Shown here piece after piece: positions 1 to 29,809 of a DNA stretch of 29,809 bases. Origin of the DNA: a virus; IMG/VR virus record IMGVR_UViG_3300020171_000100, positions 1 through 29,809 of that record. One strand, written 5' to 3'. Position 1 is the stretch's first letter; each line of letters begins with the position of its first letter. The notes under the pieces were generated by a model that was not told where the DNA came from, did not search any database, and saw only the letters and a list, made by a program, of their open reading frames with translations. Position numbers and translations under genes: made by a program.

Positions 1-195
1 GGCCGATTTCATCGCGGGCGACACGTTCACGGTGGTGGTGGCCGAAGCGGATCATGACGCGGGCACGTTCAACGTCCTGGCCCCCAACGGCCAGGCGCTC
101 CCTGCCGCCACGGTTGGGGTGGCCTACACCAACGCCCAGATCAATTTCACCCTCACCGATGGCGCGGCCGATTTCATCGCGGGCGACACGTTCAC
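1..195 (+). repeat. 30-bp direct repeat inside the decoration gene (1-30 and 166-195)
   Basis: The same 30 bases occur at 1-30 and 166-195, a 165-bp period that keeps the reading frame (55 codons). This is a tandem duplication of a structural module. More copies may lie upstream of the window edge. Confidence 0.8.
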
Positions 196-451
196 CATCA
201 CCGTGGCCGCCGGCTCCGGGAAGTGCGTGGAGCTGGACCCCGCGGCCGTGGACGGGTCCCAGGTGGCCTACGGCATCACCATCGCGGCCTATGACGCCAG
301 CCTGGCGGACGTGGCCGGGGTGGCGGTGGTCCGGAACGCGGTCATCGTGTCCGATGCCCTGACCTGGCCCGCCGGCATCACCGTTGATCAGAAAACCCAG
401 GCCCTGGCCGAGCTCGCCGCCGTGGGCATGACGAACCGCATCCAGCTCTAA
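2..451 (+). CDS. Head decoration protein, lambda gpD-like (5' partial)
   Basis: The reading frame is open from the window edge, so the N-terminus is missing and 149 residues are seen. Decoration proteins of this type trim the outside of the expanded capsid and stabilise it after DNA packaging. The visible part has the segment ending GDTFTITVAAGSGK, followed by a region typical of gpD-like proteins (DPAAVDGSQVAYGI, then the C-terminal AELAAVGM). The major capsid gene follows 63 bp downstream, the lambda D-E order. Odd point: the GAADFIAGDTFT segment occurs twice, 55 residues apart, so the protein carries an extra beta-rich module. The family call rests on motif likeness plus position. The true start lies upstream of the window. 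Confidence 0.75.
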   Translation, partial: ADFIAGDTFTVVVAEADHDAGTFNVLAPNGQALPAATVGVAYTNAQINFTLTDGAADFIAGDTFTITVAAGSGKCVELDPAAVDGSQVAYGITIAAYDASLADVAGVAVVRNAVIVSDALTWPAGITVDQKTQALAELAAVGMTNRIQL

Positions 452-514
452 ACCCATTTTTTTCACCTTGGCGCGGGCTGGGAGGTCCGCTCCAAGGTGA
501 ACAAGGAGGCCACC

Positions 515-1531
515 ATGCCTGTGACCCTGAACCCCTTCGCGGCTGACGCTTTCAATCTGTACAGCCTCACCCAGGGCATCCAGTCCCTGCCCAACCTCTA
601 TTCCGATCTGATGGACGAAGGCATTTTTATGCCCGAGCCCATCGCCACCCAGGACTTTTGGGTGGAGCAGGAAAACGGCGTCCTGAACCTGATCCCGTCC
701 GCGCCCTACGGCGCTCCGGGCTCCGAGGCCAAGCACGCCAAGCGGGACGCCATCGCGTTCCAGCTCATCCACCTGATCCACAACGACACCATCCTGCCGG
801 CGGCCATCCAGGGCGTCCGGGCCTTCAACTCCGCGGAGCTGAACACCTACGCGGCCGAGATGACCAAGCGCCTGGCGGCCATGAAAAAGAAGTTCGACAT
901 CACCCACGAACACCTCCTGGCCGGAGCCATCAAGGGCCAGATCCTGGACGCGGACTCCACCGTCCTGGTGAACCTGTTCACCAAGTTTGGGATCTCCGAG
1001 GAATCCGTGGATTTCATTCTGGGCACCACCACCACGGACGTGTCCGCCAAGTGCCGTTACGTCATCCGGCACATCGAGGAAAACCTCAAGGGCGAGCGCA
1101 TGACGGGCGTGGACTGCAAGTGCTCCCCGGAGTTTTTTGACGCCCTCATCAGCCACCCCCTGGTCAAGGAAAAGTTCCTGAACTGGTCGGCGTCCGCCGA
1201 GCTGCGCGGGGACCCCCGGAAAAGCTTCCCCTTTGGCGGGATCACCTTCCGGGAATATTCGGCCAAGGCCACCAACGCGGCCGGCTCCACCGTCCGTTTC
1301 GTGGGGGCGAAAAAGGCCCGGTTTTACCCGGTGGGAACCACGGACACCTTCAAGCTGGTTCAGGGCCCGGCCGACTATGAGGAGACCGTGAACACCCCCG
1401 GCCAGCTCTACTACGCCAAGCAGTGGGAGGTTGAGCCCGGTTCCGGCCGCGGCTGGAAACTCCAGGGCCAAAGCCATTTGCTGCCCATGTGCTGCCGCCC
1501 GGCTGTCCTGGTGGAGGGCTACACGGCCTAA
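515..1531 (+). CDS. Major capsid protein, lambda gpE family
   Basis: Main shell protein of the icosahedral head (HK97 fold, phage capsid E family), 338 aa from the ATG at 515. I chose 515 because AAGGAGG lies at 503-509 with ideal spacing; an upstream in-frame GTG at 497 would put that site inside the gene. Family-like features are the opening DAFNLYSLTQGI, the AIAFQLIHLIHNDTI segment, the middle stretch around ITHEHLLAGAIKGQI, and the C-terminal LLPMCCRPAVLVEG. Length and position after the decoration protein match lambda E. A strong GC hairpin follows the stop. Confidence 0.9.
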   Translation: MPVTLNPFAADAFNLYSLTQGIQSLPNLYSDLMDEGIFMPEPIATQDFWVEQENGVLNLIPSAPYGAPGSEAKHAKRDAIAFQLIHLIHNDTILPAAIQGVRAFNSAELNTYAAEMTKRLAAMKKKFDITHEHLLAGAIKGQILDADSTVLVNLFTKFGISEESVDFILGTTTTDVSAKCRYVIRHIEENLKGERMTGVDCKCSPEFFDALISHPLVKEKFLNWSASAELRGDPRKSFPFGGITFREYSAKATNAAGSTVRFVGAKKARFYPVGTTDTFKLVQGPADYEETVNTPGQLYYAKQWEVEPGSGRGWKLQGQSHLLPMCCRPAVLVEGYTA

Positions 1532-1539
1532 ACGGGTTT

Positions 1540-1568
1540 CCCCGGGCGGGGGGTTCCTCCGCCCGGGG
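1540..1568 (+). terminator. GC hairpin after the capsid gene
   Basis: CCCCGGGCGG (1540-1549) pairs perfectly with CCGCCCGGGG (1559-1568) around a 9-base loop. No T-tract follows, so it may act as a partial terminator or mRNA-stabilising hairpin. Either would keep capsid mRNA in excess over the downstream tail genes. Confidence 0.5.
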
Positions 1569-1588
1569 ACCTAAATCTGGAGGGCATC

Positions 1589-1912
1589 ATGCCGGAAATC
1601 GCGGAACTGAAAATCGAGGGCAAGACCCTGGCGGATGGCATCGAGACCGTGGAGAGCGAGGTCGCGGACCGGTTCACCCTCCACCAGGTGCATCTGGAGC
1701 TTTCCGGCCTGCCAACCGCCGGAACCTTGGCCATTGCCATCCGGACGCCCGGGGCCTCCGAGTTCGCCACCATCGGCACCGTGGATCTGACGGACCCGAC
1801 GGCCTATCTGCAACAGTTCACGGGCCTGGTGGCGGAGTGGCAATTCACCCCGGCCCTGATCAACCCGGCGGGCACCACCTGGTCCGCCTTCATCTGCTCC
1901 GGGGAGGCGTAG
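1589..1912 (+). CDS. Hypothetical protein in the lambda FI position
   Basis: A 107-aa protein with ATG at 1589 and a CTGGAGGGC ribosome site. It sits between the major capsid gene and the head-tail joining gene, where lambda has FI. I see no recognisable motif. The sequence is mostly predicted beta with alternating hydrophobic residues (TLAIAIRTPG, VAEWQFTPAL, TTWSAFICSG) and has no membrane segment. A capsid-associated or connector role is inferred from position only. It could also be a small decoration or neck protein. Confidence 0.7.
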   Translation: MPEIAELKIEGKTLADGIETVESEVADRFTLHQVHLELSGLPTAGTLAIAIRTPGASEFATIGTVDLTDPTAYLQQFTGLVAEWQFTPALINPAGTTWSAFICSGEA

Positions 1913-1916
1913 CGCT

Positions 1917-2234
1917 GTGACCTTTGCGGCCGACATGCTGCGGGCCGAGAGGTCCATCAAGGCCAAGGCCGGGGAATCCGCCCTGTTTTACCCGGGCGGC
2001 CTTTCCGGCACGCCCGAGGCCTGCAATGTGGACCTGGACACCCAGGCAATTGACGCGCCCCAGGGTTACCCCTCCTCCGTTTCCCAGCTGGAACGGACCC
2101 TGGAGGTGGTGATCCCGGACCTGTCCAGGGCGCCCCAGGCCGGGGATGTTTTCGTGGTGGGCACCGAGACCGTGACCCTCACGCCCCGGGTTCTGGAGAA
2201 CGACGGCAGAATTTTCCGGGCGGTGGTGAAATGA
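1917..2234 (+). CDS. Probable head-tail joining protein (lambda FII position)
   Basis: A 105-aa protein starting at GTG 1917, with GGGGAGG at 1901-1907 as ribosome site, 4 bp after the previous stop. It begins with an N-terminal helix (FAADMLRAERSIKAKAGESA) followed by beta-rich sequence (LEVVIPDLSRAP, DVFVVGTETVTL), the layout of gpFII and Gifsy-2-type joining proteins. Those cap the connector and accept the tail. Its stop overlaps the start of the gpZ-like gene. The family assignment rests on size, layout and synteny rather than on a diagnostic motif. Confidence 0.55.
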   Translation: MTFAADMLRAERSIKAKAGESALFYPGGLSGTPEACNVDLDTQAIDAPQGYPSSVSQLERTLEVVIPDLSRAPQAGDVFVVGTETVTLTPRVLENDGRIFRAVVK

Positions 2235-2857
2235 GATCCGTAAACGTGACCAGCCTGGACGTGGACCCCCAGGACCGCGCGGCGGCTGTGGCGGCTTTGG
2301 TGGGTGTGCGGAACGGGGTGGCCAATGTCGGCCGCCGGGCGGCCAACCGCACGGTGGTGACGGTCCGGGCCCAGGCGTCCAGGGCTGTGGCGAAAATTTT
2401 GAACCTGAAGGTGTCCGCCATCAAGGGCACCATGACCATCCGCCGGGCCAACTTCAAGAACCCGGCGGCATCTGTAACCTGTTGGCACGCGCCCACGCCC
2501 ATTGTCCTGTTCGGAGCCCGGCCCACCAACGCGGGGATCCGGGTCTGCGTGAAAAAGGCCGAGGGGTGGAAATTCATCCCCCACGCCTTTTTTGCCGATA
2601 TGCCGGTCCGCGTCAAAGGCGGCGGGATCTCCATGCAGCGGAGCTCCCTGGGCGTGTTCGACCGGGCGAAAAAAGGCGGGTTTTCCAAGGCGCGCGTTCA
2701 CCGGCTCCCCATCCATGAGGTGTTCTCCTCCTCTGTGGCGGACGTGTTGGGGGATGAGCCGGTGATCAAGCCTATCCAGATCGACGCCCTGGAATTGTTC
2801 CACAAAAATTTCATGCGCGAACTGGATTTTGAGATGTCCAAGATTGGGGCGAAATGA
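2231..2857 (+). CDS. Minor tail protein Z-like
   Basis: A 208-aa protein, basic in its first half. The N-terminal part (AAAVAALVGVRNGVANVGRRA, then ANRTVVTVRAQASRAVAK) and the KGTMTIRRANFKNPAA segment resemble prophage minor tail protein Z (GPZ family), which helps finish the tail end that joins the head. ATG 2231 overlaps the previous TGA, and its own stop overlaps the next ATG, so translation is coupled. The lambda order FII-Z-U is kept. There is no membrane segment. Confidence 0.75.
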   Translation: MRSVNVTSLDVDPQDRAAAVAALVGVRNGVANVGRRAANRTVVTVRAQASRAVAKILNLKVSAIKGTMTIRRANFKNPAASVTCWHAPTPIVLFGARPTNAGIRVCVKKAEGWKFIPHAFFADMPVRVKGGGISMQRSSLGVFDRAKKGGFSKARVHRLPIHEVFSSSVADVLGDEPVIKPIQIDALELFHKNFMRELDFEMSKIGAK

Positions 2858-3591
2858 TGGACACCATCCGGGAGCGGATCATCCAGGGGTTTGTGACCAC
2901 GGCCGGAGAGATCCGGACCGCGAACGGTTACGCCACGGACCTGGGGCTCCCGGGCACGGTCCCTGCCGTGTACCGGGCCCAGGCCATGGTGTTCATCCCA
3001 CCGGCCGAGCCCCAGCGGTTTGTGGGGATCTGGCCGGATACCGAGGAACAGGGCGCGGATTATTCCGGCGGGGAGTTTGCGTGGTCCATCACGGTCCAGG
3101 GCGTCATGGAGCATGGGGAGGAAAACCCCTCCGTGGTGGCTGAGCGGATGCTGGGGGACTTCATCGAGGCGTTCACTGCCACGGTGTGGACCGTGCCGTT
3201 TGCGTCCGGGTCCGTGGAGATCTCCGTGGGGGACACGGTGACCGGGGCCACGTCCGGCCTGTCCGGCTACGTGGCCGGGGTGAACCTGGCCGCCGGGTCA
3301 TGGGCGGGCGGAGACGCCGCCGGGACCCTCACCGTCCGGCGGCTGGCGGAACCGTTTTTCCCCTCCGAGGTCCTGCGCTTGTCCGGGGCCCCTGCGGCTG
3401 CGGTGACGGCTGCCGGGCCCACGGGCCAGACGGCGGATGAGCGCGTGTGCGATTCCCTGGCTGATGGCATCACCTACACGTCCGGCGGCCCGACATCCTA
3501 CCCGGATGCGGGCGAGACCCTAACCAGTGTGGCGGCGGTGTTCACGGTGATTTACCGCACGGCCCGCGGCAATCCCTTCAACAACGAGTAG
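2854..3591 (+). CDS. Tail terminator (gpU position) with an inserted domain
   Basis: A 245-aa protein, nearly double the usual gpU length. Residues about 1-112 and 194-245 look like one globular domain (N-terminal IRERIIQGFVTTAGEI, later FAWSITVQGVMEHGEE, C-terminal LTSVAAVFTVIYRTARGNP), as expected of tail terminators that stop tube growth. Between them, residues about 118-193 form a separate beta-rich piece containing VGDTVTGATSG and SWAGGDAAGTLTV, a motif seen in surface modules of phage structural proteins. Genes Z before and V after support the role. The insertion may be displayed at the neck; that is inference. Confidence 0.6.
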   Translation: MMDTIRERIIQGFVTTAGEIRTANGYATDLGLPGTVPAVYRAQAMVFIPPAEPQRFVGIWPDTEEQGADYSGGEFAWSITVQGVMEHGEENPSVVAERMLGDFIEAFTATVWTVPFASGSVEISVGDTVTGATSGLSGYVAGVNLAAGSWAGGDAAGTLTVRRLAEPFFPSEVLRLSGAPAAAVTAAGPTGQTADERVCDSLADGITYTSGGPTSYPDAGETLTSVAAVFTVIYRTARGNPFNNE

Positions 3592-3604
3592 GAGGCAAAG
3601 GCAA

Positions 3605-4621
3605 ATGAGCAATTCCGAAAATGGCGCGGTGTATTACGAGGCCGGGCAGGCCCTGGTCCCCATGGTGGCCCTGACCGATGACGGCGGACACCAGACGTTC
3701 GAGAGCGCGGCCTATCTCTGGTCCATGGCGTCCGGCAAGGAGCCCGCGGTCCATCCGGACGGGCTCATGACCGGCGGCGCGGTCACCCCCGGGGTGTCCG
3801 GCACCAACAACAAAATTGACGTGGCCGGGCTCACCGCCTACCTGGCCGGCGTGCTCACCACGGTGGTGGCGGCTGCGGATGAAACCGTGACCCGGGCCGT
3901 GGCGGCGGACACGCACATCATCAACTCCGTGACCATCACCTCCGCCGGGGCCGTGGCCATCCTGGCGGGGACGGACGGCGTGGCGTTTTCCGAAACACGC
4001 GCGGCCGCCGGCGGGCCGCCCCTCATCCCGGTGGGTGACATCGAGATTGCCCAGGTGCGCATGACCTCCAACGTGGCCGCTCCGGTCACGGCGGATGAGA
4101 TTTTCGCGGTGGAGGGCCAGCACTGCGAGATGAGCGAGTACCCCACCTGGGTGGAGAACATCGGCCCGGTGGAGAACGGCGTGCCCCAGTTGGCGGGCGT
4201 GACATTCCAGGCGGCCCTCCCCCTGTCCCACGTGGGCCCCACGGCCAAGGCCGTGTATGCCCAGTATTACGCGGTGGGAACCGGGGACTTTGCCCGGGCG
4301 CCCAAGGCCATGGACATGACCGTGCCCGAAGAGAGCCGGTCCGTGTCCTCCGAGCAGTTTTACGGGGGCGTGGAAAACAGCGTGTCCACCTCCCTGGGCC
4401 AGGGCGGGTTCACGGCCCTGTGCAACGACGGCATCACGGACCCCCTGATCCGGGCCTGCGGTGACCGCCGGTGGGTGAAGTTTTTCCAGAACATCGCCAA
4501 GACGCCCCATGTCCGGTGCAACGGCTTTCTGGCCAAGGCCCGCTCCTGGCCCGCCGGCGGGTCCGTCAAGGCGGCCATCACCGTGTCGGCCATGGAAGCG
4601 GCCCAGGACGTGAGGACGTAA
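3605..4621 (+). CDS. Major tail (tube) protein
   Basis: A 338-aa protein from ATG 3605 with AGGAGG at 3590-3595. It lies between the tail terminator and the tail chaperones, the lambda V position, so it is most likely the tube subunit. The N-terminal part (residues about 5-170) includes HIINSVTITSAGAVAIL and IPVGDIEIAQVRMTS, the latter resembling a tube beta-sandwich. Residues about 180-280 contain WVENIGPVENGVPQ and FQAALPLSHVGPTAKAV. The abundant A/V/T/G composition is typical of tail tubes. No close family signature is certain, so the call relies on synteny. Confidence 0.7.
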   Translation: MSNSENGAVYYEAGQALVPMVALTDDGGHQTFESAAYLWSMASGKEPAVHPDGLMTGGAVTPGVSGTNNKIDVAGLTAYLAGVLTTVVAAADETVTRAVAADTHIINSVTITSAGAVAILAGTDGVAFSETRAAAGGPPLIPVGDIEIAQVRMTSNVAAPVTADEIFAVEGQHCEMSEYPTWVENIGPVENGVPQLAGVTFQAALPLSHVGPTAKAVYAQYYAVGTGDFARAPKAMDMTVPEESRSVSSEQFYGGVENSVSTSLGQGGFTALCNDGITDPLIRACGDRRWVKFFQNIAKTPHVRCNGFLAKARSWPAGGSVKAAITVSAMEAAQDVRT

Positions 4622-4624
4622 ACC

Positions 4625-5080
4625 ATGCCCTTTGACGCCGGGAAATTCTGCAACGAACAGCGGCAGCCCCGGACCCAGGACGTGCCGGTTTCCCACCTGA
4701 AGGAATATTTTCAGGCGGGGGAACCGGCCGCCTGGCGGGTTCGCGGCCTCACGGGCCAGGAGTTTTCCCGGGCCCGGTTTGCGGCGGATGAATACGGCCG
4801 CCGGGTCAACCTCCTGGAGGGCCTGGCCACGGCGGCCACGGGCGCGGAGGCCACCGCCATCCGGGAGATGCTGGCCGAGGACGCGGGCCGGGACATCGCC
4901 ATGCGCATGACGGTGTTCACCCTGGGCAGCATGTCTCCTGTGGCGGATGACGACATGGCCCGGGCCATGCTCCGGGATTTTCCCGTGGAGTTCTTCCGGA
5001 TCACGGACGCCTCCCTGGCCCTGACCGGCATGGGGCATGAGCCGGGAAAATCCAAGCCCTCTGGCGGCAGCCCGGAATAA
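4625..5080 (+). CDS. Tail assembly chaperone, lambda gpG-like
   Basis: A 151-aa soluble, helix-rich acidic protein directly before the tape measure gene. Proteins of this type coat the tape measure during tail assembly and are absent from the virion. ATG 4625 lies 4 bp after the tube gene. The core (WRVRGLTGQEFSRARFAADE, then a long helical stretch to MRMTVFTLGSMSP) fits the chaperone class. Close to its 3' end the gene holds a GGGAAAA slip site at 5044-5050, where a -1 shift would make a longer G-T fusion of 204 aa. The zero-frame protein ends 10 codons after the site. Confidence 0.75.
   Translation: MPFDAGKFCNEQRQPRTQDVPVSHLKEYFQAGEPAAWRVRGLTGQEFSRARFAADEYGRRVNLLEGLATAATGAEATAIREMLAEDAGRDIAMRMTVFTLGSMSPVADDDMARAMLRDFPVEFFRITDASLALTGMGHEPGKSKPSGGSPE
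5044..5050 (+). promoter_or_regulatory. -1 ribosomal slippery site G GGA AAA
   Basis: In the gpG frame the codons read CCG GGA AAA TCC, giving the canonical X-XXY-YYZ heptamer G-GGA-AAA; lambda uses G-GGA-AAG in the same place. The -1 frame is open from here to the stop at 5236-5238. Confidence 0.8.
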
Positions 5081-5238
5081 GGGCGGCCATGATGATGGCC
5101 GACCGGCAGGGGGCGTTTCTGTACCAGATCAGGCCGGACCTTTTCCCCCAGGGGTTTTTCACCTGGGACGAGCTGCAACTGTGGGAGCTGTATTTCGAGG
5201 ACCTGAACACCCGCCGCGCGGCTGAGGGGCAGGGATAG
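5050..5238 (+). CDS. gpT-like extension of the tail chaperone (made by -1 frameshift)
   Basis: In the -1 frame after the slip site, 62 codons run from 5050 to the TAG at 5236-5238. They complete a 204-aa G-T fusion. The C-terminal part (LYQIRPDLFPQGFFTWDEL followed by QLWELYFEDLNTRR) is rich in aromatic and acidic residues, as in gpT domains that contact the tape measure or tube subunits. Three consecutive ATG codons at 5089-5097 could also start a free 47-49-aa form, but no good ribosome site precedes them. The tape measure gene begins 3 bp later. Confidence 0.7.
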   Translation: MQALWRQPGIRAAMMMADRQGAFLYQIRPDLFPQGFFTWDELQLWELYFEDLNTRRAAEGQG

Positions 5239-5241
5239 ACC

Positions 5242-7836
5242 ATGGGCGACCTGGAACGCACCGTCAAAGTGATCCTGGCTGGAGAGGACCGGGTGTCCAA
5301 GGTCCTCAAGGGCGCGGAGGAGCGGTTTTCCAAGTTCGGGGCCGGGGTTTCGTCCGTAACCGGGCCCCTGGCGGATTTCTCGGATAAAATCCTAAAGACT
5401 GAAGGCGCCCTGGCTGCCCTGGCGGCGGGTGGCTTGGCCCTGGCCGTTCATGCGTCTGGAAAGTTCGGAGACAGCTTCAACGAAATTTCCACCCTCACGG
5501 ACGCCACGGGGGAGGACCTGGCCAGGTTTCGGAAAGAGATCCTTGATTACTCCCGAGACTCCGGTTTTGCCATCGAGGAAATCAATTCAGCGGTCTATGA
5601 GGCCATTTCCACGGGCGCGGATTACAAGGATGCCCTGGGCCAGGTGGCCCAGGCGGAGAAGCTGGCCATAGCAGGCAAGGCGGGCCTGAAGGACGCAACC
5701 GTGCTCCTGGCCACCAGTTTGAACGCCTACGGGGAAGGTGTGGACCAAGCCGGGCGGTATTCGGATGTTTTCTTCCAGATCGTCCGGGACGGCAAGGTCC
5801 AGCTCCCGGAGCTGGCGGGTGGCCTTTCTCAAATCACGACCACGGCGGCGAATGCCGGAGTTCCCATTGAGGCCGTGGGCGCGGCCCTTGCCGCCCTTAC
5901 GGCCAAGGGGCAACCTACGTCCCAGGCCATCACCGGCATGAAGGGCGCCCTTTCGGCCATCATTAAGCCGACTGCCGAGGCCACCAAAACGGCCGAAAGC
6001 CTGGGCCTTCAGTTCGATGTTACGGCCCTCAAATCCCAAGGTTTCGCCGGTTTTCTCCAAAACATATGGGAAGCCACCAACGGCAATATTTCGGTCATAG
6101 GCAAGTTGTTTGGCCCCGTGGAGGCCCTGAATTCGGTTCTGGCCCTTGCCGGGGATACGTCAGGAAAGTTCGCCAAAGCTTTGGAGGATATGCAGAACGC
6201 GGCCGGGGCCACGGAAAAGGCCTATGAAAAAATGGCCATGAATTTCAAAATCATCAATCAAAAGCTGTGGAACAACATTCAGGCGGACCTTGTGGAGTTC
6301 GGGGACAAGATCATAGATGAATGGAAAGACATTGCCGGAGCCATTGGCGAAGTCTTCAAACAGGTTTCTGTCGCCTTCAACGATGGTGCTTTTGATCCAT
6401 TGTTTGACGAGCTTGAAGCCGTGGGCAAAAAAATTGCCGAGGCAATGCGGCGAATTGCCAAAAACATTCCTGAAGCCCTGAAAGAAGTTGATTACTCCAA
6501 GCTGCTGTCTTCCCTGGAGAACCTGGGAAAAAGTGTCCGTGGCGCTCTGGAGGCCATGTTTGGCAAGCTGGACCTGTCCACCCCCAAGGGATTGGCCGAT
6601 GCCATCCAGGGGATTGTTGATGCCATTACCGGCCTGCAAAATGTCGTTTCCGGCATCATCAAAGGCATGGACCCCCTGTTCAAGGCCATCGGAAAGGGAA
6701 TATCCGAATTCAACAGCCTGGACAAAGAAACCCAGGATTTGATGGGGCATATTCTCGGTCTTTCCAAAAGTATCGATTCCTTCCTGAAAATCCTCCCTTC
6801 GCTTGGCGCGGCCCTGTTGGTCTTTTCCGGGGCGCAAATGGCGGCCGGTCTTCGGGACCTTGGCAAGTTGGGTACATGGCTGACGGACATCAACGGTTCG
6901 GCGGGCCTGGTAACCAAAAGCCTGAAGTTCCTGGGCACGGGTGCCCTTGTTTTCGGAGAAGGATGGGTTATCGGCACCGCCCTGAACAAGTTCCAATTTA
7001 TCAAAGACGGCGCGGAAGGGCTTATTGAGTTCCTGGACAAGGGGTTCCGTTTGAACCTTGTTCCGGAAGTGGATGAGGCCAAGGCCGAGGCGAACATTCA
7101 AGCTGCCCGGCAAAAGCTCCAGGAGACCTTGACCCGGCATTCCCTGGCCTTTCAAGTCGGCCTGGAGGAAGACCCGGACGTCCGGAGATTCATTGACTGG
7201 TCCAAGGAAGGTTCTGTGGCGAAACTGGTCATCAATCCATCTCTCTCCAAGGATGGCCAGGCCGCGCTGGATGCCATGACCGGGGACAAAAAGGTCAAGA
7301 TCAAGCCGGAACTGGACTGGGAAAAGCTGGCCCTGGAAAAAGAAAAGTTGGCCAAGGATTTTTCCGTGTCCGTCCTGCGGATCGAGGCGGACGTGGACAT
7401 GAAGCGGATCGAGGCCGCGGCCGGGGTGATTGCCAAGGGCCTGGAGTTCAAGGCCACGGTGGACACCAACGCGGCCGAGGTGGCCATGGCTGCGTTGAAG
7501 GGCAACGTGGATGCCCTGGGCGAGGCGTCCGGGGTCCTGGAGTCCATATTCGGCGGCCTGGGGGACATGTCCTCCATCCAGTTCAACAACATGCGGGAAT
7601 ACATCGAGCGGCAAATGGATCTCCAGGAGATGCTGGCCGTGAACCAGATGAAGCTGACGGACGCCCAGGTGGCCCTGCTCCGCGCGAAAATGGAGGCCAT
7701 GCGGCGCGGGGACGCCCTGGTGAAAATTTCGGCGGACGGCATGGAGCCGGAGATCGAGGCGTTCATGTGGCGGATTCTCACCAAACTCCAGGTCCGGGCC
7801 AATGCGGACGGGTTCGAATTTTTGGGATTGGGATAA
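5242..7836 (+). CDS. Tail tape measure protein, TP901-type core
   Basis: An 864-aa protein that sets tail length and is ejected with the DNA. Residues about 60-260 match the TP901/PhageMin tail core: FGDSFNEISTLTDATGEDL, then AVYEAISTGADYKDAL, then LLATSLNAYGEGVDQAGRYS and IEAVGAALAALTAKGQPTSQ. Long helical stretches follow. Hydrophobic segments lie around residues 430-480 and 505-580 (FLKILPSLGAALLVFSGAQM), as expected of a protein that inserts in the membrane. The C-terminal third is charged and coiled. At about 1.5 angstrom per residue it would span roughly 130 nm, a rough rule only. Part of the middle (about 6200-7100) is lower in GC than its surroundings. Confidence 0.92.
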   Translation: MGDLERTVKVILAGEDRVSKVLKGAEERFSKFGAGVSSVTGPLADFSDKILKTEGALAALAAGGLALAVHASGKFGDSFNEISTLTDATGEDLARFRKEILDYSRDSGFAIEEINSAVYEAISTGADYKDALGQVAQAEKLAIAGKAGLKDATVLLATSLNAYGEGVDQAGRYSDVFFQIVRDGKVQLPELAGGLSQITTTAANAGVPIEAVGAALAALTAKGQPTSQAITGMKGALSAIIKPTAEATKTAESLGLQFDVTALKSQGFAGFLQNIWEATNGNISVIGKLFGPVEALNSVLALAGDTSGKFAKALEDMQNAAGATEKAYEKMAMNFKIINQKLWNNIQADLVEFGDKIIDEWKDIAGAIGEVFKQVSVAFNDGAFDPLFDELEAVGKKIAEAMRRIAKNIPEALKEVDYSKLLSSLENLGKSVRGALEAMFGKLDLSTPKGLADAIQGIVDAITGLQNVVSGIIKGMDPLFKAIGKGISEFNSLDKETQDLMGHILGLSKSIDSFLKILPSLGAALLVFSGAQMAAGLRDLGKLGTWLTDINGSAGLVTKSLKFLGTGALVFGEGWVIGTALNKFQFIKDGAEGLIEFLDKGFRLNLVPEVDEAKAEANIQAARQKLQETLTRHSLAFQVGLEEDPDVRRFIDWSKEGSVAKLVINPSLSKDGQAALDAMTGDKKVKIKPELDWEKLALEKEKLAKDFSVSVLRIEADVDMKRIEAAAGVIAKGLEFKATVDTNAAEVAMAALKGNVDALGEASGVLESIFGGLGDMSSIQFNNMREYIERQMDLQEMLAVNQMKLTDAQVALLRAKMEAMRRGDALVKISADGMEPEIEAFMWRILTKLQVRANADGFEFLGLG

Positions 7837-7839
7837 ACC

Positions 7840-8199
7840 ATGGGAATCCCCATCACCGTTTCCGCGTTCGTTTCCGATCCGGACGGCGCGGTCCGCCTCC
7901 TGGCCTCCCGGAAATCCCGGCTGGGCCAGGAATCCGCCCGGGTCCAGCGGGTCCCCACCCTGGACGGCGGCGCGGTCATGGTCCACCTGGGCACATCCGT
8001 GGCGGACCGCACCTGGGACATCGAGGTCAGAAACGCCACCGCCGCCCAGGCTGCCACCGTGCAACACCTGTTTTCCGCCTACACCCTGTTGAGGTTCGCC
8101 CAACCGGCCGGCGTCTTTTCCGGCACCATCCAGGACCATGACTTTCAGGACGGCACCCTGACGTGCACGGTCCTGGTCATGGAAAAACTGAGCGCCTAG
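7840..8199 (+). CDS. Small tail-tip protein of unknown family
   Basis: A 119-aa protein 3 bp after the tape measure stop, in the position of lambda M or of a distal tail protein. It is predicted mostly beta, with strands such as GAVMVHLGTSVADRTWDIEV, then AAQAATVQHLFSAYTLLRFA and LTCTVLVMEKLSA. The strand-rich layout and a TWDIEVRNATAAQAATV segment recall the small immunoglobulin-like domains of distal tail proteins, but no signature is decisive. It has no Cys pairs and no signal peptide. Confidence 0.6.
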   Translation: MGIPITVSAFVSDPDGAVRLLASRKSRLGQESARVQRVPTLDGGAVMVHLGTSVADRTWDIEVRNATAAQAATVQHLFSAYTLLRFAQPAGVFSGTIQDHDFQDGTLTCTVLVMEKLSA

Positions 8200-8211
8200 G
8201 AGGCCCCGAAA

Positions 8212-8643
8212 ATGCCCGTCACCGTCACCGTCTCCAACCATTTCAAATTTCAGCTCGGGGCCAAGGCCGTGGACATGGCCAATGACTCGTTCATCCTGAT
8301 CCTCATGGCCACGGGCTACACGTTCGACAAGGACGCGGACGCCACCTACGCCGACATCTCCGCCTCCGAGTTGGGAACGGGGTTCGGCTACACCCAAAAG
8401 ACAAAAGCCCTCACCACCCCGGTATGGGCCGAGGACGACGTGAACGACCGGGGGGTGCTGACCTGCGATGACGTGTCCTGGACCGCCTCCGGCGGGGCCA
8501 TCGGCCCGGTTTCCGCGGCGGTGCTCATCGACGACACCACCGGGGACGACACCGTGGTGTGCGCCTGGGAGTTTCCCAGCGACCTCACTGCGCCGGACGG
8601 GCTGGTGTTCGCCCTCCAAAACCTCGTCATTCCGGTGGTGTAG
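8212..8643 (+). CDS. Phage structural protein, tail-associated, unknown
   Basis: A 143-aa protein with AGGAGG at 8198-8203 before ATG 8212. It starts with a beta-strand pattern (VTVTVSNHFKFQLGAKAVDM), then FILILMATGYTFDKDADATY, and ends in a hydrophobic LQNLVIPVV. The segment about 20-70 (NDSFILILMATGYTFDKD, TYADISASELGTG) is a style found in phage tail or minor structural proteins. It is acidic and lacks membrane segments. The position between the tape measure and hub genes suggests a tail-tip or decoration component; the exact role is unknown. Confidence 0.6.
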   Translation: MPVTVTVSNHFKFQLGAKAVDMANDSFILILMATGYTFDKDADATYADISASELGTGFGYTQKTKALTTPVWAEDDVNDRGVLTCDDVSWTASGGAIGPVSAAVLIDDTTGDDTVVCAWEFPSDLTAPDGLVFALQNLVIPVV

Positions 8644-8658
8644 GCGGGGGCGTTCCTC

Positions 8659-10773
8659 ATGGCGAGCGGAAATTTCAACCCGGGAGCGGGCGAAAACGAC
8701 GGCATCCGGTGGATCGATGGCGGCACGCCCAAATTCGACTCCGCCGCGGTGTTCGCGTCCCTGTCGTATGGCCCGCTGTCCCAGGCGTTCATCCGTTTGC
8801 CGAATGTGGCCATCCCCCGGTATTCCACCATCACCTCCGCCGTGCTCACCCTCAAGTGCTACGGCACGGACGGGGTGAACACCCTCACCACCACCATCCA
8901 CCTGTGCGATGAGGACGACGCGGCCGCGCCCACGGATGTGGCGACCTTTGACGCCAAGGTTTTGACCACGGCCTCCGTGGACTGGACCCTGACCGGGTGG
9001 TCTGCGGGCAACTCGTATGCGAGCGGAAACCTGGCCGCCGTGCTCCAGGAGGTTGTGGACCGCGCCGGCTGGTCCTCCGGCAACGCGGTGTGCCTGATGC
9101 TGATGGATGGCCCGGACGACTCCGGGTACAGGCAGTTTTACTCGTTTAACGCGGGCTCCGGGTATGCGGTGCTGGCGGTGACCTGGACGCCCGGCGTGGA
9201 GGAGGATCTGTCCGGCCTGCCCGCCACGGTCACGGTCTCCCCGGCTGCGGATGGCGAGCTGTCGGGCGACCTGGCCGCCCTGCCGTCCACGGTCACGGTC
9301 TCCCCGGCCGGTTCGCCGGTTGTGGGCGTGGTCCAGGACCTGTCCGGCCTGGCCGCCACGGTCACGGTCTCCCCGGATGCGGACGGCGAGCTGTCGGGCG
9401 ACCTGGCCTCCCTGGCCGCCACGGTCACGGTCTCCCCGGATGCGGACGGCGAGCTGTCGGGCGACCTGGCTGCCCTGCCGGCCGCGCTGACGGTCTCCCC
9501 GGCTGCGGATGACCCGGACCTGTTCCGATGGGCCAACCCCCTGACCCGGTTTGTCTGCGTGCTGATTGCGCCCGGCCTTCCGGATCTGGAGATCCCCATC
9601 AAGTCCCTTTCGGCCCGGGTCCGCAACGGCTCCCCCTCGTATCTCCAGGTGGTCACCCCCGGGCTTTCCCTGGCGGCGGACATCGCCGCGCGGATAGACG
9701 GCCGGCTCATCGTGTACCGCCGGTGGCAGGACGCGGCCCACGTCCATGACGCCCCCATTCTGTGGGTGGACCTGGAGGAGGCGAAACCCTACGAGGGCGC
9801 AAACTCCCAAAGCATTTCCCTGACCGGCCACCAGACCATCACCTTTTCCCCCAAGGCGTGGGACATCGCGGCGGACGGAGTGAATTACCGGGAGCTTTCC
9901 GCCCCCGCCCGGTTCCGGTGCGGGGTCCTGGACCCGGAGGTCCGGCCCGGGGACGCGGTGACCTACGACGGCGACACCATCACCGTGGGCGCGGTGTCCT
10001 ACAACATGAGCATTTCCGAAAACGGCGCGGTTTCCGGGTCCATGGAGATCAGCGAGGAGCAGGAGGGAGACACGGCCATGGCGTCCACGGAGCACACGGG
10101 GCACACGGTGGCCGGCGGAGTGGTGCCGGTGACGGAGATCGCGGCCATCATCGGCCCGGTGCAGTTGATGCCGGTGCCGGGAATGCCGGGATTCACCGCC
10201 TATTACGCCAACGATTCCCTCACCGTGGTCTGCGAGGATGCGGATTATCTGCCCGCCATCGTGGCGGCCGGCCAGGGCGCGGCCCACGTGCTGTCCGTTT
10301 CCGGCGCCCCCGTGCTGTCCCTGACCCTGGACGATTACGATGCCGCCGGCGACTCCATCAGCCTGGAGTCTCACAGCCCGACCGAGGCCGAGGTGGACCT
10401 GGGCCTGGACGCCATGCCCCCGGTCCGGCCTCCGGTCCAGTGGCAGCCCCCGGCCATGGCCCCGTACACCCTGGGCCCAGGCCCGTCTTTTGTCGCGCCC
10501 TACGCGCCAACGGTCCGGGCGGTTTCGGCGGCCTCCTTCCGGCTCAATCACTACCGGTATTTTTACGCGGCGGAAATCGTGGCCGTGGCCCAGGAGTCCT
10601 GGGTGCATCTTTCGACCCCGGTCCCGGCCATCGCCTACGGGGACATGGTGGCGTTTACGGTTGGCGCGGCCACCCATTACGTGCTGGCCCAGCAAATCGA
10701 ATGGCGCAAAAGCCCCACGGCCGAGCTGTACCAGCTCATCCGCGGGCAATGGTGTGAAGGGTTCGTGCCCTGA
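8659..10773 (+). CDS. Large tail hub or tip protein with DNRLRE-like N-terminus and tandem repeats
   Basis: A 704-aa virion protein. Residues about 1-178 look like a DNRLRE-type beta-jelly-roll (SQAFIRLPNVAIPRYSTITS, VLTLKCYGTDG, then WTLTGW and FYSFNAGSGYAVLAVTW), a fold often used in surface binding. Residues about 184-284 are five imperfect repeats built on LSGDLAALPATVTVSP. Residues about 285-500 hold a tail-hub-like beta region (PDLEIPIKSLSARVRNGSPS, GVLDPEVRPGDAVTYDGDTI), and 500-704 end with the aromatic FRLNHYRYFYAAEIVAVAQE. Lambda-like order puts it with K/I/J. Its TGA overlaps the next ATG. Hub versus fibre role is not settled by sequence alone. Confidence 0.65.
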   Translation: MASGNFNPGAGENDGIRWIDGGTPKFDSAAVFASLSYGPLSQAFIRLPNVAIPRYSTITSAVLTLKCYGTDGVNTLTTTIHLCDEDDAAAPTDVATFDAKVLTTASVDWTLTGWSAGNSYASGNLAAVLQEVVDRAGWSSGNAVCLMLMDGPDDSGYRQFYSFNAGSGYAVLAVTWTPGVEEDLSGLPATVTVSPAADGELSGDLAALPSTVTVSPAGSPVVGVVQDLSGLAATVTVSPDADGELSGDLASLAATVTVSPDADGELSGDLAALPAALTVSPAADDPDLFRWANPLTRFVCVLIAPGLPDLEIPIKSLSARVRNGSPSYLQVVTPGLSLAADIAARIDGRLIVYRRWQDAAHVHDAPILWVDLEEAKPYEGANSQSISLTGHQTITFSPKAWDIAADGVNYRELSAPARFRCGVLDPEVRPGDAVTYDGDTITVGAVSYNMSISENGAVSGSMEISEEQEGDTAMASTEHTGHTVAGGVVPVTEIAAIIGPVQLMPVPGMPGFTAYYANDSLTVVCEDADYLPAIVAAGQGAAHVLSVSGAPVLSLTLDDYDAAGDSISLESHSPTEAEVDLGLDAMPPVRPPVQWQPPAMAPYTLGPGPSFVAPYAPTVRAVSAASFRLNHYRYFYAAEIVAVAQESWVHLSTPVPAIAYGDMVAFTVGAATHYVLAQQIEWRKSPTAELYQLIRGQWCEGFVP
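9208..9510 (+). repeat. About 63-bp tandem repeats (21-aa units) in the tail hub gene
   Basis: Five copies of a unit of about 21 codons ending in TVTVSP follow each other. The best pair, starting at 9351 and 9414, is identical over 57 bp with a 63-bp period. The third unit boundary holds a short insert (GSPVVGVVQ). The unit is a multiple of three, so copy number can change without a frameshift. Confidence 0.85.
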
Positions 10774-12377
10774 TGGGACGCGGCGAGATCATATCCGGCG
10801 GAGACGGCGGCCGGTATCTGGTGCGCCTGCTCTACGCCACGGAGCGGATCGAGGCGGATCTGTCCGCCATGGCCGGCCGCATTGTGGACTTGTCCGCGCA
10901 GATCGCGGCGGAACCCGAGGGCGACCGGAAAAACCTCATGCGCCTGTCCCTGGCCACCCTCCAGAAAAGCCGGGCGGCCCTGTACAGCCAATCCCTTTTG
11001 ATGGCCCGGACCGCCTCCGCCTGGTGCGCGGACAGAAGCGAAAACCTGTCCGGCGAGGTGGCCCTGGTGGAGTTTCCCGGGTTCCGGTCCGAGGTCCAGA
11101 TCCGGCCCGGTTACGAGGATGGCGCGGCCTGGGCCGAGGCGGACCATGGGCGGGTCAACCGGCCGTTCAATCTGTCGGCCGCCTCCGCCGTGCTGCACAT
11201 GGCCCTTTTGCCCGGCTGGGAAAAGTGGTTCCCCACCTATCGCCACGCCACCATCCTGGCCATAGACCGCGCGGCAAACACGGCGGACCTGCTCCTGTCC
11301 CAGTCCAAGAGCCTGGCCCAGGGCCTTGACGTCAACCAGGCGGGCCACCTGCTCCGGGTCCCGGTCTCGTACATGAGTTGCAACGCGGGCGCTTTCTCCC
11401 TGGGTGATGAGGTGCTGGTGGAGTTTGTGGACCAGGACTGGAGCGCGCCCCGGGTGATCGGGTTCCGCAAGGAGCCCCGGGCGTGCGGGTTCGTTCTCCA
11501 CCTGACCCGGGGGGACGGCACGCCGGCGGACTCGGACATGGCCTCCGTGAACGTGCAGGTTTATGACGCGGACGCCAACCCCCTGGACGTGACCAAGACC
11601 TGGGACGCGGATCTGGGGGCCTGGCTGGTGACCCTGGACAATCAGGCGGATTACGAGCTGGGCCGGTACTGGGTCCGGTACTCCTGCACGGCCGGGCTGA
11701 CCACGCAATATCCGCTCCGGTACAAGACCGCGGACCAGTGGGACGCGGCGGACCTGGTGGAGATGGGCGTGCTGTCCGACACCATCCCGTACTGGTCCGT
11801 GTCCCTGGAGTGGGTGGAGGATGTGCCCGAGTACTCGGGAGCGGAAACGGACATCCGGTGCGACGCCCTGGCCAATTACAACCCCCTGGCCACGGACAAG
11901 CTGTGGGTGAAAACCGGCGCCGAGATCCAGGCGTCCACCCTGTTCATGAATTTGGCGGCGGTGATGACCCGGCGGCTGACGGTCCGGTCCTCCGTGCCCT
12001 ACCGTGTCGGGTGGGGCGTGCTGGCGGCCGGGGAGGATCAGAACTGGCGGTGGCTGTGGGACCAGAACTGTGACGGAACGGTCTCCCCGTCCTGTTCCGG
12101 CGCGTCCGGCGGCATGATCGAATGGAGCGGCTGGGGCGGGACCGTGGTCACGGACGGCGAGGTCCCCGGGTCCCTGGTGGACACGCTGAACAGCTCCGAT
12201 TTTGCCGCAAACATCCCGGGCGGGGCCCACGATCTGGTGGCCACGGAGGTCACCGCCCCGACCACGGACACCATCGACTGCCCGTGGCCCAACGAGGGGA
12301 CCACGATTTACGGGGACTTTGTGCGGTCCAGCGTGGAGCGGGCCGTGTTTTCGCTCGCCGCCTACTGGAACATCTGA
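10773..12377 (+). CDS. Tail or baseplate hub-associated protein
   Basis: A 534-aa protein whose ATG overlaps the previous TGA (TGATG). Residues about 20-75 are a helical coiled-coil (IEADLSAMAGRIVDLSAQIA). Residues about 130-240 form a beta region with FPTYRHATILAIDRAANTAD and SLGDEVLVEFVDQDWSAPRV, resembling OB-like domains of tail hubs (GDEVLVxF...PRVIGF). From about 245 come surface-type beta modules (VNVQVYDADANPLDVTKTWD). Tryptophan-rich stretches near the end (WRWLWDQNCDG, IEWSGWGGTVV) could bind sugars. The neighbours are a hub gene and a fibre gene. The OB-like reading is pattern-based and not proven. Confidence 0.6.
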   Translation: MGRGEIISGGDGGRYLVRLLYATERIEADLSAMAGRIVDLSAQIAAEPEGDRKNLMRLSLATLQKSRAALYSQSLLMARTASAWCADRSENLSGEVALVEFPGFRSEVQIRPGYEDGAAWAEADHGRVNRPFNLSAASAVLHMALLPGWEKWFPTYRHATILAIDRAANTADLLLSQSKSLAQGLDVNQAGHLLRVPVSYMSCNAGAFSLGDEVLVEFVDQDWSAPRVIGFRKEPRACGFVLHLTRGDGTPADSDMASVNVQVYDADANPLDVTKTWDADLGAWLVTLDNQADYELGRYWVRYSCTAGLTTQYPLRYKTADQWDAADLVEMGVLSDTIPYWSVSLEWVEDVPEYSGAETDIRCDALANYNPLATDKLWVKTGAEIQASTLFMNLAAVMTRRLTVRSSVPYRVGWGVLAAGEDQNWRWLWDQNCDGTVSPSCSGASGGMIEWSGWGGTVVTDGEVPGSLVDTLNSSDFAANIPGGAHDLVATEVTAPTTDTIDCPWPNEGTTIYGDFVRSSVERAVFSLAAYWNI

Positions 12378-12380
12378 CCC

Positions 12381-12596
12381 ATGGACGCCCTGCGGCTCGC
12401 GGGCTGGCTGGCCTTTTGGCCGGTCTGGCTGGCGGTCATGGGGTGGGAAACCTGGAGGGAACGAAATGCCCCTGACAAGCCCGACTCTGACCGCCCCGGC
12501 CCTGACATCCCCGGCCCTGACCCCGGCCGCCCTGACCCGGGCCCAGAACCCGGTGTTGTCAGGGGTCACGGTCTCCGGCCCGGCAACCGTGGATGA
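12381..12596 (+). CDS. Possible small membrane protein overlapping the fibre gene
   Basis: A 71-codon frame starting 3 bp after the hub gene. Residues about 4-22 form a tryptophan-rich hydrophobic helix (LRLAGWLAFWPVWLAVMGW), then a charged WRERN and a Pro/Asp/Gly-rich tail. The last 131 bp overlap the fibre gene in another frame, and there the composition simply mirrors the fibre's T/P repeats. A short membrane peptide is plausible, but no ribosome site is visible and coding is uncertain. Confidence 0.35.
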   Translation: MDALRLAGWLAFWPVWLAVMGWETWRERNAPDKPDSDRPGPDIPGPDPGRPDPGPEPGVVRGHGLRPGNRG

Positions 12597-14037
12597 GGGC
12601 CTGACCGGGGCCTACACGGCCACGGCCGTTTACACGGACGCCTCCACGGCGGACGTGACGGCAACGGCCGAGTGGTCCGTGGACGGCCCGGCCTCTGTGG
12701 TGGCCGGCGTGCTCACGGCGGAGCTGGTGGCCGGGGACACCGCGGCCACGGTCACGGCCACGTTTGGCGGCCTGTCCGGCGAGGCGGCGCTGACCGTGCT
12801 GGACCTGGCCCCGGCGGTCATTCTCGCCATTGACGGAACCTCCGCGTGGCCCGGCACGGTGGTGCGCGCTGGCGCGGCCACCTACGTGGACGGCGCCGGC
12901 GCGGTGGTGGAGGTCCCGGCCAACACGGCCCGGATCACGCCCGCCGGCATCCTCATCGAGCCCGCCGGGGAAAACCTGGTCCAGGACTCGGACCTCCTGG
13001 ACGGCGCCTCCTGGACCCTCTCCCTGGTGGCGGTCTCCTCCGGGGCCACCGCCTCCCCCATGGCTGGGGTGAACGCGGACGGGCTGGTGGCCTCCGCGGA
13101 CATGAACGTGCATTACGCCATCGCCAACGCGGCGGCTTTTGCCGTGACCCCAGGGGAATTGCTGTGGATTTCCGGGCACATGAAGGCCGGGGCCGAGGCG
13201 GTCCAGGGCCTGGCCCTTGTGTTTGCCGATGGAGGCGGGGCCATTTCCGCGGTGTACGCGGCATGGTCCGCCGGGGCGTTCGTGGCCTCCGGCGACTGGT
13301 ACCCGGCGGGGAACGACATTGACGCCCACGGGGAACAGGCCCTGGCCTCCGGCTGGTACCGGTATTCCGCCCAGATCACGGTGCCCGCCGGGTCCCTGGT
13401 GGCCATTCCCGTGATCCTCCCGGGCGGGCCTGGGGCGTTTTCCGGGGACGGCGCGGCAGTCACCGGCTACGCCTGGGGCGTGCAGGCGGAGCAACAGGCC
13501 TGGCCCGGATCCCTGGTGCGCACCTCCGGCGGCACGGACACCCGGCCCATCGACTCGTACCCCCACACCACCCCGGCCGAGGTGTCCACCGCCCTGGCGG
13601 ACGCCTGGACCCTCATCGTCAAGGCGCGTTTTGGCGTGGCCCTGGCGGACATGCCCGCCGGGTGGCACGCCCTGGTGTCCACCCAGGACCAGCCCAACTC
13701 CGCCCTGTACGTGGTGTCGGACGGCGCGGGCAATGCCAGCATCATTGCCCGGTTTGACGTGGCCAAATTCGCGGCTGTGACCCTCCCGGCCGTGGCGGCG
13801 GATACGGATTTTCTGCTCTGCGTGGCGGGCGAGGTGGGCGGCAACATCGTGGCCGGGTACCGGGTTTCGGGCGGGGACTGGACGGACGGCTCCTCCGCGT
13901 CCTGCACGGCCCAGACCGCGGATGACGGCACCCTGTACGCGGGACACACGCCCCTGGTGCCGGTGACCGTTTCGGCCATCACCGTGGTGGCCGGGGCCCT
14001 GGACGCGGCCGCGCGCAACGCGGGTTTTGACCTGTAG
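12466..14037 (+). CDS. Tail fibre or receptor-binding protein with Ig-like domain
   Basis: A 523-aa protein. Start 12466 is chosen because GGAGGGA lies at 12454-12460; the frame is open further upstream, but only inside the previous gene. Residues 1-27 are a repetitive T/P/A-rich leader. Residues about 33-112 resemble a BIG2-type Ig-like domain (SGPATVDEGLTGAYTATAVY, ending AALTVLD). Residues about 160-345 resemble a carbohydrate-binding module, marked by ENLVQDSDLLDGASWTLS, a pattern of phage fibre modules. The final 180 residues are concanavalin-like beta sequence. It likely contacts the host surface. Its position before the lysis genes fits. Confidence 0.65.
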   Translation: MPLTSPTLTAPALTSPALTPAALTRAQNPVLSGVTVSGPATVDEGLTGAYTATAVYTDASTADVTATAEWSVDGPASVVAGVLTAELVAGDTAATVTATFGGLSGEAALTVLDLAPAVILAIDGTSAWPGTVVRAGAATYVDGAGAVVEVPANTARITPAGILIEPAGENLVQDSDLLDGASWTLSLVAVSSGATASPMAGVNADGLVASADMNVHYAIANAAAFAVTPGELLWISGHMKAGAEAVQGLALVFADGGGAISAVYAAWSAGAFVASGDWYPAGNDIDAHGEQALASGWYRYSAQITVPAGSLVAIPVILPGGPGAFSGDGAAVTGYAWGVQAEQQAWPGSLVRTSGGTDTRPIDSYPHTTPAEVSTALADAWTLIVKARFGVALADMPAGWHALVSTQDQPNSALYVVSDGAGNASIIARFDVAKFAAVTLPAVAADTDFLLCVAGEVGGNIVAGYRVSGGDWTDGSSASCTAQTADDGTLYAGHTPLVPVTVSAITVVAGALDAAARNAGFDL

Positions 14038-14048
14038 GGGCGCGGCCC

Positions 14049-14543
14049 ATGGCGACCACCATCGGCATCCTGGCCAGTCTGGTGGCCGCCCTGTGCCTGA
14101 TCGTGGTGTCCCAGGTCCGGGCCCAGGCCAGGGACGCCACGACAAGGGCGGACGCGGCGGTCATCGCCGCCGGGCAGTGCGTCCGGGATTCGGAGCGCGA
14201 CATGCAGGAAAAAATGGCGGCGGTGGGCGCGGCGGCGAAACGCCACGCGGCCCAAACCCTGGCGGCGGCAAACGCGGAGTGCGCCCGGGTCCTGGAGGCT
14301 CATTCGAAAACCCGGGCCATGGTGTACGACATCGGACGCCGCCAGGACAAGACCGAGCAGCACTGCGAGGCCCAGGTGGCGGCCTGCGGCCGGGATTTCG
14401 CCCACGGCGCGGCGGATTTCCAGGAGCTGAAAGACGGCTTGAAAGAGAACACCCGGGCCATCCAGAAACAGGGGGAGAGCATGGCGGCCCTGGCCGAGTC
14501 CGTGCGCCTCCTCCTGAACGGCGGAAAGGCGGTCACCGGATGA
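14049..14543 (+). CDS. Membrane-anchored coiled-coil protein, spanin or lysis candidate
   Basis: A 164-aa protein. Residues about 5-24 (IGILASLVAALCLIVVSQVR) form one N-terminal membrane helix with no signal cleavage site. The rest is a long charged helix rich in Ala, Glu, Lys and Gln with four Cys spread through it. That topology resembles inner-membrane spanins such as Rz, or a tail-length-independent accessory. I searched the overlapping frame for an Rz1-like lipobox and found none. The next gene starts within its stop (ATGA), so it is coupled to the M23 gene. Function is inferred from topology and neighbours. Confidence 0.6.
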   Translation: MATTIGILASLVAALCLIVVSQVRAQARDATTRADAAVIAAGQCVRDSERDMQEKMAAVGAAAKRHAAQTLAAANAECARVLEAHSKTRAMVYDIGRRQDKTEQHCEAQVAACGRDFAHGAADFQELKDGLKENTRAIQKQGESMAALAESVRLLLNGGKAVTG

Positions 14544-14917
14544 TGCTCCTCTCCCCCACGGGCAACGGTCCGGTTTCCGGCGGGCATTACCGCGCGGCGC
14601 GCGGGGTGGGGTTTCACCGGGGCGCGGATTTCGCGGCGGTCCCTGGCCAGGCGGTGGTGGCGCCCATGGCCGGCCGGGTGGTTTCTGTCCGGCGGCTCCA
14701 CGGCGGCCCGTTCGGGGCGGTGGTCATCGAGTCCACCACCATGGCCGTGGAGATCCGGTGCCTGGAGCCCGTGCGGCGGATCTCCGGGGAGATGGTGGCC
14801 GCCGGCGAGCTGATCGGCTACGCGCAAAACGCGGGGGTGCTCCACCCCTGCCCGGCCCACATCCACGTGGAGATTCTGCACGCGGACCCCGTGGCGTTCC
14901 TGGAGGCCCGCGCATGA
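14540..14917 (+). CDS. M23-type peptidase-like protein (lysin candidate)
   Basis: A 125-aa single-domain protein. It has the M23 zinc signature: HRGAD at residues about 31-35 (HxxxD) within FHRGADFAAVPGQAVVAPMA, and AHIHVEI near residue 109 (HxH). Family knowledge says the first His, the Asp and the last His bind zinc and the HxH first His is catalytic. M23 enzymes cut peptidoglycan cross-bridges. The usual YxHL loop of the family is not obvious. There is no signal peptide, so it would need the holin. ATG 14540 (or 14543) overlaps the previous stop, and the gene overlaps the following start. Confidence 0.75.
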   Translation: MMLLSPTGNGPVSGGHYRAARGVGFHRGADFAAVPGQAVVAPMAGRVVSVRRLHGGPFGAVVIESTTMAVEIRCLEPVRRISGEMVAAGELIGYAQNAGVLHPCPAHIHVEILHADPVAFLEARA

Positions 14918-15336
14918 TGGCCGCAACCCTCATCCGGTACGCGGGCGGGGACATGGGAACGCGCGGGGTTTTTGCCCTGGCCGGGCGCTCCTGGCCATCC
15001 CTGGAACTGCCGTGGAGGGAGAACAAGCCCTCCCGGTCCTGCATCCCCCCGGGCACATACCGGGTGGAGATCCGGGACTCGCCCAGGTTCGGCCGGGTGT
15101 ACGAGATCCGGGACGTGCCGGGCCGGTCCCACGTGCTCATCCACGCGGGCAACCTGGCCGGGGACGTGGACAAGGGTTTTGCCTCTGACGTGGAGGGTTG
15201 CGTCCTGGTGGGCCGTGACGCTGGCACCCTGGCCGGTCAATGGGCCGTGCTCGCCTCCCGGTTCGCCCTGTCGGAGCTGATGCGCACGGCGGATTTCGCG
15301 CCGTTTGATCTGACCATTTCCGAGGAGGATTTTTGA
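14914..15336 (+). CDS. DUF5675 family protein
   Basis: A 140-aa protein that fits the DUF5675 family of phage and plasmid proteins. The N-terminal half has TRGVFALAGRSWPSLELPWR, then NKPSRSCIPPGTYRVEI, SPRFGRVYEIRDVPGRSHVL, and IHAGN. The conserved RxCIPxGxY and HxxN features are family marks. The function of the family is unknown, and presence in lysis regions suggests a link with peptidoglycan or endolysin function. The start ATG 14914 overlaps the stop of the M23 gene (ATGATG), which shows translational coupling. Confidence 0.8.
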   Translation: MMAATLIRYAGGDMGTRGVFALAGRSWPSLELPWRENKPSRSCIPPGTYRVEIRDSPRFGRVYEIRDVPGRSHVLIHAGNLAGDVDKGFASDVEGCVLVGRDAGTLAGQWAVLASRFALSELMRTADFAPFDLTISEEDF

Positions 15337-15338
15337 CC

Positions 15339-15923
15339 ATGGCCATTTTAGCCATCATCGGCAAGATTCTGGCGTCCCTGGGGGGCGGGTCCATCCTGGG
15401 GGTTTTGGGCGCCCTGGGCAAGGAGTGGCTGGGTTTGAAAAAGGCCCGCCAGGACAACGCCCACGAGCTGGCCCTCCGCCGGCAGGATCTGGAGATGCGG
15501 AAACTCGACATCGCCGGGCAGGTCCGCATCGAGGACCGCAAGGCGGACGCGGCGGAGGAACAGGCCCGGGCCGCGGCCCTGGCCAAGTCCTACGAGACGG
15601 ACCGCCGCACGTATTCCCTGGGCCTGGAGTTCAAGGGCAAGTGGGGCCGGTTCGTTGCCGGGCTCCTGGGCCTCACGGACGTGGCCCGGGGCTGGGTCCG
15701 CATCCTGGGCACGGCCTATGCGTTCGTGGCCCTCACGGCCATGGCCGGCGCGGTGTGCTGGTTTTTTTATCTCCACCCGGAGATCCTCACGGCCAACCAG
15801 GCCAAGGCCGTGGAGATGGGCGAGACGGTGTTTTACGGCCTGTTGGCCGTGTTCTCCACCTGCGTCACCTGGTGGTACGCGGGCCGCCCCATCGAGCGGC
15901 GGACCAAACAGGACCGGGACTGA
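15339..15923 (+). CDS. Holin-like membrane protein (3TM-type candidate)
   Basis: A 194-aa protein from ATG 15339, with GAGGAGGA at 15322-15329. A TTG at 15333 is in frame but poor. Residues 1-27 are hydrophobic and glycine-rich, residues about 33-90 are a charged coiled-coil (RRQDLEMRKLDI, EEQARAAALAKS), and two membrane helices follow at about 122-144 and 163-181. The layout resembles three-helix holins of gene-transfer agents and phages, which form pores that release lysin. The neighbours are lysin-type genes and a 29-aa membrane peptide. The family name is inferred from topology. Confidence 0.65.
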   Translation: MAILAIIGKILASLGGGSILGVLGALGKEWLGLKKARQDNAHELALRRQDLEMRKLDIAGQVRIEDRKADAAEEQARAAALAKSYETDRRTYSLGLEFKGKWGRFVAGLLGLTDVARGWVRILGTAYAFVALTAMAGAVCWFFYLHPEILTANQAKAVEMGETVFYGLLAVFSTCVTWWYAGRPIERRTKQDRD

Positions 15924-15946
15924 GCCCGGCGGGAGAGGAGTACACC

Positions 15947-16036
15947 ATGGGATACGTGATCGGAGCGGCGGTGCTGGGAGTCATCCTGTGGAAGGGCTAC
16001 GGGCACGGCAAGGCAAAGGGCTGGTGGGGAGCGTGA
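15947..16036 (+). CDS. 29-aa membrane peptide
   Basis: A 30-codon frame begins at ATG 15947 with a strong GGGAGAGGAG site at 15931-15940. The peptide has one hydrophobic stretch (YVIGAAVLGVILW) then a basic, glycine and tryptophan-rich tail (KGYGHGKAKGWWGA). It is the last gene of the late operon. Such mini-proteins next to holins can act as antiholin or pinholin partners, but that role is only a guess. Confidence 0.6.
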   Translation: MGYVIGAAVLGVILWKGYGHGKAKGWWGA

Positions 16037-16074
16037 CCGAGGCGCGGCGGGGCAAGGCCCCGTGATTCACCCCC

Positions 16075-16177
16075 GGCCCGGTGCCCCGGGCCGACATGGG
16101 GCACCCATCCCATTCCCGCGCAACACGCCCCCGAAACACCAAACGCCCCGTCCGGCCTGATCAGCCGCCCGGGGCGT
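16075..16177 (+). terminator. Hairpin cluster ending the late operon
   Basis: Two mutually exclusive hairpins overlap at 16075-16104: GGCCCGG (16075-16081) with CCGGGCC (16086-16092), or GTGCCCC (16081-16087) with GGGGCAC (16098-16104). A third, ACGCCCCG (16143-16150) with CGGGGCGT (16170-16177), has an inner GGC/GCC stem. None has a T-tract, so Rho-independent termination is uncertain. The whole gap 16037-16272 otherwise holds no gene, and base composition turns AT-richer after 16185. Confidence 0.5.
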
Positions 16178-16272
16178 CCTCCGTTCAATGACTGTTGTCT
16201 GTGATTTTCAAATGTGATAGACGTGAAAAAGGTGGCAGTCTCTTCCCGAACCAAAAACAGAAAGGATTCGCC

Positions 16273-16464
16273 ATGTCAGGCCAAGAAGATCGCATTAGGG
16301 TCATTCGGGATGTAAGCCTTGCTGATGCCATTGCAGTGGCCAAGGAAGCTGCTCGAGGCGGTTATGACAAAATGACGCCTGGAGCTGTTATCCATGACGT
16401 GTATGACAGGCTTTTGAAAATCAGGGGCGATATTGAGGGGATTCCTTTTTCGCATAAAGAATGA
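16273..16464 (+). CDS. Small hypothetical protein, accessory region
   Basis: A 63-aa protein from ATG 16273 with AAAGGA at 16261-16266. The frame is open further upstream to 16195 with no good start. It is a charged, helical, soluble protein with pieces such as IRDVSLADAIAVAKEAARGG and AVIHDVYDRLLKIRGD. GC content and codon use are lower than in the flanking phage genes (TTT, AAA and ATT codons common). I do not recognise the family. It could be a morphon-independent cargo gene transcribed from its own promoter after the late operon. Confidence 0.55.
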   Translation: MSGQEDRIRVIRDVSLADAIAVAKEAARGGYDKMTPGAVIHDVYDRLLKIRGDIEGIPFSHKE

Positions 16465-16514
16465 CCCTGACCCCGAGAGACAACCCGCGGGGTGTGCCCC
16501 AAGTTTTGCGGGTG

Positions 16515-16555
16515 CCCCAAGCCTCCTGCTGCCGTGCCTGCTGCGGCGCTTGGGG
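16515..16555 (+). terminator. Hairpin after the 63-aa gene
   Basis: CCCCAAGC (16515-16522) pairs perfectly with GCTTGGGG (16548-16555). A direct copy of GTGCCCCAAG lies just before it. No T-run follows. A perfect TTGACA is at 16578-16583 but no good -10 is found 16-18 bp downstream, so a promoter for the next gene is only possible. Confidence 0.4.
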
Positions 16556-16640
16556 GATATGGGAATCGCCAATGCCCTTGACAAAGGCTTTTACCTGTGT
16601 TCCTTTCTGGTAAAGGATTTGGTCAAGAAAGGAAGCGACA

Positions 16641-16853
16641 ATGGGAAGTTTTTATTTGTTCGCGCAACCGAGTTTCATCGGCGGGGTTGCCCGGCTGTTG
16701 GATTTTGCGGGGTCCCTGAATGAGTATAATTACTCTCGCACGCGCGCAGAGGCGGACACCGTAGCCTTGTCCCAGGACTGGCAGGCTGTTGGTTCTGATA
16801 TTTCGATGGCCACGAAAAAATATGGCCAGTCACTCGAAAAAGAAAATGGGTAG
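16641..16853 (+). CDS. Small conserved-looking hypothetical protein
   Basis: A 70-aa protein with GAAAGGA at 16627-16633 and ATG 16641. It reads as a real protein: SFYLFAQPSFIGGVARLLDF near the N-terminus, then AGSLNEYNYSRTRAEADTVA and LSQDWQAVGSDISMA. The pattern F-A-x-P-S-F...G...D...N-Y-S...E-A-D...D-W recalls a widespread short protein of unknown function found outside phages, from memory and not checked. GC content is lower than in the neighbours. Acquired cargo is likely. No membrane helix is certain. Confidence 0.65.
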   Translation: MGSFYLFAQPSFIGGVARLLDFAGSLNEYNYSRTRAEADTVALSQDWQAVGSDISMATKKYGQSLEKENG

Positions 16854-16896
16854 GAAGGGTAAGCCCAAAAACCCTGCTGCCCGTAGGTCCTCCAAT

Positions 16897-17021
16897 CTTC
16901 CGGCTCCCAGGTCCGCGTTGCCATCGAATGGGCCTGGGAGCCAGCCTCCCGGAAGCCCGAGAACGCCTGGACGCCATGAAACAAGAACAGGAAAAAGACC
17001 TGGCTCCCGGCCTCCGCCGGG
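16897..17021. repeat. Chromosome-type intergenic palindromes
   Basis: GGCTCCCAGG (16902-16911) pairs perfectly with CCTGGGAGCC (16933-16942), with outer CTTCCGG (16897-16903) and CCGGAAG (16949-16955). A second palindrome CCCGGC-CTCC-GCCGGG lies at 17006-17021, inside a CCTGGCTCCCGG...GGGATGACGG context. That context is like the dispersed intergenic repeats of many bacterial chromosomes. The gap 16854-17040 holds no gene. Confidence 0.5.
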
Positions 17022-17040
17022 ATGACGGAGAGGAGGCGGC

Positions 17041-17226
17041 ATGAGCGAGAAAATGCAGACCCGGCCCGATGGGGCCACTGCACAGAGACCTGAGCGGTTC
17101 ATCGCCTTTATGAAGGAGAGCTTTGGCCCGGGTATGACTGATGACGATGTTCGGGACTTCCTGGGCCGCTTTTTGGGTCAATGCCCGGGTTTGACCAATC
17201 TGGCCAAGCCTTCAAGCGCCCACTGA
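17041..17226 (+). CDS. Small hypothetical protein
   Basis: A 61-aa frame with GAGGAGG at 17030-17036 before ATG 17041. The first part is charged and polar (KMQTRPDGATAQRPERF), followed by a helical segment (RFIAFMKESFGPGMTDDDVR, then DFLGRFLGQCPGL). The last 49 bp overlap the 3' end of the minus-strand gene at 17178-17411, so the two genes converge. I do not recognise it. The good ribosome site supports translation, and the C-terminus may be chance sequence. Confidence 0.45.
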   Translation: MSEKMQTRPDGATAQRPERFIAFMKESFGPGMTDDDVRDFLGRFLGQCPGLTNLAKPSSAH

Positions 17227-17411
17227 CGGATGCCGGGAAGGTCTTTGCGGAGTTCGGCCATATCCGCTTCCGGATTTTTAACGGTGTCATCCCAGTCCCT
17301 GGACTGTTCGGGGAATAATTTGTGATAGGCGGCCATGGTTTCCAGTGCGTTTTCAAAGGAGGTCCCGGTGGCTTCAGACAAAATAGTGGCAATCACTTCG
17401 AGTTTGGTCAT
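17178..17411 (-). CDS. Minus-strand small hypothetical protein
   Basis: A 77-aa protein on the minus strand, the only convincing minus-strand gene here. The start is at 17411 with AGAGGA about 8 bases upstream on that strand. The sequence is a well-mixed soluble helical protein (LEVIATILSEATGTSFENAL, ETMAAYHKLFPEQS, ADMAELRKDLPGIRQWALEG). It has normal amino-acid composition, unlike the Arg/Pro/Gly-rich antisense shadows seen elsewhere. It converges on the gene at 17041 and lies upstream of the prepilin gene on the other strand. The family is not recognised. Confidence 0.6.
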   Translation of the reverse strand: MTKLEVIATILSEATGTSFENALETMAAYHKLFPEQSRDWDDTVKNPEADMAELRKDLPGIRQWALEGLARLVKPGH

Positions 17412-17466
17412 GGCGGGTTCCTCTCTGGTTGGGGGTTGCGTCCAGGGTGCCACGGATGCGCGCTCC

Positions 17467-17868
17467 ATGCAAGGCGTGGCCCGGCCCGCCGGGTTCACCC
17501 TCCTGGAGGTCATGATCGCCATGCTCATCCTTTTGGTGGGGCTGTTGGGTGTGGCTGGGCTGGTGACGACCATCGGGAAAACCGGGGACCTTTCCCGGGA
17601 CATCACCGTGGCCACCACCCTGGCCGGTTCGGCCATGGAGGAGCAGGCGGCCGCCATCCTGGACGGGGACTGCCCCACCGTGACCACCCAGGAGGTGGAG
17701 CCCTACGGCGCCGCCACCCTGCCTCCGGGTTTCCGCCGGGTCACCACCTGGGCCCCGGACTCTCCGGCCCCGGGCATGGTCACCGTGACCATCCGCGTGG
17801 AGTTCGCAGCGGGCCGGTCCTCCCTGGAGTTCATGAGCCTGCACCGGATGCCCGAAGAGGAGGACTGA
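17467..17868 (+). CDS. Prepilin-like protein (PilV-type, type IV N-methylation motif)
   Basis: A 133-aa protein beginning with a short leader (MQGVARPAG) and the cleavage/methylation motif G-FTLLEV followed by a hydrophobic helix (MIAMLILLVGLLGVAGLV). The Glu at mature position 5 is present. Family knowledge: such proteins are cut by prepilin peptidase and sit in type IV pilus or type II secretion filaments; PilV-like ones are minor pilins. The rest (MEEQAAAILDGDCP, PGMVTVTIRVEF) fits. No other pilus gene is near. The start is uncertain: ATG 17467 has a weak site, while a GTG at 17368 has AAAGGAGG but lies antisense to the minus-strand gene. Confidence 0.75.
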   Translation: MQGVARPAGFTLLEVMIAMLILLVGLLGVAGLVTTIGKTGDLSRDITVATTLAGSAMEEQAAAILDGDCPTVTTQEVEPYGAATLPPGFRRVTTWAPDSPAPGMVTVTIRVEFAAGRSSLEFMSLHRMPEEED

Positions 17869-17871
17869 TCC

Positions 17872-18027
17872 ATGGATTGCGAAATTTGCGGATCATCCGA
17901 GTGTGTTGAGTTGTTCGAGACGGCCGAAGGCGTCCGCGCCATTTGCTGCGCCTGCCTCTCCACGGACAAGCGGACCCACCCGGAAACTGTCGGGAACAAA
18001 AAAGAAATCCCCCCAACCCCCCTTTGA
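17872..18027 (+). CDS. Zinc-ribbon mini-protein
   Basis: A 51-aa protein 3 bp after the prepilin stop, with AGAGGAGGA at 17856-17864 and ATG 17872. CxxC at residues 3-6 and 25-28 (CCAC) can bind a zinc ion. The C-terminal KKEIPPTPL is encoded by a dispersed palindromic repeat that supplies the stop codon, so the original end was probably replaced by repeat insertion. It is likely co-transcribed with the prepilin gene. A DNA- or protein-binding role is possible but unknown. Confidence 0.6.
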   Translation: MDCEICGSSECVELFETAEGVRAICCACLSTDKRTHPETVGNKKEIPPTPL

Positions 18028-18040
18028 CAAAGGGGGGGAT
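18001..18040 (+). repeat. Dispersed palindromic repeat, copy A
   Basis: It starts AAAGAAATCCCCCCA and ends in the hairpin CCCCCCTTT-GAC-AAAGGGGGG. The same element is at 20221-20260 and 26924-26961, all in the same orientation. Here it makes the last codons and stop of the zinc-ribbon gene. Confidence 0.85.
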
Positions 18041-18256
18041 CATCGGGGCCTGACTCTGAATTTTCCCCCTTAACCTCCCGGAGCATGGGCGCAGAAGTGC
18101 GCGGCCCCGGGCACTGGCGGCAGTGGTCCCCGGCCGCCCGGACGGGTCAAGTAGCGGGGTTCCTCCTTTCCCCGCTGCGAACCGGGCAACCCATTTTGGC
18201 ACATCGTAACGGGCCGACAAACGGCTGTAAACGCGCCAGATGAGAGGGATTCGCAA
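18041..18256 (+). promoter_or_regulatory. Upstream region of the early operon, promoter/operator candidates
   Basis: This 216-bp gap holds no gene. A hairpin CACTG-GCGG-CAGTG lies at 18112-18125, and further down a GCCG-ACAAA-CGGC inverted repeat stands about 40 bp before ATG 18257. TTGGCA is near 18197 but I find no convincing -10 with good spacing. No divergent repressor gene is seen on the minus strand. Confidence 0.35.
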
Positions 18257-18706
18257 ATGACCGGCAAACGCACATTCGGGGAAACTCTCCAGGCGCTGAT
18301 TTTGGACCACCCGGGCCGCATCCGGGAGCTGGCCCAGGACCTGGGGCTGGCCGAGAACACCGTGTACAACGCCCTCAACCCCCACGATGCCCGCCAGCTC
18401 ACCCTCCAGGCGTTCCTCCACATCGTCCGCCGGTATCGTGGGCGGGATGTGCTGGCGGCCCTGGCCGCGGACATCGACTGCATGGTCCTGCCCATCCCGG
18501 CCGGGACATCCACCACGCCGGACCTGTTCCGGCACGTGGCCAAGGTTTCCCGGGAGTGCGGGGAGGCTGTGGGGGCCATGGCCGATGCCCTGGCGGACGG
18601 CAAACTGTCGGCCAAGGAGCGGGAGAAAGCCCAGGCCGAGGTTCACGATGCCATGGTGGCCCTGGGCGGGTTGTACCACGCCCTGGTGGGAAAGGCGGGC
18701 GCGTAA
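18257..18706 (+). CDS. Phage regulatory CII/CP76-family protein
   Basis: A 149-aa protein that begins the early operon. Residues about 18-48 form a helix-turn-helix with RIRELAQDLGLAENTVYNAL, and the preceding GKRTFGETLQALILDHPG plus the trailing NPHDARQLTLQAFLHIVRRY match the CP76/CII family of P2- and 186-like phages. Those proteins turn on lysogeny promoters. The C-terminal half is helical (FRHVAKVSRECGEAVGAMAD). The start 18257 follows a GAGAGGGA-like site. It overlaps the next small membrane gene by one base (TAATG). Family call confidence is good; its target promoter is unknown. Confidence 0.8.
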   Translation: MTGKRTFGETLQALILDHPGRIRELAQDLGLAENTVYNALNPHDARQLTLQAFLHIVRRYRGRDVLAALAADIDCMVLPIPAGTSTTPDLFRHVAKVSRECGEAVGAMADALADGKLSAKEREKAQAEVHDAMVALGGLYHALVGKAGA

Positions 18707-18852
18707 TGGACCCGATCCAGGCCCGGGTGGAGGAGGTTTGCACGGTGGCGGCGGCGCTGGCCCTGGTGGGCGCGGCGGTGATCGCCGGTTTGGATTCCCT
18801 GGCCGCCCGGTTTCGGGAGTGGACGGCCAACCGAGGAGAGGACGGACAATGA
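18706..18852 (+). CDS. Small membrane protein
   Basis: A 48-aa protein starting in the previous stop (TAATG). One hydrophobic stretch (VCTVAAALALVGAAVIAGL) is followed by a polar tail (AARFREWTANRGEDGQ). Its end overlaps the next start (ATGA). It is likely a single-pass inner-membrane protein. The family is not recognised. Confidence 0.6.
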   Translation: MDPIQARVEEVCTVAAALALVGAAVIAGLDSLAARFREWTANRGEDGQ

Positions 18853-19322
18853 GCAAAAAAAACGGATGGGAACGGTTTTTGGACCAGGTGTTGGGCGCGG
18901 CCCAGGCCATGGACCTGCGCAAGATGGTGCGCGGGGATTTTTCCGGCACCGTGGTGCTGGTGGGTTCCGGGGCCAACGGCAAAACCACTCTGTTGCGCAC
19001 CCTGGCGGAAACCCTGCCCGGGGCGGAGTGGGTGGCGGACGGCCGGGGAGAGGTCCTGCGGATTCGCGCGGACTTTCACCTGGCGGGCTATCCCAACATG
19101 GCCACGCCCTGGACCGTGGCGCGGTTCCTCCACTGCGAGGCGATGTTTTTCCTGGAGGACGCGCACCCGGGGATGCTGGCCGAGCTGTTGGACGGCGCGG
19201 CGGAGATCCGGGCGTGGGCGGGATTCGGGGTGCCGGATTCGGTGGCGTTTGCCCTGGGTGGTGACGCGGCGGCGTCGATGGACCGGGACGGCACGGAAGC
19301 GGACCCGGATCACGAGGAATAA
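18849..19322 (+). CDS. Small P-loop NTPase with SF3-like Walker A
   Basis: A 157-aa protein. Walker A is at residues 39-46 (GSGANGKT) inside a hydrophobic strand-loop-helix (TVVLVGSGANGKTTLLRTL), the arrangement seen in superfamily 3 helicases. A Walker B-like MFFLED lies near residues 99-104. The acidic C-terminus (DRDGTEADPDHEE) may be a tail. Compared with the full primase-helicase at 26561-29047 it keeps only the P-loop core, without an arginine finger I can place. It overlaps the previous stop. It could be a small DNA-dependent ATPase or a partner of the helicase. Confidence 0.6.
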   Translation: MSKKNGWERFLDQVLGAAQAMDLRKMVRGDFSGTVVLVGSGANGKTTLLRTLAETLPGAEWVADGRGEVLRIRADFHLAGYPNMATPWTVARFLHCEAMFFLEDAHPGMLAELLDGAAEIRAWAGFGVPDSVAFALGGDAAASMDRDGTEADPDHEE

Positions 19323-19369
19323 CGGATTTCGCGGCCGGTCCGGCGAGGCCATGCGCCAACCTGGCAAGG

Positions 19370-19389
19370 TTTCCCCTGGGGAGGGGAAA
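19370..19389 (+). terminator. Hairpin after the P-loop gene
   Basis: TTTCCCC (19370-19376) pairs with GGGGAAA (19383-19389) around the loop TGGGGA. No T-run follows. The gap 19323-19504 otherwise holds no gene I can support. Confidence 0.35.
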
Positions 19390-19504
19390 ATGGGGTCTGA
19401 TGGCTGGCACCCTGCGGCCTGAACATCGGCGGGAATTTCCGGGGAAGTGGCGCTCCCCGGGAGGTTGCGCCACGGGCCGGCCGCGAATGACCACGGAGGA
19501 CCAA

Positions 19505-19726
19505 ATGGAGGAGCGCAGATGCGTGACGTTCGACACGAACATGGGGCCCCGGCCGGGGTGGCTGGTGGAGGCGCGGCAATCGGTGGCCGTGGTGGAGCTG
19601 GGCGAGGTGCGGGCATGGGGTCCGTACCGGGAGCCCCGTTTGCGTGCCACGGGGCGGATCATCGAGCGCCGGTGGGGCCGGGACCGGGTGCGGATGTGCC
19701 CGCCCGGGGTGACGCGGATCCCCTGA
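19505..19726 (+). CDS. Small hypothetical protein
   Basis: A 73-aa protein. ATG 19505 is favoured by GGAGGA at 19495-19500; the frame is open upstream, including an ATG at 19487 that lacks a ribosome site. The protein is basic and beta-leaning (ERRCVTFDTNMGPRPGWLVE, RQSVAVVELGEVRAWG) and ends RVRMCPPGVTRIP. No family is recognised. Its last codons overlap the probable start of the next gene. It could be an early-gene regulator or anti-host factor, but that is not shown by sequence. Confidence 0.55.
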   Translation: MEERRCVTFDTNMGPRPGWLVEARQSVAVVELGEVRAWGPYREPRLRATGRIIERRWGRDRVRMCPPGVTRIP

Positions 19727-19950
19727 CCCGGCTTTTGCTGGCCGCCGGGGACGCCACCCGGGCCCATGACGCGGTGCTGGCTGTGCGGGACCTGTGCACG
19801 GACCGGGACGGCCGCCCGTTTTTCGCGCGGCACACCGCCACCGGGATGGCCCGGGTGTCCGTCCAGGCCCTGGACACCGCCCGGGCGGAAATCGTCCGCG
19901 CCTGCGCGGCCATGGGCCTGGATTTGGAAGGGGGAAAAAATGCCCTATGA
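19696..19950 (+). CDS. Small hypothetical protein (start uncertain)
   Basis: The C-terminal part is a normal helical protein (LTRLLLAAGDATRAHDAVLA, VRDLCTDRDGRPFFARHT, ARAEIVRACAAMGLDLEG). The start is uncertain: GTG 19696 gives 84 aa and a modest overlap with the previous gene, while the frame continues upstream as low-complexity shadow. Its end overlaps the start of the next gene by 11 bp. The family is unknown. Confidence 0.45.
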   Translation: MPARGDADPLTRLLLAAGDATRAHDAVLAVRDLCTDRDGRPFFARHTATGMARVSVQALDTARAEIVRACAAMGLDLEGGKNAL

Positions 19951-20299
19951 GACGGAGAAAACGGCCCTGATCGGGCTGGCGGATCTGGCGAAAATCCAGG
20001 ACGCCCGGCTGTGCCCGCACCGGAGCCCGGCAGGATGCTCCAGGAACTGCGCCCAGCGTATCCCCGGGCGGGTTTTCCGGGCGGCGGACGATCTGTGGGA
20101 CGTGGATCCCCCGGGATGCGCCGTGCTGGTGGGGGCTTACGCCTCCATGCGGGTGCTTCGGGCTCTGGAGGCGTTCCCGGATCTGTTGGAGCGCATGGCG
20201 GCCCCAAAACCGAAGCGGAAAAAGAAATCCCCCCAGGCCCCCCTTTGCCAAAGGGGGGATGCTGGCGGCGGCAACGGTCCTCCGGAGGACACGATATGA
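19940..20299 (+). CDS. Cys-containing hypothetical protein with repeat-derived C-terminus
   Basis: A 119-aa protein from ATG 19940 with GAAGGGGG upstream. Residues about 22-40 hold CPHRSPAGCSRNCAQR, a Cys cluster that may bind metal. The middle is helical (AYASMRVLRALEAFPDLLER). The last 30 residues (KKKSPQAPLCQRGD and a Gly-rich end) come from copy B of the dispersed palindromic repeat read through in frame. Its stop overlaps the next ATG. The family is not recognised. The basic KPKRKKK stretch before the repeat could contact nucleic acid. Confidence 0.6.
   Translation: MPYETEKTALIGLADLAKIQDARLCPHRSPAGCSRNCAQRIPGRVFRAADDLWDVDPPGCAVLVGAYASMRVLRALEAFPDLLERMAAPKPKRKKKSPQAPLCQRGDAGGGNGPPEDTI
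20221..20260 (+). repeat. Dispersed palindromic repeat, copy B
   Basis: The same element as copy A: AAAGAAATCCCCCCA, then the hairpin CCCCCCTTT-GCC-AAAGGGGGG. It is read through in frame and encodes SPQAPLCQRGD. Confidence 0.85.
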
Positions 20300-20478
20300 C
20301 CGGCCTGGAGGCCCATTTCGTCCAGGCCCTGGACGCATTCGGGCAATATCACACGGCCCACCTTTGGTTCCGGGGGCTGTTGGGGATCGGCGGATGCGCG
20401 GTGGTGGGCGGGATGCTGCTCAAATGCTGGGCGGATGACGGCTGGTGGCCTATCGGGCCGGGAAGGGAGGGGAAATGA
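20296..20478 (+). CDS. Small membrane protein
   Basis: A 60-aa protein from ATG 20296 with GGAGG at 20284-20288. A hydrophobic region FRGLLGIGGCAVVGGMLL forms one membrane helix, with a tryptophan-rich tail (CWADDGWWPIG). It overlaps both neighbours by a few bases. The family is unknown. Confidence 0.6.
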   Translation: MTGLEAHFVQALDAFGQYHTAHLWFRGLLGIGGCAVVGGMLLKCWADDGWWPIGPGREGK

Positions 20479-20876
20479 ACGCGAACGTAAACCCCGGGGT
20501 GGATGTTTTGGCCGACATGCGCGCCCTGGCCGCTGCGGCTGAGGCGCAAAAAACGACTACCACCGCAACCACGGATGATGACCGCCTGCTCCAGGATCGG
20601 GAGCGGATCGCGGCGCGGGGGCAGGTGTACAAGGTGCGCCTGGCCAACGTCCTGAAGGGCAAGTGGGTGCTCCAGCACAAGGGGGCCCTGAAAGCCGCGA
20701 AAACCCACGGGCCCATGATCACGGTGGGCGAACGTCCGGCTTTCCGCGGCCACGTGTACCGGGTCACCGAGGCCAAAGGCCCCGGCGGCCGGTTCGTGTT
20801 CCGGTACGTGGGGCGCGTGCGGCCTACGCCCGCCCCGGCTGCGGGACAAACCCCGGCGGGGGAGGTGGCGGCATGA
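20475..20876 (+). CDS. Hypothetical early protein
   Basis: A 133-aa protein with a strong GGAGGGG site at 20466-20472. Residues about 1-45 are polar with a T-rich stretch (QKTTTTATTDDD). Residues about 46-113 look like a compact beta domain rich in basic and Gly residues (QVYKVRLANVLKGKWVLQHK, RGHVYRVTEAKGPGGRFVFR), suggesting a small SH3-like or nucleic-acid-binding fold. The C-terminus is disordered. No family is recognised. The start overlaps the previous stop. Confidence 0.6.
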   Translation: MNANVNPGVDVLADMRALAAAAEAQKTTTTATTDDDRLLQDRERIAARGQVYKVRLANVLKGKWVLQHKGALKAAKTHGPMITVGERPAFRGHVYRVTEAKGPGGRFVFRYVGRVRPTPAPAAGQTPAGEVAA

Positions 20877-21295
20877 CGGAGATCACGCGGGAATTGAAAC
20901 GCACCCAAGCCGGCCGGGTGGATCTGGCGGAGCTGGCGCACGATGTGTGCGACCTGGAGGGCGGAGTGGTCAACCTGCCCATTGCCCAGGTGGCCGAGGT
21001 GCTGGCCTGCCTGGGGGTGATCCTGGCCGAGGCGGGGTTGGTCCCGGCGGCGGAGGTCATGTGCCGGTTGATGGAGCGGGGGGCGCGGCGGGTTGATCCG
21101 GCCAAGGATCGGGAAGCCCGGGCCATCGAAATCAACTGTGGTCTCCGTGGGCCTCTCACCGACACGGAAATTCTCCAGGAATCGTTCTCGGTGCGGTTCG
21201 GCAATGTCCGCGCCCAGGCCCGGGGGGACTCCGGGGATTTTCCCGGCCGCGAGTACGCGGGCGCGCCGGGATGGGAGAATGACGGCAATGGCTGA
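20873..21295 (+). CDS. Hypothetical early protein
   Basis: A 140-aa soluble, helical protein. Its ATG 20873 overlaps the previous TGA. Features are VDLAELAHDVCDLEGGVVNL, then the hydrophobic helix PIAQVAEVLACLGVILAE and AAEVMCRLMERGARRVD. The C-terminal 40 residues are polar and may be disordered. Its last 8 bases overlap the next gene. I do not recognise the family. Confidence 0.6.
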   Translation: MTEITRELKRTQAGRVDLAELAHDVCDLEGGVVNLPIAQVAEVLACLGVILAEAGLVPAAEVMCRLMERGARRVDPAKDREARAIEINCGLRGPLTDTEILQESFSVRFGNVRAQARGDSGDFPGREYAGAPGWENDGNG

Positions 21296-21794
21296 TCTGG
21301 CGCGGATCATCGCCTACACGGGCGCGCATGGGACCGGGAAAACCACGGCGGTTTTTGCCCGGGCGCGGGCGTTGAAAATGGAGCACCCCGGGGCATCGGT
21401 GGGCATCCTGTGCGAGGTGGCCCAGGAGTGCCCGTGGCCCATCAATCAGGCGGCCACGCCCGAGGGCCAGCGGTGGATTTTTTCCACCCACATGAGCCGG
21501 GAGCTGGCCGCGCTGCGCCAGTACGACCTGGTGGTGGTGGACCGCACGGCCCTGGACGCGGTGGCCTACACGGCCGTGGCCGGATTCACCCGGGACGCCG
21601 AGGCCATGGCCGCCCTGTTTGCCCGGCACCAGGAGGTTTACCGGGAGATCCGGTTCCTGCGCGGCGACCACCTCCACGCGGATGGCGTCCGCGACCTGGA
21701 CCGCTCCTGGCGCGCCCAGGTGGATGAGTGCCTGATGGGCCTGTATTTGGCCATGGGAATGGGGACAGACCCCCGGTTTTCGGTGGGGGGGTGA
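21288..21794 (+). CDS. P-loop AAA-type ATPase / kinase-like protein
   Basis: A 168-aa protein. Walker A is GAHGTGKT at residues 12-19, after a strand (ARIIAYT). A Walker B-like strand with acidic end is YDLVVVDRTALDAVAY, and the later RFLRGDHLHADGVRDLDRSW carries basic and acidic residues. The pattern resembles the AAA_28/NadR-type kinase-like ATPases found in phages. Start 21288 is chosen because GGGAGA at 21273-21278 is at good spacing; ATG 21279 sits too close. The substrate is unknown; nucleotide or nucleoside kinase activity is a possibility, not a claim. Confidence 0.7.
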   Translation: MADLARIIAYTGAHGTGKTTAVFARARALKMEHPGASVGILCEVAQECPWPINQAATPEGQRWIFSTHMSRELAALRQYDLVVVDRTALDAVAYTAVAGFTRDAEAMAALFARHQEVYREIRFLRGDHLHADGVRDLDRSWRAQVDECLMGLYLAMGMGTDPRFSVGG

Positions 21795-21796
21795 AC

Positions 21797-22174
21797 ATGA
21801 CCACGGCCACCCTGTCCCATCCCGACCCCTGCGACACCTGCAACCTGCCGTTTGATCTGGCGGACTGCGAGATGGGCCCCGGGTTTGTGTGCCCGGCAAG
21901 GCGGGCCTGGGAGTCTGGGCGGCCAGTGGGCGGATGGGTGGAGGAGGAGATCATGGGGAAAAACGCGGAAATCCGTAAAACGTGCGTCCATGTCGAGTTG
22001 GGGGAGGATTTCCCCGCGCCCGTGGACCTGCAAACGGAAATGGACGCGGCCTCCGATGCCTGGGACGCCGCATGGGCGGCCGCGGACCTGGAGGCCCTGG
22101 CGGAAAACCTCCGGCTCTGCGTGATCCGCCTGTCCCGGGCGCGTTTCGTCTTGGCGAAAGGGGCGGCGGCATGA
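21797..22174 (+). CDS. Cys-rich N-terminal hypothetical protein
   Basis: A 125-aa protein. The N-terminus has DPCDTCNLPFDLADCEMGPG followed by FVC, four Cys that could bind a zinc ion. The rest is helical and acidic (QTEMDAASDAWDAAWAAADL, EALAENLRLCVIRL). ATG 21797 is 2 bp after the previous stop, after a G-run. Its stop overlaps the start of the DUF5131 gene. No family is recognised. Confidence 0.6.
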   Translation: MTTATLSHPDPCDTCNLPFDLADCEMGPGFVCPARRAWESGRPVGGWVEEEIMGKNAEIRKTCVHVELGEDFPAPVDLQTEMDAASDAWDAAWAAADLEALAENLRLCVIRLSRARFVLAKGAAA

Positions 22175-22989
22175 GCGGGAAATGGTGGGACTGGGCGTGG
22201 AATCCGGTCACGGGGTGTTCTCCGGCGTCTGTGGGCTGCGCGAACTGTTACGCCAAGCGGGCGGCGGAGCATCCGCGGTTGCGCGGAAAATTCGGCTACC
22301 CGGAGGATGAGCCGTTCCGGGTGACCCTCCGGCCTGACCGGTTTAGCCTGCCCCTGGACAGGAAAAAACCCCTGCGGATTTTCGTCAATTCCATGGGCGA
22401 CCTGTTCCACCCGGACGTGCCCCAGGAGTTCATCAACCATGTGTTCTGGTCCATGGCCATGGCACCCCAACACCTCTTTTTTGTGTGCACCAAACGCCAC
22501 GAGCGGCTGGTGGAGTCCATGGAGCAGGTCCACCGCCACATGGCGGACGTGAATTTTCCCGCTCCCCTGCCCAACGTCATGGGCATGGTGACGGCGGAAA
22601 ATCAGGAGATGGCGGACGCCAGGATCCCCGAGCTGTTGCGCGCCGGATTCGCCCTGCGCGGGGTTTCCGTGGAGCCCATGCTGGGGCCGGTGGACATGGT
22701 TCCCGGCCCCCTTGGTGGGTATTTTCAGGGGGAAATGCTCTCCAGTTCCCTCATAGACTGGGTGATCTGCGGCGCGGAAACCGGTCCCGGCAAGCGGGCG
22801 TTTGATCCTGCGTGGGCCCAGGTCCTGGCCGAGGATTGCGCCACCAAAGGGGTGCCGTTCTGGTTCAAGCAGGGCGAACGGGGCCGCCATGAGTTGAGCG
22901 GCAAGGTTTTCGGGGCGATGCCCAAGGTTTGGGATTCGGAGCGTGGGTGTCTCCGACCGGACGGGAAAGGGGCGGCAGAAAATGGCTAA
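22171..22989 (+). CDS. DUF5131 (phage Gp37/Gp68) family protein
   Basis: A 272-aa protein with the family start WAWNPVTGCSPASVGCANCY. The three Cys (residues 16, 23, 26; CX6CX2C) and downstream blocks (LRIFVNSMGDLFHPDVPQEF, FFVCTKRHERL, GVSVEPMLGPVDM, WVICGAETGPGKR) all match. The family is widespread in phages and plasmids. Its fold resembles radical-SAM or other Fe-S-binding enzymes, but the reaction is not established. It lies in the early operon next to a DnaA-like gene and the clamp. ATG 22171 overlaps the previous TGA. Confidence 0.88.
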   Translation: MSGKWWDWAWNPVTGCSPASVGCANCYAKRAAEHPRLRGKFGYPEDEPFRVTLRPDRFSLPLDRKKPLRIFVNSMGDLFHPDVPQEFINHVFWSMAMAPQHLFFVCTKRHERLVESMEQVHRHMADVNFPAPLPNVMGMVTAENQEMADARIPELLRAGFALRGVSVEPMLGPVDMVPGPLGGYFQGEMLSSSLIDWVICGAETGPGKRAFDPAWAQVLAEDCATKGVPFWFKQGERGRHELSGKVFGAMPKVWDSERGCLRPDGKGAAENG

Positions 22990-23182
22990 CGTCTGGCGGA
23001 GCCATCCCGATGAATGCGATCTGTGCGGCGGCAATACCGAAATTTTTGCCGAGGAGTCGTTGCCCGATGGATGGGGCGGCGATGGGGACAGAATGCGCTG
23101 TCTGAATTGCGGGGCTTCTGGGCAGTGGATCGTCCACGATGAGGCCGCCGCTTGGTCCGTTTGGTCGGAGGTGACAGCATGA
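22982..23182 (+). CDS. Zinc-ribbon protein
   Basis: A 66-aa protein with CDLCGG near residue 12 and CLNCGASG near residue 40, the two CxxC halves of a zinc ribbon. The C-terminal EAAAWSVWSEV is helical. It overlaps the end of the DUF5131 gene and the start of the DnaA-like gene, so all three are translated together. Small restriction-alleviation-like Lar proteins of phages have a similar zinc ribbon plus helix, so that family is a candidate. The call is tentative. Confidence 0.6.
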   Translation: MANVWRSHPDECDLCGGNTEIFAEESLPDGWGGDGDRMRCLNCGASGQWIVHDEAAAWSVWSEVTA

Positions 23183-23598
23183 GCACGATCTGGACCAAAA
23201 CGCGGCGGGAGTTGCGGGCCCGGTTGCCCTGGGGCGGGTGGGAGATGTTCGTCCGGCCTCTGCGGGTGCTCCAGGAGGATGAGGGCCGGGTGGTGCTGGG
23301 CGCGGACACGGAGCTGGGCGCGCGCATGGCCATGGACCAGTTCGGCGCCGAGATCCGCGCGGCCCTCTGCCGGGCCGCCGGGCGGGAGGTGGCCGTGGAG
23401 ATCGTCCACGCCGGCCACCCCGGCCACGTGCTCCACTACGCCGCCGACAAAACCCCGTTCCTCTCCCCCGGCCTCCAGGACCGCCCCTGCAAGGTGCTGG
23501 CCATGGCCACCGGCCCCGGACCCCGAAACGCCCTGGTGGAGCTGGACAACGGCACCCGCGTGGTGGTGCCCCGGCGGAACGCGCGGAGGGCCGCGTAA
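23179..23598 (+). CDS. Free-standing DnaA N-terminal domain (domain I) protein
   Basis: A 139-aa protein. Residues about 3-75 match DnaA domain I: IWTKTRRELRARLPWGGWEM, then FVRPLRVLQEDEGRVVLGAD, then MDQFGAEIRAALC. In host DnaA this domain self-associates and recruits helicase and DiaA-like partners. No AAA+ or DNA-binding domain follows. The C-terminal 60 residues (CKVLAMATGPGPRNALVELD) are different and beta-like. ATG 23179 overlaps the previous stop. In this early operon it may capture the host helicase or interfere with host DnaA; both are inference. Confidence 0.75.
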   Translation: MSTIWTKTRRELRARLPWGGWEMFVRPLRVLQEDEGRVVLGADTELGARMAMDQFGAEIRAALCRAAGREVAVEIVHAGHPGHVLHYAADKTPFLSPGLQDRPCKVLAMATGPGPRNALVELDNGTRVVVPRRNARRAA

Positions 23599-24024
23599 AT
23601 GGCCATGCGCGCGCCAAACAAACACGGCGTTTTTGAGGAGCCCGAGGTGGCCCTGATGGTGGGCGAACAGGTCCGCGATTTTTGCACCGTGCTGGTGGCC
23701 GAGTGGAAAGACGGGTGGAGGTGGTCCTACTCGATGGCGTGCGGGTTCCCAAACACGGGTGCCTGCGCTCCATCCTGGCTCCCGATGATGAGTCAAAAGC
23801 CGTTCTCCTCCAGGCGTCTGGCTGTGGCGGTTGCCATCGAGGAATTGGCGGCCCGGTTGGCCGAGATGGAGCGGTGTCAAGTCCGGTGGTCTCATGGCTC
23901 CTGGCGCCGGGATGAGCACCTTGCCGTTGCCCGCCGGGCACGGGCCCTGCTCAAACGGTTTTCGTCCGTGGCCGATCAGGTCACGGGGCCACGGCAGCTC
24001 TCACTTTTTGGGGAGGTGGCATGA
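23599..24024 (+). CDS. Hypothetical protein with C-terminal clamp-binding motif
   Basis: A 141-aa protein directly after the DnaA-like gene. Residues about 1-70 contain EWKDGWRWSYSMACGFPNTG, residues about 70-125 are helical (RRLAVAVAIEELAARLAEME, LAVARRARALLKRF), and residues 133-137 are QLSLF near the very end (23995-24009). QLSLF fits the consensus pentapeptide QL(S/D)LF by which partners dock on the bacterial beta sliding clamp. The next gene, overlapping by 4 bases, encodes a clamp. The rest resembles no family I recognise. It is likely a clamp-dependent factor of the phage replisome. Confidence 0.7.
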   Translation: MAMRAPNKHGVFEEPEVALMVGEQVRDFCTVLVAEWKDGWRWSYSMACGFPNTGACAPSWLPMMSQKPFSSRRLAVAVAIEELAARLAEMERCQVRWSHGSWRRDEHLAVARRARALLKRFSSVADQVTGPRQLSLFGEVA

Positions 24025-25142
24025 GGGTTTCGGTTTCGGCAAAGCGGCTGCATGAGGCGCTGGAGCGGTGTTTGCCGGTGTGCAAGGCGTCCGGGGGCAT
24101 CGAGTGGACTTCCCACGTGCTCCTGGACGCCCGGGACGGGGAGTTCTGGGTCCACGCGGACAACCTGACCCTGGCGGTTTCCGTTTTCGTCCAGGCGGAC
24201 GTGGAGCAGGACGGGCGGGCCCTCGTGCCCGGCCGCATCCTGGGCCAGGTGGCCGCGGCGGCCAACGGCGCGGTGGGGCTGGAGAGCTCCGGGAGCCGGC
24301 TGGCCGTCACGGGTTGCGGCACCTGGGACCTGGCCGGCCTGTTCGCGGACGATTTCGCCGGGAGCCTGACCTCCCCGGTGGTGGCCGCCGGCGCGGTTTC
24401 CGTGGACGGCGCGGCCCTGGCCCGGGCGGTTTCGTCCGTGTCCCGCGCATTTGGCCGGCCGGGCCAGGGGGAGACCCGGGCGCACATCGCCGGGTTCCTC
24501 CTCCAGGCTGTGGACGGGGACGCGGGCCGGAGGCTGTGGGCAACGGCAACGGACGGGCACCGGATCTGCATCGCGGACGGCGGCCCCTGGGCCGGCGGGG
24601 ATCTGTGCGTGGTGCCGCCCAAGGCGGCCGCCCAGGCCCTCCACGATCTCCTGGAGTCCGGCCCCGTGTCCCTGGCGGTGGAGGGCTCGTTCCTCCGGGC
24701 CGTGGGCCACGAGGCCGCCCTGGGCATCCGCCTGGTGGCCGGCCAGTTTCCGGATTGCTCCTCGTTCCTCCCGGGGGTGGCCCTTGGGCGCGGAACGACG
24801 GCGCCCGGGGAGCTGGCGGCCGCCATGCGCCGTGCCGGCCTGGTGCTCTCGGACAAGCACCCCGGAGCGGTCCTGGCCGCCGGGGACGGACAGGCCGTGA
24901 TCACGGCCGTAAACCCCGACCTGGGCGAGTGCGTGTCCCGGTGCCCGGTGGAGTGGACCGGAGAGCCCATCCCCGGCCTGGTGTACAACCTCAAATTTTT
25001 GGCGGACGGCGTGGCCGCGGCCGACTCGGACCCCGTGGCCATTCAGTACGAAGGCCCGGACCGCCCCCTGTTCCTCCTGCCGGCGGGCGACCGGGAGTGG
25101 TTCTGCGTGTTCGGGGTGATGCCCATGGCGATGGAGAGATGA
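24021..25142 (+). CDS. dnaN: Beta sliding clamp, DnaN family
   Basis: A 373-aa ring subunit that tethers DNA polymerase III to DNA. Features match bacterial DnaN (366 aa in E. coli). They are ATDGHR at residues 176-181, the FPDCSSFLP block at 243-251, YNLKFLADGV at 322-331, and the C-terminus VMPMAMER at 366-373. In E. coli the TDGHR and MPM residues line the pocket that binds QLxLF motifs, and here both are kept, so the pocket should work. ATG 24021 overlaps the previous TGA. Phage clamps of DnaN type are uncommon. Sequence divergence from the host is suggested but not tested. Confidence 0.9.
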   Translation: MRVSVSAKRLHEALERCLPVCKASGGIEWTSHVLLDARDGEFWVHADNLTLAVSVFVQADVEQDGRALVPGRILGQVAAAANGAVGLESSGSRLAVTGCGTWDLAGLFADDFAGSLTSPVVAAGAVSVDGAALARAVSSVSRAFGRPGQGETRAHIAGFLLQAVDGDAGRRLWATATDGHRICIADGGPWAGGDLCVVPPKAAAQALHDLLESGPVSLAVEGSFLRAVGHEAALGIRLVAGQFPDCSSFLPGVALGRGTTAPGELAAAMRRAGLVLSDKHPGAVLAAGDGQAVITAVNPDLGECVSRCPVEWTGEPIPGLVYNLKFLADGVAAADSDPVAIQYEGPDRPLFLLPAGDREWFCVFGVMPMAMER

Positions 25143-25537
25143 CCTTGCCCCTTTCCCCTGATCGGAATACGATGGACCGGATTTCCCCCTTGAAAATTTC
25201 TGACGTGGCCCGGATCATGGGCATGAGCGCGCGGTGGGTGTACGACCACGCCGCGGAGCTGAACGGCGTCAAGATTGGGCGGAACTGGTTTTTCACCGAG
25301 CTGGGGTTGGCGGATGCCTTACAAGGAAAAAACGGGCGGCTGGCGGGGCGTGGTGAAATCGGGCGGGGAGAGGATCACCCGGCGGTTTGCCACCAAACGG
25401 GATGCGGGCGAGTGGGAGCGCGCCGAGCGAAAACGGCGGGACGCCGGCGCTCCGCTGATCCGTTTGGGATTTTTGGACCTGTCCACGAAGTACCTGGAGT
25501 TCACGGCTGCGCGGTTCGTGGGGAAAACCCACAATGA
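25139..25537 (+). CDS. Helix-turn-helix protein, excisionase candidate, overlapping the integrase
   Basis: The N-terminal 60 residues contain a MerR/excisionase-type HTH: LKISDVARIMGMSARWVYDH, then GVKIGRNWFFTELGLADALQ. ATG 25139 overlaps the clamp stop (ATGA); ATG 25172 is an alternative. The zero frame stays open to 25537, giving 132 aa, but the last 67 or so codons overlap the integrase gene and look like antisense-grade shadow. At 25327-25333 lies A-AAA-AAC, a -1 slippery heptamer in this frame; slipping would give a 72-aa protein ending at 25356. Neighbour logic supports excisionase. The true C-terminus is unclear. Confidence 0.6.
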   Translation: MTLPLSPDRNTMDRISPLKISDVARIMGMSARWVYDHAAELNGVKIGRNWFFTELGLADALQGKNGRLAGRGEIGRGEDHPAVCHQTGCGRVGARRAKTAGRRRSADPFGIFGPVHEVPGVHGCAVRGENPQ

Positions 25538-26366
25538 AAAACTCCATATCATCCGCGAGTTTGGGTCTTTCCTTGGCGGGGACATGGACGCCGAGGCCGT
25601 CACCCCGGCCCAGGTCAACGACTACATGCTTGAAATCAGCCGGTCCCGGAGCCCCAACGCGGCCAACAAGCACCGGAAGAACCTTTCCGCCATGTGGACA
25701 TGGGGCATCAAGATCCTTGGCCTGGAATCCAACCCTTGGCAAAAGACCGAAAAGTTCACGCATGAACGATCCAAAAAATATATCCCGCCAAGGGAAGACA
25801 TTCTACGTGTCCTTGCCGTGTCCTCTGGCGAAGATCGGGTCATGCTTTTGTGCTACCTCAACACGGGGGCCAGGAGGACGGAAGTCTTTCGCCTCCGGTG
25901 GGATGACGTGGACTTCGCCCATCGGCGCATCCGCCTTTGGACCAGGAAGACCCGGGGCGGTGCATGGCGCGAAGACTGGCTCCCCCTTTCGGCCCAACTC
26001 CATGATTCTCTGGAGTGGTGGCGGGCCAACACCCCTTTCCCGGAAAGCGAGTTCGTCTTTGTGGCCCGTCACCGGAGATACAAGGGGGAGCCTTTCCGGG
26101 ATTATCGGATGTGGATTCAACGGCTTTGCGAACGTGCCGGGGTGGAGCGGTTCGGTTATCATGCCCTTCGGCACCATGTCGCCTCTTTCCTGGCTGACGA
26201 AGGTGTCCCCATGCGGCGAATCCAGGAAGTCCTCCGGCACCAACGACTCAGCACCACAGAAGGATATTTGCACGGCCTCGGGCGCGACCTCTCGGACACC
26301 ATGGAAATTCTCGGGACACATAGCGGGACACACGACAAAAAAAAGGGGCCAGCCGAAAACGGCTAA
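25314..26366 (+). CDS. int: Tyrosine recombinase (phage integrase)
   Basis: A 350-aa integrase. ATG 25314 begins MPYKEKTGGWRGVVKSGG, a typical N-terminal DNA-arm domain. The core-binding region follows at about 55-150. Catalytic residues fit the family: Arg in TGARRTEV (187 or 188), Lys 212, His283-x-x-Arg286 in YHALRHH, His309, and nucleophile Tyr318 in EGYLHG. The C-terminal tail ILGTHSGTHDKKKGPAENG is unusual: its codons carry two GGGACACA direct repeats and a terminator on the opposite strand. The attachment core begins 15 bp after the stop. The gene overlaps the HTH gene. Confidence 0.92.
   Translation: MPYKEKTGGWRGVVKSGGERITRRFATKRDAGEWERAERKRRDAGAPLIRLGFLDLSTKYLEFTAARFVGKTHNEKLHIIREFGSFLGGDMDAEAVTPAQVNDYMLEISRSRSPNAANKHRKNLSAMWTWGIKILGLESNPWQKTEKFTHERSKKYIPPREDILRVLAVSSGEDRVMLLCYLNTGARRTEVFRLRWDDVDFAHRRIRLWTRKTRGGAWREDWLPLSAQLHDSLEWWRANTPFPESEFVFVARHRRYKGEPFRDYRMWIQRLCERAGVERFGYHALRHHVASFLADEGVPMRRIQEVLRHQRLSTTEGYLHGLGRDLSDTMEILGTHSGTHDKKKGPAENG
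26313..26332 (+). repeat. Putative left arm-type integrase sites
   Basis: GGGACACA occurs at 26313-26320 and 26325-26332, exactly 12 bp apart, inside the end of the integrase gene. A weaker CGGACACC is at 26293-26300. The same GGGACAC pair with the same 12-bp spacing lies on the other side of the tRNA core. Confidence 0.6.
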
Positions 26367-26370
26367 CCCC
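26337..26370 (-). terminator. Rho-independent terminator on the minus strand, inside the integrase 3' end
   Basis: On the minus strand GGGGTTAGCCG (26370-26360) pairs with CGGCTGGCCCC (26355-26345) around TTTT, 11 bp with two G-U pairs, followed by eight Ts (26344-26337). This is a textbook terminator lying just after the tRNA 3' end. On the plus strand the same hairpin encloses the integrase stop codon. Confidence 0.8.
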
Positions 26371-26380
26371 TTGATTTCTA

Positions 26381-26428
26381 TGGCGGGGACGACGAGACTT
26401 GAACTCGCGACCTCCGGCTTGACAGGCC
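26381..26428 (-). other. Attachment core: 3' end of a tRNA-Asp (GTC) gene, probable attP
   Basis: On the minus strand this reads from the anticodon loop CTGTCAA (anticodon GTC) through variable loop, T-arm GCGAG-TTCAAGT-CTCGT, acceptor CGTCCCC, discriminator G and CCA. That is the 3' half of tRNA-Asp; no 5' half follows, so it is not a full tRNA gene. Phages often carry such a segment as core so the tRNA is rebuilt on integration. Phage-type genes on both sides point to attP, not attL or attR. Confidence 0.75.
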
Positions 26429-26530
26429 TGTGCGCAACTTTTCGTAAACACGTAAATACATTGATTTCAAAGGGATACGTTGCGGTGCGGAGTTGGCTTT
26501 CGCGCCGTTATGTGTCCTTTTTTTGTTCTG

Positions 26531-26549
26531 GGGACACCAAAAGGGACAC
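26531..26549 (+). repeat. Putative right arm-type integrase sites
   Basis: GGGACACC occurs at 26531-26538 and 26543-26550, 12 bp apart, mirroring the left pair in spacing and orientation. They lie about 100 bp to the right of the tRNA-like core, just before the ribosome site of the primase gene. The stretch 26430-26530 between holds no gene and is AT-rich. Confidence 0.6.
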
Positions 26550-26560
26550 CAGGAGTAACC

Positions 26561-29047
26561 ATGGGGTGGGCGGCTGAAAATCTCTCCGCGGATGAGCGGT
26601 TGGTCATTGCCGGCGGATTGTTTCGGGTGGACGACCGGGCAAGCACCGGGGCCGAGGTCCGGGGGCATTGTCCGTTCCATGAGGATGCCAACCCGAGTTT
26701 TGCCTACAACCTGGACAAGGATGTGTGGGGCTGTCTGAACGCCGGGTGTCCCGGGCACGCCGGGGGGGACCTGGTGGCGCTGTTTGCCCGGACCGCCGGG
26801 CTGGGGGACCGGGCCGGGTTCATCGAGTTCAAGGACCGGTTCGCGCCGGACCATGGGGGGAATGGGAACGGCCGGGGGGCCCGTGGGAATGGTGGGGGCG
26901 GCGCCGGTGGAAATGGAGGGGGGAAAATCCCCCCCGGGCCCCCTTTGTCAAAGGGGGATGGTGACGGCGGCGCCGGCGGAAAGGCGGGGAAGGTTCCGCC
27001 TTTTTCGGATCTGGCGGCCGCCCTGGCCAAGATGGACCCCCTCCCCCCGGAGTGGGTGGCCCGGCTGGAGCGGGAGCGCGGGTGGACCGCCGAGGGCATC
27101 GAGCGGCTGGGGATCCGGCTTTTGACCTGGTTCCCGGACCGGGAAGGCGGTTTGACCCGGGCCCGCAAGGCGGACCGGTTGGCCATCCCGGTTTTCGGGC
27201 ATGACGGCGCCCTGGTCAATATCCTGCGGTACAAGCCCTGGGACCGGCGCACCTTTGAGGACGGCCGCCAGGAGGCCAAAATCTTTTCCTGGGGGGAAGG
27301 GTTCGGGCGGGCCCGGTTGTTTCCGCTCCAGGTCCTGGCCCCCTCCCCTTCCCCCTCCCCCATCCTCCTGGCCGAGGGAGTTCCGGACGCCATCTGCGCC
27401 TTTTGCCAGGGGTTCAACGCCCTGACCCAGACCTCCAAGACCAAAGCGGCAAACTGGCCGGCCCCGGACATCGAGGTTTTCCGCGGGCGCGAGGTGGTGA
27501 TCGCCTACGACGCGGACCAGCCCGGGGACGAATACGCGGCCCAGGCGGCGGCGGCCCTCCGGGACCGGGCCGGGGTCTCGCCCAGGATTTTGACCTGGCC
27601 GGATTCCATGGGCCGGGATCCGGAGACCGGCAAGTGGCCGGAAAAGCACGGCCAGGATCTGACAGACTTCATTGTCCGCCACGGGAAAACGGCGGCGGAT
27701 CTGCGGGAGCTGGTGGGCGTGGCCCCGGGGATGGATTCGGCGCCGGCGGTGCTGGAATCGCCCATCCGGTTTTTCGAGCGGGGCATGAACGACCGGCTTT
27801 CGTTCAAACCCATCCTCCTGTCCAGGGAGATCATGGAGCGGGAGCGGCTGGTGAAGGACCCGAAAACCGGGGTGCTGTACCGGTGGGACGGGCGGGTCTG
27901 GGAGCCCTGGGACCCGTCCAGGGTGGAGAGCGTGGCCACCCTGATGCTGGGCAACGAATACAACCAGGGGCGCGTGGTGGACGCCAGGCGCGGCGTGGAG
28001 TGGCTGTGCTCGCTGCCCGATGGCCGGGAGATGGACGACCGGCCCCACCTTTTGACCTGCGAGAACGGGACCCTGGACCTCCGGGACCTGACCCTGCACC
28101 CCCACAACCCGGACGATTTCTCCACGTTCTGCATGGCCGTGCCCTATTCCCGGGACGCGGGCATCCCCAACGCCTGGTGGCGGTATCTGGGGGAGACGGT
28201 CCAGGACGAAGGGCCGGCCATGGTGCTCCAGGAGTTCATGGGCTCGTGTTTCCTCCGGGAGACGGCCATGGCCCGGTGCCTGTTCCTGCATGGGCCGGGA
28301 AGCGACGGGAAAAGTTTGTTCATCAAAATTTTGCAGGCCCTGGTGGGGGAGAAAAACACGGCGGCCGTGGGGTTCGCGGACCTGGACAAGGAGTTTTCCC
28401 GGGTGGGGCTTTACCGCAAATGGCTGAACGCCGGGACCGAGATCCCCTCTGACCCCATGGGGTCTAGCGCGTTCAAGGCCCTGGTGACCGGGGACCCGAT
28501 CCGGGCCGCCTACAAGGGGCATGACGGGTTCGAGTTCGTGAGTCACGCCAAGATGATTTTTGCCATGAACCGGCTGCCCAGGATCCTGGACCATTCGGAC
28601 GGGCTTTACAGGCGGATCATCATCGTGCCGTTCAAGCGGCAGTTTTTGGGCAAGGACGCGGACCCGGACCTGGAGGGCAAGCTCCTGGCCGAGCTGCCCG
28701 GGATCTTCCTGTGGGCCCTGGAGGGATACCGCCGGCTGGTGGAGCGCCGGGCGTGGACCGAGTGCGAGGAGACCTCCCAGGCCATGCTGGAGTACCGCAA
28801 GATCAACTCCAACATCCTGGCGTTCGTGGATGAGCAATGCGTGTTCGGAGATGGGTTCACCGTGGAAAAGGCCAAGCTGTACTCCAAATACCGGGAGTGG
28901 TGCGGCGAGAACGGGAACCGGCCCATGAGCAACGGGAATTTTTTCATGGAGCTGTATTCGGCCAAGGCCACCGTCCGGGCGGCCAGGCTGCGCATAGGAG
29001 AGGCCCGGTTGCAGGTTGTCGAGGGGCTGACCCTGGCGGAAGGATAG
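26561..29047 (+). CDS. Primase-helicase fusion (CHC2, TOPRIM, SF3)
   Basis: An 828-aa replication protein. Start 26561 has AGGAG at 26551-26555; the open frame extends upstream but only through the arm-repeat region. Zinc-finger primase CHC2 has C37, H40, C58, C63. TOPRIM has E272 (AEGVPDA) and D317, D319 (YDADQPGD). A D5_N-like region follows, then SF3 helicase with Walker A GPGSDGKS (578-585) and FAMNRLPR (667-674), ending in RRIIIVPF. Residues about 99-142 are a Gly-rich linker partly made by dispersed repeat copy C. The layout is like phage P4 alpha, which primes and unwinds at iterons. An iteron field lies just downstream. Confidence 0.92.
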   Translation: MGWAAENLSADERLVIAGGLFRVDDRASTGAEVRGHCPFHEDANPSFAYNLDKDVWGCLNAGCPGHAGGDLVALFARTAGLGDRAGFIEFKDRFAPDHGGNGNGRGARGNGGGGAGGNGGGKIPPGPPLSKGDGDGGAGGKAGKVPPFSDLAAALAKMDPLPPEWVARLERERGWTAEGIERLGIRLLTWFPDREGGLTRARKADRLAIPVFGHDGALVNILRYKPWDRRTFEDGRQEAKIFSWGEGFGRARLFPLQVLAPSPSPSPILLAEGVPDAICAFCQGFNALTQTSKTKAANWPAPDIEVFRGREVVIAYDADQPGDEYAAQAAAALRDRAGVSPRILTWPDSMGRDPETGKWPEKHGQDLTDFIVRHGKTAADLRELVGVAPGMDSAPAVLESPIRFFERGMNDRLSFKPILLSREIMERERLVKDPKTGVLYRWDGRVWEPWDPSRVESVATLMLGNEYNQGRVVDARRGVEWLCSLPDGREMDDRPHLLTCENGTLDLRDLTLHPHNPDDFSTFCMAVPYSRDAGIPNAWWRYLGETVQDEGPAMVLQEFMGSCFLRETAMARCLFLHGPGSDGKSLFIKILQALVGEKNTAAVGFADLDKEFSRVGLYRKWLNAGTEIPSDPMGSSAFKALVTGDPIRAAYKGHDGFEFVSHAKMIFAMNRLPRILDHSDGLYRRIIIVPFKRQFLGKDADPDLEGKLLAELPGIFLWALEGYRRLVERRAWTECEETSQAMLEYRKINSNILAFVDEQCVFGDGFTVEKAKLYSKYREWCGENGNRPMSNGNFFMELYSAKATVRAARLRIGEARLQVVEGLTLAEG
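26924..26961 (+). repeat. Dispersed palindromic repeat, copy C (inside the primase linker)
   Basis: AAAATCCCCCCC, then the hairpin CCCCCTTT-GTC-AAAGGGGG. It is read in frame as KIPPGPPLSKGDG in the linker between the zinc finger and the TOPRIM domain. Confidence 0.8.
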
Positions 29048-29052
29048 GCGGC

Positions 29053-29433
29053 ATGAAACGGAACACGGGCGCGCACATCGAGGGTTTGGCCGAATCCGCG
29101 ACCACCCCTGTTTTTTGGAGGCGGTTTGGGATCCCCCGCACCCCCTCTTTGGGTTCCGCCGCCGCGGTGGTCAGGGTGCTGTCCAGGGCGAGGTCAGGGC
29201 ATGGTCAGGGCGGGGCTGGTTGCGGAGAGCAAGGCCCGGCAAGGGTTTCGGCTGGTGGTCAGGGGTGGTCAGGGTCAAAACCGAAACCCGCGCATGTGGG
29301 CGCGCGCGTGTGCGTGAGTCTCAACAACTCATCACGAACAGAGTGCGGTTTTGCCCTGGACGCCCTGACCACCCCTGGTTGCGCTGGCTCTGCGCCGTTT
29401 TTTTGCCCTGACCATACTCTGACCAACCCCTGA
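29053..29433 (+). CDS. Doubtful small reading frame across the origin region
   Basis: ATG 29053 comes 5 bp after the primase stop, after a weak GGATAGGCGG. The first 30 residues (KRNTGAHIEGLAESATTPVF) could be a real short protein, but the remainder (SGHGQGGAGCGEQGPARV and onward) is encoded by the GGTCAGGG iterons and looks non-coding. The frame may be fortuitous, or only its start translated. It is listed so the stretch is covered. Confidence 0.25.
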   Translation: MKRNTGAHIEGLAESATTPVFWRRFGIPRTPSLGSAAAVVRVLSRARSGHGQGGAGCGEQGPARVSAGGQGWSGSKPKPAHVGARVCVSLNNSSRTECGFALDALTTPGCAGSAPFFCPDHTLTNP

Positions 29434-29435
29434 CC
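29169..29435. other. Iteron field, probable replication origin
   Basis: GGTCAGGG is repeated at 29169, 29192, 29203, 29257 and 29267. Its inverted form CCCTGACC is at 29363, 29406 and 29428, with a one-mismatch copy at 29417. Spacings (23, 11, 54, 10; 43, 11, 11) keep roughly helical phase. Between the two blocks, CAAAACCG (29276-29283) faces CGGTTTTG (29346-29353), a near-perfect dyad. It lies immediately after the primase-helicase gene, as in P4-type replicons. Confidence 0.7.
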
Positions 29436-29450
29436 GGAAAGGAAAAGAGA

Positions 29451-29786
29451 ATGGGATGGAATGAATTACCGGGAACCGGCGGGATGCCCGAGAGGAAACC
29501 CGAGGCCGCGTGGAGGGCTCTCCCGGCGGTGGTGGCGTTGTCGGAGGCTGTCCAGGCCCTCCGGTCCACGGGACAGCGGGTGGAGCTGACCAAGAGGCCG
29601 GGCGGGTTCGGCGTGAGTATCCGCCCGGGAGTGGCCGCGCCCGGGAATGGAGACCAGGCGCGGAGGCAGTTGGAGTTGCTGGGGGAAATCGCGGAGCGGC
29701 TGGAGGATGCCCGGGATGACCTGGCGAGGCTGGAGGCGGCGGGGGTGCGGGTGGTCCCGGCGGGGCGCGGGTCCTTTTGGGCGTAA
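29451..29786 (+). CDS. Hypothetical protein after the origin
   Basis: A 111-aa protein from ATG 29451 with AAAGGA at 29438-29443. Residues about 15-45 are helical (KPEAAWRALPAVVALSEAVQ). Residues about 65-100 form a charged coiled-coil (RRQLELLGEIAERLEDARDD, LARLEAAGVRV). No motif or membrane segment is seen. The position after a primase-origin block suggests an early regulator. The window ends 23 bp later. Confidence 0.6.
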   Translation: MGWNELPGTGGMPERKPEAAWRALPAVVALSEAVQALRSTGQRVELTKRPGGFGVSIRPGVAAPGNGDQARRQLELLGEIAERLEDARDDLARLEAAGVRVVPAGRGSFWA

Positions 29787-29809
29787 GAACAAACAGCGGG
29801 CCGCAGAGG

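Follow-up and report, generated by a model that had tools for sequence, protein, structure and literature searches.

A small orphan protein with a consensus clamp-binding motif in its tail is encoded next to a divergent beta sliding clamp in a tailed phage

In the early replication and integration operon of a tailed phage, a gene for a full-length, divergent beta sliding clamp (DnaN) is directly preceded by, and overlaps with, a gene for a 141-aa orphan protein whose C-terminal tail carries the sequence QLSLF, a consensus clamp-binding motif (CBM). The pairing of the clamp gene with a CBM-tailed gene is real and goes beyond chance. We infer that the 141-aa protein binds a clamp and consider it fairly probable that it is a clamp-tethered accessory factor or regulator of phage DNA replication that docks by its tail on the host clamp, the phage clamp or both. 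In the mechanism that we propose, the early operon would yield the phage's own version of the beta clamp and, from the translationally coupled upstream gene, the small protein with the CBM; the most likely role of the tail is to enter the partner pocket of a beta clamp, so that the N-terminal body would be held at the clamp on DNA and could act in, or on, phage replication.

The window, that is, the entire stretch of DNA analyzed here, is the 29.8 kb (29,809 nt) IMG/VR virus record IMGVR_UViG_3300020171_000100. The first part of the window contains genes for head decoration, the major head protein, which is approximately 46% identical to its counterpart in Wolbachia phage WO, and the tail tape-measure protein; 3' of these structural genes lies the early region, followed by genes for an excisionase, a tyrosine integrase and a D5-type primase/helicase (855 aa). 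Between the integrase and primase genes, there is a sequence that resembles the 3' half of a tRNA, which is what attachment sites typically show, and in which ARAGORN detected no full tRNA. The combination of structural genes, excisionase and integrase genes, and the tRNA-like attachment sequence identifies the virus as a temperate tailed phage. A search for relatives via the integrase found none, and the search with the primase retrieved a single distant relative (record L003, 42%), a record that contains no clamp gene. The genes from 22171 to 25537 are tightly coupled, forming an uninterrupted chain in which each gene overlaps or abuts the next one, in the order DUF5131 protein, Lar-like zinc ribbon, DnaA domain-I-like protein, 141-aa protein, clamp, excisionase. 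The features of this region are as follows.

22171..22989, plus strand: first operon gene, encoding a DUF5131 (phage Gp37/Gp68) protein (PF07505, 7e-61; phrog_2045, 1.5e-68; start picked by eye)
22982..23182, plus strand: Lar (restriction alleviation)-like small protein with a zinc ribbon (phrog_599, 8.8e-5; PF14354, 4.6e-4, below the cut-off)
23179..23598, plus strand: 139-aa protein, DnaA domain-I-like at its N terminus (PF11638 DnaA_N, 5e-4)
23599..24024, plus strand: 141-aa orphan protein with a C-terminal CBM (ORF, motif statistics, coding score)
23995..24009, plus strand: QLSLF codons, residues 133-137 (sequence)
24010..24024, plus strand: GEVA codons and stop; GGGGAGG doubles as the dnaN ribosome-binding site, and ATGA is the stop/start overlap (sequence)
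24021..25142, plus strand: phage beta sliding clamp with a divergent pocket, 373 aa (phrog_947, 9.7e-34; PDB matches; pocket alignment)
25139..25537, plus strand: excisionase-like HTH protein, with an ATGA overlap with the clamp gene (phrog_1840, 2.2e-7; PF12728, 8.6e-4)
25314..26366, plus strand: tyrosine integrase, ORF 25275-26366 (PF00589, 5e-25; phrog_1, 1.4e-47)
26382-26430: likely attachment site between integrase and primase, resembling a tRNA 3' half on the minus strand

The excisionase ORF (25139-25537) and the integrase ORF overlap by about 220 bases, which is either a long overlap or an assembly frameshift. The 139-aa protein can be described only as DnaA domain-I-like, given that its match to PF11638 scores 20.2 bits and so does not reach the gathering cut-off of 24.6; compared with E. 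coli DnaA, W6 and RPL are conserved and E21 is not, and no AAA+ or DNA-binding domain was found in this protein. The domain was not detected in the other records searched, and a search for relatives via this gene found none. The presence of a DnaA domain-I-like gene upstream would fit with a theme of targeting host replication proteins. The arrangement, with dnaN two genes further on, recalls the chromosomal dnaA-dnaN order.

The two genes described in an earlier note on this DNA are both present, with their 4-base overlap: ORF 23599-24024 codes for 141 aa and ORF 24021-25142 for 373 aa, and the bases that they share are ATGA. The 141-aa ORF is likely to be coding because it has the top coding log-odds among the six frames (0.16 per codon, with all remaining frames negative), carries a GGAGGG ribosome-binding site and starts immediately after the stop of the preceding gene; the coding score of its central stretch (~23690-23780) is weak. 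The note also had the protein ending in QLSLF: the motif is present but is not the terminus, being followed by GEVA, so that the protein ends in PRQLSLFGEVA. The codons of these last four residues (GGG GAG GTG GCA, then TGA) are the dnaN ribosome-binding site read in frame. Thus, the residues after QLSLF are fixed by the gene overlap, and the recurrence of GEVAA/GEVTA in other phages need not bear on clamp binding.

The proposed fit of QLSLF to the clamp-docking consensus holds up well. The sequence meets the CBM pattern Q-aliphatic-x-[LM]-[FL] and agrees with the consensus of the best-binding peptides (PMC11139829, PMC4549789); QLxLF motifs show the highest clamp affinities (PMC11139829), and QLSLF built into a transposase bound the clamps of three species, the C-terminal position being typical among mobile-element ligands (PMC4549789). 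In a structural model of the 141-aa protein that is of low confidence throughout (pLDDT 55), the body is mostly helical (it is also rich in tryptophan) and residues 131-141 are unstructured (pLDDT < 50), suggesting that the tail is probably disordered. CBMs are normally located in such unstructured tails. QLSLF is the sole match to strict QLxLF in the six-frame ORFs of the window; QLxLF appeared in 0.11% of the shuffles of the 141-aa sequence, and the expected frequency of such a match within the last 15 residues is about 7e-5 for a single specified gene, rising to about 0.2% when the tails of all 32 genes are considered.

No recognizable domain was detected in the 141-aa protein by comparison with Pfam, PHROG, NCBIfam and PDB, a replication-initiator (winged-helix) domain included, and no homologs were found in viral contigs, genome contigs, phages (to an E-value of 10), plasmids or 38 viral records, where the scans of the collections rely on exact matches of short peptides and so miss distant relatives. 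Two candidate homologs were rejected, namely, a match in record L002 (36% over 67 residues), which lies inside an unrelated 643-aa protein, and a 43-aa match in the 38 viral records, which carries two stops. A -1 frameshift fusing the 141-aa protein with the clamp was rejected as well: the clamp frame is open for about 35 codons upstream of the ATG, but there is no convincing slippery site.

The identification of the downstream gene as a full-length DnaN is borne out by a match to phrog_947 ('DNA polymerase processivity factor') over residues 1-371, by matches to the three Pfam beta domains, with the C-terminal domain alone scoring above its cut-off, by sequence matches to PDB clamps, and by the similarity of the AF2 model (pLDDT 84) to PDB clamps in Foldseek (E 4e-29, TM about 0.7). 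The match to TIGR00663 dnan (8e-23) reaches 80.9 bits versus the curated cut-off of 137.65, and the overall identity to the E. coli clamp is 22%; judging by these comparisons, the protein is a divergent homolog, not the housekeeping DnaN equivalog. It resembles the bacterial-type clamps of other phages (phrog_947; Rhizobium phage RHph_X2_25, Microcystis phage Mae-JY04, Paracoccus phage Pthi1) in being a full three-domain DnaN encoded among the early or replication genes of a tailed phage. However, it is only 18-31% identical to the aligned phage clamps of this type and differs from them in its altered partner pocket and in having a CBM-tailed neighbor, which the others lack except for the methyltransferase in Mae-JY04.

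The pocket was defined as the 18 residues listed in PMC11139829 and mapped on an alignment with the clamps of E. coli and 52 phages, a set that is dominated by one phage group. The TDGHR (residues 177-181) and MPM residues that the earlier note had singled out are indeed retained, but the note omitted that the surrounding pocket is among the three most altered ones in this set. The window clamp keeps 11 of the 18 E. coli pocket residues (T172, G174, H175, R176, P242, N320 and M362-P363-M364 among them) versus about 19% identity outside the pocket, which indicates that the pocket is still under constraint. The substitutions, in E. coli numbering, are L155I, L177I, R246S, V247F, Y323F, V344D and R365A, those at R246, V247, V344 and R365 being non-conservative; R24 and Q149 are changed as well. 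By contrast, in the other phage clamps, R246 is present in 50/52, V247 in 49/52, and Y323 and R365 in all 52, and 50 of these clamps keep at least 16 of the 18 residues. The clamps of FSAT01 and MT837889 match even fewer pocket residues than the window clamp, and neither has a CBM-tailed neighbor.

Bacterial-type clamps are common in phages, being present in at least 535 stretches in one scan. Among 80 viral clamp loci, mostly related to Rhizobium phages, none had a QLxLF-type tail on a gene near dnaN, and among 16 further phage and plasmid clamp loci, there was one CBM-tailed gene, in Microcystis phage Mae-JY04 (L008:5524-8253), where a 52-aa gene separates dnaN from a downstream DNA methyltransferase gene whose product ends in RQIDLFGAVA. 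Thus, a clamp gene with a CBM-tailed neighbor is rare albeit not unique. Mae-JY04 is a cultured phage that, like the window, also has a Gp37/Gp68 (DUF5131) gene. A putative second case of a clamp with QLSLF, in record L096, was rejected given that the clamp is truncated or frameshifted and the motif lies outside any good ORF.

Such tails are not confined to clamp-carrying phages. A DNA pattern encoding QLxLFG and followed by ATGA within 30 bases was found in 67 viral stretches, versus 45 for a control pattern in which the peptide was reversed; when only distinct ORFs of 55 aa or more that end no more than 12 residues past the motif are counted, there were 16 with QLxLFG versus 2 in the control, some of the 16 being short or doubtful and a few closely related to one another. 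The recognizable owners (assigned by eye; records L093-L159) are mostly unrelated proteins, among them one HNH-type protein and no fewer than five DNA methyltransferases, so that the C-terminal QLxLFG tail is a real, convergent feature of phages. No clamp gene was found in 13 of the 14 tail-bearing records checked, many of which are fragments, and the tag, therefore, most likely usually addresses the host clamp. In record L108 (L108:938-1720, minus strand), a phage DNA methyltransferase ends in QRQLTLFGAAA, and the next gene, judged by eye, seems to encode only the DNA-binding domain IV of DnaA.

Docking of the 141-aa protein on a clamp is, then, supported by the full-consensus, high-affinity motif and the apparently unstructured tail, by the excess of QLxLFG tails in phages and the parallel in Mae-JY04, by the constraint on the pocket of the phage clamp and the coupling of genes 22171-25537, and by precedents from other mobile elements; what speaks against it is that the protein has no detected homolog, no recognizable domain in its body, a poor model and a weak central coding signal. 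One such precedent is TrfA of plasmid RK2, a mobile-element replication protein that recruits the beta clamp of the host to the plasmid through its CBM (PMC4980987); TrfA, however, is an iteron-binding initiator with an internal motif that targets the host clamp, whereas the searches of the 141-aa protein revealed no initiator domain. The clamp-bound transposases (IS1634 and others) of mobile elements have C-terminal QLxLF tails of many origins (PMC4549789), similar to the tail described here, but the 141-aa protein has no transposase domain and adjoins an element-encoded clamp. By analogy, the protein might also be likened to the Caulobacter toxin SocB, which is likewise small and uses the common motif to occupy the clamp pocket (PMC9690074), although no antitoxin-like neighbor was recognized beside the 141-aa gene, and to Twort gp168, a small phage protein aimed at the beta clamp, which, however, fills the DNA channel without using the partner pocket (PMC11139829).

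The earlier note suggested a dedicated clamp-partner system, and here the docking motif is well supported but the exclusive link with the neighboring clamp is not. A cognate pair, in which the 141-aa protein would serve the phage clamp and bring the host polymerase or some other replisome component to phage DNA, is suggested by the adjacency and coupling of the two genes, by the low probability (about 1e-4) of such a tail in one given neighbor and by the retained core of the clamp pocket. Nevertheless, we regard this scenario as unlikely, and as less likely than the note had it, because a motif that matches the universal consensus should be able to bind any beta, hence the host clamp as well, and the pocket of the phage clamp is the diverged side; moreover, the same tails occur in phage records without clamps, and the surveyed clamp loci almost never have a CBM-tailed gene near dnaN (0/80 and 1/16).

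Alternatively, the 141-aa protein could cap the pocket of the host clamp, in a SocB-like replication stop, with the altered-pocket phage clamp taking over on phage DNA. Few pocket ligands are stronger than QLSLF (PMC11139829), four residues that are near-invariant in the other 52 clamps (R246, V247, Y323 and R365) are missing from the phage clamp, and the blocking of a clamp by SocB via its motif (PMC9690074) and phage inhibition of a clamp by gp168, albeit via the DNA channel (PMC11139829), provide precedents. However, the change in the pocket might be mere divergence, considering the low overall identity to the E. coli clamp, the same altered pocket would have to serve the polymerase and the clamp loader of the host, and the FSAT01 and MT837889 clamps have diverged further in the pocket with no CBM-tailed gene nearby, so we consider this option improbable. 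Just as improbable, if not more so, is an operon for clamp exchange, in which the ideal pocket ligand would disable the host beta for all its partners and the immune phage clamp would steer replication proteins to phage DNA. Besides the capping of the host clamp, another alternative to a dedicated pair that is worth testing is a tag directed at the host clamp, of the kind seen in other phages. Finally, an accidental QLSLF in a protein unrelated to clamps is very unlikely: the expectation of about 0.056 (~5.6%) QLxLF matches in the ~8800 aa encoded by the window genes, the choice of the motif after reading the sequence and the lack of detected homologs in which conservation could be checked make room for it, but the motif sits in a tail, where its probability is far lower (about 7e-5 for one gene), in a replication operon beside dnaN, and such tails are enriched in phages.

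In a limited literature search, we found no experimental account of why a phage that probably depends on the polymerase of its host would have a clamp of its own. The present pair, an altered-pocket phage clamp and a neighboring protein bearing an ideal pocket ligand, involves just two genes and is open to direct testing. Beyond this pair, the convergent QLxLFG tails on phage methyltransferases and an HNH protein suggest that clamp docking is a widespread, little-noticed route by which phage enzymes reach new DNA.
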